Assembly: GCF_026151205.1 (NCBI RefSeq)
Contig: NC_087074.1
Span: forward strand, 9,217,726-9,281,725
Direction of reading: 5' to 3'
DNA: 64,000 nt
DNA from: Bolinopsis microptera
Taxonomy: Eukaryota; Ctenophora; Tentaculata; Lobata; Bolinopsidae
Made by a program: the position numbers and the translations under genes. The notes under the pieces are model-generated. The model worked only from the letters and a program-made list of their open reading frames with translations. It ran no database searches and was not told where the DNA came from. The first letter of the stretch is position 1; every line of letters starts with the position of its first letter. This document shows, piece after piece, positions 1 to 64,000 of this stretch.

Positions 1-205
1 GTGGTGTTAGTGAGTCTGGGGGTAGAAATATTACCTGTAATACGTATATCCCCAGAACTTGTACCACTTACCCATGCTTTTAGTATTTCTACAATAAGGT
101 CTACGACTTTTACACAGCATAATACCCCATGATGTCGTTTATTTTAAATTCTCTTTGCTGTATTGTATAATATGTACTATTTGTAAAAGTTTCAAATCAA
201 ATCAA
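1..205. repeat. Inverted copy of a ~200-bp repeat (left copy)
   Basis: This stretch is the reverse complement, with scattered differences, of 9915-10125. The outer end begins GTGGTGTTAGTGAGTCTGGG and the right copy ends with the complement CCCAGACTCACTAACACCAC. Both copies stop at the same inner boundary, a run of CAAAT/ATTTG repeats. The window starts at the outer end, so the left limit is unknown. It is either a dispersed MITE-like repeat present twice or the two ends of one large inverted-repeat unit. Confidence 0.8.
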
Positions 206-942
206 ATCAGCGGAATTATTAATCGGCGGAACCTTCCAAATTGAGGATTATTGAAGAAACGGTTCCAAAAGACTTGTTTTTCTTCTATAATCATAATTTG
301 ACAAAGATTATGTAACAGATACTAAGGTAGTTATATCCCGAATACCTTCTGCGATCATTGAACTTCCTATAGAGTCATATAATTAAGGCTTGTGTATTCC
401 TAGAAAATAGAACTTCCTATTTAGGCATATTTTACAATAACAGCTCCCGTTCTGATAACGTTGTTTGCTTTTATCTTTTTATCTAATTGTAGTTTTCTCG
501 ACTTTGTATACAGGTAACCAGGTTTTATGTACCGTCTGTCGTCTATATATTGTTTACATGAACTGTAGGATTTTATGGACAGATATCAAATATTATGTGA
601 TCTATCTGTCTATATTGATGGTATGTGACTGCTACTGCGGCACACGGACCATGAAATGGTAACGATGTTAAATTTATGACGTTTTGCAGGCATAACTTGA
701 TCTAGATCGTGGACTTTGTTTTGGAGTTGTTGTACGGACAAATTTAGTTAAGTTTGGTTCCAGCATTATTTGGTCAAAAAATTTCATTTTTGCTTTTTCT
801 GCTTGAACAATAATGATTTTAAACTTCATGTAACTGTACGCTCGTAAGTCGTGGAGATAAGAGGGAGATAGAGATAAATGGGTTTCCAAATTAGTATTTG
901 TCCCTAACTTGCACAATCTATGTAATCTAACTCCAGTAGATA
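206..942. other. Upstream region, no gene recognised
   Basis: AT-rich sequence between the left repeat and the first gene. Two short stretches around 361 and 410 share 'gaacttcctat'. No protein family is recognisable on either strand. The promoter of the following gene should lie in its right part, but no TATA or initiator can be assigned with confidence. Confidence 0.4.
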
Positions 943-3900
943 ATGTTAGTCTTAGTACTGCAATTACTGGTGACCACTGTAAAGAGTGACATGGTATGTG
1001 ACAGTGACGGTGTTAAATGTGTTAAAGACCCGGCTAATTGTGACTCCTCCGCTCCTACTGACTGTAATTATCTTCTCAAGTACAAGGCTGCCTCAGCAGA
1101 CACCACTAAGGTATGTAAAACATGTTGACATCAAATACACCTTCAAATGTTTTGAATAACTCAAACTCCCACTATACTAGCTTTATCCGAGTCTAATTAT
1201 ACAGTAAAACCACGAATTACCGAAAAACCCGATTCACTGCGGCCATTTCCTTCCCCCAAATGAGGTGTCAACGTACAGTACAATCAAAACCCCGATTTAC
1301 TGCAGCTGTCTCCTTCCCCCAAAACTCTGCGGTACATCAGGGTTTTACTGTAAACTGAATTTGAGTTTATCTTCAGATAGAGATATCAGGGAAACCCAGT
1401 AAGTTCAGCCTGACATCCTATCTAGAGAACATGTGGCTGGTATTTGGGTTTTCTCCCAGCAGTAGCGGAATGTCAGGTATAAATCTGTATGCTTGCCAGC
1501 TAGTCGGTGGCACTCAGTACGATGTCAGGAAGTTAAAAACTAATGGTTATAGTGGTGTAGACAAGTAAGTGATATTTCATTTCATTATTTAATTTCCAAC
1601 AATTCATCAAGTATAGTTTTTATCTTCGTTATTTTTTTCCGTGGTACTCACAACATTGAAAAGGTTTTATTTTGAAAGATTGATTTTTATTTGTTCTAAA
1701 TTGAGCTGTTCATGAACACACATCACCATTGCAAATATCCTTGGCAAAAATAACAATCCCAGCGCTGGATCGGCAATCGTTGCTAAAGGGGGAAGTGTGA
1801 GTGGAAGTAATCAGGACGACCTAATGTCATGTTCATACGAGATACTCAACTCAGAACTTCCTACTAGCAATCAATATCTCGTTAAAGCTATGGGTGATTA
1901 CTTTTACCATTTTTCAAAATACAGCTCAAAGCTGGCTTTTTCGTTATCATATTGCAGAGTATGTCAAGGCATATTCAAATTGAAAATTGCTGAAAAATAC
2001 AAGAAGTATTAGGAAAGTCCGATAAAATGCGTATCATTTGGTAAACCTGCCTGATCAGGTCCGATGGCTGGTGAAAACTCCATGTCAAAGCACAGAATGA
2101 CCCCAAAGAGAGGAACCCTGATGAAACTTCAGCAAGAGTTCATACCTCCCGTAGAATGTCCCGTGGTAAGATTTATTTTTAAATCATAAAATTATGAATT
2201 AGTATTTAATGAATATGTATTGGATATAATGAATAGCATAAGCTATATTTCTGATGAAATCGAATCAATGAAATCTTCAAAGAGCTGGTTTCTATTTATC
2301 ACGATATTTTCAGGGAGAAAAGGAAGTTAACAATGTTTGCCAGAAATGTCCAGCGGGAGACTATCAAGACCTGACAGGGCAAACTTCTTGCAAAACTTGT
2401 GACAGTGGTCATATCTCTGCTGAAGGATCTTCAAAGTGCACTGCCTGCAGCGTGGTAAATACCATAGTTCGAATTACCGTTTAAGAATGTCACAGTTACA
2501 GTAGAAGCTCAATTTGATGGTCTCTCTCTCTCTCTGTTTTGGTCAACGGTTTCTGGCCTCCTAGTGAAGAGGGAGGCCTTCTCGCCGTGCCCACAGAGTG
2601 TGACTCCTGCTAGCCACACTCCAGGACTCCCTAGAAGTATATACAAAAACATAGAATAATAGATATCAACGCAACAGACCTCTGGAGTCTCGAAGCTGTT
2701 ACTACCTTGCTCAGGGCAAACCCACTTCAGATGTTCTTCTTTGGCGGGCAGGCGAGGGACTTCCGAGCATGGTCCACACCTGAATATGTGTCACTATCTG
2801 GGATAGTCCTGTGTGGGTCTAGTGTATGATTGTTTATGAACCTTGGTGTATGTCCTAGATGCTTATCCAAATAGATCGTCTCTGTCAAACCTTGTTGACT
2901 GTTCCACGAATTTGATAATGTGGTCGAGTTTACTATTGATGAGTTCCTCAATTGTTAGGATGGGTTTACCAAATATCCTCATTCTAGTTGTCATCAGCTG
3001 GATGCATTCACATAGGAAGTGTTGTGATGTTTCTGCTTCCTGGGCAGTGTGAGAACTCACAGTCTTGTGTTTCGAAATTGGAGTTGTTTGCTACCGTCTG
3101 GAAGTATGCTAGTGGGCTGTGTCCTGATAGTAGCCATGTTAGCCATCTGATGTGAGTACCTGTGATGTTAATTTTCTTGTACCTGTTTTTGTTGAGGAAA
3201 AATGTTAGTGGGGTTTTTCCTTTATCACTGAGTGCCACCTGTTTATACTTCTTGATATGGAGATTGAAGAGGTAATCTTTTATTTGGGTGTTGATTATAG
3301 TTCTTTACCGTATACTCCTTCATGTCCTGGAACAAAGTTCTACTCGATGCGAAAACCTAGCGAGTTGAGTTGGTCTGAGATGTTCAGAACGAACCTGGAG
3401 TTAAAATTGGTGCTGTTAAGGGCTTTAAATGCAGCCTGGGAATCTGAGAGGAATTTATGATTGATTGAGATCCTAAGTTATCATTAGTCCAGAAACTTGC
3501 CATGTATAACGCAAATAGCGGGTACGATTTCCTCAATGAACCTGAAGAAGGAATATCTGTCCTGAATTGATACCATGTAACGTCGAGCTTAAAAATGAAT
3601 CAAAAGTTCGAGTAAATCGTTAAACGTTGTATGTCCTATTTGCATCCCCTAAGCATTGCATTGATGTTTATTCCTGGTCCGGTTAGCTTTGCGTCTCAGA
3701 AATAAAGAGGTCCACTATGCTTAAAGAGCTAAGCTGTCCACCAGGGTACTGTAGATCTAAGGGTTCCCCGTGTAATGGGGCAGGCTGTGATAAAGCATCT
3801 CTGCAGGATGTCCGAGATGAACTGATTCGAGTGTTGAGAACTTCCGCTGTAGAAACTGAATAGAACCAGTAAGGATGTCAGTCAAACTCTGCGGCTACTA

Positions 3901-5417
3901 GATGATTGTAGAGCGTCCAGTCACACTTCAATAAAGAGTGTGGCAAAGCTAACCCGGTCCCCTGAAAAGTGGTTATTGGAGGAAGAAGTTCCAGGAATTC
4001 TCGTTATCAGTGTGTTCTCGTAGTCAGAGTTGAAATCCCTAATTTTGTCTTATCACGAGCCTGTGTCTAGCGTGTGTCAGCCCTTACGCATTAGCTGTCT
4101 TAACTGAAAAGACCTGAAAAGTGGTTACTGGAGGGAGGAAGTGCCAAGACTACTCATTATCAGTGTGTCCTTGTAGTCAGGATGAGCGAATTGGAATCCC
4201 TAGCTCTGTGGTGGGTGACTTCGATGGGACCTGAAAGCTGAAAGAGAATTTCCTGGCGATTTAATAGCTCTTAGAGCTAGGTATCTGTGTCTAACGTATC
4301 GTCATTTGTGTGTGTACTATCTTGTAACCTGATATCTGAAAGAGAAATTTCCTGGTGCTTGGTAGCTGTTATTGTTGACTTCCTGGTTCCCATGGGAACT
4401 TTGAGTTGGCAAGTCCCAACCTTAGTACTCAACAAGAGAGCACACCACCCGTTAGTGCCAACCAGGCCACACCACGTGGAGGTTCGGAGAGGATTTCGTG
4501 ACCCACAAATTTGATGGTATTCAAATAATGGTTTAATTTTAAAATACTTTTCAAATTTTACAGATTACATATACAGCAATGAACTTTTTTTTAAATGAAT
4601 AAACGTACTGATAATGTAACATCTGTAAAATTTGATGGTGCATCATCAGTTCGTTGAATCTCCGAAGGACTCATTTTTATTAATCATAATATCTTCAGGG
4701 AGAAAAGGAAGTTAACAATGATTGCCAGAAATGTCCAGCGGGAGACTATCAAGACCTGACAGGGCAAACTTCTTGCAAAACTTGTGAAGAGAACCAATTC
4801 TCAGCAGAAGGTGGCTATCTATTTAAATTTTATGTATTTTAAATGGTTATATGTTATACTTTTTCAATTCAAGAATACAACATACTTTATGTGTGCCGGT
4901 ATACGCTTACAATCTATAATATTCTACTGTCAGCTGGGCAGACGCAGTGTGAGAAGTGTCCAGATAACACATTTTCTGAAGAAAAGGCTGATCAGTGCGT
5001 GGATTGTCCAACAGAAACTGAAACTAGTATCAGGGACAGTATGGAAAACAGGAACTTCGGGGAACTCCTTATTCAAAAATGCATAGGTATTTACCTTTTA
5101 TAATATTTATACTTTTAATTTGGTTCCTGCTATTTGAAATAAGTTGATTTTCCTCTGAAAATCTTCTTCCTGTAAATACAGTCGCCAGAGTTATATTCTA
5201 GATCAGCAATTTTACAGGAAACCGATTTCAAGCCACTCCTTTAATACACTTCTTTTGTACTATCATATTTATCTCTTGCGCAGACGATAACGAAGAAAGT
5301 AATGAAGGAGAAGGGGAGAAGAAGACGGACATGATTGTCGAGACTGTTACAATAGAAGTGCATCTAGAGATATTGCGACCTGGTTATTTATATTATCACT
5401 CTTTCCAGTTTGGATGA
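943..5417 (+). CDS. Secreted DOMON-like protein with ephrin-receptor-like cysteine repeats, 8 exons
   Basis: Spliced model: 943-1110, 1377-1564, 1763-1893, 2059-2165, 2314-2454, 4699-4810, 4934-5086 and 5284-5417. All junctions agree in phase, giving 377 residues. The first ~15 residues are a signal peptide (MLVLVLQLLVTTVKS). Residues ~35-195 resemble a DOMON/DoH fold as in ferric-reductase-like proteins: a 'WLVFGFSPSSSGM' strand, later 'SCSYEI', and 'SKHRMTP' near its end. Residues ~199-320 hold CxxC-type repeats ('CQKCPAGDYQD', 'CEKCPDNTFSEEKADQC') of the ephrin-receptor-like/TNFR-like kind. An acidic, lysine-rich tail follows, with no clear membrane helix. Exons 5 and 6 are near-identical duplicates. 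The donor of exon 3 (gtgatt) is the weakest site. Family knowledge suggests an extracellular binding protein; the ligand is unknown. Confidence 0.75.
2303..2399 (+). repeat. Exon 5 of the DOMON gene, duplicated at 4688-4785
   Basis: About 90 bases, from the end of the preceding intron through 'AAAACTTGTGA', recur at 4688-4785 with only one or two differences in the coding part (GTT versus GAT after AAC AAT; Val versus Asp). Both copies keep a working acceptor (TTTTCAG or TCTTCAG) and start in phase 0, so both can be spliced in frame. The two copies diverge abruptly afterwards: the first continues into a second CxxC unit and the second splices sooner. Confidence 0.85.
2510..3480 (-). mobile_element. 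LINE 3' remnant with RNase H domain, inside intron 5
   Basis: Reading the minus strand in several interrupted frames gives a decayed RNase H and C-terminal region of a non-LTR retrotransposon. Positions ~3465-3340 read SDSQAAFKALNS, then 'LNISDQLNSLGFRIE', a stop, and a 'VPGHEGVYG' stretch, which matches the RNase HI 'WVPGHxGxxGN' region. Positions ~3160-2870 read 'GHSPLAYFQTV' and then 'EAETSQHFLCECIQL', the HxxxC-type tail seen after RNase H in LINEs. Stops and frame changes make it a dead copy. It separates the duplicated exons 5 and 6 of the host gene. Confidence 0.75.
3958..4212. repeat. Direct repeat, two copies of ~95 bp
   Basis: The stretch starting 'cctgaaaagtggttattgga' at ~3961 recurs from ~4112 as 'cctgaaaagtggttactgga'. 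Both copies continue through 'atcagtgtgt' and 'gaatccct'. They are diverged by small indels. The surrounding intron (3480-4680) has no recognisable coding sequence. Confidence 0.6.
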
Positions 5418-5961
5418 ATTAAATAATGACACCTATTATAAGATGATTATTCATTTTTAGATAATAACTGATTATTAGTTATTACTACCGCCTATAATTA
5501 ATTTCCGTCAAAGCAACTAGTACGGCCGATGAATGGTTGCATCATGAGGGAAATTGAAGTTGTTCGTTTCATTTCGGATTGGAACCGTTATTGTTGAAAC
5601 TTCAAACTGTGCAATGACACCAAAGGTTGCCACTTTCCATGTAAAAAACTGTACTGAATGACCATCACGTGACCCGGTGTATAAGTGCAGCAGTTATTGC
5701 TGACGTTATGTCATGATAAACTGTATTCTAGTATTTTAGTATTATCGTTCATGTGTGACCTTCAATGATCTATTTGACATATTATCATCTATACGAGTGA
5801 TTCAATGCTATTTACAGATTTCAAATATAATTTGAATTTAAAGATTTTGATTTTTGTGTTTTGTAGTGTAGGAAGCATAATATCACAAAAAGAACACAAA
5901 CTATAGAATATAAGAAAGTGTTAATCTGTGACCATTAGTGACCAGATTTCCTCAAACGTAC
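5418..5961. other. Gap between converging genes, nothing recognised
   Basis: AT-rich sequence between the stop of the plus-strand DOMON gene and the last exon of the minus-strand TBC1D31-like fragment. No further WD40 or TBC exon could be found here, which is why the neighbouring gene looks cut short. Confidence 0.5.
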
Positions 5962-7040
5962 CTCCTTGAGACCAGCGACACTGGCTCCCGACAGCATTCG
6001 TTTTCTGTGAAAGTTTGGAGGTCCCACAAAGCTCCTGTTTCTGATGAGCAAGTGAGAATGTATCTGCCACCCTCGTGGTGTTTTAGGGAAGTAACAACAG
6101 TTTTCTGGAGACTCAAATCTCCAACAACCTCGTGTGAACCTGATTTAATAAATTAAAATAAAAACATTTGTTGTATGATTAAAAAAGTAGAGACACATTC
6201 ATAGATATCCATTCGACCAATATTTTTCATTGCTAACACTAATGTGTTAGTTTCAGCAAATTTTCGGCACCAAAGTTGTAACTCACCAGAGTCAATCACT
6301 TTAACAGAGCAGTCAGCATAGGCAACAACAACGAAGTTCAGAGTTGGAAAGTCTATAGCAGTACAGTACTTTGTTCCTTTATGTAGCAACGTGTACCTGT
6401 TCAAAATGTTCTGATAACAATATGATGTTATGTTTGATATAATGTGTGTGTAACTTCTCATGCTCAGTATTAGAAATATTTGCTGGAAATCATATAACCT
6501 AAACAATAACTATGACAGTTATATTATATCAGATTGAATAATTTAGAATGACACTAAAACGAATTGGCACTTCTCAAAAAACAACAATGTCTCATAAATA
6601 AATTGAGCAAGCAATGATACTTAATTATTAAATTAACCTGTTTTTGTGAAGATCCAGAATGTACAAGTGACCAAGTTGGTCTGCGATCACAATCTGCTCA
6701 CCACAAGGACTGAAGGAGCACTTCACAAATTTGCCCTGTCTGTCACTGACTGCCATGTTACAAACTTCGATAAAACAACTGAAAATTTGCTATTCTTACA
6801 TCAAATCTCAACCAATGGAAATTGTAAATTATTGGATCAATTGGATAACCCTTGACAGGCTAAACCCATTGCATTATAACCTAGCAATTGCATATGCATA
6901 TGCAACCTCTTAGTTTTGTATTGAGATAGGATTATAAATACTGGTAATTACTCAAATACTTACCCATGCTTATCTGGATTTGGTTTTCGTGTCCAAAGGT
7001 TACCAGAAATCTTCCCTTTGCCAACTTTTACTTTTTGCAT
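5962..7040 (-). CDS. TBC1D31: TBC1D31-like 5' fragment: WD40 exons only
   Basis: Four phase-consistent exons: 7040-6964 (start ATG), 6778-6638, 6396-6287 and 6139-5962, coding about 168 residues. The start reads MQKVKVGKGKISGNLWTRKP, matching the conserved 'GKIWxRKPxP' opening of TBC1D31. WD40-type blades follow: 'VKCSFSPCGEQIVIADQLG', 'LYILDLHKNR', 'VVVAYADCSVKVID' and 'GRYILTCSSETGALWDL'. TBC1D31 is a centriolar-satellite/ciliary scaffold of ~1000 residues. Here the reading stops after roughly the first 170, because the next gene (opposite strand) ends only 545 bases away. Translation through the last donor meets a stop within four codons. It is probably a partial gene duplicate. The exons themselves carry no disabling change, so expression of a short form is possible. 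Confidence 0.75.
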
Positions 7041-7202
7041 TATTTTTTCTGTCAAGTTTTTATAGTTTATTTGGGGTAGCTGGTGTTATTATCATTTTCT
7101 AGCAAAAAAGAAGTTATCACAAAAACAGTTTAATTAGTATCTTGAGAGAGTGATAAGTACTGAAAAATATAATAAATGTTTTCGCAAACTCATTGAAGAG
7201 GG

Positions 7203-7266
7203 AAGAGATCTCAAATTGTACAATTATAAATTGTACAATTATAAATTGTACAATTATAAATTGTAC
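7203..7266. repeat. 15-bp tandem repeat, about four copies
   Basis: The unit 'aaattgtacaattat' is repeated head to tail. Each unit contains the palindrome TTGTACAA. Confidence 0.85.
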
Positions 7267-8055
7267 AGTCAATTAAACAAAATCAAACAAAAATTTCGAT
7301 TAATTATTTGCCATTTATTTATATCAAAACGATTCCATTTGCATTTAGATTGCCATGATTTAGATTGTCACTTTTAAACTAATGTAGGTTGATGAGGCAG
7401 AGGGTGCAGGTGTGCGTGCTATGATTTTTAAATGTTTTAAAGAGAGGCTAGACCTAGATGGTCCATGAGAGGATAGCATGAGGATACTCTGCCTGCCTCT
7501 ATCTCTGGGGCATGGTAACCCTGAAAGCAGGATATTTTTTTCTGATGTGATTGAGTGTAGTGTTAAGATTTTGGATGATGGTAACGTGCTTGGTCCCAGT
7601 GTCATTTAAGGCGCAGTTTATATCTATACATAATATATAATATATATATAACTCTAAAACTCTGGTCACAAGAGCAACTGCCTAAACGTGCAGAAGTGAA
7701 AACGAATACATGAAATACTAGCAATTAAGCAATCCTTTAAATTTGCAATAAATAAATTCGTTCAATGTCATAAAATTCTTAAAACCACATATACGTGACC
7801 AGTAAATAATTTAATTGGTCTATAGACTACTGTATAAAATTCTCAATATAAACTTTTTTAACAATAATTAATTAATTAAAAACACACAACAACCTTTGGT
7901 GTGTAAGAATGATTAAACAACCTCTTTTTGACACAAAATATCTTTCATAATATTATGGTATATGCTATAATATTAAAACTGTTTAGTTGAGTTCAGGTAA
8001 CAGAATTTAACTGTAATAGCACCTCTGTTGTGTTATCCATAGTTGAGATATAGCC
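7267..8055. other. No gene recognised
   Basis: AT-rich sequence. Positions 7387-7460 can be read as 'VDEAEGAGVRAMIFKCFKER' before a stop, a possible decayed coding scrap of unknown origin. The rest shows nothing I can name. Confidence 0.35.
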
Positions 8056-8059
8056 ATAT

Positions 8060-8136
8060 TTTCGTCCGTTCTAACATTGAACCCGGCTCATGAAATATAT
8101 GCTTCGTCCGGTCTAACATTGAACCCGGCTCACTAA
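8060..8136. repeat. Short direct repeat pair
   Basis: 'ttcgtccgttctaacattga' followed by 'acccggctca' occurs at ~8061-8092 and again, with one base different, at ~8103-8134. Confidence 0.75.
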
Positions 8137-8164
8137 TCATAGGGGTGGTGTAGTATAAGAAAAC

Positions 8165-8565
8165 AACAATTTCAAGAAAGAAATTGGAATATGATAAACT
8201 TTTGACAGTTTTACCTTTATTCGAAGGAATTCTTCTGCATCCTTTGTTATTTCAAGTGCCAAATCAAAGGACTCGCGAAGTCTGCTCTATGATATCAACA
8301 TTGAATTCCCACCATAGCCGTGGTTTACGATGTTGTGGAAAGGGTGTCTTTCAAGAAGCTCACTCATTTTTTTCCTTTTATTTGCTTGTACATCAGGACA
8401 GTCGATAAGCAGGTGAAGTGAATTTTGCGCACCTCGCCTTCACAGAAAGCAGACTTCTTAATTTTGTGTATCTATTCAGGATAAATGTTCAATACATGCA
8501 TCGTGAGCCGGTTCACTCTTCAATAAAACTGTAAACAGGTGATACTCGTAATATATCTGTTCCAC
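8165..8565 (-). mobile_element. Second LINE 3' remnant
   Basis: On the minus strand, with frame changes, the sequence reads 'EPAHDACIEHLS', then 'KKSAFCEGEV', then 'CPDVQANKRKKMSELLERHP', followed by a stop. This is the post-RNase-H zinc-knuckle-like tail typical of non-LTR retrotransposons ('...C.CG......HLL..CP'). It is a dead fragment, unrelated at base level to the remnant at 2510-3480. Confidence 0.55.
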
Positions 8566-8574
8566 TCGGCGCGC

Positions 8575-8878
8575 GTCCTGGTCAGTGGCGTAACGTTGCC
8601 TGTTGGCGCCCCCCTGCCGAAAAAAGCGCCCCCCTGTTGGCGCCCCCTCCCCTTTTGGTGCCCCTCCCTAAAATTGAACAAATTAGGTGATTTTAAAGAA
8701 TACTCCGGTAAAATCTCTAAAAAGTGTGTATCTAGAGCAAAACTCGCAGTTTTGCTAGTACTTTAGTTAAGTTTTCGAAATTGTCCCACATTCAAACGAC
8801 GATTTGGCGCCCCCCTAAGACGGCGCCCCTCTGCACAGCGGGGTCAGCAGGGCCTCTCGTTACGCCACTGGTCCTGGT
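8575..8878. mobile_element. hAT-like MITE with perfect 8-bp target duplication
   Basis: The element occupies 8583-8870 (288 bp) and has 13-bp terminal inverted repeats CAGTGGCGTAACG / CGTTACGCCACTG. It is flanked by the 8-bp direct repeat GTCCTGGT (8575-8582 and 8871-8878). The interior is rich in 'ggcgccccc' motifs and has no coding capacity. An 8-bp duplication and CAGTGGCG ends are typical of the hAT superfamily. The target is a repeat whose uninterrupted version is at ~12301-12338, so the empty site is visible. Confidence 0.9.
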
Positions 8879-9370
8879 AGGTTGTAAACCTACAATAAAA
8901 CTGTAGTCCCTACCAAATTTACTGCCACAGGAAGATCAATCCATGAAATTCTCTCTATCAATGTACAATACACAGCCTATTTCCCACTCATGTATATACA
9001 GCCTACAGGGTGGGCCAAAAGTCAGTGGACATACGTTGGCCTTAATAGTTCAGTCACTGAGTGCCCAATTGAAATAATTTTTTCTGGTATGACTTACTAC
9101 CACCACTGGTTCGGGGACTTTGTCAAATCGAAAAATATTGCAGTTAATTTTTTTCAAATGAAGGTTAATTTTTTTCAAATGAAGGTTCATTTTCGCTTTC
9201 ATTTGATAGTTTGGATAGTCGGATTGAGCTAAATTTTTGTTGAATTGTGTTTGGCCATTCGAATTACGTTTGTCCTAAAAAAAATTAGAACTTTAGCTTT
9301 TCAGATGACAGAGATATGAAGCAGAACGAGTTTAATCATTACATGTGATCAGGTGATTGGTTTACCTAAT
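8879..9370. other. No gene recognised
   Basis: The sequence contains a short duplicated stretch 'aatttttttcaaatgaaggtt' at about 9147-9187. Nothing coding is supported. Confidence 0.4.
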
Positions 9371-9372
9371 CA

Positions 9373-9775
9373 TTGTAGCGCGATGCACTACTGGGTCGCG
9401 CGCGCATCAAATAATGCTTCTCGCAACCACGGTAGATCGGCGAGATGCACCACTGTGCCTCACCGAGCTGCGAAGGATTGACATCGTGAATCAAACCTAA
9501 TCACAAATCACGTGATTAGTTGACCCCGTTAACCACATCATTAAACATTATGGGAGTTGTTAAGGGTGCCCAATTAAGTTGACCATCGTTATTGGTTTGG
9601 TCCGGCGCGCGCTACTTCGTAGAAAGCGGCGCGAGAAGAAAGCGGCGCGCGCTACTTCGAAGAAATTTAGACGAGTTACGTCTTAATTGACGATGTCAAT
9701 TCATGGCAGCTCGGCGCGGCACAGTAGCGCATCTCGCCGATCTAGCCAGCACAGTAACGCATCGCGCTACAAAGT
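9373..9775. repeat. Fold-back repeat with ~110-bp inverted arms
   Basis: The left arm ~9375-9490 begins TTGTAGCGCGATGC and continues through 'gatcggcgagatgc'. The right arm ~9685-9772 is its imperfect reverse complement and ends 'gcatcgcgctacaa'. Further copies of the same family are at 12185-12422 and 12573-12690. There is no coding content; it is probably a non-autonomous DNA transposon. Confidence 0.75.
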
Positions 9776-9914
9776 AACGTACGTCAAACAATTATGGGGT
9801 CGTGTCACGGTGTCACATATTGGATGTACTTTAAGTAAAAATATCGTGCGCGCCTAAATTTAAAATTTTGAACGAGTTTTACTATAATTTGAGTTTTTGA
9901 TACATGACGATAAT

Positions 9915-10125
9915 AATGATTTGATTTGAAACTTTTACAAATAGTACATTATACAATACAGCAAAGAGAATTAAAAATATACGACATTATTATCATGAGG
10001 CATTTGTAGGGTAAAAGTTGTAGTCCATATTGTATAAATACTAAAAGCATGGTTAAGTGGTACAAGTTCTGGGGGTATACGTATTACAAGTAATAGTTCT
10101 ACTCCCAGACTCACTAACACCACCT
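9915..10125. repeat. Inverted copy of the window-start repeat (right copy)
   Basis: Reverse complement of 1-205, with several substitutions and small indels. Shared landmarks are the inner 'gatttgatttgaaactttta', the middle 'caaagagaatta', and the outer 'cccagactcactaacaccac'. Confidence 0.85.
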
Positions 10126-10464
10126 CCATCTAAACACACAAAATGTATCTAAAACACGCAAATTTAGAATTATCAAAATAAATACATAATGTATCCATGA
10201 CCTGACTCATAATGCGCCAAAAATTGCGCGCGTATCATCACACAGCAATTAAAAGCAGGATTACAGTCGGATATAAAGTTCGCGTAATCCAGTTAAGTAT
10301 ATTAACTGTGGACTGCACCAGGGTCAAATCATGGTGACAGAACGTAAATGTTATTTAATATTATTTAATAGATTTCTTTTTATATTATAGTTGTTATATT
10401 CAGTATCGTGACCGATCTATCAGTGGCGGGGGCCCACATATAAATATCATTTGCACTCATTAAC

Positions 10465-11523
10465 TTAGTCAGGGTCTGTCAATTTGTCCCAAAAGTGTTT
10501 TGCCAGGTTTGCCTTAAAAGTTCCGGCATCACTTATCTCTTTAAGGTCAGTTGGTAGATCATTCCAGACACTGTGTGTTCTGAAGAAGAAGCTTCTCTTA
10601 AAGGAGTGAGCTTTTGCTTCCACAGTACACTTCAGGGAAAGGTGGTCGTGTCTGTTCTGTCGCCTCTGGTTGATATCAGGCATTTGAGATGTATCAACTT
10701 CATTATATCTCGAGGGTTGCCTTATGTTTGAACGCAACCTACCCTGTTCACTGGTTGTTATCGGGGTTAAATAAGGTGGGAGCTTCAGAACAGATTGACC
10801 ATTGTATATCTGATGGAATAATAGTAAGTCTGTGTATTCAAACTTCAGCTCCATTGGCAACATGTCTAGCTCTCTTAATCGAGCCAAGTATTCTAAGTCA
10901 TTATAGTGATGATCCTGTTCGCCAAGGATCCACTTAACTGCTCTGCGCTGAATGTTTTCAACTTTGTTATTCAAGACAACTCTTGTTGGTCTCCAGACAA
11001 CACTGCAATTTTCGAAAAGGCTCCTAACCAGCGCTAGATAGAATGCCCGTTTTTGTTTACGGTCGTTAATAAACCGTAGAGTTCTTTTCATTAGACCTAG
11101 ACGAGAACTAGCTTTCGTACAAAGGTTGACTATGTTCTCCTCCCACTTAAGGTCAGTTCTAACAAAGACCCCAAGGTCTTTTTCACTCTGAACGAAGTCT
11201 AGTGCCGTTCCATCTAGGGTGTAGACAAAGAGCTGAAAGGGGAAAAAACTCAAAATTCCTTTTTCGCTCAATTTGCTTGATATAGAGAGTACCTTACATT
11301 TATTGGGATGAAACTTCATTTTGTTTCTTACTGCCCAGCAATGCAGGGCATCTATATCTGCTTGTAGGATCTCATGGTCCCTCCAGCCCACAATTTTACG
11401 CCATATTTTGGTGTCATCAGCGTACAGGGCAATTTTTGTACCTTCACTTACGCATTTTGACATGTCATTAATAAAGAGTACAAAGTATAATAAAAATAAT
11501 ATTTCTAAATACTTTTTAGGCAA
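10465..11523 (-). mobile_element. CR1/Jockey-like LINE: C-terminal half of reverse transcriptase
   Basis: A single open frame of ~350 residues. It begins inside the reverse transcriptase ('LFINDMSK') and includes the catalytic motif 'ALYADDTKIW', then 'NKMKFHPNKCKVLSI', 'KDLGVFVRTDLKWEENI', and the long CR1-type tail 'VWNDLPTDLKEI'. The endonuclease and the RT N-terminus are missing, so the copy is 5'-truncated. The intact frame suggests a fairly recent insertion. Its right edge lies near 11530. Confidence 0.9.
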
Positions 11524-11662
11524 TTTGGTAGCAAGAAAAGTTATTTGATGCGCGGCGTGACCTATAAGTGCAGTGCTATTATTACGCGCCGGGGTGTAAT
11601 AGTTTATACATTATAGCAAATTTCTAATGGACTAAATTATTGGTAATTGATATATTCACAGG

Positions 11663-11854
11663 AGGACGATAGTGCAAAGAAACTGCTGCTAACTGCTGCT
11701 CACTGTACTGCTCACTGCAGCAGCAGTCGACGGTCCTGATATATGGAACAAATATTTTACGAGTATCACTCGTTAAGCGCCGAGTTGGACTCGTCGACGG
11801 TCCTGGAACAAATATTTAACGAGTATCACCCGTTAATCTTTGCACTATAGTCCT
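11663..11854. mobile_element. Small MITE with 17-bp terminal inverted repeats
   Basis: The ends AGGACGATAGTGCAAAG (11663-11679) and CTTTGCACTATAGTCCT (11838-11854) are inverted repeats with one mismatch. The interior holds two copies of 'ggaacaaatattt(t/a)acgagtatcac(t/c)cgttaa'. This motif is shared with the insert at 12235-12339 and with 8537-8562. A target duplication is not clear. Confidence 0.65.
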
Positions 11855-12184
11855 TTTGTGTATTGGTTAAAACAAAATTAAGACCAGATAGCTGTTCAGT
11901 GTTCATTTTGAACAAACCCGATCCATATTCAGTCAAACCACTAGTTACTTTAAAAGTTCACATAGCCATACTGTATACGCGTACTGCGTACTGCGGTCGC
12001 GCGCTACTGCAAGCGAGAGGGCTCTGGTTAGTGGTTAGAGCAACTTTAAAAGCTTCAATAAGGTCCCCACGTATTCGCCAGTCTACGATATCCAGAAACT
12101 CTACGATACAGTTCCACTTTAGTGAAACGACAATAACAAACGTTTCACAGGGCCTGGCATGCATTTACCTGGGGACCTCAGGCT

Positions 12185-12422
12185 ACTATTTAATTGACGA
12201 TTTCAATTCATGGCAGCTCAGCGCGGCACAGTAGTTAACGGGTGATACTCGTAAAATATCTGTTCCATATATATATTCTATATATATACCGTCGACGAGT
12301 CCAACTCGGCGCGCGTCCTGGTAGGTTGTAAACCTACAACACAGTAGCGCATCTCGCCGATCTCGCTGTGAGAAGCCTCATTGAGTGCGCGGCGCGGCAC
12401 AGTTACGCATCGCACTACAAGC
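12185..12422. repeat. Copy of the GTAGCGCGATGC repeat family, interrupted
   Basis: Same family as the 9373-9775 fold-back. The copy is split at 12234 by the 105-bp insert described separately. The family is recognised by 'tcaattcatggcagctc', 'gcgcatctcgccgatct' and the end 'cgcactacaa'. Another copy is at 12573-12690. Confidence 0.75.
12227..12347. mobile_element. 105-bp insert with 8-bp target duplication
   Basis: Sequence 12235-12339 lies between two copies of CACAGTAG (12227-12234 and 12340-12347), inside another repeat. It starts 'ttaacgggtgatactcgt' and ends 'ggttgtaaacctacaa'. The contained site 'gcgcgtcctggtaggttg' (12312-12329) is the empty version of the site where the MITE at 8583 inserted. 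An 8-bp duplication again points to an hAT-type transposase. Confidence 0.8.
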
Positions 12423-12427
12423 TATTA

Positions 12428-12950
12428 TGTTCATAAATAGAGATTCGGCGGAATGACAGGCTGAGCGCGGCCCAGTAAGGCATGCATATGTGTGCTGTAA
12501 GCTAAGAGAACACAAAGTGCAAACAATTTCATATTGTGTAACCACCCTTGCCACTGCGCTTTTTATTAAATCAATTAATTGACGATGTCAATTCATCTCA
12601 GCTCTGCGCGGCACCGTAGCGCATTTCGCCGATCTAGTGAGAAGCCTCATTGAGTGCGCGGCGCGGCACATTTACGCATCGCGCTACAATTAAATCAATA
12701 AATCTTTTTTGGGACCAAATATATAAATAAGAATGCAAATAAGCAATGACCTTGGTAGCTCCATCACCTCAGTACGATTTTAAATGAGTTATAAGTATTT
12801 TCCGAGTCCCTTGTGGTCTGGTTTTGGTATTTTGTTTTGGAGTTTGCCGATTGGTGATTTTTTATTTTGATTTTGAAAGTTGATAGCATATTAGTAAATT
12901 ACTGTAATTCCGCCGAATCTCTATTTGGCGGAATAATGTTTATGAACAGG
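12428..12950. mobile_element. Element with 'ATAGAGATTCGGCGGAAT' inverted ends
   Basis: 'ttcataaatagagattcggc' near 12431 is inverted as 'gccgaatctctatttggcgg' near 12911, followed by 'gtttatgaaca' at ~12938. The interior, which includes the repeat copy at 12573-12690, has no coding frame. It is probably a composite non-autonomous DNA element. Confidence 0.55.
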
Positions 12951-13713
12951 TAAAGTAGCAACCTGATCAACACTCCTAAACCCTAAAAGGTCATGGAGTG
13001 CTTGTTGGATTGGGGTCTAAACTGCTTTTTGTTGTGATGTGAATTTGTTATATATTATTTTAAAGGGTTTTTATTTTTACCTCAGTTTTTAAAATTTGTA
13101 CCATTTTTAAAGAATTTTTATATAGGGTCATTGCTATATTATGTTATATAGCAAAATTGTTGCCAGGCTCACATTTTAAAAGGTTAATAACAGTTTTAAA
13201 GTGCTGTGAATATATTCTAGCATAATAGGATACAAAGATACAAAAGTGATAATTACTTTATTGAAGACTAAAATTGTTGTAAACCAAATTTATTGAGACT
13301 AAATTTTTCGGCGACTAATTTAAAAGCAGACCAACATTTCAGTAGAGCATATATGACATGAATAATATTTAGCTTACATCACAGTGCTGGCAAGCATGAC
13401 CGTTGCCCTTATACCTCCTTATACCTCCTATGTATAATTATACCCCTTTATTGTTTTTGCATGCATTAAGACTCATCGAAAGTCGTTCAGCAGGATTATT
13501 TTAAGTTCAAAATTAATTAATTAATTAAAATTGAAATTTAAAAACACCACTATTAAGCGTACACTTTTACTCAGCAGTGTCACTACAACTAGTTTACAAA
13601 AATACTTTTAAAACTATATATCAAAAGCAAAATAAAGTTCTATGTATAAATTCGTTCATAAAACTTCCAAAAAGCTAATATAATTTGATAAGTCAAAGAG
13701 AGGGTTAAAATTA
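12951..13713. other. No gene recognised
   Basis: AT-rich sequence (homopolymer-rich T and A stretches) to the left of the LINE fragment. It may include the 3' untranslated part of that LINE. Nothing else is identifiable. Confidence 0.4.
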
Positions 13714-14163
13714 TTAATAAAACATTTTTGCTACCTCAGTGTCAGATAAAGTAAACAAATAAGTCTTCAGTGCGGACTTAAACGCCTCAACAGAATAACA
13801 TTGTTTAACTGAGTCTGGTAGTGCATTAAAAACTCGTGGACCAACCACACTAAAACTACGATCACCAAAACCCTTGGTTGAACGATAAGGGACTATGAGC
13901 CTAACAGTGTGTCCATGGTGAGCATACTTAAACATATCTTGAAGGTACAGTGGCGCTATTCCATTAATAGCCTTAAAAGATAGGAGACATATTTTAAAAA
14001 TCACTCTTTTAGGTATATTAAGCCAGTGCAATTTATCAAGATCGTCGCCTAGGTGATCAAATTTATATTTTCCAGTTACTGCTTTTGCACAGGCATTTTG
14101 AATAAGCTGTAGTTGATGTATGAGGTACTTGGAGATGCCGTAAAACATGGCGTTACAAAACAT
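13714..14163 (-). mobile_element. L2/CR1-like LINE: last ~150 residues of the RT protein
   Basis: An open frame with the tail typical of L2/CR1 clade polyproteins: 'KYLIHQLQLIQNACAKAVTG', 'DLDKLHWLNIPKRVIFKICL', 'FKAINGIAPLYLQD', 'FGDRSFSVVGPRVFNALPDS' and 'FKSALKTYLF'. It lacks the catalytic part and differs clearly from the 10465-11523 copy, so it is a different LINE family. It is a 5'-truncated dead copy. Confidence 0.85.
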
Positions 14164-15094
14164 TCTAATTCAATGTCAAAGTTGAGAGGAATAAAAATAG
14201 TTGTGTGGAGGTTTTTAAGAAATTTGCGCAAAATATGCGCCAGCACTTATACGAAATTCGGTAAAAAACTCAAAATCGCCATATTCAGGTGCCCTAAAAA
14301 CCATGTTAAAAGGAGCTTAGTGCTTATTGAGTAGCCTCCGAATTGAGTAGCCTCCGAATTCCGAAAAGTTTTAGAATTAAAGAAATAAGCCACTACTGAC
14401 ATGAAAGGTAAATTCTGAACATTTTTTACCGGTTAAGTGTCTCATATACCCCATTAGGGTCTTGTATGCACTTGTATCATATTGAGATGATACAGCTTGA
14501 TATCTTACTATATATAAAGCGAGACGATATATATGTGTTTATCCATGCCATTTTACTGACACCACGGCATCAACTTTAACGCGACTTTCTGCAAAAGCCG
14601 TAAAAGATATACAACTGAAACTTTTTCTACGGTGTCAAATACTTTAATGGCCTCCAAATCTGTATGAAAAAAAATAAAAAATCGGCCAAAAAATAGGAAT
14701 TTTAGAGCCCAAAATTTGGAACCCCAAGTGGTGTCAAAAACGCGAATTAAATAGGTAATAATTATTTTAGTCTCTTGAGTCTTGACACCATTTTAGGGTT
14801 ATACGGGTTCCTGCTAGTGAACTTAAATTACCACCAAATGTTGTTTTAGATAAGCTGTGATGAATCACGCTTCTTGCACATAACGAGGTAATCGAATAAG
14901 TAGTTCGGGGGGGGGGGGGGGGGGGGGGGGTGAGACTATTGTAATAAACAGGGGCATTGAGTAAATTCCCCTGAACTAAAGGTTACAATGGTAGGCAAAT
15001 TGCTGTTACAATTTAATAATGTTGGGGAATAGATATCTGTGTTTACCTTTACAATTAATTAACGACACATACTCCCCAGTAGTGTAATGGTAAC
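14164..15094. other. Non-coding, includes a G homopolymer
   Basis: No gene is recognised. A run of 24 G lies at 14907-14930. Around 14570-14720 the text is rich in 'aaaaccgta/ctacggtgtcaa' motifs of a diverged repeat. Confidence 0.45.
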
Positions 15095-15134
15095 ATGGCA
15101 GGAAATGGAGCAGCCACCTACACCTTACTTTCAA
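15095..15134 (+). other. Possible first coding exon (leader)
   Basis: ATG opens MAGNGAATYTLLS and ends at a strong donor (TCAA|GTAAGT). It joins in phase 1 to 18243-18334 (acceptor CTCAG), giving 'SPSPTGSDDRESCELK...'. The Ser/Pro/Gly-rich text resembles the variable cytosolic start of P5B ATPases, and the next gene on this strand is one. However, 18334 ends in phase 0 and I found no matching phase-0 acceptor at the first ATPase exon, so at least one exon is missing or the link is wrong. Confidence 0.35.
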
Positions 15135-15949
15135 GTAAGTATTCTGCTTTTTATTTCTATTAGAAGTAATTATTGATATGATTTAGTTGCGCCCTGTAAT
15201 TTATTTTTTTATTTTCATTCGATGATTCTTCCATGACAATTTCCGATCTTTTTCTTATGAGACAAGTTGATAACAATGTGATGATAAAGGGAAGGCGAGG
15301 TTACTGAGTTCAACGTCTGAGCGTCCGGAAATCAGATTGTTTGTTCTATGTAAACAATCTTATCACAAATTTTCTTCTAAGAGTAATCACGCACTATAAT
15401 AATTTAATAATTATAATAAAATGAATATACTATAGTGAATATAATAATATTTAAAACACTAATAATCTATACTGTATTTTAAACTTGACGAAATCCCCCC
15501 AGCAATGGGGGCATTAAAAAAGCACTGAAAATCGACCAAAAACCGACCCTCTGACTCGAACAATTTCAGCTCGCAAATGGAGTTGAAACCTCGCGATTTT
15601 TAGCAGGGTTGTAAAAAAAGGATAGGAATAGGAGATAGAATTCGTAGAATTTTTATTAAGGCTTTCGATTTTCTATAATTAACGTCGGAACTGAGGTAAA
15701 ATAAACGTTAGAATAATGGCGTAATTTAATCAAAGGTTACGTCTGCGTCGTTGCTTAGCAACATCAAGAGATTGCACGTGCGCGAGCAAGAACAGATTAG
15801 CAATGCGCGTTGCCATGCTTTATACTGATACTTGATATGTCATAACTAGCTCACATTATCATCATCGTAGTTACATTTTAAATGTTTCTAAAGTTCACGT
15901 TTATCATTTATGGAAAGATCTAATTATCATCTGTCGTGGGGTGAGCGTC

Positions 15950-16085
15950 GTTGACGTTCAGCTAAGGATCATGAGTGGTCTATGCAGCCCCCGGTCTACT
16001 CAGCCGAATACTCGAGAAATGGGGTGTGAGGGTTAAATGAGGAGCTGCACATTGCAGCAAAGTCTCGGGCGAAGAAAGTATGGTA
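15950..16085 (+). mobile_element. SINE body fragment, homologous to 33755-33915
   Basis: The segment 'agctaaggatcatgagtggt' through 'ctcagccgaatactcg' to 'gagggttaaatgaggag' matches the minus strand of ~33915-33835 with moderate divergence. No tRNA-like head is present here. See the SINE at 33700-33995. Confidence 0.6.
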
Positions 16086-16578
16086 CACACTACCTTAACC
16101 GTCACTGGCTAAAAACAAATCCTTCGGCTTCCTGTAATTGGCTGGTTGCACTTGTGTAACAATGTGGCTGTTGGAATACTCCGAAGTAAAATAAGTGTCT
16201 TAATAAAAAAACCTAAAAATATAAACCAGAAACTGAAGTGAACAGTAGTACGACCTTCATGTTGCTGGACTAGTGATATTGACTATAACACTGTAAGAAT
16301 AGTCAGCTAATCCTAATTTGGTAGCACTGTAATCAAATCACTGTGGCCCAGCTTACTGTATTCACATGTAAGACTAGGGCTAACATACACTGCTGTATCA
16401 GAGTACCGGTATTAAGACTCATTCAGGACCTACTGCCCCGTATGTCACGTCATCGGCTTTGTTCAGATCCTGCAATTCATCAACCTACATGTCAGCCTAC
16501 ATAATATAGTAATCATATTTCATCTCTCCAGATATTTTATGAATAGTTCATCGGATAGTATGTTATTTTTATCGGACA

Positions 16579-16739
16579 GTACGTTATCTTTCATTTTACT
16601 CGGTTCTTTCTTCGTGACGACTATTTACGAGCAGTCGCTAGTGCTTGATATACTTGTCAATTCACAGGATATATGTTGCATGAATACGTTAGAAGTAGCA
16701 ATGTAATATTGAAGTTTGATTTGTGCTCAGTTGGTTGTG
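16579..16739. repeat. 161-bp direct repeat, copy 1 (copy 2 at 17212-17372)
   Basis: The two copies begin 'gtacgttatctttcatttta' and end 'ctcagttggttgtg'. They have equal length and only a few substitutions. They lie 633 bp apart, and each is near an arm of the fold-back described next. Confidence 0.9.
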
Positions 16740-16828
16740 AGTTTTAAGAGATCTTACCGAGTTGACTTTTTGCTGCATTTCAATGTTGTATTTCGAAAAA
16801 TGGTTTAGATTTATTAAAACTATAGCAT

Positions 16829-17812
16829 AGTTTCAGTTCTGATAAGATTGTAGTGACGGAGAAATTATTATCTAACTTTTTATTCCTTATTTATTTCGTC
16901 GTATCATTTCGTTCAGCAGACTAGCTGCAATTGGAATTAACTAACTTTCAACAATCTACTCGGATTAGATCCTGCAATTATGTCATTTTAATTTTCTCAT
17001 TCTAATTATGTGCATAAATTATGAACTGATATAGAAATGCATAACCTTGATATTTCCATACTAAGTCTCGCTTTACTTGTATAACTTAATTTTAATGTCG
17101 AAGCGTGTAATAAATAATAATATTAAATGCTACAATTAGCATCCTATATCTCAGGCAGGTATATTTCATTACTCCAGAGAATAGATTAACTTTATCGGAA
17201 ATCGGAATGCTGTACGTTATCTTTCATTTTACTCGGTTCTTTCTTCGTGACGACTATTTACGAGCCTTCGCTAGTGCTTGATATACTTGTCAATTCACAG
17301 GATATATGTTGCATGAATACGTTAGAAGAAGCAATGTAATATTGAAGTTTGAGTTGTGCTCAGTTGGTTGTGTCCAGTGCAATATTTGTGTAGAGATTAT
17401 ATGACTTTTTGCTGCATTTCAATATTTTTGATAAAATGCGATAGTTCTAATAAATCTAATTTTGTAAATAAAGTGTATTTCTGTGATAGTTAAAATCGGC
17501 AGCCACAATAAAATGTCTTTTTGTCTTCCGTTCTAATTTCGCTCTGTCATTTCTTATCATACCCAAACAAGTATTTCACATTCCGAGGATATTTCACAAA
17601 AAATGGCTGATATGTGATTACATGAACAAACTACTGGGTTGAATTATTGGACGATCGTTTATTAGCTGCATATTATATGTTTAAAGTAAATTAATTCCAA
17701 TTGCAGCTAGTCTGCTGAACGAAATGATACGACGAAATAAATAAGGAATAAAAAGTTAGATAATACTATCCCCGTCACTACAATCTTATCAGAACTGAAA
17801 CATTTAAAATAA
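16829..17812. repeat. Fold-back element with ~115-bp inverted arms
   Basis: The left arm ~16829-16945 starts 'gtttcagttctgataagatt'. The right arm ~17690-17812 is its reverse complement ('...aatcttatcagaactgaaac'). The arms include 'gcagactagctgcaattgga' and its complement. The ~750-bp interior contains the second copy of the 161-bp direct repeat. No coding frame; probably a DNA-transposon derivative. Confidence 0.85.
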
Positions 17813-18242
17813 ATACATATCAGGCAAAAATCAATATTTGTTAAAATGTTTCAATGGAAAATCTAAAATTTTATCAGAGTGCAGGTATTAAGACTCATTT
17901 ATCGGCAATCTTAGTTTTGAGTTAGGGCTTAGGTTGACAAATAAAATTGCAACGTAGGTACAGGAACGGCCGCACTTCAAGTCAATGTGATAGGTTACTA
18001 GGTTAATCTACTCATCCGAAAGATAGAGCCAACCGTACCAGATAGTTTGGATTTAGAAATCTGGCCCAAATATGTTTTTATTCAAACTCAATAGTCTGTC
18101 CTTCATTTTGGTAAACAAATAGTAGAAAGTATCATAATTTCGTAATTACTGTTTAGTTGCCTTGAAACATGTCAATTAATTTCTCTACCTCTGGGGTAAT
18201 GTCAGATGATAGCTTAATATTATACTAAATAACAAATCTCAG

Positions 18243-18334
18243 GTCCCAGTCCGACTGGATCAGATGACAGAGAGAGCTGCGAACTTAAGTTACCCATGTT
18301 CTCCGTCCATCTCATCAGATCAGATGATAATTTG
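18243..18334 (+). other. Possible second leader exon
   Basis: Acceptor CTCAG|GTCCCAG and donor TTTG|GTGAGT bound 92 bases. These read in frame with the putative exon at 15095-15134 as '...SPSPTGSDDRESCELKLP' and '...MFSVHLIRSDDNL'. The evidence is good splice sites plus an open frame only. See 15095-15134 for the unresolved connection to the ATPase gene. Confidence 0.35.
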
Positions 18335-18847
18335 GTGAGTAATTTAATTATAAAGGACTAATAGGAAGATCTCATTAGAGCGTGAATTTAACTAGGGTAA
18401 ATGCAGAAATTTCAAAATTTGTCTTAAAATTACTTGTATTGTTAAAGGTTACCGTAAAATTGAGTTAAATTGAATGAAACACGATGATCGTAGAGAAGTG
18501 TGCATTTTTTCTTTTAAATTAGATCTCGTTTTAGGGAATAACAATGATAGAAACAATGCTTGGAATTTAGAATGGTATGTTGTAGCGGAGGTGGAGCTTT
18601 CTCGGTTACATTTAATTACTGTCATGTGTAGGAATTTATCGTATAAATAAGATCATTGCTGGATTGCAATCTAACAGTAACTTCAGAGCTTTAGAAAACA
18701 GCAAACATTTGGAAGAACAATTTTTACCTGGTATTCTTAATTTGACAGCAGGTTTTAATATTTGTTCGATGCAACCCCTTCCATAACTTGTTACATACGA
18801 AATTATTGTGGACCACTGTTTGAAGTATTTTTAAAGAGTATGCACTA

Positions 18848-18889
18848 TGCAGTACATCTTGATTGTATAAACACTCAAGATGTACTGCA
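18848..18889. ncRNA. Perfect 15-bp hairpin, possible small-RNA precursor
   Basis: The stem TGCAGTACATCTTGA (18848-18862) pairs perfectly with 18875-18889 across a 12-nt loop. A few more pairs are possible outside. The size is near the short end for an animal miRNA precursor. There is no expression or conservation evidence, so the RNA call is speculative; the hairpin itself is certain. Confidence 0.3.
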
Positions 18890-19539
18890 GTACCTGTACA
18901 TCATGAAATTTCAGCTGTGTTCAAAGGTAGACAATCACACACTGTTACACTGTTACACTGCTGTAGCTGTGTGTACAAATAGCTTCACTATCCACTTACA
19001 CAGAAATGAGCTCATAGAAATATGAACTGGGCTAAGATGCAATAATAACAGGTGAAGTTGTTCTGTAAAGATTTGATTTACGATCAGAATTTACGACCTT
19101 AAATTGAATTGTAATTCGATTTTTGAAAACCTTACAAGTCAGCAACCCCTGTGCCCTTTTATAACAGCTTAATTTCTTCAAAATTGATCTGACCATCAGT
19201 GTCAAAAATTTCTTTTCTGCTCGTACGTACATGATAAATTTAATGCGAATGGAAATGAACATATTATCTTAAAATGAAATGAAATAATGTGCTTGTTTAC
19301 CGCCCATATGGTTAGCAACTGACACGAGTGTCAGGTACTAACCATTTCAGAGCGGTTCTAAAGGGTGAGGTGAAACATTCAGCAACAAACAACTGAATCA
19401 TCTCAAAAACAAATCTATTCAGAAAATATCGCTTTAATTATATCATATAGTAATCTTAGGAAGTTTTCAAACACATACGTGAAAAATAAAATATTAACAT
19501 ATATCCCACGAAATTCACGGGTTTTTTTCCGTTTGGAAT

Positions 19540-19690
19540 AAACTAATTACAACACTACAAATCTATTACATTTATTGAGAATTATGTAATGTAACGTGAT
19601 TGAAATATTTTAAACGGGCATATCCTGTCCAAACCCAGGATGCACTACATGAAGAATTCGTTGTACCTTTGTTTGAAAAGCATTAGTACT
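19540..19690. repeat. Dispersed repeat with 'CCTGTCCAAACCCAGGAT' motif
   Basis: 'gcatatcctgtccaaaccca' followed by 'ggatgcactacatgaagaat' here is inverted at 42195-42275 and again, with a different flank, at 55535-55640. The copy at 55535 shares the 'gcgttacattacataatt' side and the copy at 42195 shares the 'gaattcttcatgtagtgcat' side, so the full element spans at least both parts. Confidence 0.75.
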
Positions 19691-20739
19691 TGCCCATGTA
19701 GATATAGAATTTCTCATTAATTAAGAATACCGTTCCGATTGCTGAAATGGGAGGAATATACAAATGTATTTTGAATTTATCATAAAATATTATTGCATTC
19801 AATCGAAATGATATTTATGTGGTTATTACATCATACATGTACTGATTACGTTTAAGCTTATAATCATTGCACTGAATTGCCAAGTTCCTGTGGTGTGGTC
19901 TGTGAATCAAGTTTTAAAACATTAACATAAGATAAGATTGTAATTAATTATTATAACAATACAGATAATATGACACCGAAGAGCAAATCACTTTTAGGTT
20001 TAACTTTATGATTGTAATTATAATAACACCACCATTGCTTTTAACACTTTTGTCTACACAATTACATATATTATATTGTATACACAATAATATATATTAT
20101 CTTTATTATCTATCTTTAAAGATCATTTACTTATATAAAGTAATATTGTGTTTATTACAAGGATGTCACCGAGTTAAATATCATGTCAATTTCGGGTGGA
20201 TAAATTTGACCAAAATTGATCAAATTCGGTCAAATATGAACAGCAACCAATTTAACACGTACACCCGTTCACCAAGTGTAACACGACTCTACTAAGCGAG
20301 TGGGTCTCATTGGGAAGAAACTTTAAACAAGTAATTAGCGGACTGATAAGAGAGGTGATGAATTATTCAGGAAATTTGTTAAAATGCCAACGATCGTGTC
20401 GAGAGTATTTTTGACGTACATCGATGATTTTATCGTTTATAGGGAAAATTTAAAATTTATAAGAAGAACAAATTTAGTTTAATCCCTATATACTCCCTGC
20501 TTGCTGAAATACCATCGGTTTAGTAAGGGCATTACAAAAATGATCTGTGAATAAATAGATGGAATCGCAAAATTAAGATGATACAACAATTAAGTGGCAC
20601 AAATTATGAATCGACTTCGACTTGACTTCGACTTAAGGCAGCTTCAATGTCCAAGCAGATATAACCATTCTCCAAATTGTTGCAAAAAAACAGCAATTTT
20701 TAATTTTATTCAAATAATTAAAATATCTCGATTTGCGAT

Positions 20740-20778
20740 CGATGACCTGATGACCTGATGACCTGATGACCTGATCAA
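20740..20778. repeat. 9-bp tandem repeat (gatgacct), about four copies
   Basis: 'gatgacct' plus 'gatgacctgat' repeats run head to tail before 'caatgtc'. It is a simple sequence repeat. Confidence 0.85.
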
Positions 20779-23216
20779 TGTCAAACCAACATTCACCATA
20801 ATTTATCATATTTAATTGGCAAAGATAAGGAATGACTAATGAGTCAAGTTATAAACCTATGCAAGTCTGCACTCAAATTACTTGATTTACTTGTAGTAAT
20901 TCCTTTTAAACATGTTGTACCACCTTCACAGTGAATTTGGGTGGTCTCACTTTGACTTTCCTCATATCCTCAACGACAGGATTCTATTTTGTAGCAATTG
21001 TTAATAGCACGAGATGTCATTTGTAGAAAATTAAAAAGACAATTCTTGTTGTTGAACACATAAAGGAAGATTCTTCCCGGAAGAGTCAAGACTTTTGAGA
21101 TCCATGTTCAATGTTCACAGAAAAATCTCTTAGAATATAAGAATAAATAAATTTTCAAAATTGTCCAATCTTAAATCTCCTCAACTGAAATCAGATTGTA
21201 TGACCTGTTAAATAAGTTCATCTGATGAAGATCTTTTCTAAACCTCACAATTCCTCCCGACGATATCTGCCGGTATGTTATTGTTTATAATTCTCTCCGG
21301 GAATTAATATATCCCGAAAAGTCGTGAACACTGGTAACTGATAATTTCCCGCAAGGGTTGCCACAGTATTATCAGGACAGACTGTACGGCATAACTGCTT
21401 TATTTTTTATAAAAGCGTTACATTATGCCCAGGGCACCTCAATTTTCCTTTATTGTTTTACAAGTTTTAAAACTTTAGCATTGGTATTAATTTGAAAGTA
21501 TTACTATGGTTTATACACATACACATAATCTTTTACTTATTAAAGTGCTCGACTTTAAGCTGGTTGTCTCATCTCTCACTTTTCCTTGCAATGAGAAACT
21601 TTTTTATGGTCACGTGATCTACGTTGTTTGAGGTTTTATGATCACGTGAAAATGAGATTATGTACTATGTGACGGCTATGTGGAACAGAAAATGAAAGTT
21701 ATGTTGTTGGTGTTGAATGGGGTTCACTTAAACATGTTGACTGTAATTGAGGTAACAAAATGTTCGTTCCGGTTGAAGACCAGGAATCATGAACCAGTGT
21801 CGGCTTGCATGTTTTCAGGTTCGTGGTGTTTTATAGCGATATTATACTTATATAGTTATATAGGTGTACAAAGTGTAAAGTGTATAGTTTGAAGACGAGC
21901 TGGCCCGGAGGATAATGTCAGGATTTAATTGATCATCAAAATATAATCACTCTTTCTAGTATAGCGGTAGGGGCATAAGTTTTCCAGGGGTGGTCAAAAA
22001 AATTTAGCGATAAATTTGAATTCTATCTTAAGCACTGTTCTGTAATCATCACTGTTCCGATTACTTACACTACTACGACGTCGGTTAAAATAATTTCTGG
22101 GTTTCTGGTACCTATTTCTAGTCATGAGACGGTCTACAAATTAAAATATTGAATGAATGTTCTCTTTCCTGATGTCCTGACGAGACATTAAACACTCTTC
22201 CACCCAGAACCGGAAAAAATGATAAAGCACACTATAACGTAGAGTAAACTTTTTTACATGTACGTCACTCTTTATTGTTAATGCACAATGAATATGGGGA
22301 AAGTGTTCTTCTACGGGTGTACTTATTAACAATGAGTACACCCGCATAATGAGAATTAGCTGGAGACTTTAGACTCCAAATAGTTGGTTGCTGGTTACAT
22401 TATGATTAATACTAAGTTACCACTTACCATTAACCAACTTATCCATTTTTAGAATATAAACGTGAAATTAGTTTAAAATTATGTAATTATACTTATGGCA
22501 TTTGCTCATTATATCCAGGACCCTAAAGGCGTAAAGATAAGAAACTCCAATCATCATACATCAGTACATCAGGTTGTTTCGTAAAATTAATATCCCTGTA
22601 TAATATTTCATGACCTTTTTTCGTTTCGTGACGTGAAATTTCAGATCATCTGAGTGAGACTCTGCAAAATGACGTAATTATCTCAGCCTGAAAGACGTCA
22701 GGAAGTTCAGCACCTTGGTTTAGAGAGATGTTTACAAACATGCAGTTAAATAAACATGCGAAACGTTACACACAGTACACACATATTCACTCAGTCATAA
22801 AGACTACCCTGAGAAGCTGGCCGTATAAACTGGAGTACCATATCGCTTATATAATTTTTAGGTCGGACCTCAAAATTTAAAGCTTAGTTCAGGGATCTGG
22901 ACTCAGACTTCTCACTTCTTACGTTATTTCTCCGAGTCTTAAACTTACCATTTAATTGATAACTATCAATAACCACACCCCAGAGGCAGGCAAAGAATTT
23001 ATATGTTAACTGCTATCCTCTCGTGGGTCACCATGGTTTTTAAAAATGGGGTCTTGCAATACATGTAATTTCAAATTATATCACCTTCTAGGAACGCGCG
23101 AAAAGTTCTTGATAACATGAAAAGCATGAAAGCGTAATTAAAGCGCGGTTTCCGCGCGCATTTTATACACACGGTGTACTGCATGTAAATGTGACATAAT
23201 TGATCTACATTATTGT

Positions 23217-26200
23217 ATGGTTGTTAGATTAAGCTTATGCTGTCAACAAGTTTTAAAGAAAGTGCTTCAGGTCTCGACTGGTGCTAAGCGGAGTCAACTG
23301 AAACTAATTATCTTCGTGGTGTCATGTATTCTGACTTTATCCCTCGCATTTATACTGTACTTCCTTCTCGGTAAGAGTTCGTATATCAAAAACTAAGCAG
23401 CTTGACTATACTGTTAGTACTAACCAATTGGCTACTGAATTATGCTTGCTGGAAATTCTAACGATCTTTGTGTCAATTCCAACATTTAACTCAGGATTCT
23501 GGAAACCGAGATGGAAGACACTGATGACACATTCTCTGTGCCCCTTGACAGAAGCAACAGTCATTTTAGTAGAAGAAAGAAAGAAGTCCCACCCAGTGAA
23601 AGTTATGAAAATAACGCTTCCGAAGGAGGATATTAGCAATTACATCGTCGGAAAGTTGAGCCAGTACGCAGATCATAATGATGTCATTTCGGTAAGTCAA
23701 TTTACATTCTTTACAATCCGTACATGCCACATATTATCTAAAGCTTGCATATTACGTAAAACTGATATGTAAAATCAAAAATATGTACTTAATATCTCGA
23801 ATCTGGATCTCATTATCCTCAATTAAATGTAGGAATTTAATGTACGAATTTACTGAACGGCATTATTGAAAAAGTACACTAAGCTAGTGCTCGAGAAAAC
23901 ATGCTACTAATAAGCATAATTATGCTAAATAATCGTCTCAGCTGATAGAGTACAAGCTGGACAGATACGTGTTCACTGGTTCAAGTTTAGAACGAGTAAA
24001 CGGTTTGGGTGATGGTGAGACTTTCGGGACTCTTCAGGAAATGGTTGAAAGTGATCATCTGGCGTTGGATACTCTGTCACAGGTAAACCAACTTACTTAT
24101 CACTGTACTGATAAAATTTGGGCTGCTTGTTGTGTGATGTTTGTGGGTAGTGGGTACGTTTGGTGATGTCTTTGGGCTCTCCGCGAGTGATGTAAAAATG
24201 TGATCTTATTCCCAGATATTTGGTAGAAATGTACTGGATGTGCCCCTGAAGCCGGTTATTCACTTCGTTTTAACAGAGGTCCTTACATTCTTCTACTTCT
24301 TCCAACTCTTCAGCTGTCTTGTTTGGTGAGAGATTTTGTAGATTTAAATTATTACTGACTTTTTACACTATTTCAAGCTCATGTGATAGGTCGCCAAATT
24401 CTACAATTTTACTACTGTGTTTTGTGTTCAAATTAGGATTAAATTAACAAATTCCAACCCAGGTATAACAACCAATACGAGGTGTACGCCACTGTGATAA
24501 TAGTAATGTCAGTCCTTTCTGCTACCTCCACCACCTACATTACTCGGATAGCTATCGTTAAACTCCGGAAAGCTGTTCTGTTTGAATGTGAAATAGAAGT
24601 CAAACGGAGTGGAAAAATTCAGGTTATGACTGTGAATTTTATTAATGTACGGATATGGGCAAAAAGTTTAAAGTAAAAACATTTAGCTATAAGTTGATTC
24701 TCTTTATTTCAAACCATTCTTTGCAACCTGCGAGGTGTTAAAATATATAACCTGTCAGCTATAGACTGACAGTCTCACGATTAAGGTTTCTATGCACACA
24801 ATTCGTCAAATTGTCAACACCCAAAATCTGTGCTCCAACGCTCTTAATGCAGAGTTGTTTCATATTACAGAACTGACTTTGCGATTGCTATCGAATTACA
24901 CAAGTAAATTTATATTTGCGTCATAGCCTTCCTGGCTCAGTTGGTTAGAGCGTCAGTCTCATAATCTGAAGGTCGTGAGTTCGAGCCTCACGGAGGGCAG
25001 TATTTTTCATGTTGTGCGCAGTGAAACATTTTATTGTTGTGTCACGGATGTCGAGTAATTAATCTCTAATTATCTGATGATTAATCTTCAACACTTAAGA
25101 GTTGGAAATATAGTAGAATATCCTCGTTTTAGACATAAAACACCTCAATATCATGAATATGATAAAACACCTCAAACGTTTAATGAACGCTTTTTCGGCG
25201 TTCTCCACGTTTAGTTGAATGACTTAGGTTTGAGTACAGAGTGCAGGTCTCTCTCAATACTTGAGTAAAAACACTATTTCAATACAGTTCACAGTTGTTG
25301 TGACAACGTGGAAGTTGGCGTGTACGCTTACAGCAACACTTTAAGTTAATATTGTTGGTTGGAATTAGGTGCCAACGTAAAAAGTAACTCATTAAATTTG
25401 TGTAAGCTATGTTATAGCCTTCCTGGCTCAGTTGGTTAGAGCGTCAGTCTCATAATCTGAAGGTCGTGAGTTCGAGCCTCACGGAGGGCAGTATTTTGGA
25501 TTTCGTGCACAACGAAGTTCATATCTTCCATGCCTAATGTTTCTACGGAAAGTGTAAGCGTATTGTACAAATTAAACGAGAAGTTAGATCAGTAAGCACG
25601 TTCACAAATGAAATATAATCAAGTGTAACCCATACACTCATAACAAGCACTCTTATAGTTTAAGATTGATATTACGGATGGAATTATTGTATGTTACCTA
25701 AACCCTATTGACACCGAGCATCTTCAGGTGATAAAATCAGGTGATCTGGTGCCGGGTGATATTGTTAAAGTACCTCTCACTCAAACCAAGGTGATTTATA
25801 TTCAGCATTTACAGCAATCTAAGTCAATCGTTTATGGTCTCAGAAGGACCCCATCACTTTTTTCAGCGATTCAATTTTCATGACATAAAAGATTTATTTG
25901 TTGATTACTTTTGTTTTTTAGTTGAATCAAGCTAACACGTGATACTATAACATAGGTTGGGTTTGACGGGGTTCTGTTGAGTGGTAACGTAGTGGTAGAT
26001 GAAGCTATGTTGACGGGTGAAAGTGTGCCTACTCTCAAAAACCCTCTTCCCTTTGAATGGTATGTGGCATATTCTTGCAGGAGAAGCATAACTTTAAAAT
26101 TCGCATTCTCAACATTCTTGCCACGCCAAAACGTCAAAAATGTCCCTACTTTTCCCGAAATATATGTTGAAGGTGCGGAGAATGATTTAATTTGCTAACC

Positions 26201-29200
26201 ATATTGTTGATGTTTCGATGTTTACAGGGTCTATCTTGAAATTTTTTGGGTTGCAAATTGTCTCACATGTCGCGTATTTTCGAGTATCGAGACCTTGAAT
26301 GTATCCGAAACTTTCCAAACATTTTAAGAATGTTGATGTTTCCCAAAAGAGTGAGTTCATTTTAGAGAAGAAAGAAAGAGAGCAGTTGATTAATAATATA
26401 TATTAATAATTCTTCCGATAATAGGTTTGCAACTCTCTAATCATATCTTGAATGGACCGAATATTCGTCTCAATTTCAACTTCCTGCCAGAAATTAAATT
26501 TGAGTTTCTCTTTCCAGGTTAGAAGAGAAATACCACGCAGACAAAAATGAAGTTAACACCTTGTTTTCTGGAACCACTATTTTACAAACCAGACCCCCTC
26601 CTTCTGGACAAGACGATGCTGTGAGTTTAATTAATTAATTAGCTTGTTGTCTTGTTAATATCAATCGGCAACACTTGCTCAACTAACTTTTAATAACGGA
26701 TCAGTTTCCCCAAAACTGAAGAAATAAATCAAGTACAAAAGTTAACTGTTTATTAACAACCTTAATAATAACGATATGTCCTTTACAGGTGTACTGTTTG
26801 GTTACGAGAACAGGATTCCGTTCTAAAAAGGGGGAGACAGTCAAGTTCATGTTACATCCGGACAGAACACAAAAGTTCAAGTTCTACTCTGAAGCTTGGA
26901 CCTACATCAAGATTATGGCCTTTATAGGTCTAGGCGGCATGATATACCATATATACGACAGTATCAAGAACGATTATTCGGTCAATGATGCCGTACTTGG
27001 ATCTCTAGATTTGGTGTGTTTCATTAATTTGCAATAAACTTGCCACAAATAGGACAAAAATTTAGCTAAGATCGAATTAAAAATAAAAAATAAAATTATC
27101 TTATTTCAATTTAAACACCAACAGGACACACGAACTTATAATCATTTTAACGTCATGCAGATAACGATAATCATAGCCCCATCCCTCCCTCTGGCTCTCA
27201 GTATTGCAGTTTTCTACGCTATCAGACGTCTGAAACAGGGCAAAATCAACGTTTCCCTGCCTAATTCCATCAACATCGCTGGAAAAGTTAAGATGACGGT
27301 GTTCGATAAAACAGGTTAATTTTTTTATAGATGCGCCACAATATTATATTAATTAAAGGACTGATATACTGATCAAATATTGATTGAGTGGATAAATAAA
27401 ATATTTTCTATTACTTTTCATTCCGTGTTAGTATAGTGGTGAGTATACCCGCCTGTCACGCGGGTGACCAGGGTTCGATTCCCTGACATGGAGCTTCTTT
27501 TATGTAGCTTTGATAATTTGGTATCGGGTTACAAGTTCGTTAGTTCGAGCTCCGCTAGTGACATTTTTAAAGAGTGATCTACGAACTTTCTAAGTTTTTC
27601 CTTGTCATCACGGCCTCACGGGGTCGACTTAGCTGTTTGATCGTGAACACGTGATTGAGGGAACATGCCGAAGCGGTTTTTTTTGTAAACTTTATAATAT
27701 CTATTTATGATTTACACCTTTGTTAACTTAAGTTATCCCATATATCTCAGGAACACTAACAGAAGAAGGTTTAACATTGCAATGTGTTTTGTCGGCAACA
27801 GACGGGCACATCTCGGAGGAGCTAACAATAAACGTGCCTCAACAGATGAGGCTCGCTTTGGCTTCGTGCCATACTTTGTCTATAATAGACAACAAGATTT
27901 GTGGCGATCCTATCGACATAATAGGACAACAAACTAGTGGGTCAGTATTCGCATGTTTATATTTCGAACTATCAGCTCCCTGCCAGAGCTGGTTAAAATT
28001 GTGCGATATCCGTCGAAATGAGCACACCGCATTTATTTTAGCTGTCATTAAAAATTGTTGATATTTATTGTTTATACATTTGACGCTTTTATGATTTATA
28101 TTACAGCAAACGTTAACAAGCTAAATTATCGCTTCAGGTTTGAGTTCAGAGACCATGGATTTGAAGCTAATATCTTCAAAAATAAAGTGTCAGCAAGTAG
28201 TCTGGATCCTAAAACAGGCTCACGGTTAGGCCTAATCAAGACAGTACCGTTCGAATCACACCTCAAAAGAATGTCTGTGGTATGCGAAGTATCTAACGGT
28301 TCCGTGGTGGTCTTCTGTAAAGGTGAGTACAGTTCAGAGAGCTTTATTTTGAACTTTTGAAAGTTACACTTTGTTCCTCTATGCTATATAATTATACACT
28401 TTTAAAGTTTTCAATTTTACGTCAACAATCAACATGCACAGTTTCAAATGTGAACCAGAATGAAATATATTGCAAATCAAAATATTCTCGGAGATTAAGG
28501 AAGTAAATTATAATAGCATTAGAAAATCTAGAGAAGTTTCGTAATAGATTTAGCACAGTCTCTCTATCTCCTACTCATGAATCACAGAGCCAATATCAGA
28601 GGAATCGCCGGTAGAGAAGGAAACGTCAACTTCTGATGAATCCGAAATGAGCATCACGTCACCCTCGGCCCCGTCCTCTTTGTCTCATACTCCCATTCAG
28701 AGATACGGTAGTGAAGGAGGAAGTAGCTGGAGACGTTAGCCTCCTAAGTTGGAAATTGGAGCCCCCCATAGATATCAGGGCAGCTGGAGACAGCGTGGCT
28801 GGCAATATTCCAAGTAACTCTCACTGTTGGACCCTCTGTTTTATTGAAGAGGCTAACACTTTTAGTGAAGGTCTGATTGCCACAACCAGGAACATCAACA
28901 ACGAAATCTTCGTCTCCTGACGAAAGATCTTGACAACACCAACACGTCCCACAACCTGGCTTTTCTCCATTGTTTCTTTTTATATATAGACCACCAGGCA
29001 ATCTATTACACATGCCAGCATCGTCAGCGTTGTTGTCACTTTTCCATTTCCTGTCTTCATCATTCCAATGGTGACAAACCCAGTCTTCCTTTTCTCGATA
29101 AGAAGCGATATGAACACCACTGGTGACAGTCTGAAACAGGTTAGTACTTCCGATGTAAGTTCCATTCTGCAGAAAGAACTGCAAGTTACCTTGCAGGATC

Positions 29201-32200
29201 ATCCCTTCGTATGCAGGCTCACTTCCCCATCTCATGTTTATGCTGGGCTGGAAGTTGTCTCCCATCTTGTAGGCTAGTTCTGAGCGGTGCCAGTGGACAT
29301 CTTCAGAGGGAGTGTCAGTGAAAATGGTTTCGAACCAGCCTTCCCCGCAGGGTTGAAGGTTGCAGGTTTGGAATTCCTCGTTATCCCCCACACAGTTAGC
29401 TCCCCCATTAGTAGGGGCCGGGTTAGAGCAACTCCTGGTTCTGTTCTGAGCTCCTGTATTACACTGAGCTGCGCACTCAAACCATTCCCCATACTCACTC
29501 CGACACTCCAGCCTCCATCCACCGGACACTCTTCTGTGTTGCATTCCTGGGTCTCAGTGCTGTCTCCTTCACAGTCTGCTCCTCCTTCCTTTGGAGCGGG
29601 GTTGGTGCAAGTTCTGGATCTCGTTTTGATTCCTCCTCCGCAAACAGCTGAGCACTCAGACCAGTCTCCAAATTCACTCCATCCTCCTTCTACAGGGGTA
29701 GGAAATCCTATTGTGTGGCATGTTTGGCTCTCAGTGCTGTTTCCTTCACAGTCCGCTCCTCCTTTCCCTGGAGAAGGGTTGGTGCAAGTTCTCATTCTTA
29801 CCTGGATTCCTCCTCCGCAACCAACCAAGCACTCCGACCATTCTCCAAACTGACTCCAGTCTCCGTTTGTTGCAGAGCAGGAGTAGCCACACTTCTTCAG
29901 AACTCCCTCCAGTTTACTGCACCTCTTTTTCATCTTCTTCTTCAACTTGCCGTCTCCTGATTCACAGCCCAGAGAGGACTGGAAACCTCTCTTCAAACAT
30001 TTCGCACGGTACTGCTTTATCTTCTTGTTGAGACTTTTCTTTTTCAAAGGACATTCCTTTGAAGCAGCAAATACTAAAAGAGTAAGAAGGACGGCTAAGG
30101 TGGAGAAATGTTTCATGGTTCTGCCAACGATCGAATAAATTGAAATGACTCAATCGTCACTTTACTACCATGTTTATTGTAGATAATTTCTAAGTGGGTG
30201 TGGTAAACAATAAATTTGTTTATGACAGAGATAATTTGTTTATAATTGAGCCAGAGATATCCAACATGGCATCTAATCTAAAATATCCTATTAATTTGGT
30301 TAATTTCAATTTCACAGGAAAAATGGCTCTTACTATCGCGTTCCTGAACTGTAAATTATCCAATAAACCGACTTTCTACGGTCAAATAATTTGATCTTAG
30401 CGTTAACTTCGCCACTGACCAATAACTGTTCTAAACATCAGTTTAATAATGCTCTCCGCACAACTAACAGTAAATTGTGTCCCCACAATGATAACTCAGT
30501 CTCCACTCTCCACTCGTCATAACGTTTACATTAACCAATTACCACGGGTTCCACCACAGTTTTGACAGGCTAAGTAAGATGAGGCCGCGGATGGATGAGT
30601 GGTAGGAAATTTAGGGGGGGGGGGGGGGGGGGCCGGGGGGTTCACCCTGATTTTTTTTGTGAAACTTGGTTTCGAGATAGCAGTTGATCAACAAACTAGG
30701 ACCGATGACCGAACTTTTGAGGGGTCCCGGACCCCAACCGCCAAACGGTGCCCGCGGGGCAGCCACGCCCATATTTGGTCCAAATTAGGCCCAATTTAGC
30801 CAAATACCCTGAACTTGCCCAAAATCCAGATTTTAGGTGCTCTACTTGTAGCTAGTAGTCCCCTGAACTCGTATATGAATTTTTATCAAGATTGGACAAA
30901 AAATGACTGAGTTATGAGCCAAAAACCATATGACCATATTTGGGCATACGCACCAAATTTGATCGATTTTGGCCTATAAATTGGTTAAATATCAATATTT
31001 TTGAATGAAACCAACTTTATATGGAAGGTAAGCCTATACTACACATTCTCTATGATTATCAGCTCAGTATCTACCTAACTGTGGATTCTGTGTTCAAATA
31101 ATAGCAAAAATGAACAAAATCGCCTATATCTCAGTTCGCGATATTTGCAAAACTGATTTCGCTCAAAACAATAGAACTCAATAGGGTTTCAATATTTTTA
31201 CATGAAATTTTCAGAATCAACGTAGAATCGCATTTCGACCTTAAGTTTTGGGACAGAATTTTGAGTTAGGCCTTTAAAAAAATTTGGCGGCCAAATTCCA
31301 AATTTTGCAATGCGAAATTAACGCTCTGATAACGCTCCTTTCAACAGGTGCTCCTGAGCAGATAGTACTACACTGTGATCAGAGCACAATCCCGCAAGAA
31401 TTCTCCTCTAAACTGGACCACTTCTCTTCTCAAGGTAAACTGTAGATATAAGATCATTTGTTTTATGAATAATGTTACGAAAAATCTTATTAAGTATAAC
31501 TATAAGTCGGTTATGTAGGTTTATAACTCAAGTTTATCACTAGGGTATCGGATACTAGCGTTTGCCAGTAAGACCCTCCCTGAGGAGTGCAATGTAAGCT
31601 CCATTCCTCGTGATGAGCTGGAATCTGGACTCACATTCCTAGGATTCCTGGTGCTGGCTAACAGACTGAAACCAGAGACTCGGGTAGTGATGGATGAGCT
31701 CAAACGTGCAGGTATTGGAATTTCTGTCTTTTGTATGAATCTGGGATGAATGCTCGGTATAGGCAGTTGAGATATTGCTATGTTTTAGGACTGATCTACT
31801 ATTTATCTAGGCCTTGTATCTTGTTGTTGTATTACAGACACCGTCTATGATCACTAATTAATATGAAGTGGTCAATAATACATTTTCAATTTAAAAATCT
31901 CTACCAATGATTTTTACAAATTCAAGAAAATTATTGGAGCAAGGCCTTTTTACTGAAATGTTCTTCGAAAAGGAAAACTCATATCCAATTCTTTTAGAAA
32001 GAAACAGACCAAACTAAATAAATTTTAAAACTCGAGGCACTCTAAAATGATCCATGATTTAACATTATTGATTAATAGAAATAGTACAATAATAAGTTTA
32101 AACACGTAGTACTAGTAATAACACAAGATGAATTAGCATCGCTGATCCTTTTGTTAATCAGCATTCAGCGGTGTTCTTTTCATTAAATGAACTGTTAATT

Positions 32201-35200
32201 TAGAGTAGATCATCTCAAAAGAAAATATACCGCTTTACCAGTTCATTTTGCCCACAGTTCTTACTTCTTTTTTGCCTGTTCATCAGAAATACGAGATCGA
32301 GTTTCTTAAAGTCAGCTCTTTATCACTCACAAACAAGTCTTCGTCGCTCCTCTTCCTCAGAATTTGCCAGAACTTCAGTTTAGGTAAACAATCTCACAAG
32401 GGTAGCTGATATCTTCATCATCCTTGTTTTGAGGAACTCCCTAGAGCTGCTGAGAGTCAGCGTATAGATGTAGAAGTTGGACATCAAATTCAGGGACCCA
32501 GTCGCATACCCAATCCTAAAGAAGGAAACATGCCAGAAATGGGACATCTCCGTTGGGGCATCCTTCACAAAGTAGCTAACTACAGCGCAGATAGCTCCCG
32601 GTAGATTAGCGACAGTGAAGACAGCTACAGTAAGCACTAGTCATCACCCCCCTCCACTGGAGTCCTCCTGGTCCTCTAGCAGTGATCTTCTTAGCTGTGA
32701 TGATAATCATGACATTGCTCACCATCACAACCACCAAACTAATGAGCACTACTAATCCCATTAAGATATAGGTGATCTTTAAGAACCAGCTGTCTTGAGA
32801 TGAAGATCTGTTAAACTGACAGTTATAGGTCAGGTAGCTGAAGTAGATATCATCCATGTTTGTCAGGACAGGCAGCGCTGCTAATAGTAATACGAAACTG
32901 CAAACGAAGAGGACGAGTGATGAAATATGAGCGATCTTTGTGGAGAGGTTGACAGCTCTATACGGATATTTCAGGATCAGAAATTTGGCGAGGGACAGCG
33001 CAACAATTAGGAAAAGGAACGTGCGTCCAATACTGCAGGTAACACAATAGTCTACACGACAGAAGAGTTCACCGAACACCCATCTGTTCAGAGCTAGTGA
33101 GACTACTTCCGGCAAGACAGTGAAAATCACCATGAAGATATCAGCAAGAGCAATGTACTGAATAAATACAACCATGACTTTATGAAGATTAATCGCATTG
33201 TATCTCAAGGATCCTATCAATATTAGAGCATCACCTATAAGAGATGACGTGGCTATGGTAGAGGTGTATGCAGTTAGAAGCTGTCTTTCTGTAGGGTTGT
33301 GGATACCATACAGGCTATAGTTATCATACTTCATTCTAGCTCTGGACTTGTAGAGGAAGCACTATTGGGTTAACAAAGTGTAAAAGTAAAAGATTGAATT
33401 AACCTCAGTAAATCGCCTTACCCATGCCTATACTGAAAACTCGGAATAATTGAACAAATACGTATGATGAGTAGAACTAATAACCATGGATCTAAGAAAC
33501 ACGACTTGTCCATCTTCTTACACACTACATACTTTGGAACATTTGGAGGGGGTGACATCGCCATTTTCAACATTTGTAAATTTTTGGAATGGACACGGCG
33601 AAAAATGTCAATTTTTCAGGTATTTTTGCCATTTCTGCATTGAAAATATAGCCTCATCATTGTGGCCTCCAACCCACCTGACACTAATTATAATTTGTAA
33701 TTTGTAAAGTTCGTAGATTCCTCTACAGGGTCATCGAATAGTTCGACCGCCCTTGTTTTACAGTACACTACATTGTAGATGTTCTGAAGGAGTATCCTAA
33801 GATTCTTGATCTTTTGGCACAGGCACCCCTCCTCATTTAACCCTCAATCAAGTTTCCTATCAATCGGCTGAGTCGACCGAGGAGATCGCATAGATCCAAT
33901 GAATCCTTAGCTACTCCCTAGACTGGGTGATACTGGGATTCGAACCCTTAACCTTCTGTACAGAAGGCGGAAGCTCTAACCACTAGGCCACCCAGCCCCC
34001 TATATTTCGTTGGACATTTAAAAATAAAGCAAAAAACTATTTGAAATATTCTGAATTCTTTCTCGTTGTGTAGTACCTTGATATTTATATAATTTGAGTT
34101 TAAAATTATGTCAGACATGTACATATGTATTGAATATACTATCCTTGAATAATCCCGAGAAAGATTATATAAAATGTTAAATAATTAATGATTCTTCGAT
34201 TGATGAATTTATAACTGAAGGTTCAGAACTGACTTCAGATCTGACTGTTTAGAACTGACTCGTGAGGGAGGTCCAGTGTCCACCAGCTGCTCTGTTAGCC
34301 GTTAGGCACCTGCTTTGAATTACGGTCCAAAGATAGTTAGTGCGTTGGTAGGGTGTACTCACTGGGCAGATAATTCATCGTGAGTTTAACTATTTTGAAA
34401 CCCGTTATAGTTACGATCCGTGACGCTTTGTTAAGAACTACCATCTTTAGGAATTTAAACCACAGATAAAGTTGAATCCAATTTTCGGATATTTTAAGAG
34501 CCTGATACTTTAATCCAGCGTGAACAAAGTGACAGTGGAATAATCCAACTGCAATTTATAATAAATGGTGAACACCTGTACTTGGAAAGATAATCAAATA
34601 TTATCATCGTAACCAGAATCAATTTCCGATACCGGTGTATGGGTCTAAAATAAGATCCACCTGTCGAGCAATGTTTTCAATGAGTTCTTAACTGTAATGT
34701 CTCTTTATTGCTTTTCAATTCTATCTCTGTGGTGTTGCTGAAAATGGTAATTTTATTTAAGCAATATCTTTAAAATTTGTACATTTTCCATTTTTTTACC
34801 TTATTCGCAATTGTTTTAAAAAAATTTTTAAATCAAATATGCAACCTACTAAAACCAATGGGGCCCTCCCCGGGGTCATTACTCTCGCATTTGCGAGAGT
34901 CGTCCCAAAGGTTTGAAAGTAGGTCAAGATTTGTTCACACCAAGCTCTAGCATCGCTATTTGTTTACCATTCACAATTGTTTTAAGATGACACATCGGCA
35001 TTAACCACAATACTGATTATTCTTAAAATACAACATTATCCCGCTATATCTTTTCATGTTTACTTCTCTTAGTTGCAGCATCAAGTATCATAGAAAATGA
35101 GTTCATTACCATTACCAAAGGAATTCTCAATCTTCAGTGGAGTTATTGCCATGACCGGGACTGTAACAAATGCTCTTTCTCTGTCCTATTTTGTCACCAA

Positions 35201-38200
35201 AGTCGAAAAAACCTTGAGCAACCGAATATTCATAATGCTAAATGTGTCTGACCTTCTTGTTTCACTGCTTGATTTCGCCATCGCTACCTTGGGGCATTAT
35301 GGAAAATATGAAGGGCCATCCTTCAGAGTTGAACTTGCCGTGATGGTCGTGTCACTTGAAAGCACAGCTTTTGCTACATGTCTTCTGAGCGTTACAAGAA
35401 CCATCTCTCTGTGCTTCCCTTTTTATCAAATCCACAAGAAAGCTGTCGGAATTGCGGCACTTATATTCCTTCTCCATGAAATTTTGAGGTTCATTCTTAA
35501 GATCTACATTTACTTTATTTATGTTTCGGCACTGGATTTCTGCGAAGTCTTTGGCAATGGTCTAATGGTAGTTTTAATATCAATTGTGATCCTTGTGAGC
35601 CTTGTTTCTTCCATTTTTACAGCCAGGAAGCTTTCGAAAAATCGATACCAACTCGTCCTAGCTGCACATAATGGTAACAACCACGGTCCCCGAACCAACA
35701 CCAACCAGAAAGCTACCGTCACTATCCTCATCATCTCAACTCTCTTCTGTTTCTTAAACACCATCTTCTGTATCGCCTTATATTTTGGTAACTTCGGATA
35801 TCAAGTGCCGCGTACACTGCTTCCATTATACGGTGTTTCCTTGTGGCTCGCTCCAGCCATCAACTCAGCCATCAACCCGATCATCTACTTCATCAGGAAA
35901 GAAGACATGAGAAAGTACATAAAGAATTTTATTCCCAAGTTTTTTAAAATCTGTATAGGAGGACATGATTCAAATTAGACAAATCAACTGATTATTAAAG
36001 TATTAAGAAATAGAGAAAAGGAAAAGCGGACATATAAAGACTTATGCGGACACTCAGATAAGGAATATTGATCAATGGAAATCTGTTACACTTTATGATT
36101 TTATTTTGAACACACTTATGTTATAAGTTAGTCATTATAAATTAGATTTTGCTGACTGAAATTATTCATTCTAGTTTTAATGTTTCTGTGTAGTCTTTAC
36201 CATTGTAACATAGCACTCATTGAGGGGACCTGATTGAGGGAACCTGTTTGAGGGGACCTGTTTGAGGGAACCTGCTTGAGCGGACCTGTTTGAGGGGACC
36301 TGTTTGAGGGACCGGTTTGAGGGGACCTGTTTGAGGGGACCTGTTTATAAAACAACATAATATTTAAGTTTATAAAACAACAACGATGATATTCGTCCAC
36401 ATTTTTCGTGCTCAAATATATACATGTATTGTGCCCAATGTGTTGGTGGCTGGTGCCCATACCTTGCGGAATGCGGACGTAAGGTACTAAGGTACACAAT
36501 TATACGACGTATTTACATAATTATAATAACGGCTTCATTGCTGATATTTTAAATCTGTAAGTACTAAATTGAACTTTGTACAGGTTTAAGGACGGTAATG
36601 TGCACTGGAGACGCTCTACTTACAGCGGTGTGCGTGGCACGGGACTGCTCCATGATTCCTGATAACGGTACCCTCTACCTGTTGACTGCTGAACTGGGAG
36701 ACAATGGCAAACTGGCCGTCAAATACACTGAGCAGGTAGGAAGATAAAATCGGACCAAAACTTTCCAATCAAACGCAAATATATAAGAAGGATCCATATT
36801 ATATATACGCCCGATATTCCTGAAAGTGATCCTCTTCACACGCTGATAATCTCAGGAACATACCCCGGATGGGTTTCATATGGAGGACCTGAAAAACCTG
36901 TACTCAGGACCCTTCAGGAAGGTTCATCTGGCCATGGACGGGGCTACATTTGATCTTATATCCAAGAATGACAAATCTTTAATGGACAAAGTCTGTGTCA
37001 CTGGGACAGTTTTCGCAAGGTTTGTTTTGTTCATTACTTTATAACCAGCACTTTTTCTTCAGTGAGCATTTAGCATGAAAATATTCCTCTATCAAGCTGT
37101 TCCGCCAATTTGTTGTTATCTAAGATTGTTTTAAATTGTACTTCTCAGATTTAACCCGGAACAGAAGATGAATCTGATAGATGAGCTGCAGCAGAGGAGC
37201 TACTCCATCTGTATGTGCGGAGATGGTGCTAATGATTGTGAGGCTCTACGACATGCTAACGTCGGCATTGCTCTCTCAAAATGTCAGTACATCATATATT
37301 TTATATTCATTTTTTCTCGCTATTTTTCTGAAAATACCTCACTCGAAAAAAATAATAATTACTACACAGTTCATATTATGCATTCAGATTACCCTACAAC
37401 CATTGTTTCTTCACATTTGTTCCGTACAACGTACATCAAAACCTCCTTTTTTTCAGGTGAGGCGTCGTTAGCAGCCCCCTTCACAAGCTCCGTCTTCAAC
37501 ATAACCTGTGTGCCAGTACTTTTAAAAGAGGGACAGGCAGCCCTGGAGAACGCTATGGCTGTGTTCCGTTTCACTGCCATGTACAGTATCATTCAATACG
37601 TCTCCGTGCTCCTTCTCATCCACTACGAATCTATCCTAGGAGATTACCAGTACCTTCTAGAGGACCTTGCTATAGTCCTGCTGTTCGATTTTGCTCTCGG
37701 CTACACCAAACCCTCCAAGATATTATCTAGAGTGCGTCCACGTGGTAGTCTCATGCACCCCTTCACCGTGTTTAGTTTTATCATGCAGACAACACTAGTT
37801 GTGGGGTTTATTGTCTTTTCCATGTGGCTGGTCCAGCAGCAGGCCTGGTACGATCCCTTCCATGTCATAAGAGTTGATTACTTGGCTGAGGGTGAGCTTT
37901 ATGTACCTTACTTCGAGACAACTGTCAACTTCATCCACTCCTGCTTCCAGTACATTATTATAGCCCTAGTCTTCTCCATCGGGCACCCCCACAGACGGCC
38001 GCTGTACACCAACATCCCTATGTTAGTGAGCATTGTTCTGACGGCAGGGATACTGCTGCTGGTTCTCTTCATTTCAGCGGAGAAGATTCCTCTCCTTGAG
38101 ATGGCTAATATTCCCGATATTAGCTACAAACTTTTAATGCTGGGTCTGGTGGTGATGAACCTGCTGCTCTCGCTTGGTGTGGAGTACTCCTACAGGGTTA

Positions 38201-38337
38201 TAGAGCCTCTCCAGCGGTTCCTTAAATTGCTGAGGTTTAAGAAGGGACATAAGAACAAGTTCAAGTGTTTGATAGACGAGTTGGAGGCTGCGGACACTAA
38301 GTGGCCCTCCACTAACATAGTGGAGAATGGCATTTGA
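23217..38337 (+). CDS. ATP13A: P5B-type cation/polyamine-transporting ATPase (ATP13A family), 18 exons
   Basis: Exons: 23217-23370, 23495-23691, 23942-24082, 24216-24325, 24463-24622, 25728-25790, 25956-26059, 26518-26620, 26789-27013, 27161-27314, 27751-27940, 28138-28322, 31348-31434, 31544-31711, 36584-36735, 36856-37019, 37149-37282, 37457-38337. All phases agree; 1123 residues, close to ATP13A2/3. Seen: first helix ~30-52, 'FWKPRWK', 'GRNVLDVPLKP', 'KSGDLVPGDIV', actuator LTGES (~294), phosphorylation site DKTGTLT (Asp ~468), nucleotide-binding KGAPE (~595), hinge GDGAND (~810), then C-terminal helices. P5B enzymes are late-endosome/lysosome polyamine exporters. Unusual: the P5 motif PPALP is APSLP (~425) and TGDN is TGDA (~688). 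Introns contain tRNAs, two antisense genes and one sense gene. The start ATG is the first in frame; further upstream exons are possible. Confidence 0.9.
24926..24999 (+). tRNA. tRNA-Met (CAU), elongator, intronic copy 1
   Basis: 74 bases fold as a full cloverleaf. The acceptor is GCCTTCC/GGAGGGC with one G-T pair, the D arm GCTC/GAGC, the anticodon loop CTCATAA (anticodon CAT), the T arm GTGAG/CTCAC, and the discriminator A. The B box is GTTCGAGCC. A short T run follows after a few bases. The gene lies in intron 5 of the P5B ATPase, in the same orientation. Confidence 0.97.
25417..25490 (+). tRNA. tRNA-Met (CAU), elongator, intronic copy 2
   Basis: Identical over the 74-base tRNA to the copy at 24926-24999, and 491 bp downstream in the same intron. 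Flanks are mostly different, apart from a few bases after the 3' end ('gtatttt'), which also supply the polymerase III terminator. It is a local tandem duplication. Confidence 0.97.
27422..27493 (+). tRNA. tRNA-Asp (GUC), intronic
   Basis: 72-base cloverleaf: acceptor TCCGTGT/ACATGGA, D stem GTAT/ATAC, anticodon loop with GTC between CCCGC and GCGGG, T arm CAGGG/CCCTG, discriminator G. A TTTT run follows at ~27497. It sits in intron 10 of the ATPase gene, in sense. Confidence 0.96.
28588..28739 (+). other. Candidate alternative terminal exon of the P5B ATPase
   Basis: The acceptor AATCACAG|AG lies 265 bases after exon 12 and the phase matches (AAA G|AG). Splicing here would give 'KEPISEESPVEKETSTSDES' followed by 'EMSITSPSAPSSLSHTPIQR', then a stop at 28737-28739. 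The text is acidic and Ser/Thr/Pro-rich, as in regulatory tails. Using it would end the protein just inside the nucleotide-binding domain, at the KGAPE lysine. A cryptic donor (TACG|GTAGTG, ~28708) would instead make it a cassette in the same phase. It ends five bases before the stop of the antisense TSP1 gene. Confidence 0.4.
28744..30116 (-). pseudogene. Secreted three-TSP1 protein gene, intronless, frameshifted
   Basis: Antisense, inside ATPase intron 12. The start MKHFSTLAVLLTLLVFAASK is a signal peptide. A basic Cys/Lys-rich segment follows (~20-85), then TSP1 repeats 'GDWSQFGEWSECLVGCGGG' and 'GGWSEFGDWSECSAVCGGG'. At the start of the third repeat (~29496-29511) the reading frame changes: an 8-base near-duplication (CACTCCGA/CACTCCAG on the plus strand) shifts it. 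The third repeat ('EYGEWFECAAQCNTG') and a ~170-residue C-terminal domain continue in another frame to 28744. That domain ('WFETIFTDTPSEDVHWHRSE', 'GCGTCWCC', 'TVRVTWNIAS') is not one I recognise. Either an assembly error or a recent disabling mutation explains it. Without the shift the protein would be about 455 residues. Confidence 0.75.
30540..31347. other. Intron end with G run and diverged repeat
   Basis: An interrupted G run lies at ~30613-30640. The following ~600 bases read like a degraded repeat (phrases such as 'cccaaattaggcccaattta') and carry no supported gene. The next ATPase exon starts at 31348. Confidence 0.4.
32380..33334 (-). pseudogene. Class A-like GPCR, intronless, frameshift between TM5 and TM6
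   Basis: Antisense, inside ATPase intron 14. The frame from 33334 gives five helices: TM1 with 'GDALILIG', TM2 'YIALADIFMVIFTV', 'WVFGELFC' before TM3, TM3 'TFLFLIVALSLAKFLIL', TM4 and TM5 'LMGLVVLISLVVVMVSNV'. It ends near 32573 at a stop. TM6 ('VLTVAVFTVANLPGAICAVV') and TM7 ('GSLNLMSNFYIYTLTLS') continue from 32637 to 32380 in the neighbouring frame. The break lies near a run of six C at 32645-32650 and at GTG ATG ACT AGT; loss of two bases or gain of one would explain it. DRY is replaced by AKF and NPxxY by SNFYI, so the receptor belongs to a divergent group. Confidence 0.75.
33700..33995 (-). mobile_element. SINE with tRNA-derived head
   Basis: The minus strand starts with a tRNA-like 73-mer (33995-33923). 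Acceptor strands are CTGGGTG/CACCCAG, the A box is 'TGGCCTAGTGG', and the B box is GGTTCGAATCC. The anticodon stem is CCTTC/GAAGG around TGTACA. The T stem is incomplete, so it is unlikely to be a functional tRNA. A body follows ('agctaaggattcattgga', 'gactcagccgatt', 'gagggttaaatgaggagg') that recurs at 15950-16085, then an AT-rich tail. This combination is the structure of a tRNA-derived SINE. Confidence 0.75.
35097..35978 (+). CDS. Class A rhodopsin-like GPCR, single exon, intact
   Basis: 293 residues, sense-oriented inside ATPase intron 14. Seven helices can be placed: TM1 'FSGVIAMTGTVTNALSLSYF', TM2 'IFIMLNVSDLLVSLLDFAI', TM3 ending 'CLLSVTRTISLCFPFY' (DRY replaced by TRT), TM4, TM5 'LMVVLISIVILVSLVSSIFT', TM6 'KATVTILIISTLFCFLNTIF', and TM7 'INSAINPIIYFIRKEDMRKY' with a canonical NPxxY. 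The N-terminus is short and has no signal peptide. The C-terminal tail is short and basic. The ligand is unknown. It differs strongly from the antisense receptor gene in the same intron. Lineage-expanded intronless receptors of this kind are common in cnidarians and other invertebrates. Confidence 0.9.
   Translation: MSSLPLPKEFSIFSGVIAMTGTVTNALSLSYFVTKVEKTLSNRIFIMLNVSDLLVSLLDFAIATLGHYGKYEGPSFRVELAVMVVSLESTAFATCLLSVTRTISLCFPFYQIHKKAVGIAALIFLLHEILRFILKIYIYFIYVSALDFCEVFGNGLMVVLISIVILVSLVSSIFTARKLSKNRYQLVLAAHNGNNHGPRTNTNQKATVTILIISTLFCFLNTIFCIALYFGNFGYQVPRTLLPLYGVSLWLAPAINSAINPIIYFIRKEDMRKYIKNFIPKFFKICIGGHDSN
36218..36346. repeat. Tandem repeat of 'gaggggacctgttt', about nine copies
   Basis: 14-bp units with small variations (gaggga, gcggac) lie in ATPase intron 14 just after the intact GPCR gene. 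Confidence 0.85.
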
Positions 38338-38732
38338 GTCAGATTGTTAAGTTTGACGGTGCGCGGGTACGGCCGTTGACAGGAGACATGATCATATGTT
38401 ACATTAGTTTTTATGTGTTGCAACATTGTTACAGTATTTAACACAAATGAATTAATTTAGAAAGGACTGCAGAAAAAACACGGTAAGAAAGCGAGCGTGC
38501 TTAATCACTCTACAGTCGATCTTCGAGATTTTTCTAAAAGGGCCCCTGACAGTTGAAATCTACTTAGTTCGAACTTCGATGTATTTTCGAACGCTGATTC
38601 CGAATCACCCCATGACATATGTAGACATATATAATACTAATAGAGTTAAAATAATCCCCTAGCGAGATATCGGCTAAAAACTGTCTCGATCACGTAATAT
38701 GACCATATAAGGAAGTTGGTCCTATTTCTCGT

Positions 38733-38834
38733 TAGGGTTAGGGTTTCAGCATATGATTCAGTTATGGATTGGGTAAGGACTTAGGGTTAGGACTTAGGGT
38801 TAGGGTTGAGATCAGATTAGAGGGTTAGGGTTTC
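38733..38834. repeat. Interstitial TTAGGG-like tract
   Basis: Short runs of TTAGGG and 'gacttagggttagg' are scattered over ~100 bases downstream of the ATPase stop. TTAGGG is the metazoan telomere unit. The tract is degenerate and internal. Confidence 0.6.
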
Positions 38835-38973
38835 GAATAGCCACCTATAGGGGACGTGTTCAAAAAGTCACGTGACAGTCGAGTGTAGAGTGATTAATCA
38901 TCATCCATAAGAAAGTAATATTAAGGAGTGATCTTTGTAATCTTTACAATGTAAAAGTTATCATATTTTTTGT

Positions 38974-38979
38974 AATAAA
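38974..38979 (+). terminator. ATP13A: Candidate polyadenylation signal of the ATPase gene
   Basis: AATAAA in 'tgtaataaatatctg', ~640 bases after the stop codon. A second AATAAA is at ~39031. It is chosen only by sequence and position. Confidence 0.35.
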
Positions 38980-40281
38980 TATCTGATTATCTTATATTTT
39001 CTGATTATACAGGATGGCCCTCAGACCCATAATAAACACAATGTAAGCAACCATGTTGGATCAGTTTTGATGAGATAACATATTATTTTTATCGTGATTC
39101 TGGGGATTCGATTTTAAACAGAACTGATTTTTTATATACAGTTACACCATGCAGTACAGGGTAATAATTTATAAGGCATTCATTTTTGAGTTTATTTATT
39201 GCATTTAATTTTCATATTTTCCTAAATCCTTACTATTTTAAAATATTGCATATTTTATATTGCATGTTTAACCTGTTTTTCTACTAGTAGTTGTATAAAC
39301 TTTTATTTAGCATTAATATTGCAAACCTATTTAGGTCTACCGACAAAACAATTCCTGATCAGATTCTGACATTTCCCGACAATATCTGCAGTATCTGTTG
39401 TCAGGGTGCAACGTGTGATTATGTAACATGCCTGGTTCTTTTCATGTCTCCTAATGTCACAAATGAAATGTACTGATGTCAATATGTGTACTTTTTTGTA
39501 TGAAATTAATATGATTTCAATAATCTGTTGTTTCAGTTTGCGCATTCTTTGAATTTTATTATCTATGACAATTGCACTAGCCTACAGTTATGTAATGCTT
39601 CACGTAATTAAAAAGATTTGGCATTTGAAAGCCAGAACAGTTTATTTTATTCCTCTTGTCAAGTTCAAAAACATGGTCGGTTTGTGAAACTGAAATTAAT
39701 GACAAGCATTTTAACAAATGTAATCATTGAAACAAATATGATCGTATTCGTAAATTCTGGAAAAATTGATTTCATAATTGACTGCACAATTTATAAATAA
39801 AGTGAACGAAATTAAATGTTAATATAAAATGTCTTCAGCCCGTGATATGTAGAGTTGACGAGAGAATGCAGTTGCCAAGGCCAAGGAGAATTGCTGTTGT
39901 CCCTATTTTCTTATATTAGGCTGAGCTCATTTCACAGACCTTTTTATTTCAGTTCCACTGACAAAGACCAGAACTGTTAATCAATGATCACATGTTCAAG
40001 AATATATTCTTGATTATTAAAACTTACAAATGCTACATTTGCTCTAAATCTTAGACCCTGACTCTTCCGTCCTAGACATTAAGACATAGCTATCCATCAT
40101 GTTCTCCTTTCCATGCTGCTGCCATGATACTATGATAGTGAACTTGGCATTTTCTCTCACGTTCGAGCATTTCATCGCCACTGTTTTCTCAAATTTATGA
40201 AATAAAATGGTATAGATGGTCCACTGAGAATGGTTTCCGAGAAAAACAACTTACTAATATTAGACTGAGAGTGTGTTATTG
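38980..40281. other. Tail-to-tail intergenic region
   Basis: AT-rich sequence between the ends of the ATPase gene (+) and the adhesion-GPCR-like gene (-). I searched it for further membrane-helix exons of the minus-strand gene and saw none. Confidence 0.5.
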
Positions 40282-43200
40282 TTAGAAGTGAAAGTTTCCA
40301 AACTCTTCAGCCATCTTCTTGATCATAAAGTATAATGCAACAAGTAGTAGTACCATGATTACTGCCACGTTTATCTTCGTTGTCTTCGGTATTCCCATCC
40401 ACCTAGCGTAGAATTATATAGTTTAATCAATTCCTCAAAATTGTGTACTTAATTCGAGATATGGTTTTAACTTCTAAGTAAGAATTAAGATAGAGATATT
40501 GGGGGTCTGACTGCATTCGGACCGATTAGTACTTAGCCACGAAATTGAGACATTTCTTACTTGGCTGGAATGAAGATAATGAGTAATCCCATAGCAATGC
40601 CGAGTAAGCAGATCCCCGTCACTGATATCAGTATCTCAGCGTAGTGCTCCGGCCACTCCTTCCTTGTTATCATCTGATATATGTAGTTACATTAAGTACA
40701 TTTTAAGTAACTTTTCATAATGTCGATGGTCGAGTCAACACGTTTAAGGACAGTGTCTGCTGCTGGCTGCAGAGCTCGTTAAATGTGTAAGAGACTCGCA
40801 GACAAGAACTAAAAGTCGAGATTGCTTGACAATGACAAGTGACATTGAGGAATATGATTTTAATTTTGATTAAATTTTGTCCGACATCCAAGCTGATTCC
40901 GGTTTCGGCCAAAAAAAGTCTTTAACTATCGGTTTTGTTGACACATGTTGTGTACCTCTTTCCCCGCGCGGTTTTGTGCTTGATCCAGCTCCAAAGCTAC
41001 CAAATACCGGGTATGAATCAGGAAAACTACGTAACAAAAATGTCAACCGTCAAATATAATATTTATTTCCCACGAAATCCGGGAGCCATTCATGCATTTG
41101 TTAACTATTTCGTATACACGGTTAATAAGTTTACCTTTAACCTACTCCGTCGATTTTGAGAAAGTTTCTTGAACAAACTATCAAGATCCTGACATTTTCA
41201 TTAACTTTAAAAGCGCCAAATTTTAATTGTTTTAACTACTTAGATTCTGACTGGACAAATACTGGACAAGAGAATATCCAGCACGTGCCGTGTAATTACT
41301 ATTATAGGATCGTGTTCTCGTGTCATAATTGATTAGGGTCCGAAAAATAGGATACAAAATCGTTAACCTTCTCAGTTATAAAAACTTTGGCAAGCTTCAA
41401 GACATTTTTCGGAAACTTCCTAGACACCCTTCCAGACTCCTGGATACAATGCAGAAAACTCTAACTCGACAATCGACTGGTGCAGTCAGATCAAGGAGGT
41501 GGTCCGCAGATTGCGTGATGAACTTGAAGATGCCTACTTCTAAACTTATCAATAGGTTCAATAGGTTCAGTCAATGAAATTTATAAATATCCTCGAATTA
41601 AGGAGCCGAAGTTCAAGTATTACAACAAGAATTAACACTGGTGTAGAGAAAGTGAAAGTGAAATTATTACCGCAAGTACAGTGAAAGCTCCGGATGTTTG
41701 TCGACAATTACATCGTATAATCGGATCATCAGAGAATTTATCAAAGGTAGTTTCGCAAATTTGTGTGTTCCACACCCCCAGTAGTGATTTGTCCTTCAGT
41801 ATTGTTTTCTGGTCTGCAGAGGGATGATTTGCATGTGAATATTAATTTTGTAAACAATTAAATTTGGGTCCGTTTACCTTAGTCTAATTGCTTCTTGATC
41901 ACCGAATTAATTGTCTACTAAGGTTGAAAATCTTTAACATGTATAATGTATAATAGGACCTATAACTATTAATTAGGTATCTTACCAACAAGGCCGTCTG
42001 CGCTAATGGTTGACTTGTCCTTATCCCAAACTTCCCCTTTCTCTTCCAGATATCTATCACGTGTAGTGTTCGTCTCATACAGTGCACAAACATATTTTAT
42101 TTGGTATGTCAGCCTGGACTCGTTCCATATCGCATTGAACATCCTGTCCTTACTTTTGTACGCCTGAAGAACACTTTCGGTAACTCCTATGACCGCTTAT
42201 TAATGCTTTTCAAACAAAGTTACAACGAATTCTTCATGTAGTGCATCCTGGGTTTGGACAGGATATTTATGTGAAATATTTGTCATCAGCAATTTTTTTA
42301 ATTTGTCAATCGGCAATTTGTATTTTCGATAATTTTGTTGATATAAGCGGGATATAAATGCTTCATTTCATAATGGTCGACTGGTGACTGAACACCATCA
42401 TCAATCAGAATCATGTGAGAATTGATGCAATGATGGAGATTGCAGATATAGAAATGACGTAAACTGCACGCAGGTTAATCAATAAAGCTATCGCACCGTG
42501 TTGTCGTACAGCTCAAAGAAGAAGTTAGTGTCAGTATTGTTGGGGAGCCCCTGCACATTAAGATCCACAACCATGCTCGCTATTGTCTGTACATCATCCT
42601 GGGGCTGCTGTTTGCCAGTCTTGTAGTTCTGCAGGGTTTCTGAAACAAGATTCGTGATAAAAACTTGTTACTTTTAGTCAATGCAACAAGTTTGAACTTT
42701 GTTACATGAGTTGGATAAAATTTGGGATTTTGTGCATATTCAAAATTTGTTGATACTGCAGATGATATGATAAATAACATATCGAAAATAGTATTTTCGT
42801 TAACTAATTTTCCCCCCAAAAATGATATGGTCTGATACCGTTGAACTCATGAGCAGGAAGTATTTCAGTCTCATGAGGGAAGAAAGTGTCGCTGTTTAGG
42901 AAGATTAGTGATAAAGAAACGTTATCCCTTCTCGAACCGTCTACTAGTCTGTCCAGTTCGTTCCTCATAATCTGGTGAGTCATAGTTACTTGTAAGAAAT
43001 AGTGAATGCATGATATCATGGTGATGATCCTTGATTTATCTCTACCTCTCCACTGCTCTATCTAATATTTTTTATATTATCAACTCATTTCTCAACCCCA
43101 CAATTATGACTTACAAGTTTGCAAAGAATGATCCCTACCTTCAAGAAACTGAGACGGTCGTTTTCACAGCCGGTAATCATATCATGGAAGGTGTTTCTAC

Positions 43201-45784
43201 AGAACTTGTGCATGTTGATCACCGCCAGCATGTCTTGAAGGTGGAATAGTCCGATGTTGTCTGACAAAATGAGAACTGTCTTGTTTTCTACCCGGGGGAC
43301 AACCTCTCTTAATAGCTCCATCATCCTGAGATATTATTCTGTTACTGAGCCTCTGTTAGATCGCAATATAAACAGTTATCTCTGATGCAGGTATAGAGAT
43401 TCTGTTAGATTGCAATAACGGTTATTTCAGTGGCATGAATCATGATGCAGGTTAAATTAATTAACTTCGTATTAGTGGCGCGTTAAAACATCAAAGATAA
43501 TAGGTTTGTTTACTGAAAAATGCATACACACAGCATAAGTCATGATGAAGATCAGAACATTTACCCAGCACACATAAACGCAGTGATAACGATAATAGTC
43601 AGTTAAAATTTAAAAACACGTACCAGAAGCAGGAAGGGTCGTTATGACAAGAGTGAGATTTAGAGATGAAAGTGAGAGTGTCTAACACTGCTATCGCTGT
43701 TTCATAGGTCACGTGACCGTCCCCTCTCCTCGTTATTGTGTTGAGGATATCATAGCTCAACAGTAGATCCCCCTTCCCTGGGTTAATCGTGTTTTACTTT
43801 AACTCTATTTAGGGAAAATAATATATATACTTACAAAATCCATTTAGATAATGTGGATTGCATGTACTTGGAGTACTGTGAGTAGATATTCATAAAGGTC
43901 ATTGTTCATGAAGACCAAAGCACATATGCTAGGCCCCATGCCCCGAACTAACTCATTGTTCAGTGTTCATTGCATGGACCCTAGCATAAATGTCCTTTTA
44001 TAATCATGAAATTGTTATACACGCAATTCAGCTGTAAGATGTCTCCCAAGTCTCTTACCAATGTTTTGGCTTTCATCTGCATGCTGAAGTTCAACAAAGT
44101 CCTGACGGGTCTGATCTACATTAGAACTGGAGCTTGAGTCTAAGATTGTCTGTAATCTGGCTGTTAGCGAGGTTTTAACACAGTCAGTCGTGTCAACTTC
44201 TTCCCAAGTATTATTGGCAGAGCAAACTCTTCGTACTTTGAAACCTGGTAGGTAAGGAATGCCGTTATGTGTGGTATTTATTTTATTTATTAAACAAAGC
44301 GTTAGCGGAGCAAAACTAAAAAATTACAGCAATATTAATCAAGCACTGTTTATGTTAAAATCCAAAAATTTCAGAAAGTCCTGAATTTTAAACAAATCTA
44401 TATCGACTGACTGTCATCATATTGGCAAGGAAGTTCCTGAGCTGTTGTAGATACTAAAGAAACAGGCCAGGTGAAGGAGCCGTAAGGAGTCAGAGTGACT
44501 GATTTAGGACAATAAAGGTAGGCAGAGCAGACTGTGCTACCACAGAAGTCCATCATCTTCTCGAAATCAGTGCAGATTTTTGTCATTCCAGTTCCATAGC
44601 TAGTTTCTTGTGTAGAACAGCTTAAACATTTCTCGTTTGCTATGTTTATGTGATACCCTTCTGAACACCTGCCTGTGGTAGATATAAAGTATCATTAGGG
44701 AGCGTAAATTCATCAGATTCATTATTGCAGGACAGTATACAAATTTTCTCTGAAGTACTTTAGTTGGTGATTAGCAGTTAGCATTTACCAGATATGTAAA
44801 TCCTTTCACTGAGATCTGATATTGAGGTAAAATCCACGTTTATTTTCTCTGACATTTTTGTCTTGTCCCCCTCTGATATAGTTGAATCACTGAGATTCCA
44901 GGCTGCTGATGGGAATCCATCTATAAAAACTTTTAGCTGAAAGTGAACAAAATGTGTAAATTGAAAACATTGGAACTATTGCATGATTGCAATTTTGATA
45001 GAGGACTGACTTCTAAAACTGACAGAGAGCATTTTGAACATTATTGTTAATAATATAAACAAAGTCTACTAACGTGGTCTTCATGGAAAGCGATGGAACA
45101 GTCGTAAGAGTCATCACTATCGTCACCATTAGAAGGCATAGAATCGTACTCTATCAGTCCACCTATAGCTTGGGAAGCCTCAGAAACTAATCCAAAACTG
45201 AGCTTCTTAGTGCTTCTTTCCCAAAACAAATCAATTCTGAATAGATATAATTTCAACAAGAGTACTTGGAATAACGAAATTCCTATTTACAACCCGTTGA
45301 AAGTCTAATGGTTATGAATTAATAATGCAATAAGCATATAAAATCAAATATCACAATTGATAAAACAATTGTTTACGAAGATAATTAAATTCGAAAGCTA
45401 AAGTCTCACAAGTTTGAGTCAGTGATAGAGTCCTTGAAGTGAATGAGAGTTTTCCCCTGACTCTGCTCAGGCCGTAGGATAACTACAGAGTCGGAGAGGT
45501 TTACGTTTTTACACACTTTATTCAAACATTCTTTTACCACCAATTCAACACACAATCCTGAAAATCGAAAGATTTTTAAAAAACCTGCTAGATTTGCGCT
45601 GGACATAATTAAGGCTATTAAGAGCACATTCATAATTATCATCGTTCGATAGCAATTCTAAATTAATGTGGTATAAGATATGAATCACCAATTAAAAACT
45701 TACTGACAGGTTACGATTTCCAGCTATACCTGATTTTCCGATAGTGCTAAGAATGAAACAAAACCATAGCGGTGTATGATTCAT
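40282..45784 (-). CDS. Adhesion-GPCR-type ectodomain with only two membrane helices, 14 exons
   Basis: Exons (5' to 3'): 45784-45730, 45557-45410, 45236-45074, 44936-44789, 44672-44412, 44244-44059, 43777-43624, 43325-43139, 42971-42839, 42639-42497, 42163-41986, 41813-41671, 40673-40561, 40402-40282. All junctions agree in phase; 710 residues. A signal peptide (MNHTPLWFCFILSTIG) is followed by a Cys-containing N-terminus. A hormone-receptor-like region follows (~175-285: 'GSFTWPVSLVSTTAQELPC', 'VCSANNTWEEVDTTDC'). A GAIN-like region (~300-600) and a GPS-like segment (~600-633, 'CETTF...IIRCNCRQTSGAFTVLA') come next. Helices are ~645-670 and ~681-698, then KKMAEEFGNFHF and a stop. In the family, seven helices follow GPS; here TM3-7 are absent. 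The GPS lacks the usual His-Leu before Ser/Thr, so self-cleavage is doubtful. It could be a decoy, adhesion or signalling-dead receptor. Confidence 0.75.
42195..42275. repeat. Dispersed repeat, intronic copy
   Basis: Reverse-complement match to ~19620-19700 ('tacaacgaattcttcatgta' followed by 'gtgcatcctgggtttggaca'). It lies in an intron of the adhesion-GPCR-like gene. Confidence 0.8.
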
Positions 45785-48181
45785 GCTCCATCAGGGACTA
45801 ATTCATTGACAGTGTCACATGTCACATTGGTTTTGGGTACCTTAAGGATAAAATAGCTGTATACGCCTAGAAATAGCTGTAAGAAAGTTGTGCCCTGTCT
45901 TATCCAATCTACATCAAGCTACCATCGGAAGATTACGAACGAAAACCAATAAAAAACTAATTTTGTTTACAATCGGTCACTTGTCAATAGTCAAGGCATG
46001 TACAGGTCATTCGGCGAATTTTCTTTGAAATAAAATGATGTATTTGTGTAACAATTTGAAAGTTTATTGATAGAAAAAAAATTCACAAAATCAAACAATA
46101 AAACCAAAGCTTTTAAACTGAAACGATTTCTAAAACATCAGTGGGTAAAACTGGAATAAAAAAGCTTATCCCCCATCAAACCACGACAATCTCACCCGTA
46201 CCTTATAGTATAAGCAGTATCTCAGTATCTGCGTATACGTTATAAGCAGACAGGATTAATTAATACCTCACAATCTACTAATGGCGTAATGGTGTTGGTA
46301 GTATGCGCCTACATGCTGGTGTGTACTGCTCTCATACGTGTAGTAGTAGACCATATAGCGTACAGTCGCAATATAACGAGTCTAACTGATCTAACGTATA
46401 CATCTCATGAATAAATCGCCACAATTGAGCTTTTAACGACTTGTTATCTACAATTTAGTGGCTCCTATAAAACTGTTATAAAGTATATGCCGCTCGTATA
46501 AAGCTGTCGCCCTGTGTAAAAACGCAAAGAATGAGCAAAGAAAAGCCAATCTAGATAACAAAAGGGTGGTTTAGGAGCGTGCTGTAGCTAAGAGGGGGAA
46601 GCTACCTGGGCTCTCTCTCTCTCTTGCTGAGCCCTTTGAAAGTGTACAATGTCTAGCTTTATAACTAGGGTTTGCAATACCCGTGTGTCTAATGTCGGGC
46701 GTTAGTATCGAATTTACTACTGTAGACACATGCATGTCGCACATAATAGGTAGAGCAACAGATACTGGACGAGAGCGGATAACAATAGGCACTTAGATAC
46801 TTAATGAATAGGCACTTAGGCACTTACGAAACGCTTAACTGTAATATACGGACTTGGCTCCCAAAACTCGAGATAATTACGTACGCATAGCCAGCTGATC
46901 TGCTTGGCTTCAACAAGTTAACCTATTTCTACAGAAATGTCTAAGATGTGCACTGGACTGAATAGTGAATACTACTCCAGGGAATTTCTAAAGTAGAGAC
47001 TCGATTGATTGGGGACTGGCCCATAGAACCAAAAAGTTCTTACTCAAAATATTACATAGTTATATTAGCTATTAAAATCCACATACTAAGATACTGTGCA
47101 TTGAATACTTATACTCGCAATATTACAGCTCAGTGCTCCACAGTCTTTATTAGAAGCAAATCGAACCCTGAAACAGTAAATAGGAGAACAATTTGAACGA
47201 AACAATTATAAATACTTTCAATCCCTCTTGTACAATACAACTAGATTTCTAACTGGATCGGATCAATCGTTTAACAGATGAAGTAATAAACGATTCCAGT
47301 CGACCAACAAGTTAATGGTTAAGTGGCTGAACGATTCTTCTAAATTTCGATTATATTCTGACGTCAATTATTCATTGTGATCACCGCCCGATGCAGTCGA
47401 TTGTACAGCTTTTAATTTCCTAATTGGAATAATTTCATTACCAGTTCGATTAAAGGCCATTGGGAAACTATAAAACCATACCAGTATGACTTGATCGAAG
47501 AATGATATTATCGTCCAGGAAATTGAATACTGCAAAAGAGGTGAAGCAATTTCTCAACCTATTTAGAGACTAGATCAAGCTACCACGGAAAGATGACGAA
47601 TCAAAACCGATAAAAACTCAAAAACTGATTAATCAGAATTCTGATACGACAATTGCGCCCTGTAAATCACGAAATTCTGTTTCATGAGCTTCAGTTCACA
47701 TAAACTTATATTATTAATTTACATTATTAACTTATATCGTAAAATTATTATATTGTTAAAGTCATATAGAGTTACAAATTATATTAGTATATTAATAGAA
47801 ACCTTTACGTAGGCCCGTTACGATAACCAATGAAAGCATGAAGAGTAGTGAGAGCATGATTCATGAAGACTGATTATAAAACCATACTTGAAGCGCGTTA
47901 CTATTAACGCGTGATCAAAAGTTCCCATTTTACAAATATGGAAGGTAAAATTATTTTCTGCTTATCAGAGAAAATATATGTGTAGGGATCTAGCACTGAC
48001 CACATCTGATCTGGACTTGCTATTCAGAAATTACCACTGTGATCAACACGAAACTCGAAAGCTGTGGAGCTTAAAACATCACAAGCGTCACGGTGCATGT
48101 ACTAAGCGACATCTTTGTACAACTACAACTACAAGTACATAGCTACCAGTGTTTACATACAAGAGACTGAGAAACAGAGCT
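45785..48181. other. Intergenic, no gene recognised
   Basis: Includes two diverged copies of a short motif, 'agctaccatcggaagattacg' near 45918 and 'agctaccacggaaagatgacg' near 47578, a CT-rich patch near 46610, and the palindrome CGCGTTACTATTAACGCG near 47895. The left edge should hold the promoter of the minus-strand gene ending at 40282. Confidence 0.45.
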
Positions 48182-49260
<1,079 letters not shown>

Positions 49261-51895
49261 AGTATTCAGTGTTCTTCATGTGTTTGATAACATGGTAACA
49301 GCTACAAGTTGGTCGATTAATTACAACTTACTAGAAATCTAGCATATCCTTGTACATGCAAAGGAACGCTTCACCAGCACTTCATTTCTGAGCTTAAAGG
49401 CAACCCTTTCCTCCTGCGCAGGGGTTTGCCAGGACCCCAATACAGTCGTCATTAGTGGTACATTGGGCGTGCTCGACAACATTACCAGTGGCACTGATCT
49501 TACACCACGTCGAGCAGTCTGAGCAGAATCCTTCGTCCGGGTGAGGACACGTGGGCCCTGAGGTGGAATACAGTTAGATATTATACTTAATGTTATAAGG
49601 ACACGAGGCCCCTGAGGGGGAATACAGTTAGATATTATACTTAATGTTATAAGGACACGAGGCCCCTGAGGGGGAATACTGCTAGATATTATACTTATAA
49701 TTTCATGAGGACACGAGGCCCCTGAGAGGGAATACAGTAAGATATTATACTTAATGTTATAAGGACACGAGGCCCCTGAGGGGGAATACAGTTAGATATT
49801 ATACTTAATGTTATGAGGAAACGAGGCCCCTGAGGGGGAATACAGTTAGATATTATACTTAATGTTATAAGGACACGAGGCCCCTGAGGGGAAATACAGT
49901 TAGATGTTATACGTAATGTTATGGGGACACGAAGCCCCTGAGGGGGAATGCTGCTAGATATTATATTTAATGTTATGAGGACACGTGGCCCCTGAGGGGG
50001 AATACTGCTAGATATTATACTTAATGTTATAAGGACACGAGGCCCCTGAGGGAAAATACAGTTAGATATTATACTTAATGTTATAAGGACACGTGGCCCC
50101 TAAGGGGGAATACTGTTAGATATTATACTTAATGTTATAAGGACACGAGGCCCCTGAGGGGGAATACAGTTAGATATTATACTTAATGTTATAAGGACAC
50201 GAGGCCCCTGAGGGGAAATACAGTTAGATGTTATACGTAATGTTATGGGGACACGAAGCCCCTGAGGGGGAATACTGTTAGATATTATACTTAATGTTAT
50301 GAGGACACGTGGCCCCTGAGGGGGAATACTGCTAGATATTATACTTAATGTTATAAGGACACGAGGCCCCTGAGGGGAAATATAGTTAAATATTATACTT
50401 AATGTTATAAGGACACGTGGCCCCTAAGGGGGAATACTGTTAGATATTATACTTAATGTTATGAGGACTCGAGGACCCTGAGGGGGAATACAGTTAGATA
50501 TTATATTTAATGTTATGAGGACACAGGCCCCTGAGGGGGAATACTGCTAGATATTATACTTATAAAGTTATGAGAACACGAGGCCCCTGAGAGGGAATAC
50601 AGTTAGATATTATACTTAATGTTATACGGACACGAGGCCCCTGAGGGGGAATACAGTTAGATATTATACTTAATGTTATAAGGACACGAGGCCCCTGAGG
50701 GGGAATACAGTTAGATATTATACTTAATGTTATAAGGACACGAGGCCCCTGAGGGGGAATACTGTTAAATATTATACGTAATGTTATAATGACACGAGGC
50801 CCCTGAGGGGGAATACTGTTAGATATTATACTTAATGTTATGAGGACACGAAGCCCCTGAGGGGGAATACTGCTAGATATTATATTTAATGTTATGAGGA
50901 CACGTGGCCCCTGAGGGGGAATACTGCTAGATATTATACTTAATGTTATAAGGACACGAGGCCCCTGAGGGGGAATACAGTTAGATATTATACTTAATGT
51001 TATAAGGACACGTGGCCCCTGAGGGGGAATACTGCTAGATATTATACTTATAATTTCATGAGGACACGAGGCCCCTGAGAGGGAATACAGTTAGATATTA
51101 TACTTTATGTTATAAGGACACGAGCCCCCTGAGGGGGAATACTGTTAGAAATTATACTTAATGTTATGAGGACACGAGGCCCCTGAGGGGGAATACTGTT
51201 AGATATTATACTTAATGTTATGAGGACACAAGGCCCCTGAGGGGGAATACAGTTAGATATTATACTTAATGTTATAAGGACACGAGGCCCCTGAGGGGGA
51301 ATAGTGTTAGATATTATACTTAATGTTATGAGGACACGAGGATCTTGATGTTATGTTGTAATGATAATGTAGATTGAAGATGTTATGCCTAATGTTAAAA
51401 TTAAATCTGCGCTACAGGAATAAAACAAATTTTCCTGAGCAACAATTTCACGACCTTGTAGTGTGATTTGGTAACTTATAACACCGAAAACAGTAAACTT
51501 ATATACAGTAGTGAGATGCGTGACAGGTGAACTAGAAATATAATTTGTAGAGGGTACAAGAAATTGAAATTAAAATATCTCAAATTAAATATAATCAAAC
51601 GACAAACTAACCGTTGCATCCTTTCCAGCATGATCCACCGTAACAAGACCATGAACAGCCAGTATTCTGTTCGCACTGGTAACCATTACCGGAACCGAAC
51701 CAACAGATTGCTGGGGTACAGGTTTTGTTAAAGGTGTTAAACTATAATAGTGGCCATTCAAATTAATGTTTGTATAATTGGTGCACATCATGCGTATATT
51801 CAGTGCGAATATTTTGTGCATATTTAATTTTTAATAACAAATTTAAGAAATGCCACTTATAAGTTATAAAGTTCAGTTTATGGTTTAGTACCAGA
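49261..51895. repeat. Segmental duplication, block A (partner 55703-59488)
   Basis: The block starts 'agtattcagtgttcttcatg' at 49261 and at 55703, and runs through the terminal exon, the minisatellite, its right flank ('gaggatcttgatgttatgtt'), the preceding exon and the intron up to the 'ggtttagtaccag' donor. Same order and orientation in both. The copies differ by substitutions, by repeat number, and by a 2.1-kb insertion in the partner. Confidence 0.9.
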
Positions 51896-52785
51896 ACATT
51901 CAGCGCTGTTCATGCATTCCCTTGATTCCACTGCTTCACCACCACAATCTTCTCCACCATTAGCTGGAGGTGGGTTATTGCAGGTTTTGGACCGGGTCTG
52001 TGTCCCTTTACCACAACCTGCTGAGCAAGCACCCCAGTCGCTGTAGTCACTCCATCCTCCATCAACTGAAGCTGTGGTTTTAATTTAGTCAACAGAAAAA
52101 TAATCACTCAACTCCCTAATCCTTAAACAATGTGCAGTACAATTATCAAGTTGAATCATAGTGCAAAATTAAAAACCTACGGGCGAAATTAAAAGCCTGC
52201 AAGAGAAATCAAGAACATTTGGTGCTCATATTATGGGTATACTCAGTGCAAATGTTATGTGTATATTTAGTACTGCACATTTGATGTGCTCGTCCATATT
52301 TAACAACAAGGTTAAGAAATGCTACTTATAGAGTTTAGTAATAGTTTATGGTTAAGTACCAAGGCATTCAGCAATCATGCATTCCCTTGATTCCACTGCT
52401 TCACCATCACAATCTTCTCCACCATTAGCTGGAGGTGGGTTATTGCAGGTTTTGGACCGGGTCTGTGTCCCTTTTCCACAACCTGCTGAGCAAGCACCCC
52501 AGTCGCTGTAGTCACTCCACCCTCCATCAACTGAAAGTAATATGGTTTTAATTTAGTCAACAGAAAAATAATCACTCAACTCCCCACTTCATACTCCCTA
52601 AATAATTCAGTTTAACTTTAATTATTAAAGTTGAATCATTATATAAAACTTAAAGCCTGTGGGAGAAATTAAAAACTTTATCATACCTCCTACGGCACAT
52701 TTTTGTTCATCTTTTTACATTTTCCCGTATAATCTTCTGCACTTGCCAGACCAAGAGCGAGGATAACCAGAAGAGTCACTAACAT
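49394..52785 (-). CDS. Small secreted protein: two TSP1 modules and a cysteine-rich tail, 5 exons
   Basis: Exons: 52785-52719, 52530-52360, 52065-51892, 51710-51612, 49557-49394. All internal junctions are phase 1; 224 residues. The signal peptide is MLVTLLVILALGLASA. Residues 23-79 and 80-137 are near-identical TSP1 modules ('GGWSDYSDWGACSAGCGKG', 'NNPPPANGGEDC'). Residues 138-170 form a Trp/Cys-rich module ('CEQNTGCSWSCYGGSCWKGC'). Residues 171-224 form a terminal Cys module ('CPHPDEGFCSDCSTWC', 'NPCAGGKGCL'). The Cys spacing implies a disulfide-stabilised extracellular protein; no function can be named. The first donor (AAAAT|GTAAAA) is the weakest choice. The last intron (~2.05 kb) is almost wholly minisatellite. 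A truncated paralog lies at 55833-59301. Confidence 0.8.
49545..51345 (-). repeat. 54-bp minisatellite A: tandem copies of a 3' splice site, ~33 units
   Basis: The unit on the minus strand runs TATAATATCTAACTGTATT, then CCCCCTCAG, then GGGCCTCGTGTCC, then TTATAACATTAAG. Spacing is 54 bp in the sampled units (for example 49763 to 49817). The first unit is the genuine end of the last intron plus the first bases of the terminal exon, so the array starts exactly at the acceptor of 49557. The branch-like CTAAC lies ~16 bases before the AG. Some units read CTAACAG, adding an extra AG. It ends at 'gaggacacgaggatcttg' (~51332). Confidence 0.93.
52300..52600 (-). repeat. Tandem duplication of a TSP1 exon with flanking intron
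   Basis: Exon 52360-52530 and exon 51892-52065, with neighbouring intron sequence such as 'ttttaatttagtcaacagaa' and 'aaaataatcactcaactccc', are near-identical about 465 bp apart. The coding parts differ at a few sites, e.g. CDGEAVESRECMIAECLG versus CGGEAVESRECMNSAECSG. Confidence 0.88.
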
Positions 52786-54224
52786 TGTCGCTAGCTTTTT
52801 AATAAATCAGTGGATTAAACCTCCGCGATAATAGCAGAATGGTAAACCTTTTATTTTGGAATGGAATTTCGATTTTAAAGCTTAATATTTTGTTGACGCT
52901 ATCTAGGGCAGATAGTGACATTGACAATGCTTAGATTTGTGTTACCATATCTGCATGATAAATGAAAACGTATATGACCGGATAAAAATTAAAAAGTATG
53001 ATAAAATTGTTCAAAATCGAAATTCAAGTTCAAATTAAGCTTCAGAGATTAGAGAACGTAAAGAAAATATCATCAGCTCGGATGTCGCAGCTGTTTCATT
53101 TTCCTGTACAATTATATGCTTGTCGCGTCGCTTGTCATCAACAGCCGCTAACTGAAACAACCTCCTTCTCTCTGATCCAAATAGGCATCACTTAGTAATA
53201 GTGATCCTAATGATGCACTTAGCATCATTAGTTGAATTAATGTTCTTAGTGATGCAGTGACAGTTAACACACACAGTAGGTACAGTGTATTGATGCCGTT
53301 AAATTCGCACCAAACGTATTATTCGAATTAAATTCGCATACGAATTTTTCTTTAAGAATTGTCGCATGTAAAAAAATATACCAAATACGGGAACAGGAAA
53401 TCACGTACCCGCATCAAAATGTTCACGATAGTTGGCTTTGTATGGTGGAATATTGCCAAAACATGTGCTTCCCGCAACAGGTGCGTCGTTACTACCACTG
53501 GTTAGTGACTAGCGTGGGTACTGACCAAGATCGCAAGGGGTTAAATTTAGCTCATACCCGAAGACGTTATGCAATGGAGTAAACTAACTTCTCTTATTAA
53601 ACTTGAATCACTTAATTTCCTCCACAGTCTATTCTACTTGTCGCGAATTGTAAGTTTGAGATTTGAAGTATAAGTAATGTATAACGTCACAATTCAATTC
53701 ACATATCCAACTAGATTAATATAGAATCGAGAATGCTGCGCGTTGATCCGCACATCCAAATTTTTACCGAATTTTCAGCGCATTTTTTGGCGAATTTAAC
53801 AGCTCTAAAAATTAAAACTTGAAGTTGTAAATTGGCGAATTATTTGTGTACTTTTTGAGTTCTTAATACGCCGTACTTTTTGACGAAAATTTGGCAAATT
53901 TAACAGCCTGGCAGTGTACCTATCTTATAGTTATAGTCTAAATTTAAATTTTATCGACTGTTAACAAAACATTCTTTTCCTTAAAATTTGGTTTAGGAAG
54001 GTGACAAAGGAAAGTACTTCAAATTGAATACGGGATTAAGAATTGCAATTACATTTAAAATGTCTTAATGTTCCTCAATACGATATAATCTCCAATAAAT
54101 TCAGAATTGCAATTACTAAACTACTGAGTACTGTACTAAAACCAAAAAGTGTAACCTGCCATCCAACAGGCCCGCCCTTAAGTATCCCCAGATAGTATAA
54201 ACACTTTCCCACTCTCTCTAGCAA
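52786..54224. other. Upstream of the secreted gene, nothing recognised
   Basis: It should contain the promoter of the minus-strand secreted gene. A 'cctaatgatgcacttagcat' palindrome-like patch lies near 53210. No coding region is supported. Confidence 0.45.
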
Positions 54225-54675
54225 TCTGTAAACAATTCCTTAACTATATCCTCCTTGTAACCAAAACAGAGGTGTTAAAATGAACTCTCTGATAATCAAA
54301 ACAAAGATGTTAAAATGAACTCTGTGCTCCCCAAAACTCTCTGCTCTAAACAATTCATACACTATCCTCCTTGTAACCAAAACAAAAGTGTTAAAACGAA
54401 CTCTCTGATTATCAAAACAGAGATGTTAAAATGAACTCTCTGCTCCCCAAAACTCTCTGCTCTAAACAATTCATACACTATCCTCCTTCTAATCAAAACA
54501 GAGGTGTTAAAATGAACCCTCTGATAATCAAAACAAAGATGTTAAAATGAACTATCTGCTCCCCAAAACTCCCTGCTCTAAACAATTCATACACTATCCT
54601 CCTTGTAACCAAAACAGAGATGTTAAAATAAAATAAACTCTCTGTTCCCCAAAACATAGGTGTTAAACTGAACTC
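54225..54675. repeat. ~120-bp tandem repeat, about 3.5 copies
   Basis: Higher-order unit containing 'aacaattcatacactatcct', 'aaccaaaacagaggtgttaa', 'aatgaactctctgataatca' and 'ctccccaaaactctctgctc'. Inside each unit a ~38-bp subunit ('caaaaca(a/g)agatgttaaaatgaac') is itself repeated. Confidence 0.9.
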
Positions 54676-54850
54676 TTTGCACTACCCTGCTGTACTAAAT
54701 GTCGTACACAAATATATGCCCTTAAATACTACGCTAAAATAATGTGCTAAAAAGCTAAGATGAGAAGTACGAATGAGTCGGACTTTTCAATTTACTCGTA
54801 TCGTACGTACTTTTCAATTCTACTGGGTAACTCGGTAATCTACCGATGCA

Positions 54851-55006
54851 CATCTGGGGCACACCTCGGGCACACCTGGGGCACAAACTCGGGCACACCT
54901 CGGGCACACCTCGGGCCAAAGCACACCTCGGGCAGAACCACCTGGGGCACACCTCGGGCACACCTCGGGCACATCTCGGGCACATCTCGGGCAAAATTCG
55001 GGCATG
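54851..55006. repeat. 'gggcacacctc' short tandem repeat, ~13 copies
   Basis: 11-12-bp units 'ggcacacctcg' with variants run across ~155 bases. Translated frames (CARGVPEVCPR) are artefacts of the repeat. Confidence 0.92.
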
Positions 55007-55702
55007 GTAATTGATATAAATCAACTATATTATCTCCCCACTAAACTCTTGTCATGTTTATTAGATAAAAAGTCGTAATAACAATATTCTCATACTGTCA
55101 AAGCGGTAGAAATCCAAGTATTTTTATTACACGGTGCGCAAGGAATTTCGTTTTAAAAATGTGTAGACTGTAGGTAAGATAAGCCTAAGTGTGGCAGTGA
55201 GAAAAATAAATTGCAGTGGTTGACTGCATTAAATGCATTATCGCAGTTCATTTATTTAACTGCACTAACGTTTAGGATTCTTTCAGCTGTTATATTTTGC
55301 TAGTATTTTGTTTAAAAGTTGTAAAGGACAAAGTTCTTGTCCGTCCACGAAAAGTTCTTTACGTCAAGTTTTTGTTTGTCGAGTAAGTAACGTACAGTGT
55401 TGTCCTTAAGGTACGTTAAAGGGAAGGATTTTATTTATTTCGTTTATCGTGTTGTTGTATAATCGTGGTCCTACGTTAGAGATGCTAGGGTATTAATTCT
55501 TTTCATGCAAACAAGTGAAAACGAATCTTTTATGTCATGTATCCTGGGTTTGGACAGGATATGCCCGCTTAAAGAACTTCCATCGCGTTACATTACATAA
55601 TTTTCTGAAACATATATTACATTTACAATAAATTATGCAATATCACAACATTACAATCAACAAAATAAATTTAATCGCAGAACCTCAAATATATTATATA
55701 GT
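55007..55702. other. Intergenic with dispersed repeat copy
   Basis: Contains, at ~55540-55660, the repeat also seen at ~19540-19690 ('atcctgggtttggacaggat', 'gcgttacattacataatt'). Otherwise AT-rich without recognisable genes. Confidence 0.5.
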
Positions 55703-56028
55703 ATTCAGTGTTCTTCATGTGTTTGATAACATTGTAACAGCTACAAGTTGGTCGATTAATTACAACTTACTAGAAATCTAGCATATCCTTGTACATGCAA
55801 AGGAACCCTTCACCAGCACTTCATTTCTGAGCCTACCAATCGCAGCCTTTTTCTCCTACGCAGGGGTTTGCCAGGATCCCAATACAGTCGTCATCAGTGC
55901 TACATGTGGCCTTCTCGTCAACAGAACCACTGGCACTGAGCCAACACCACGTCGTGCAGTCTGAGCAGAATCCTTCGTCCGGGTGAGGACACGCGGCCCC
56001 TGAGGGGGAATACTGTTAGATATTATAT

Positions 56029-58110
56029 CCACTGGCACTAGCGGGCTATATTTGCGCCAGTGGGACCGCACAGCCCGCTTGTTAAAAAGGCCTGATATTT
56101 CTCAGCCCGCTGATACAGCTCGCTGATATAGCCCACATGAAATTTTACTAGTAGCGATATAGCCCGGAGACCAAATATCAGTTTCACTTTATTTTGTGCC
56201 TGGTTACTCTAGTACTAGTAGCAGAGTGTAGTTGAGTGTGCACTTTGATTTCCACGATTTCTGACAACACAGGGTTGTTTGTTAGGTCATTCTAAACCAA
56301 AGTAGTTTAGGTACACAATTTGTTTCGCTAGAGACAACCCTACAGGGCAAATTTTCTAAGTTTTCGCTTTTCGGCTCCTGAAGGTCATAGAGACTGTTTT
56401 TTGGCTTAAAATTACCGCAATGGCCACAGTTATATACAACTTACAAATCAAATTTATACATCTAACCATCTCCTTTGTTGCTTACATCTCGTTAAAGTGA
56501 ATTCTGCTACCTCCACTCTAGCTCCTTTTAGCAATCTCTGAATGCTACTTCCTGCTCTATCTAGCTTCCACCAACACCCATTAATTGTTGTTCAGCTATC
56601 ACCAGCACTTTCAAATTCTAGCACTTAATCCAGCAACCTCAGACTACTTTCTGCTCTATCCAGCTAACACTAGAAAACGGTTTACGGTACCCACAAATTT
56701 TAGCTTCTTCTAGCTACTTCGGGCTACATCCATCCTCATTCAGTTGGTTGAGCTGAGCACTCTCAAATTCTATCTGTTTTTGCCTAATTCAGGCTACCTC
56801 CAGGCTAGCAGCTAGAAGTTGAGGGTGCTTGCGATATCTGGATATAGCATAACGTAGTCCGAGTTTTATGGATAGGGCTAGAATTTGCAGGTGCTAGCGG
56901 TAGCTTAACAACAATTAGTGGGTGTTGGCGGAAGCTAGATAGAGCAGGAAGTAGCATTCAGAATTTGCTAGAAATAGCAGGTTTCCTCTTCCTCAATGAG
57001 CTGGAAATTGTTGAATGCAGCCGAGGCAGCCGTAAAGAGCCAAAATAAATTGTTGCTGGTGGTGTTATAAAAGGCAAGAGGTAACTTTAAGTTAAGCGTG
57101 CTAGAAAGAGCAGAAGTTGAAGGGGCCAGGCGGCCTTGCAGTAGTAGCTAAATAGATGTAGCCGAATTCAGAGGTTGCTAGAAAGAGCTACAATTATAAC
57201 GTGTTGGCATGGTAGCTGGGTAGAATGGGCATGGCATGGAGGTAGCAGAATTAAAGGTAGCTAGAAGTAGATTCTACTTCATGAGGTGGGATTGAAGTTG
57301 ATTAGCCATAATAGTCAAACAGTACTGGAGAGAGCCCAACTTGTGGTAGCTATAACGAGATAGTTATATATGTTCATGAATAAATTTGGGGATTGAAGTA
57401 GTTTGAAGTAACCAGAGAGATGGTTAGATGTTAGGTATACATTTGGGGATAAGATAAGATAGCTGGAAGGAGCTTCTGAAACTGAATTGTGTTGCTCCAT
57501 AATTCATAAATATTATCTGATTATTGTGTTCATGCTGAAAATTTTGCTGTGCTGCAAGTAAAGTGTATGTAAGAATTTTTTAGCCAGGCCCGGGATACCA
57601 AAATTAAGTACATGTTTGATGTTACTATTTTAGGATGCACGAATGTTAAAACTGTTTTTAATGAATATCTCCAAAACTAAGCACTATAAACCCTATGTTA
57701 CTTTATAGCTTGTATGTAAATGTGGCCTTTCCAGTTAGTTTGAGCTAAAAGAGAGGCCCCTACAACGTTCAGAAGCCGAGATACAAAAGTCATATTATAT
57801 TAGCGCCTGAGGGTAATTTAGAAACTTCCCCCCTAGGGTTGGAACTAATGATAGAAATTGCGTACCTTATCAATTCTGATCCATAATGACCTTACAAAGG
57901 ACCTGGTTCATAGAAAAGTTGTAGACACCAAACTGCATACTCGATTTCAATTCACTTCTAGAGTACTTTTTTTCACTCGCCCAAGTGAAAATCAGTTTTC
58001 CTGGATTTTTTCCAAAAGTAAGCATTTTTGGCCTTTATGACCTTTAAAGTGTCAATATAAACATGTGCATTGCAGTCATTTTAAGCCAAACTTTGAGTCT
58101 CTAAGACCTT
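56029..58110. mobile_element. 2.1-kb insertion in the splice-site array, with fold-back arms
   Basis: The array unit breaks after 'gttagatattat' and resumes at 58113 with 'gttagatatcat', so ~2.08 kb of unrelated sequence lies inside one unit. Within it, ~56533-56640 and ~56878-56985 are imperfect inverted repeats ('acttcctgctctatctagct' and complement), giving a ~450-bp fold-back rich in 'agctag' motifs. No coding frame is recognised. Terminal repeats of the whole insertion are not evident. Confidence 0.6.
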
Positions 58111-59012
58111 CACAGTTAGATATCATACTCAATGTTGTGAGGACACGAGGCCCCTGAGGGGAAATACAGTTAGATATTATACTTAATGTTATGAGGACAC
58201 GAGGCCCCTGAAGTGGAATACAGTTAGATGTTATACGTAATGTTATGAGGACACGAGGCCCCTGAAGTGGAATACAGTTAGATGTTATACGTAATGTTAT
58301 AAGGACACGAGGCCCCTGAGGGGAAATACAGTTAGATATTATACTTAATGTTATAAGGACACGTGGCCCCTAAGGGGGAATACTGTTAGATATTATACTT
58401 AATGTTATAAGGACACGAGGCCCCTGAGGGGGAATACTGTTAGATATTATACTTAATGTTATAAGGACACGAGGCCCCTGAGGGGGAATACTGTTAGATA
58501 TTATACTTATTGTTATAAGGACACGAGGCCCCTGAGGGGGAATACTGTTAGATATTATACTTAATGTTATAAGGACACGAGGCCCCTGAAGTGGAATACA
58601 GTTAGATGTTATACGTAATGTTATGAGGACACGAGGCCCCTGAAGTGGAATACAGTTAGATGTTATACGTAATGTTATGAGGACACGAGGCCCCTGAGGG
58701 GGAATACTGTTAGATATTATACTTAATGTTATAAGGACACGAGGCCCCTGAGGGGGAATACAGTTAGATATTATACTTAATGTTATGAGGACACGAGGCC
58801 CCTGAGGGGGAATACTGTTAGATATTATACTTAATGTTATAAGGACACGAGGCCCCTGAGGGGGAATACAGTTAGATATTATACTTAATGTTATAAGGAC
58901 ACGAGGCCCCTGAAGTGGAATACAGTTAGATGTTATACGTAATGTTATGAGGACACAAGGCCCCTGAAGTGGAATACAGTTAGATGTTATACTTAATGTT
59001 ATGAGGACACGA
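58107..59012 (-). repeat. 54-bp minisatellite B: splice-site array of the paralog, ~16 units
   Basis: Same 54-bp unit and orientation as array A, ending with the same flank ('gaggacacgaggatcttg'). A recurring variant here has 'cctgaagtggaatacagtta' in place of 'cctgagggggaatac', which weakens the pyrimidine run on the minus strand. A single detached unit remains next to the terminal exon at 55985-56028, before the insertion. Confidence 0.93.
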
Positions 59013-59492
59013 GGATCTTGATGTTATGTTGTAATGATAATGCAGATTGTTGCTGTTATGCCTAATGTTAATATTTGAGCTGCGCTACAGGAATAAAATA
59101 AAATTTCCTGAACAACAATTTCACGACCTTGTAGTGTGATTTGGTAACTTATAACACCGCAAAGAGATTGAAATTAAAATATCTCAAATTAAATATCATC
59201 AAACTAACCGTTGCATCCTCTCCAGCAATGTCCACCTCGACAAGACCATGAACAGGCAGTGCTCGTGTCGCACAGGTAGCTTTCACCCCACGCACAGATT
59301 CCTGGGGTACAAGTTTTGTTAAAGGTGTTTAACTATGGTGGCCATTCAAATTAATGTATTGTATATTTGGTGCACATCATGCGTATATTCAGTGCGAATA
59401 TTTTGTGCATATTTAATTTTTAACAACAAATTTAAAAAATGCCACTTATAAGTTATAAAGTTTAGTTTATGGTTTAGTACCAGAGCATATAT

Positions 59493-61670
59493 ATTTCCAC
59501 CCACCATAATTTGAATTGCTGAGTTACGCAAATTTCTAAATTTTAAATTTCTTTTATTTGATTGATTGATGGATTAATATTTTGAATAAATTTACTAACA
59601 TGTCTTTATATCAGGATGATTGTAAAGGTACATTTTACCGACATTTGAAGTCAAGGCGTTGTTTTACTGATAGTTGTGGCTGACTAATAATTTATATATA
59701 TATATTACCCTGTCTTTAATCTAATTTTTATCAGCAGATTTATAAATCTGCTGTTCATTTGTAGTTTTTACCTTGCTAGTTATGAGTAAATTTTTGCCTT
59801 CCATCAATTGAGTGCAGCTTTCAGTTTCAAAATTTTCAGTTTATTCTGATTTTTCGTTTTCAATATTGCAAATTTTTAATAAATCATGTTCAGATTATGG
59901 TGATAATAGATGTAAAGGTACTTCAACCGAATTAACAATCCAACCGTGTGTATGACGTGTCCCAGTAGCCAATCATAATATATATATATATATTTTGTAG
60001 CTGTACTCCTACACATTAAAAGTCGGTGTTGATTAGATCTTCGAAATAAGTCTTTGCATCATTTTATTAAACATCGTTATCTGAGATAAAATTGTTCTAA
60101 AAGCAACTGGAATATTCACAAATCTTTAAAATAACTTACAAACTAGGAAAGGAAAACAAGTCTTAGGAAGACGTACAAAACTATGTGACTTAAAACGGTA
60201 CAAAACTAAAATATACTGAGTAATAAATAATAATCAAACGAAAAGAATGGCTGCGTACATTTTATCTAATCTATTAAAGATTAGTTTCTCGGAAAAAGCT
60301 AGATTTCTCTGAATCAAGCAGTAAAAATATATAAATAGTAATGAATATAACACGTCTCTGATAGCAATATTGTAAACTAAACACGGGTTAATAGGCTGAG
60401 ATCATGTCAAATAAAATAAATAAACTAAACACTAAGCTCCAGCGGATTTAAAAAGGATGTGGTTACTATCGAGGGTGTTCATACCCCCATAACGCTCAAG
60501 GGTTTTCAATTGGGTCTGGTAGAACCCCTCTCTAGCTTCCATGGCCTTTTCCCTATCTGCTTGACTTATTTCAGGTTTAAATTCAAGAGCGTCCACTATA
60601 ATAACAGAAAGGTGCGTACTAAGTGAAGAGTTATATAAGGCTACTGAACTAAAATCTAAATCATGATCAATATCTAAAAAGTGATTTACTAACTTACAAC
60701 TTCTGATACCTTTCTTAATGTGGCTCTTATGATTAGAAAATCTCTTAGGGAGATTAGAAGTAGTATATCCTACATACGACTGTTTACAAGTTCTACACTC
60801 CATTAAATAAATAAGGTTATTACTCTGACAATTTATATATTTAGTAATAGGGAAAACTTGTTTAGAATGGTGACTACTAAATTTGGAACAAGGGGACAGG
60901 AAACTTTGCTTACAAACATAGCATTTTCCACAGGCATGGCACCCTGCGTTGTCAGCCTCCCGAACAGCCGGCAATATTGCAGCGTCTGGTTCAAGAAATT
61001 GACTAGCAGTGGCTTCTCCATCTCTATCACTGCTTACAGTTCCACTAGCACGATACTTATTGTGTACAAGCATGCCACCGATAGTTTGATTCTTTCGGTG
61101 ACTTACAAATACACTGTCAGCACGTACTAGCTTCTTCAAGGCTGGATCGAGATTAAGAAGGTGCTTATACTTGTGAATAATGCTCCCCATGTTGGGAAGT
61201 GCTGGATTCTGATCCATCACCATGGGTATTAGACAAGTAGTCGTCTCATCCTTATTTTTAGGGGCATACAAGTTTTTCCTATTGGTAATATCACTAAATT
61301 TGTTGAAAGCATCGTCTACAATACTAGAATGGTAACCACGGGCTATATATACAACTGGTTTTCTTCTCTTATAGAAAAAGGGCTCTACTAGCTGTAGCTA
61401 GGAGCATGAAATAACGGTACAAAGCAAACTATGCAATTGTCAAACTATAAACATATATATTGTTTGTCAGCTGCACTACTGTCAGCAAAACAACGCGTTA
61501 ACTTCAAATGTCGGTAAAATATACTTTTACAGTCATCCTGATATAAAGAGTAAGACATGTAAGTAAATTTATTTAAACTATCAATCATGCAATCAATCAA
61601 ATAAATAGAAATTAAAAATTTAGAAATTTACGTAACTCAGCAATTCAAATTACTGGTGGGTGAAAATACC
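59493..61670 (-). mobile_element. Penelope-like element, 5'-truncated, with inverted ~200-bp arms
   Basis: Left arm ~59497-59705 and right arm ~61440-61663 are inverted copies ('ccacccaccataatttgaat' against 'attcaaattactggtgggtg'). Between them is the minus-strand GIY-YIG region. Inverted or partial terminal repeats and a GIY-YIG endonuclease after the reverse transcriptase are hallmarks of Penelope-like elements. The reverse transcriptase itself is missing. The left edge falls exactly where homology of the secreted-gene duplicate ends. Confidence 0.8.
60432..61397 (-). CDS. Penelope-like element: C-terminal linker and GIY-YIG endonuclease
   Basis: An open frame from ~61397 (after an in-frame TAG) to the stop at 60432, ~321 residues with no assured start codon. 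The linker reads 'FFYKRRKPVVYIARGYHSSI' and 'VFVSHRKNQTIGGMLVHNKY'. A cysteine cluster follows ('CHACGKCYVCKQSF'), then 'NLIYLMECRTCKQSYVGYTT' (the GIY-YIG motif as IYL...YVG) and 'LPKRFSNHKSHIKKG'. The catalytic Arg/Lys-His region is visible. The family role is DNA nicking for target-primed reverse transcription. Without the reverse transcriptase this copy cannot move on its own. Confidence 0.88.
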   Translation of the reverse strand, partial: LQLVEPFFYKRRKPVVYIARGYHSSIVDDAFNKFSDITNRKNLYAPKNKDETTTCLIPMVMDQNPALPNMGSIIHKYKHLLNLDPALKKLVRADSVFVSHRKNQTIGGMLVHNKYRASGTVSSDRDGEATASQFLEPDAAILPAVREADNAGCHACGKCYVCKQSFLSPCSKFSSHHSKQVFPITKYINCQSNNLIYLMECRTCKQSYVGYTTSNLPKRFSNHKSHIKKGIRSCKLVNHFLDIDHDLDFSSVALYNSSLSTHLSVIIVDALEFKPEISQADREKAMEAREGFYQTQLKTLERYGGMNTLDSNHILFKSAGA

Positions 61671-61926
61671 AAATGAGTGGTAGAGGTGAGAAAATAAAAT
61701 ATGCAGGAAAAAATCATCTTTCTTCTCTTATAATTATATATATATAAGTCACACCTGCCCAAGCTAGAGAGCCATGGCAGGGCCAGCAAGCAAGGCCCGG
61801 ACCAAAACAAACTGAGCCGACTGGGTAAAGAAAATGGAAACAGTATTAACAATAATAAAATATAATAATAAAATATAATAATAAAAATAGTATTAAGGGG
61901 ATGGTGTGTTGCTGTGACGGGCACGC
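61671..61926 (+). other. Probable 5' leader of the LINE
   Basis: The sequence between the Penelope arm and the LINE frame holds 'aataataaaatata' repeats and a G+C-richer patch ('gccatggcagggccagcaag'). It is probably the untranslated 5' part of the element, but the boundary cannot be fixed. Confidence 0.35.
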
Positions 61927-64000
61927 ATGGGAGTAACTATTACGACCAGAACGTCTGACGCTTCCAAGAAGCCTACAGTTCTTCTCTTCAGCTTTGTTTT
62001 GTTCGGTTTTTTCACGGTGGCATCTCTCCACTTCGCCACATGGAATGTTAGAGGCATTAGTCAGGAACACTCGCAGCATCTAGCTGCAAATGATTGCAAC
62101 AGATACAACTTGGATGTTATAGCCCTCCAAGAAACTAAGGTGTCTAAACACTCAGACACTGTTATACCCGGCAACCACAGGCTTCTTTTGTTTAACCAGA
62201 AGTTGTCTTGGCATGGCGGACTCGGTTTTATTATCAACAGTAAATTTGTATCAAATGTTGTCTCGTACCATCAAATCAGTGACAGAGTAGCATACATGGA
62301 CCTTTCTCTACCATCAAAGTGTCATGGGAAACCATCACTGAAAGCCCGTATTATAAACTGTTACAGTCCAACTAATGTCAAATCTATACAGAACCCACGC
62401 ATTGCTGATGAGTTTTACTGTGAGCTCCAGGAAGCTATCAGAATTCCTGCCAGACATGAACTTTTCATCATGGGTGATTTTAATGCTAGGCTAGGGAAAC
62501 GGACTAAATCAGATTTTGAAAGTGGTCTTCAAACTAACATGGGAAGACATGGTATTGGTCGGCGTAACGAAAATGGCGAAAGGTTGCTAGCTTTCATGAT
62601 CACTAATGGACTCTATGCAGCCAACACTGCATTTTCACATGCGAGCAGACACACCAACACTTTTACAGGATGGATTAAAGACCGTAGATCCAAAAAGTCT
62701 GTACCCTGGTTTTCTCAAATTGATTATGTTTTATGTAGATCTAGAAGTACCCCTCTGCTTGTTGACGCTAGGTCTTACGCTGGTGCAAAACTTCAATCTG
62801 ATCACAAAATTGTAAAAGCAACTTTTGACCTCAGTAAACGTTACAAACTTTACAGTACTGCCAAACACAAAGTCAAGCAGTATAACACCAACTCATTGGT
62901 TTGCAGCAAAGATGTTCAAAGTTCTTTTCAACAAAATGCTGCTCAGAAGATTGAAACTGATACATCTGCCCAGTCAGTCACTGAAAGTTTTAACAACCTT
63001 TTCGAGGCGGTTAAAATTGCTGCATCTGAAACAGTGGGTATGAAAAGAAACACAGCCAAACGTCACAGAACATCAGACCCACAAGTCGTCTCTATGTCAG
63101 AAAAGAGACACCAATTACTACAACATTTAAACGACAACAAAATGCGTGACAGAACTATCCTGCGTAAGGAAATCAACAGACTCAAGAATGACATTGCAAA
63201 GCGCCTTATTACACTTGAAACCGCTCATGCCGATCTTCTAGCTGAGACGATCAACTCCACTGATGATACCAGAAGAATGTTCGAAGCAACCAGAGCAATT
63301 TCAAGCACAAAGGACACTCCTCCTATTTCAATATTCCTACCAGAAACAGAAGAACTTGCTCTCAATGACGAAGATAAGGCAGACATAGTCAAGAACTGGT
63401 TCATGGAACATTACACAGGCCCAGAACCCCCACTAGAACCTTTTGTTGGAGCTGCTAAGCCATTAAATACGCCTATAACTGCACTTGAAGTTGAGACAGC
63501 AGCCAAGAAACTAAAGAACGGTAAAGCCGTTGGTCCTGACAACCTCCCTAACGAATTCCTTAAGTATGCACCTCCTTCTTTCTACATGAAGTTTGCATCA
63601 CTTATCAATGAGTCCTTTGAAAAACAAGAGCACGTTCAATCGTTCACTGAGGGATATCTTACCCCCCCTACAGAAGCCTGGAAAACCAAAAGGACCAGTT
63701 AAGAGTCTGCGTCCCTTGTGCCTTCTCAATGGAACTAGGAAAATCCTTTCCATGATAACACTCCAGCGTATTCAACAACAGATAGCAGACTACACTGGGC
63801 CATGGCAGAATGCCTATAAATCAGGACACAGCTGCTCTAATATTGTCTGGACACAAAGGGTTCTTATTTCTGTTGTCAAGGAGAAACATTGGGAGTTTAG
63901 TAAAATGGGGATAGACATGTCATCAGCCTTCGACACAATACATCGGTTAACTATCCTCAGGCTACTCGAAGATGCAGGATGCTCAGAAGATGACATAAGA
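61927..64000 (+). mobile_element. APE-type non-LTR retrotransposon, 5' part, running off the window
   Basis: The frame from 61927 has an apurinic-type endonuclease: 'LHFATWNVRGISQEH', 'NLDVIALQETKVSK', 'ELFIMGDFNARLGKR', 'WFSQIDYVLCRS' and 'SDHKIVKATFDL' (catalytic N, E, D-N, D, H all present). A linker follows, then the start of reverse transcriptase ('LKNGKAVGPDNLPNEFLK'). At ~63662, in a run of seven C, the frame ends early. The next frame continues the same protein to the window edge ('SLRPLCLLNGTRKILS', 'MGIDMSSAFDTIHRL', the first catalytic Asp). The frameshift may be a sequencing slip or a real defect. RTE-like or related clade by general look; not resolved. Confidence 0.88.

Follow-up and report, generated by a model that had tools for sequence, protein, structure and literature searches.

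How does a transcript reach its last exon when dozens of near-identical 3' splice sites precede the genuine one? This question is raised by a 54-bp minisatellite in the last intron of a predicted gene (gene 1) of Bolinopsis microptera, found in the 64-kb stretch of DNA that we analysed (the window). The minisatellite, array 1, occupies 49544-51341 on the minus strand (period 54, 33.2 copies, 90% match in Tandem Repeats Finder; array length as in the assembly) and was characterised by repeat finding, unit alignment and an acceptor matrix. Its unit joins 41 bp from the end of the intron to 13 bp from the start of the exon. On the minus strand, a typical unit reads TCATAACATTAAGTATAATATCTAAC, then a pyrimidine stretch to CCCCCTCAG, then GGGCCTCGTGTCC; that is, a branch-like motif, pyrimidines, YAG and the first 13 nt of exon 5. 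The preliminary description of this DNA had placed CTAAC in each unit; this motif is present in 22 of the 33 units, while the others carry CTAGC (8), TTAAC (2) or another sequence (1). Some units are 55 or 56 bp long and break the frame. As in the mirage minisatellites of lancelets, which are compared below, the tandem repeats span an intron/exon boundary, here that of intron 4 and exon 5. The final copy continues into exon 5 and carries the presumed true acceptor, whose AG ends at 49558, and the copies before it supply 32 decoy acceptors, of which the first has its last intron base at 51291 and the last at 49612. Allowing two mismatches at most, the junction motif CAGGGSCYDCGTGTCC occurs 49 times in the window against an expectation of 0.03, and 32 of the 49 matches fall in array 1, the true acceptor counted and one unit being missed by the pattern. 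Another tandem repeat of the window, at 54247-54629 (116 bp, 3.3 copies), has no strong acceptor-like signal.

Gene 1, as predicted from sequence, has five exons on the minus strand that together form a single frame of 675 nt (224 residues), and every intron is in phase 1. Exon 1 (52719-52785) encodes a signal peptide beginning MLVTLLVILALGLASA, and its donor was chosen as the site that keeps the frame. Exons 2 (52360-52530) and 3 (51892-52065) each encode a TSP1 domain, according to Pfam and the frame. Exon 4 (51612-51710), placed by frame, encodes cysteine-rich module A; it is in phase 1 at both ends and has the donor G|GTTAGT. The coding part of exon 5, the last exon (49394-49557), encodes cysteine-rich module B and ends in TAA, and is indicated by frame and cysteine conservation. 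A poly(A)-signal-like hexamer, AATAAA, lies 276 nt beyond the stop (49113-49118), and slightly downstream of the gene the dinucleotide GA is repeated about 192 times almost perfectly (48183-48566). Intron 4 spans 51611-49558, and the distance from its donor is 321 nt for the first decoy and 2,054 nt for the true acceptor. Thus the predicted protein has a signal peptide, two TSP1 domains and two cysteine-rich modules. In Pfam, two TSP_1 domains were recovered (E 9.7e-22) with a hand-joined protein that is one residue longer at the first junction, whereas modules A and B matched no Pfam family, and one hand-made family query of the cysteine modules matched no solved structure. A further gene for a secreted TSP1 protein lies at 28744-30149, and part of it has 184 genome matches, which indicates that TSP1 exons are very numerous in this genome. 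The splice junctions of gene 1 are predictions from frame and splice signals. They place an apparently authentic boundary at the edge of array 1, where the phases agree and the five-exon frame is open. The proposal that the array arose by repeated duplication of an intron-exon junction is borne out here, as the junction is in the correct phase and adjoins the terminal exon that closes this frame.

We scored acceptors with a generic vertebrate matrix, which is no more than a rough guide in the Bolinopsis genome. With this matrix, the gene strand of array 1 contains exactly 33 sites above 4 bits, namely the 32 decoys and the true acceptor. All 33 exceed 7.5 bits, compared with a density elsewhere in the window of about 2.8 per 1.8 kb. 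The units thus carry splice signals, as judged by this generic matrix, and the earlier count of about 33 tandem 3' splice sites upstream of the terminal exon agrees with both the 33.2 copies and the 33 sites. On the same generic matrix the true acceptor scores 7.56 bits and is outscored by all 32 decoys. Absolute scores mean little here, because the other three acceptors of gene 1 score just 3.8, 0.1 and 4.3 bits. A hairpin (CCCC-UCA-GGGG) that would mask the decoys was also considered and was rejected, as the true acceptor of gene 2, a tandem paralogue described below, folds likewise and one decoy does not. When six 47-nt stretches were folded, two decoys formed the hairpin, and the z-scores ranged from -1.44 to 0.61.

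What would a decoy produce? It had been proposed that each decoy stops within its own unit. Of the 32 gene 1 decoys, 27 do so when exon 4 is joined to them in phase 1, while decoys 5, 14, 15, 29 and 30 read beyond their own unit because of 55/56-bp units or an altered stop. In-unit stops were also found at all 16 decoys of gene 2 and at two of three decoys of a copy on contig C10 (L015), again from exon 4 in phase 1. The usual decoy-encoded tail in these three copies is GASCPYNIKYNI followed by the stop, and decoy use would be predicted to cut the protein after module A plus this 12-residue tail. Use of a decoy merely lengthens the last exon and therefore the stop has no later junction. A stop without a downstream exon junction is not expected to elicit exon-junction-dependent decay, and poison splicing coupled to such decay would demand a junction after the premature stop, where the gene model has none. 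The long 3' end left by decoy use could matter in other ways. Simple arithmetic shows that if acceptors are tried from 5' to 3', use of each decoy above about 2% leaves under half of the transcripts intact.

The same unit is found in relatives of gene 1. Gene 2 carries array 2 (58112-59014, minus strand; 16.7 copies, 16 decoys), which was detected by repeat finding and is absent from the preliminary description. Its module A exon (59209-59301, minus strand) was identified by homology to gene 1, and its open last exon, encoding module B (55833-55999, minus strand), by homology and frame. Gene 2 looks truncated at its 5' side because homology to gene 1 ends just upstream of module A, at the end of exon 3; within the window, TSP1 exons of the gene 1 type belong to gene 1 only. 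An inverted-repeat transposable element is inserted between array 2 and the last exon of gene 2. Part of this high-copy element, with approximate ends, lies at 56200-58080 (minus strand); it has 513 genome matches and, among the matches listed, occurs on contigs C1 to C13. The sequence ATATCTAAC stands on both sides of this part and may be a target duplication.

We searched the Bolinopsis microptera assembly (264.65 Mb, 232 contigs) with a two-unit query. Among the best candidates scored, 29 matches were found, all at loci of this family. This agrees with the preliminary description, for which occurrence of the unit at unrelated sites would have made its splice-site match incidental, and the idea that the array is part of a dispersed repeat was rejected on the same best candidates. 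The copies form a series of 32 decoys in gene 1, 16 in gene 2, about four units in L015 (C10, 2.22 Mb) and about five on contig C53. The true acceptor of L015 has lost its pyrimidine tract. Around module A, C53 and the C10 locus share 98% identity across 565 bp, whereas identity falls to 81-84%, with numerous gaps, in the region of the array and last exon, near the contig end. It is probably an error-rich haplotig of the C10 locus and possibly a separate copy, and the difference in unit number (about four against about five) is to be read with both options in mind; a second haplotype of gene 1 was not found. Provided that both exons are parts of a single gene, the intron between modules A and B is about 15 kb in C10 (2222957-2237895) and about 0.45 kb in C53 (40323-40774), a large insertion difference.

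Two further near paralogues, L016 and L017, are pseudogene copies with a stop within each last-exon match of the genome search. They have one acceptor and no array, and the flanking intron is also missing, so the absence of the array could be a secondary loss. L016 also contains a very recent 2-kb tandem duplication (1-1989 and 2612-4600, 99.95% identity) that includes a module A copy. In the distant homologues L041, L042, L044 and L024 the corresponding intron ends in a single acceptor, with no acceptor array in it even at a low threshold, and L038 has no intron at this position. The left junction of the array, ATCAAGATCCTCGTGTCC, is common to gene 1, gene 2 and L015. Since the arrays have this junction in common, a single birth followed by expansion is the simplest history.

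A second, unrelated array was found at a distant relative, L024/L045 (C1, 16.67 Mb). It lies at 6441-6834 of L045 (C1, about 16.6744-16.6748 Mb), has periods of 29, 50 and 80 bp and is made of TTAAC, TTGTGTTTCTCCAG and GTGTATCTTGACAG, the same 3' splice junction design as in array 1. It adjoins an open exon, which has GTGTATCTCGACAGTGGGTCG at its start and is followed by a GTAAGT donor, and the phases of this exon, by reading, fit those of the surrounding exons. Ten acceptors in the array exceed 10 bits on the generic vertebrate matrix; nine of them lead to a stop before the GTAAGT donor, and just the last opens the exon. No Pfam family was matched at its cut-off and no paralogue was found, so the exon is placed by frame and splice signals. 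In a survey for mirages (a spaced sample of 10 x 10 kb together with the window and the loci numbered L015 and above; 290 kb), 27 arrays were recorded, many from overlapping loci of identical places. Outside the 54-bp unit, four arrays were read and the others were judged on score alone; L024/L045 was accepted as a mirage, and the arrays of L056, L048 and L017 were not. The survey gives no genome-wide rate of mirages because L024/L045 was reached via homology and not via the sample.

Three unit types are common to arrays 1 and 2, and units 17-22 of array 1 resemble units 23-28 by reading; the similarity at lag 6 was equalled in 70 of 2000 shuffles. Some changes occur only in the true unit of gene 1, whose mean identity is 0.905, against 0.914 within the array. 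We consider it likely that array 1 is a tolerated minisatellite of the mirage type, grown by turnover, with splicing mainly to the exon-proximal acceptor. According to this explanation, the intron end and exon start (41 and 13 bp) would have been duplicated in tandem in the ancestor of the paralogues, and unequal exchange or slippage, including the duplication of blocks several units long, would then have driven the growth and turnover of the array. The coding sequence would be untouched because copies join on the intron side and the genuine acceptor stays last, beside the exon. Tolerance would need a positional rule, since every decoy outscores the true acceptor on the generic matrix. The true acceptor would probably be chosen from the exon side, where signals of the exon and of polyadenylation define the terminal exon, and splicing would at most leak into decoys, which would yield the protein ending after module A and the 12-residue tail.

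The preliminary description raised a splicing delay, truncated proteins and competition between copies as possible effects of the array; a role in truncating the protein is possible. It is unlikely, in our judgement, that the array works in the sense that meaningful decoy use decides how much secreted protein is full-length and how much is truncated, with copy number tuning the proportion. The truncated product would consist of the signal peptide, two TSP1 domains, module A and GASCPYNIKYNI, and exon-junction-dependent decay of its message would not be expected. Such a function would accord with the higher generic-matrix scores of the decoys, with the in-unit stops (27/32 in gene 1, 16/16 in gene 2) and with the conservation of the AG (48/48) and the stop triplet (47/48) in the 48 full decoy units of genes 1 and 2, the two true-acceptor units, L015 and C53 being left out of these counts. 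Intronic minisatellites of another design are tied to alternative splicing in C. elegans (PMC4039745). However, 132 of 2592 cells vary in the 48 decoy units and 22 of the 54 columns are invariant anyway, so that two invariant columns would be drawn with a probability of 0.16 and selection on the decoy AG is indistinguishable from chance. Moreover, 8 of the 48 units have G in place of the branch-like A, five gene 1 decoys read out of their unit, and normal mRNA is reported for lancelet mirages. A copy-number dial, in which equal acceptors set the proportion of full-length to module A-cut TSP1/cysteine protein and the ratio varies among paralogues and individuals because copy number is unstable, the message of the cut form avoiding junction-dependent decay, we regard as improbable. 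If it were true, ctenophores would have built such dials repeatedly by junction duplication, given two unrelated arrays of this design in a single genome.

An equally improbable reading is that the expansion is damaging: genes 1 and 2 would be crippled by the array and drifting to pseudogenes, and their similarity in frame would reflect recent duplication. The truncation and splitting of gene 2, the lost pyrimidine tract of the C10 copy and the two pseudogene paralogues would suit this reading, as would the excess of dN over dS in the last exon (0.171 and 0.060 for genes 1 and 2; 0.194 and 0.058 for gene 1 and L015; 0.113 and 0.091 for gene 2 and L015). Yet gene 1 is open through five exons (675 nt), both pseudogenes are array-less copies, and among the three open copies 20 of 53 last-exon residues vary but none of the eight cysteines (P=0.016). 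The last exon thus combines fast amino-acid change with a kept cysteine scaffold, the number of sites being too small for a conclusive test. That the array codes for 18-residue repeats in another frame, as part of an exon, is hardly credible. The unit length is divisible by 3, and one frame stays open for 176 residues of array 1 and 217 of array 2, but this frame differs from the exon 4 phase 1 frame at most decoys and is broken by the 55/56-bp units in array 1; a protein-coding repeat was rejected as being in the wrong frame.

If the mRNA is normal, as the tolerated minisatellite predicts, then 32 near-identical acceptors are ignored by position and not by local sequence, and the locus would be a natural ruler for 3' splice-site choice that sets first-come selection against exon-side definition. 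A comparison series is present in the same genome (no array, about four units, 16 decoys), with relatives that are damaged by stops, a lost pyrimidine tract or 5' truncation.

How does array 1 compare with known systems? NAGNAG and other tandem alternative acceptors give one exon several possible acceptors; NAGNAG sites are adjacent AGs, whereas array 1 holds dozens of complete 54-bp acceptor regions. CeRep25B intronic minisatellites are associated with multiple alternative splicing genes in C. elegans (PMC4039745). These and the ABCA7 VNTR (PMC5954066), like array 1, are intronic minisatellites near splicing decisions, but the Bolinopsis unit differs from both in that it is itself the acceptor junction of the exon beside it. 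Tandem duplication of splice signals also underlies intron gain in the Rogers model and in Zhuo et al. 2007, and likewise human repeats in segmental duplications (PMC2812944) and potato RdRp (PMC4974935). These intron-gain systems create a new intron, whereas in Bolinopsis an old intron was lengthened and its acceptor multiplied, and the gene 1 model needs no new intron between repeat copies.

The closest likeness is to the mirage minisatellites of lancelets, found in Adh3 and the globins BflGb6 and BflGb9 (PMC3087553) and also in troponin C and PGBD5 (PMC3902484). The preliminary description knew of no described system of this kind, but the lancelet mirages have the same architecture (PMC3087553). 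Like array 1, they are tandem duplications across an intron/exon boundary with splice signals in many units and the authentic boundary kept, and BflGb6, like array 1, repeats an intron 3' end with an exon 5' part. Splicing is reported or suggested to be undisturbed in them (PMC3087553, PMC3902484). Haplotypes of BflGb6 have 6 and 3 units of 150-160 bp and Adh3 has units of 10-72 bp, compared with a 54-bp unit in 33 and 16 copies in Bolinopsis. Among the results listed from the open-licence literature, no mirage outside lancelets appeared. The Bolinopsis system differs in phylum and in the position of its array, in the last intron before a terminal exon. It also comprises three loci with an array, a probable haplotig and relatives that have none. 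The class has already been described in lancelets and apparently extends here to a new phylum, Ctenophora. If mirages arise in so distant an animal phylum, as this locus suggests, junction duplication may be a general, overlooked class of mutation.
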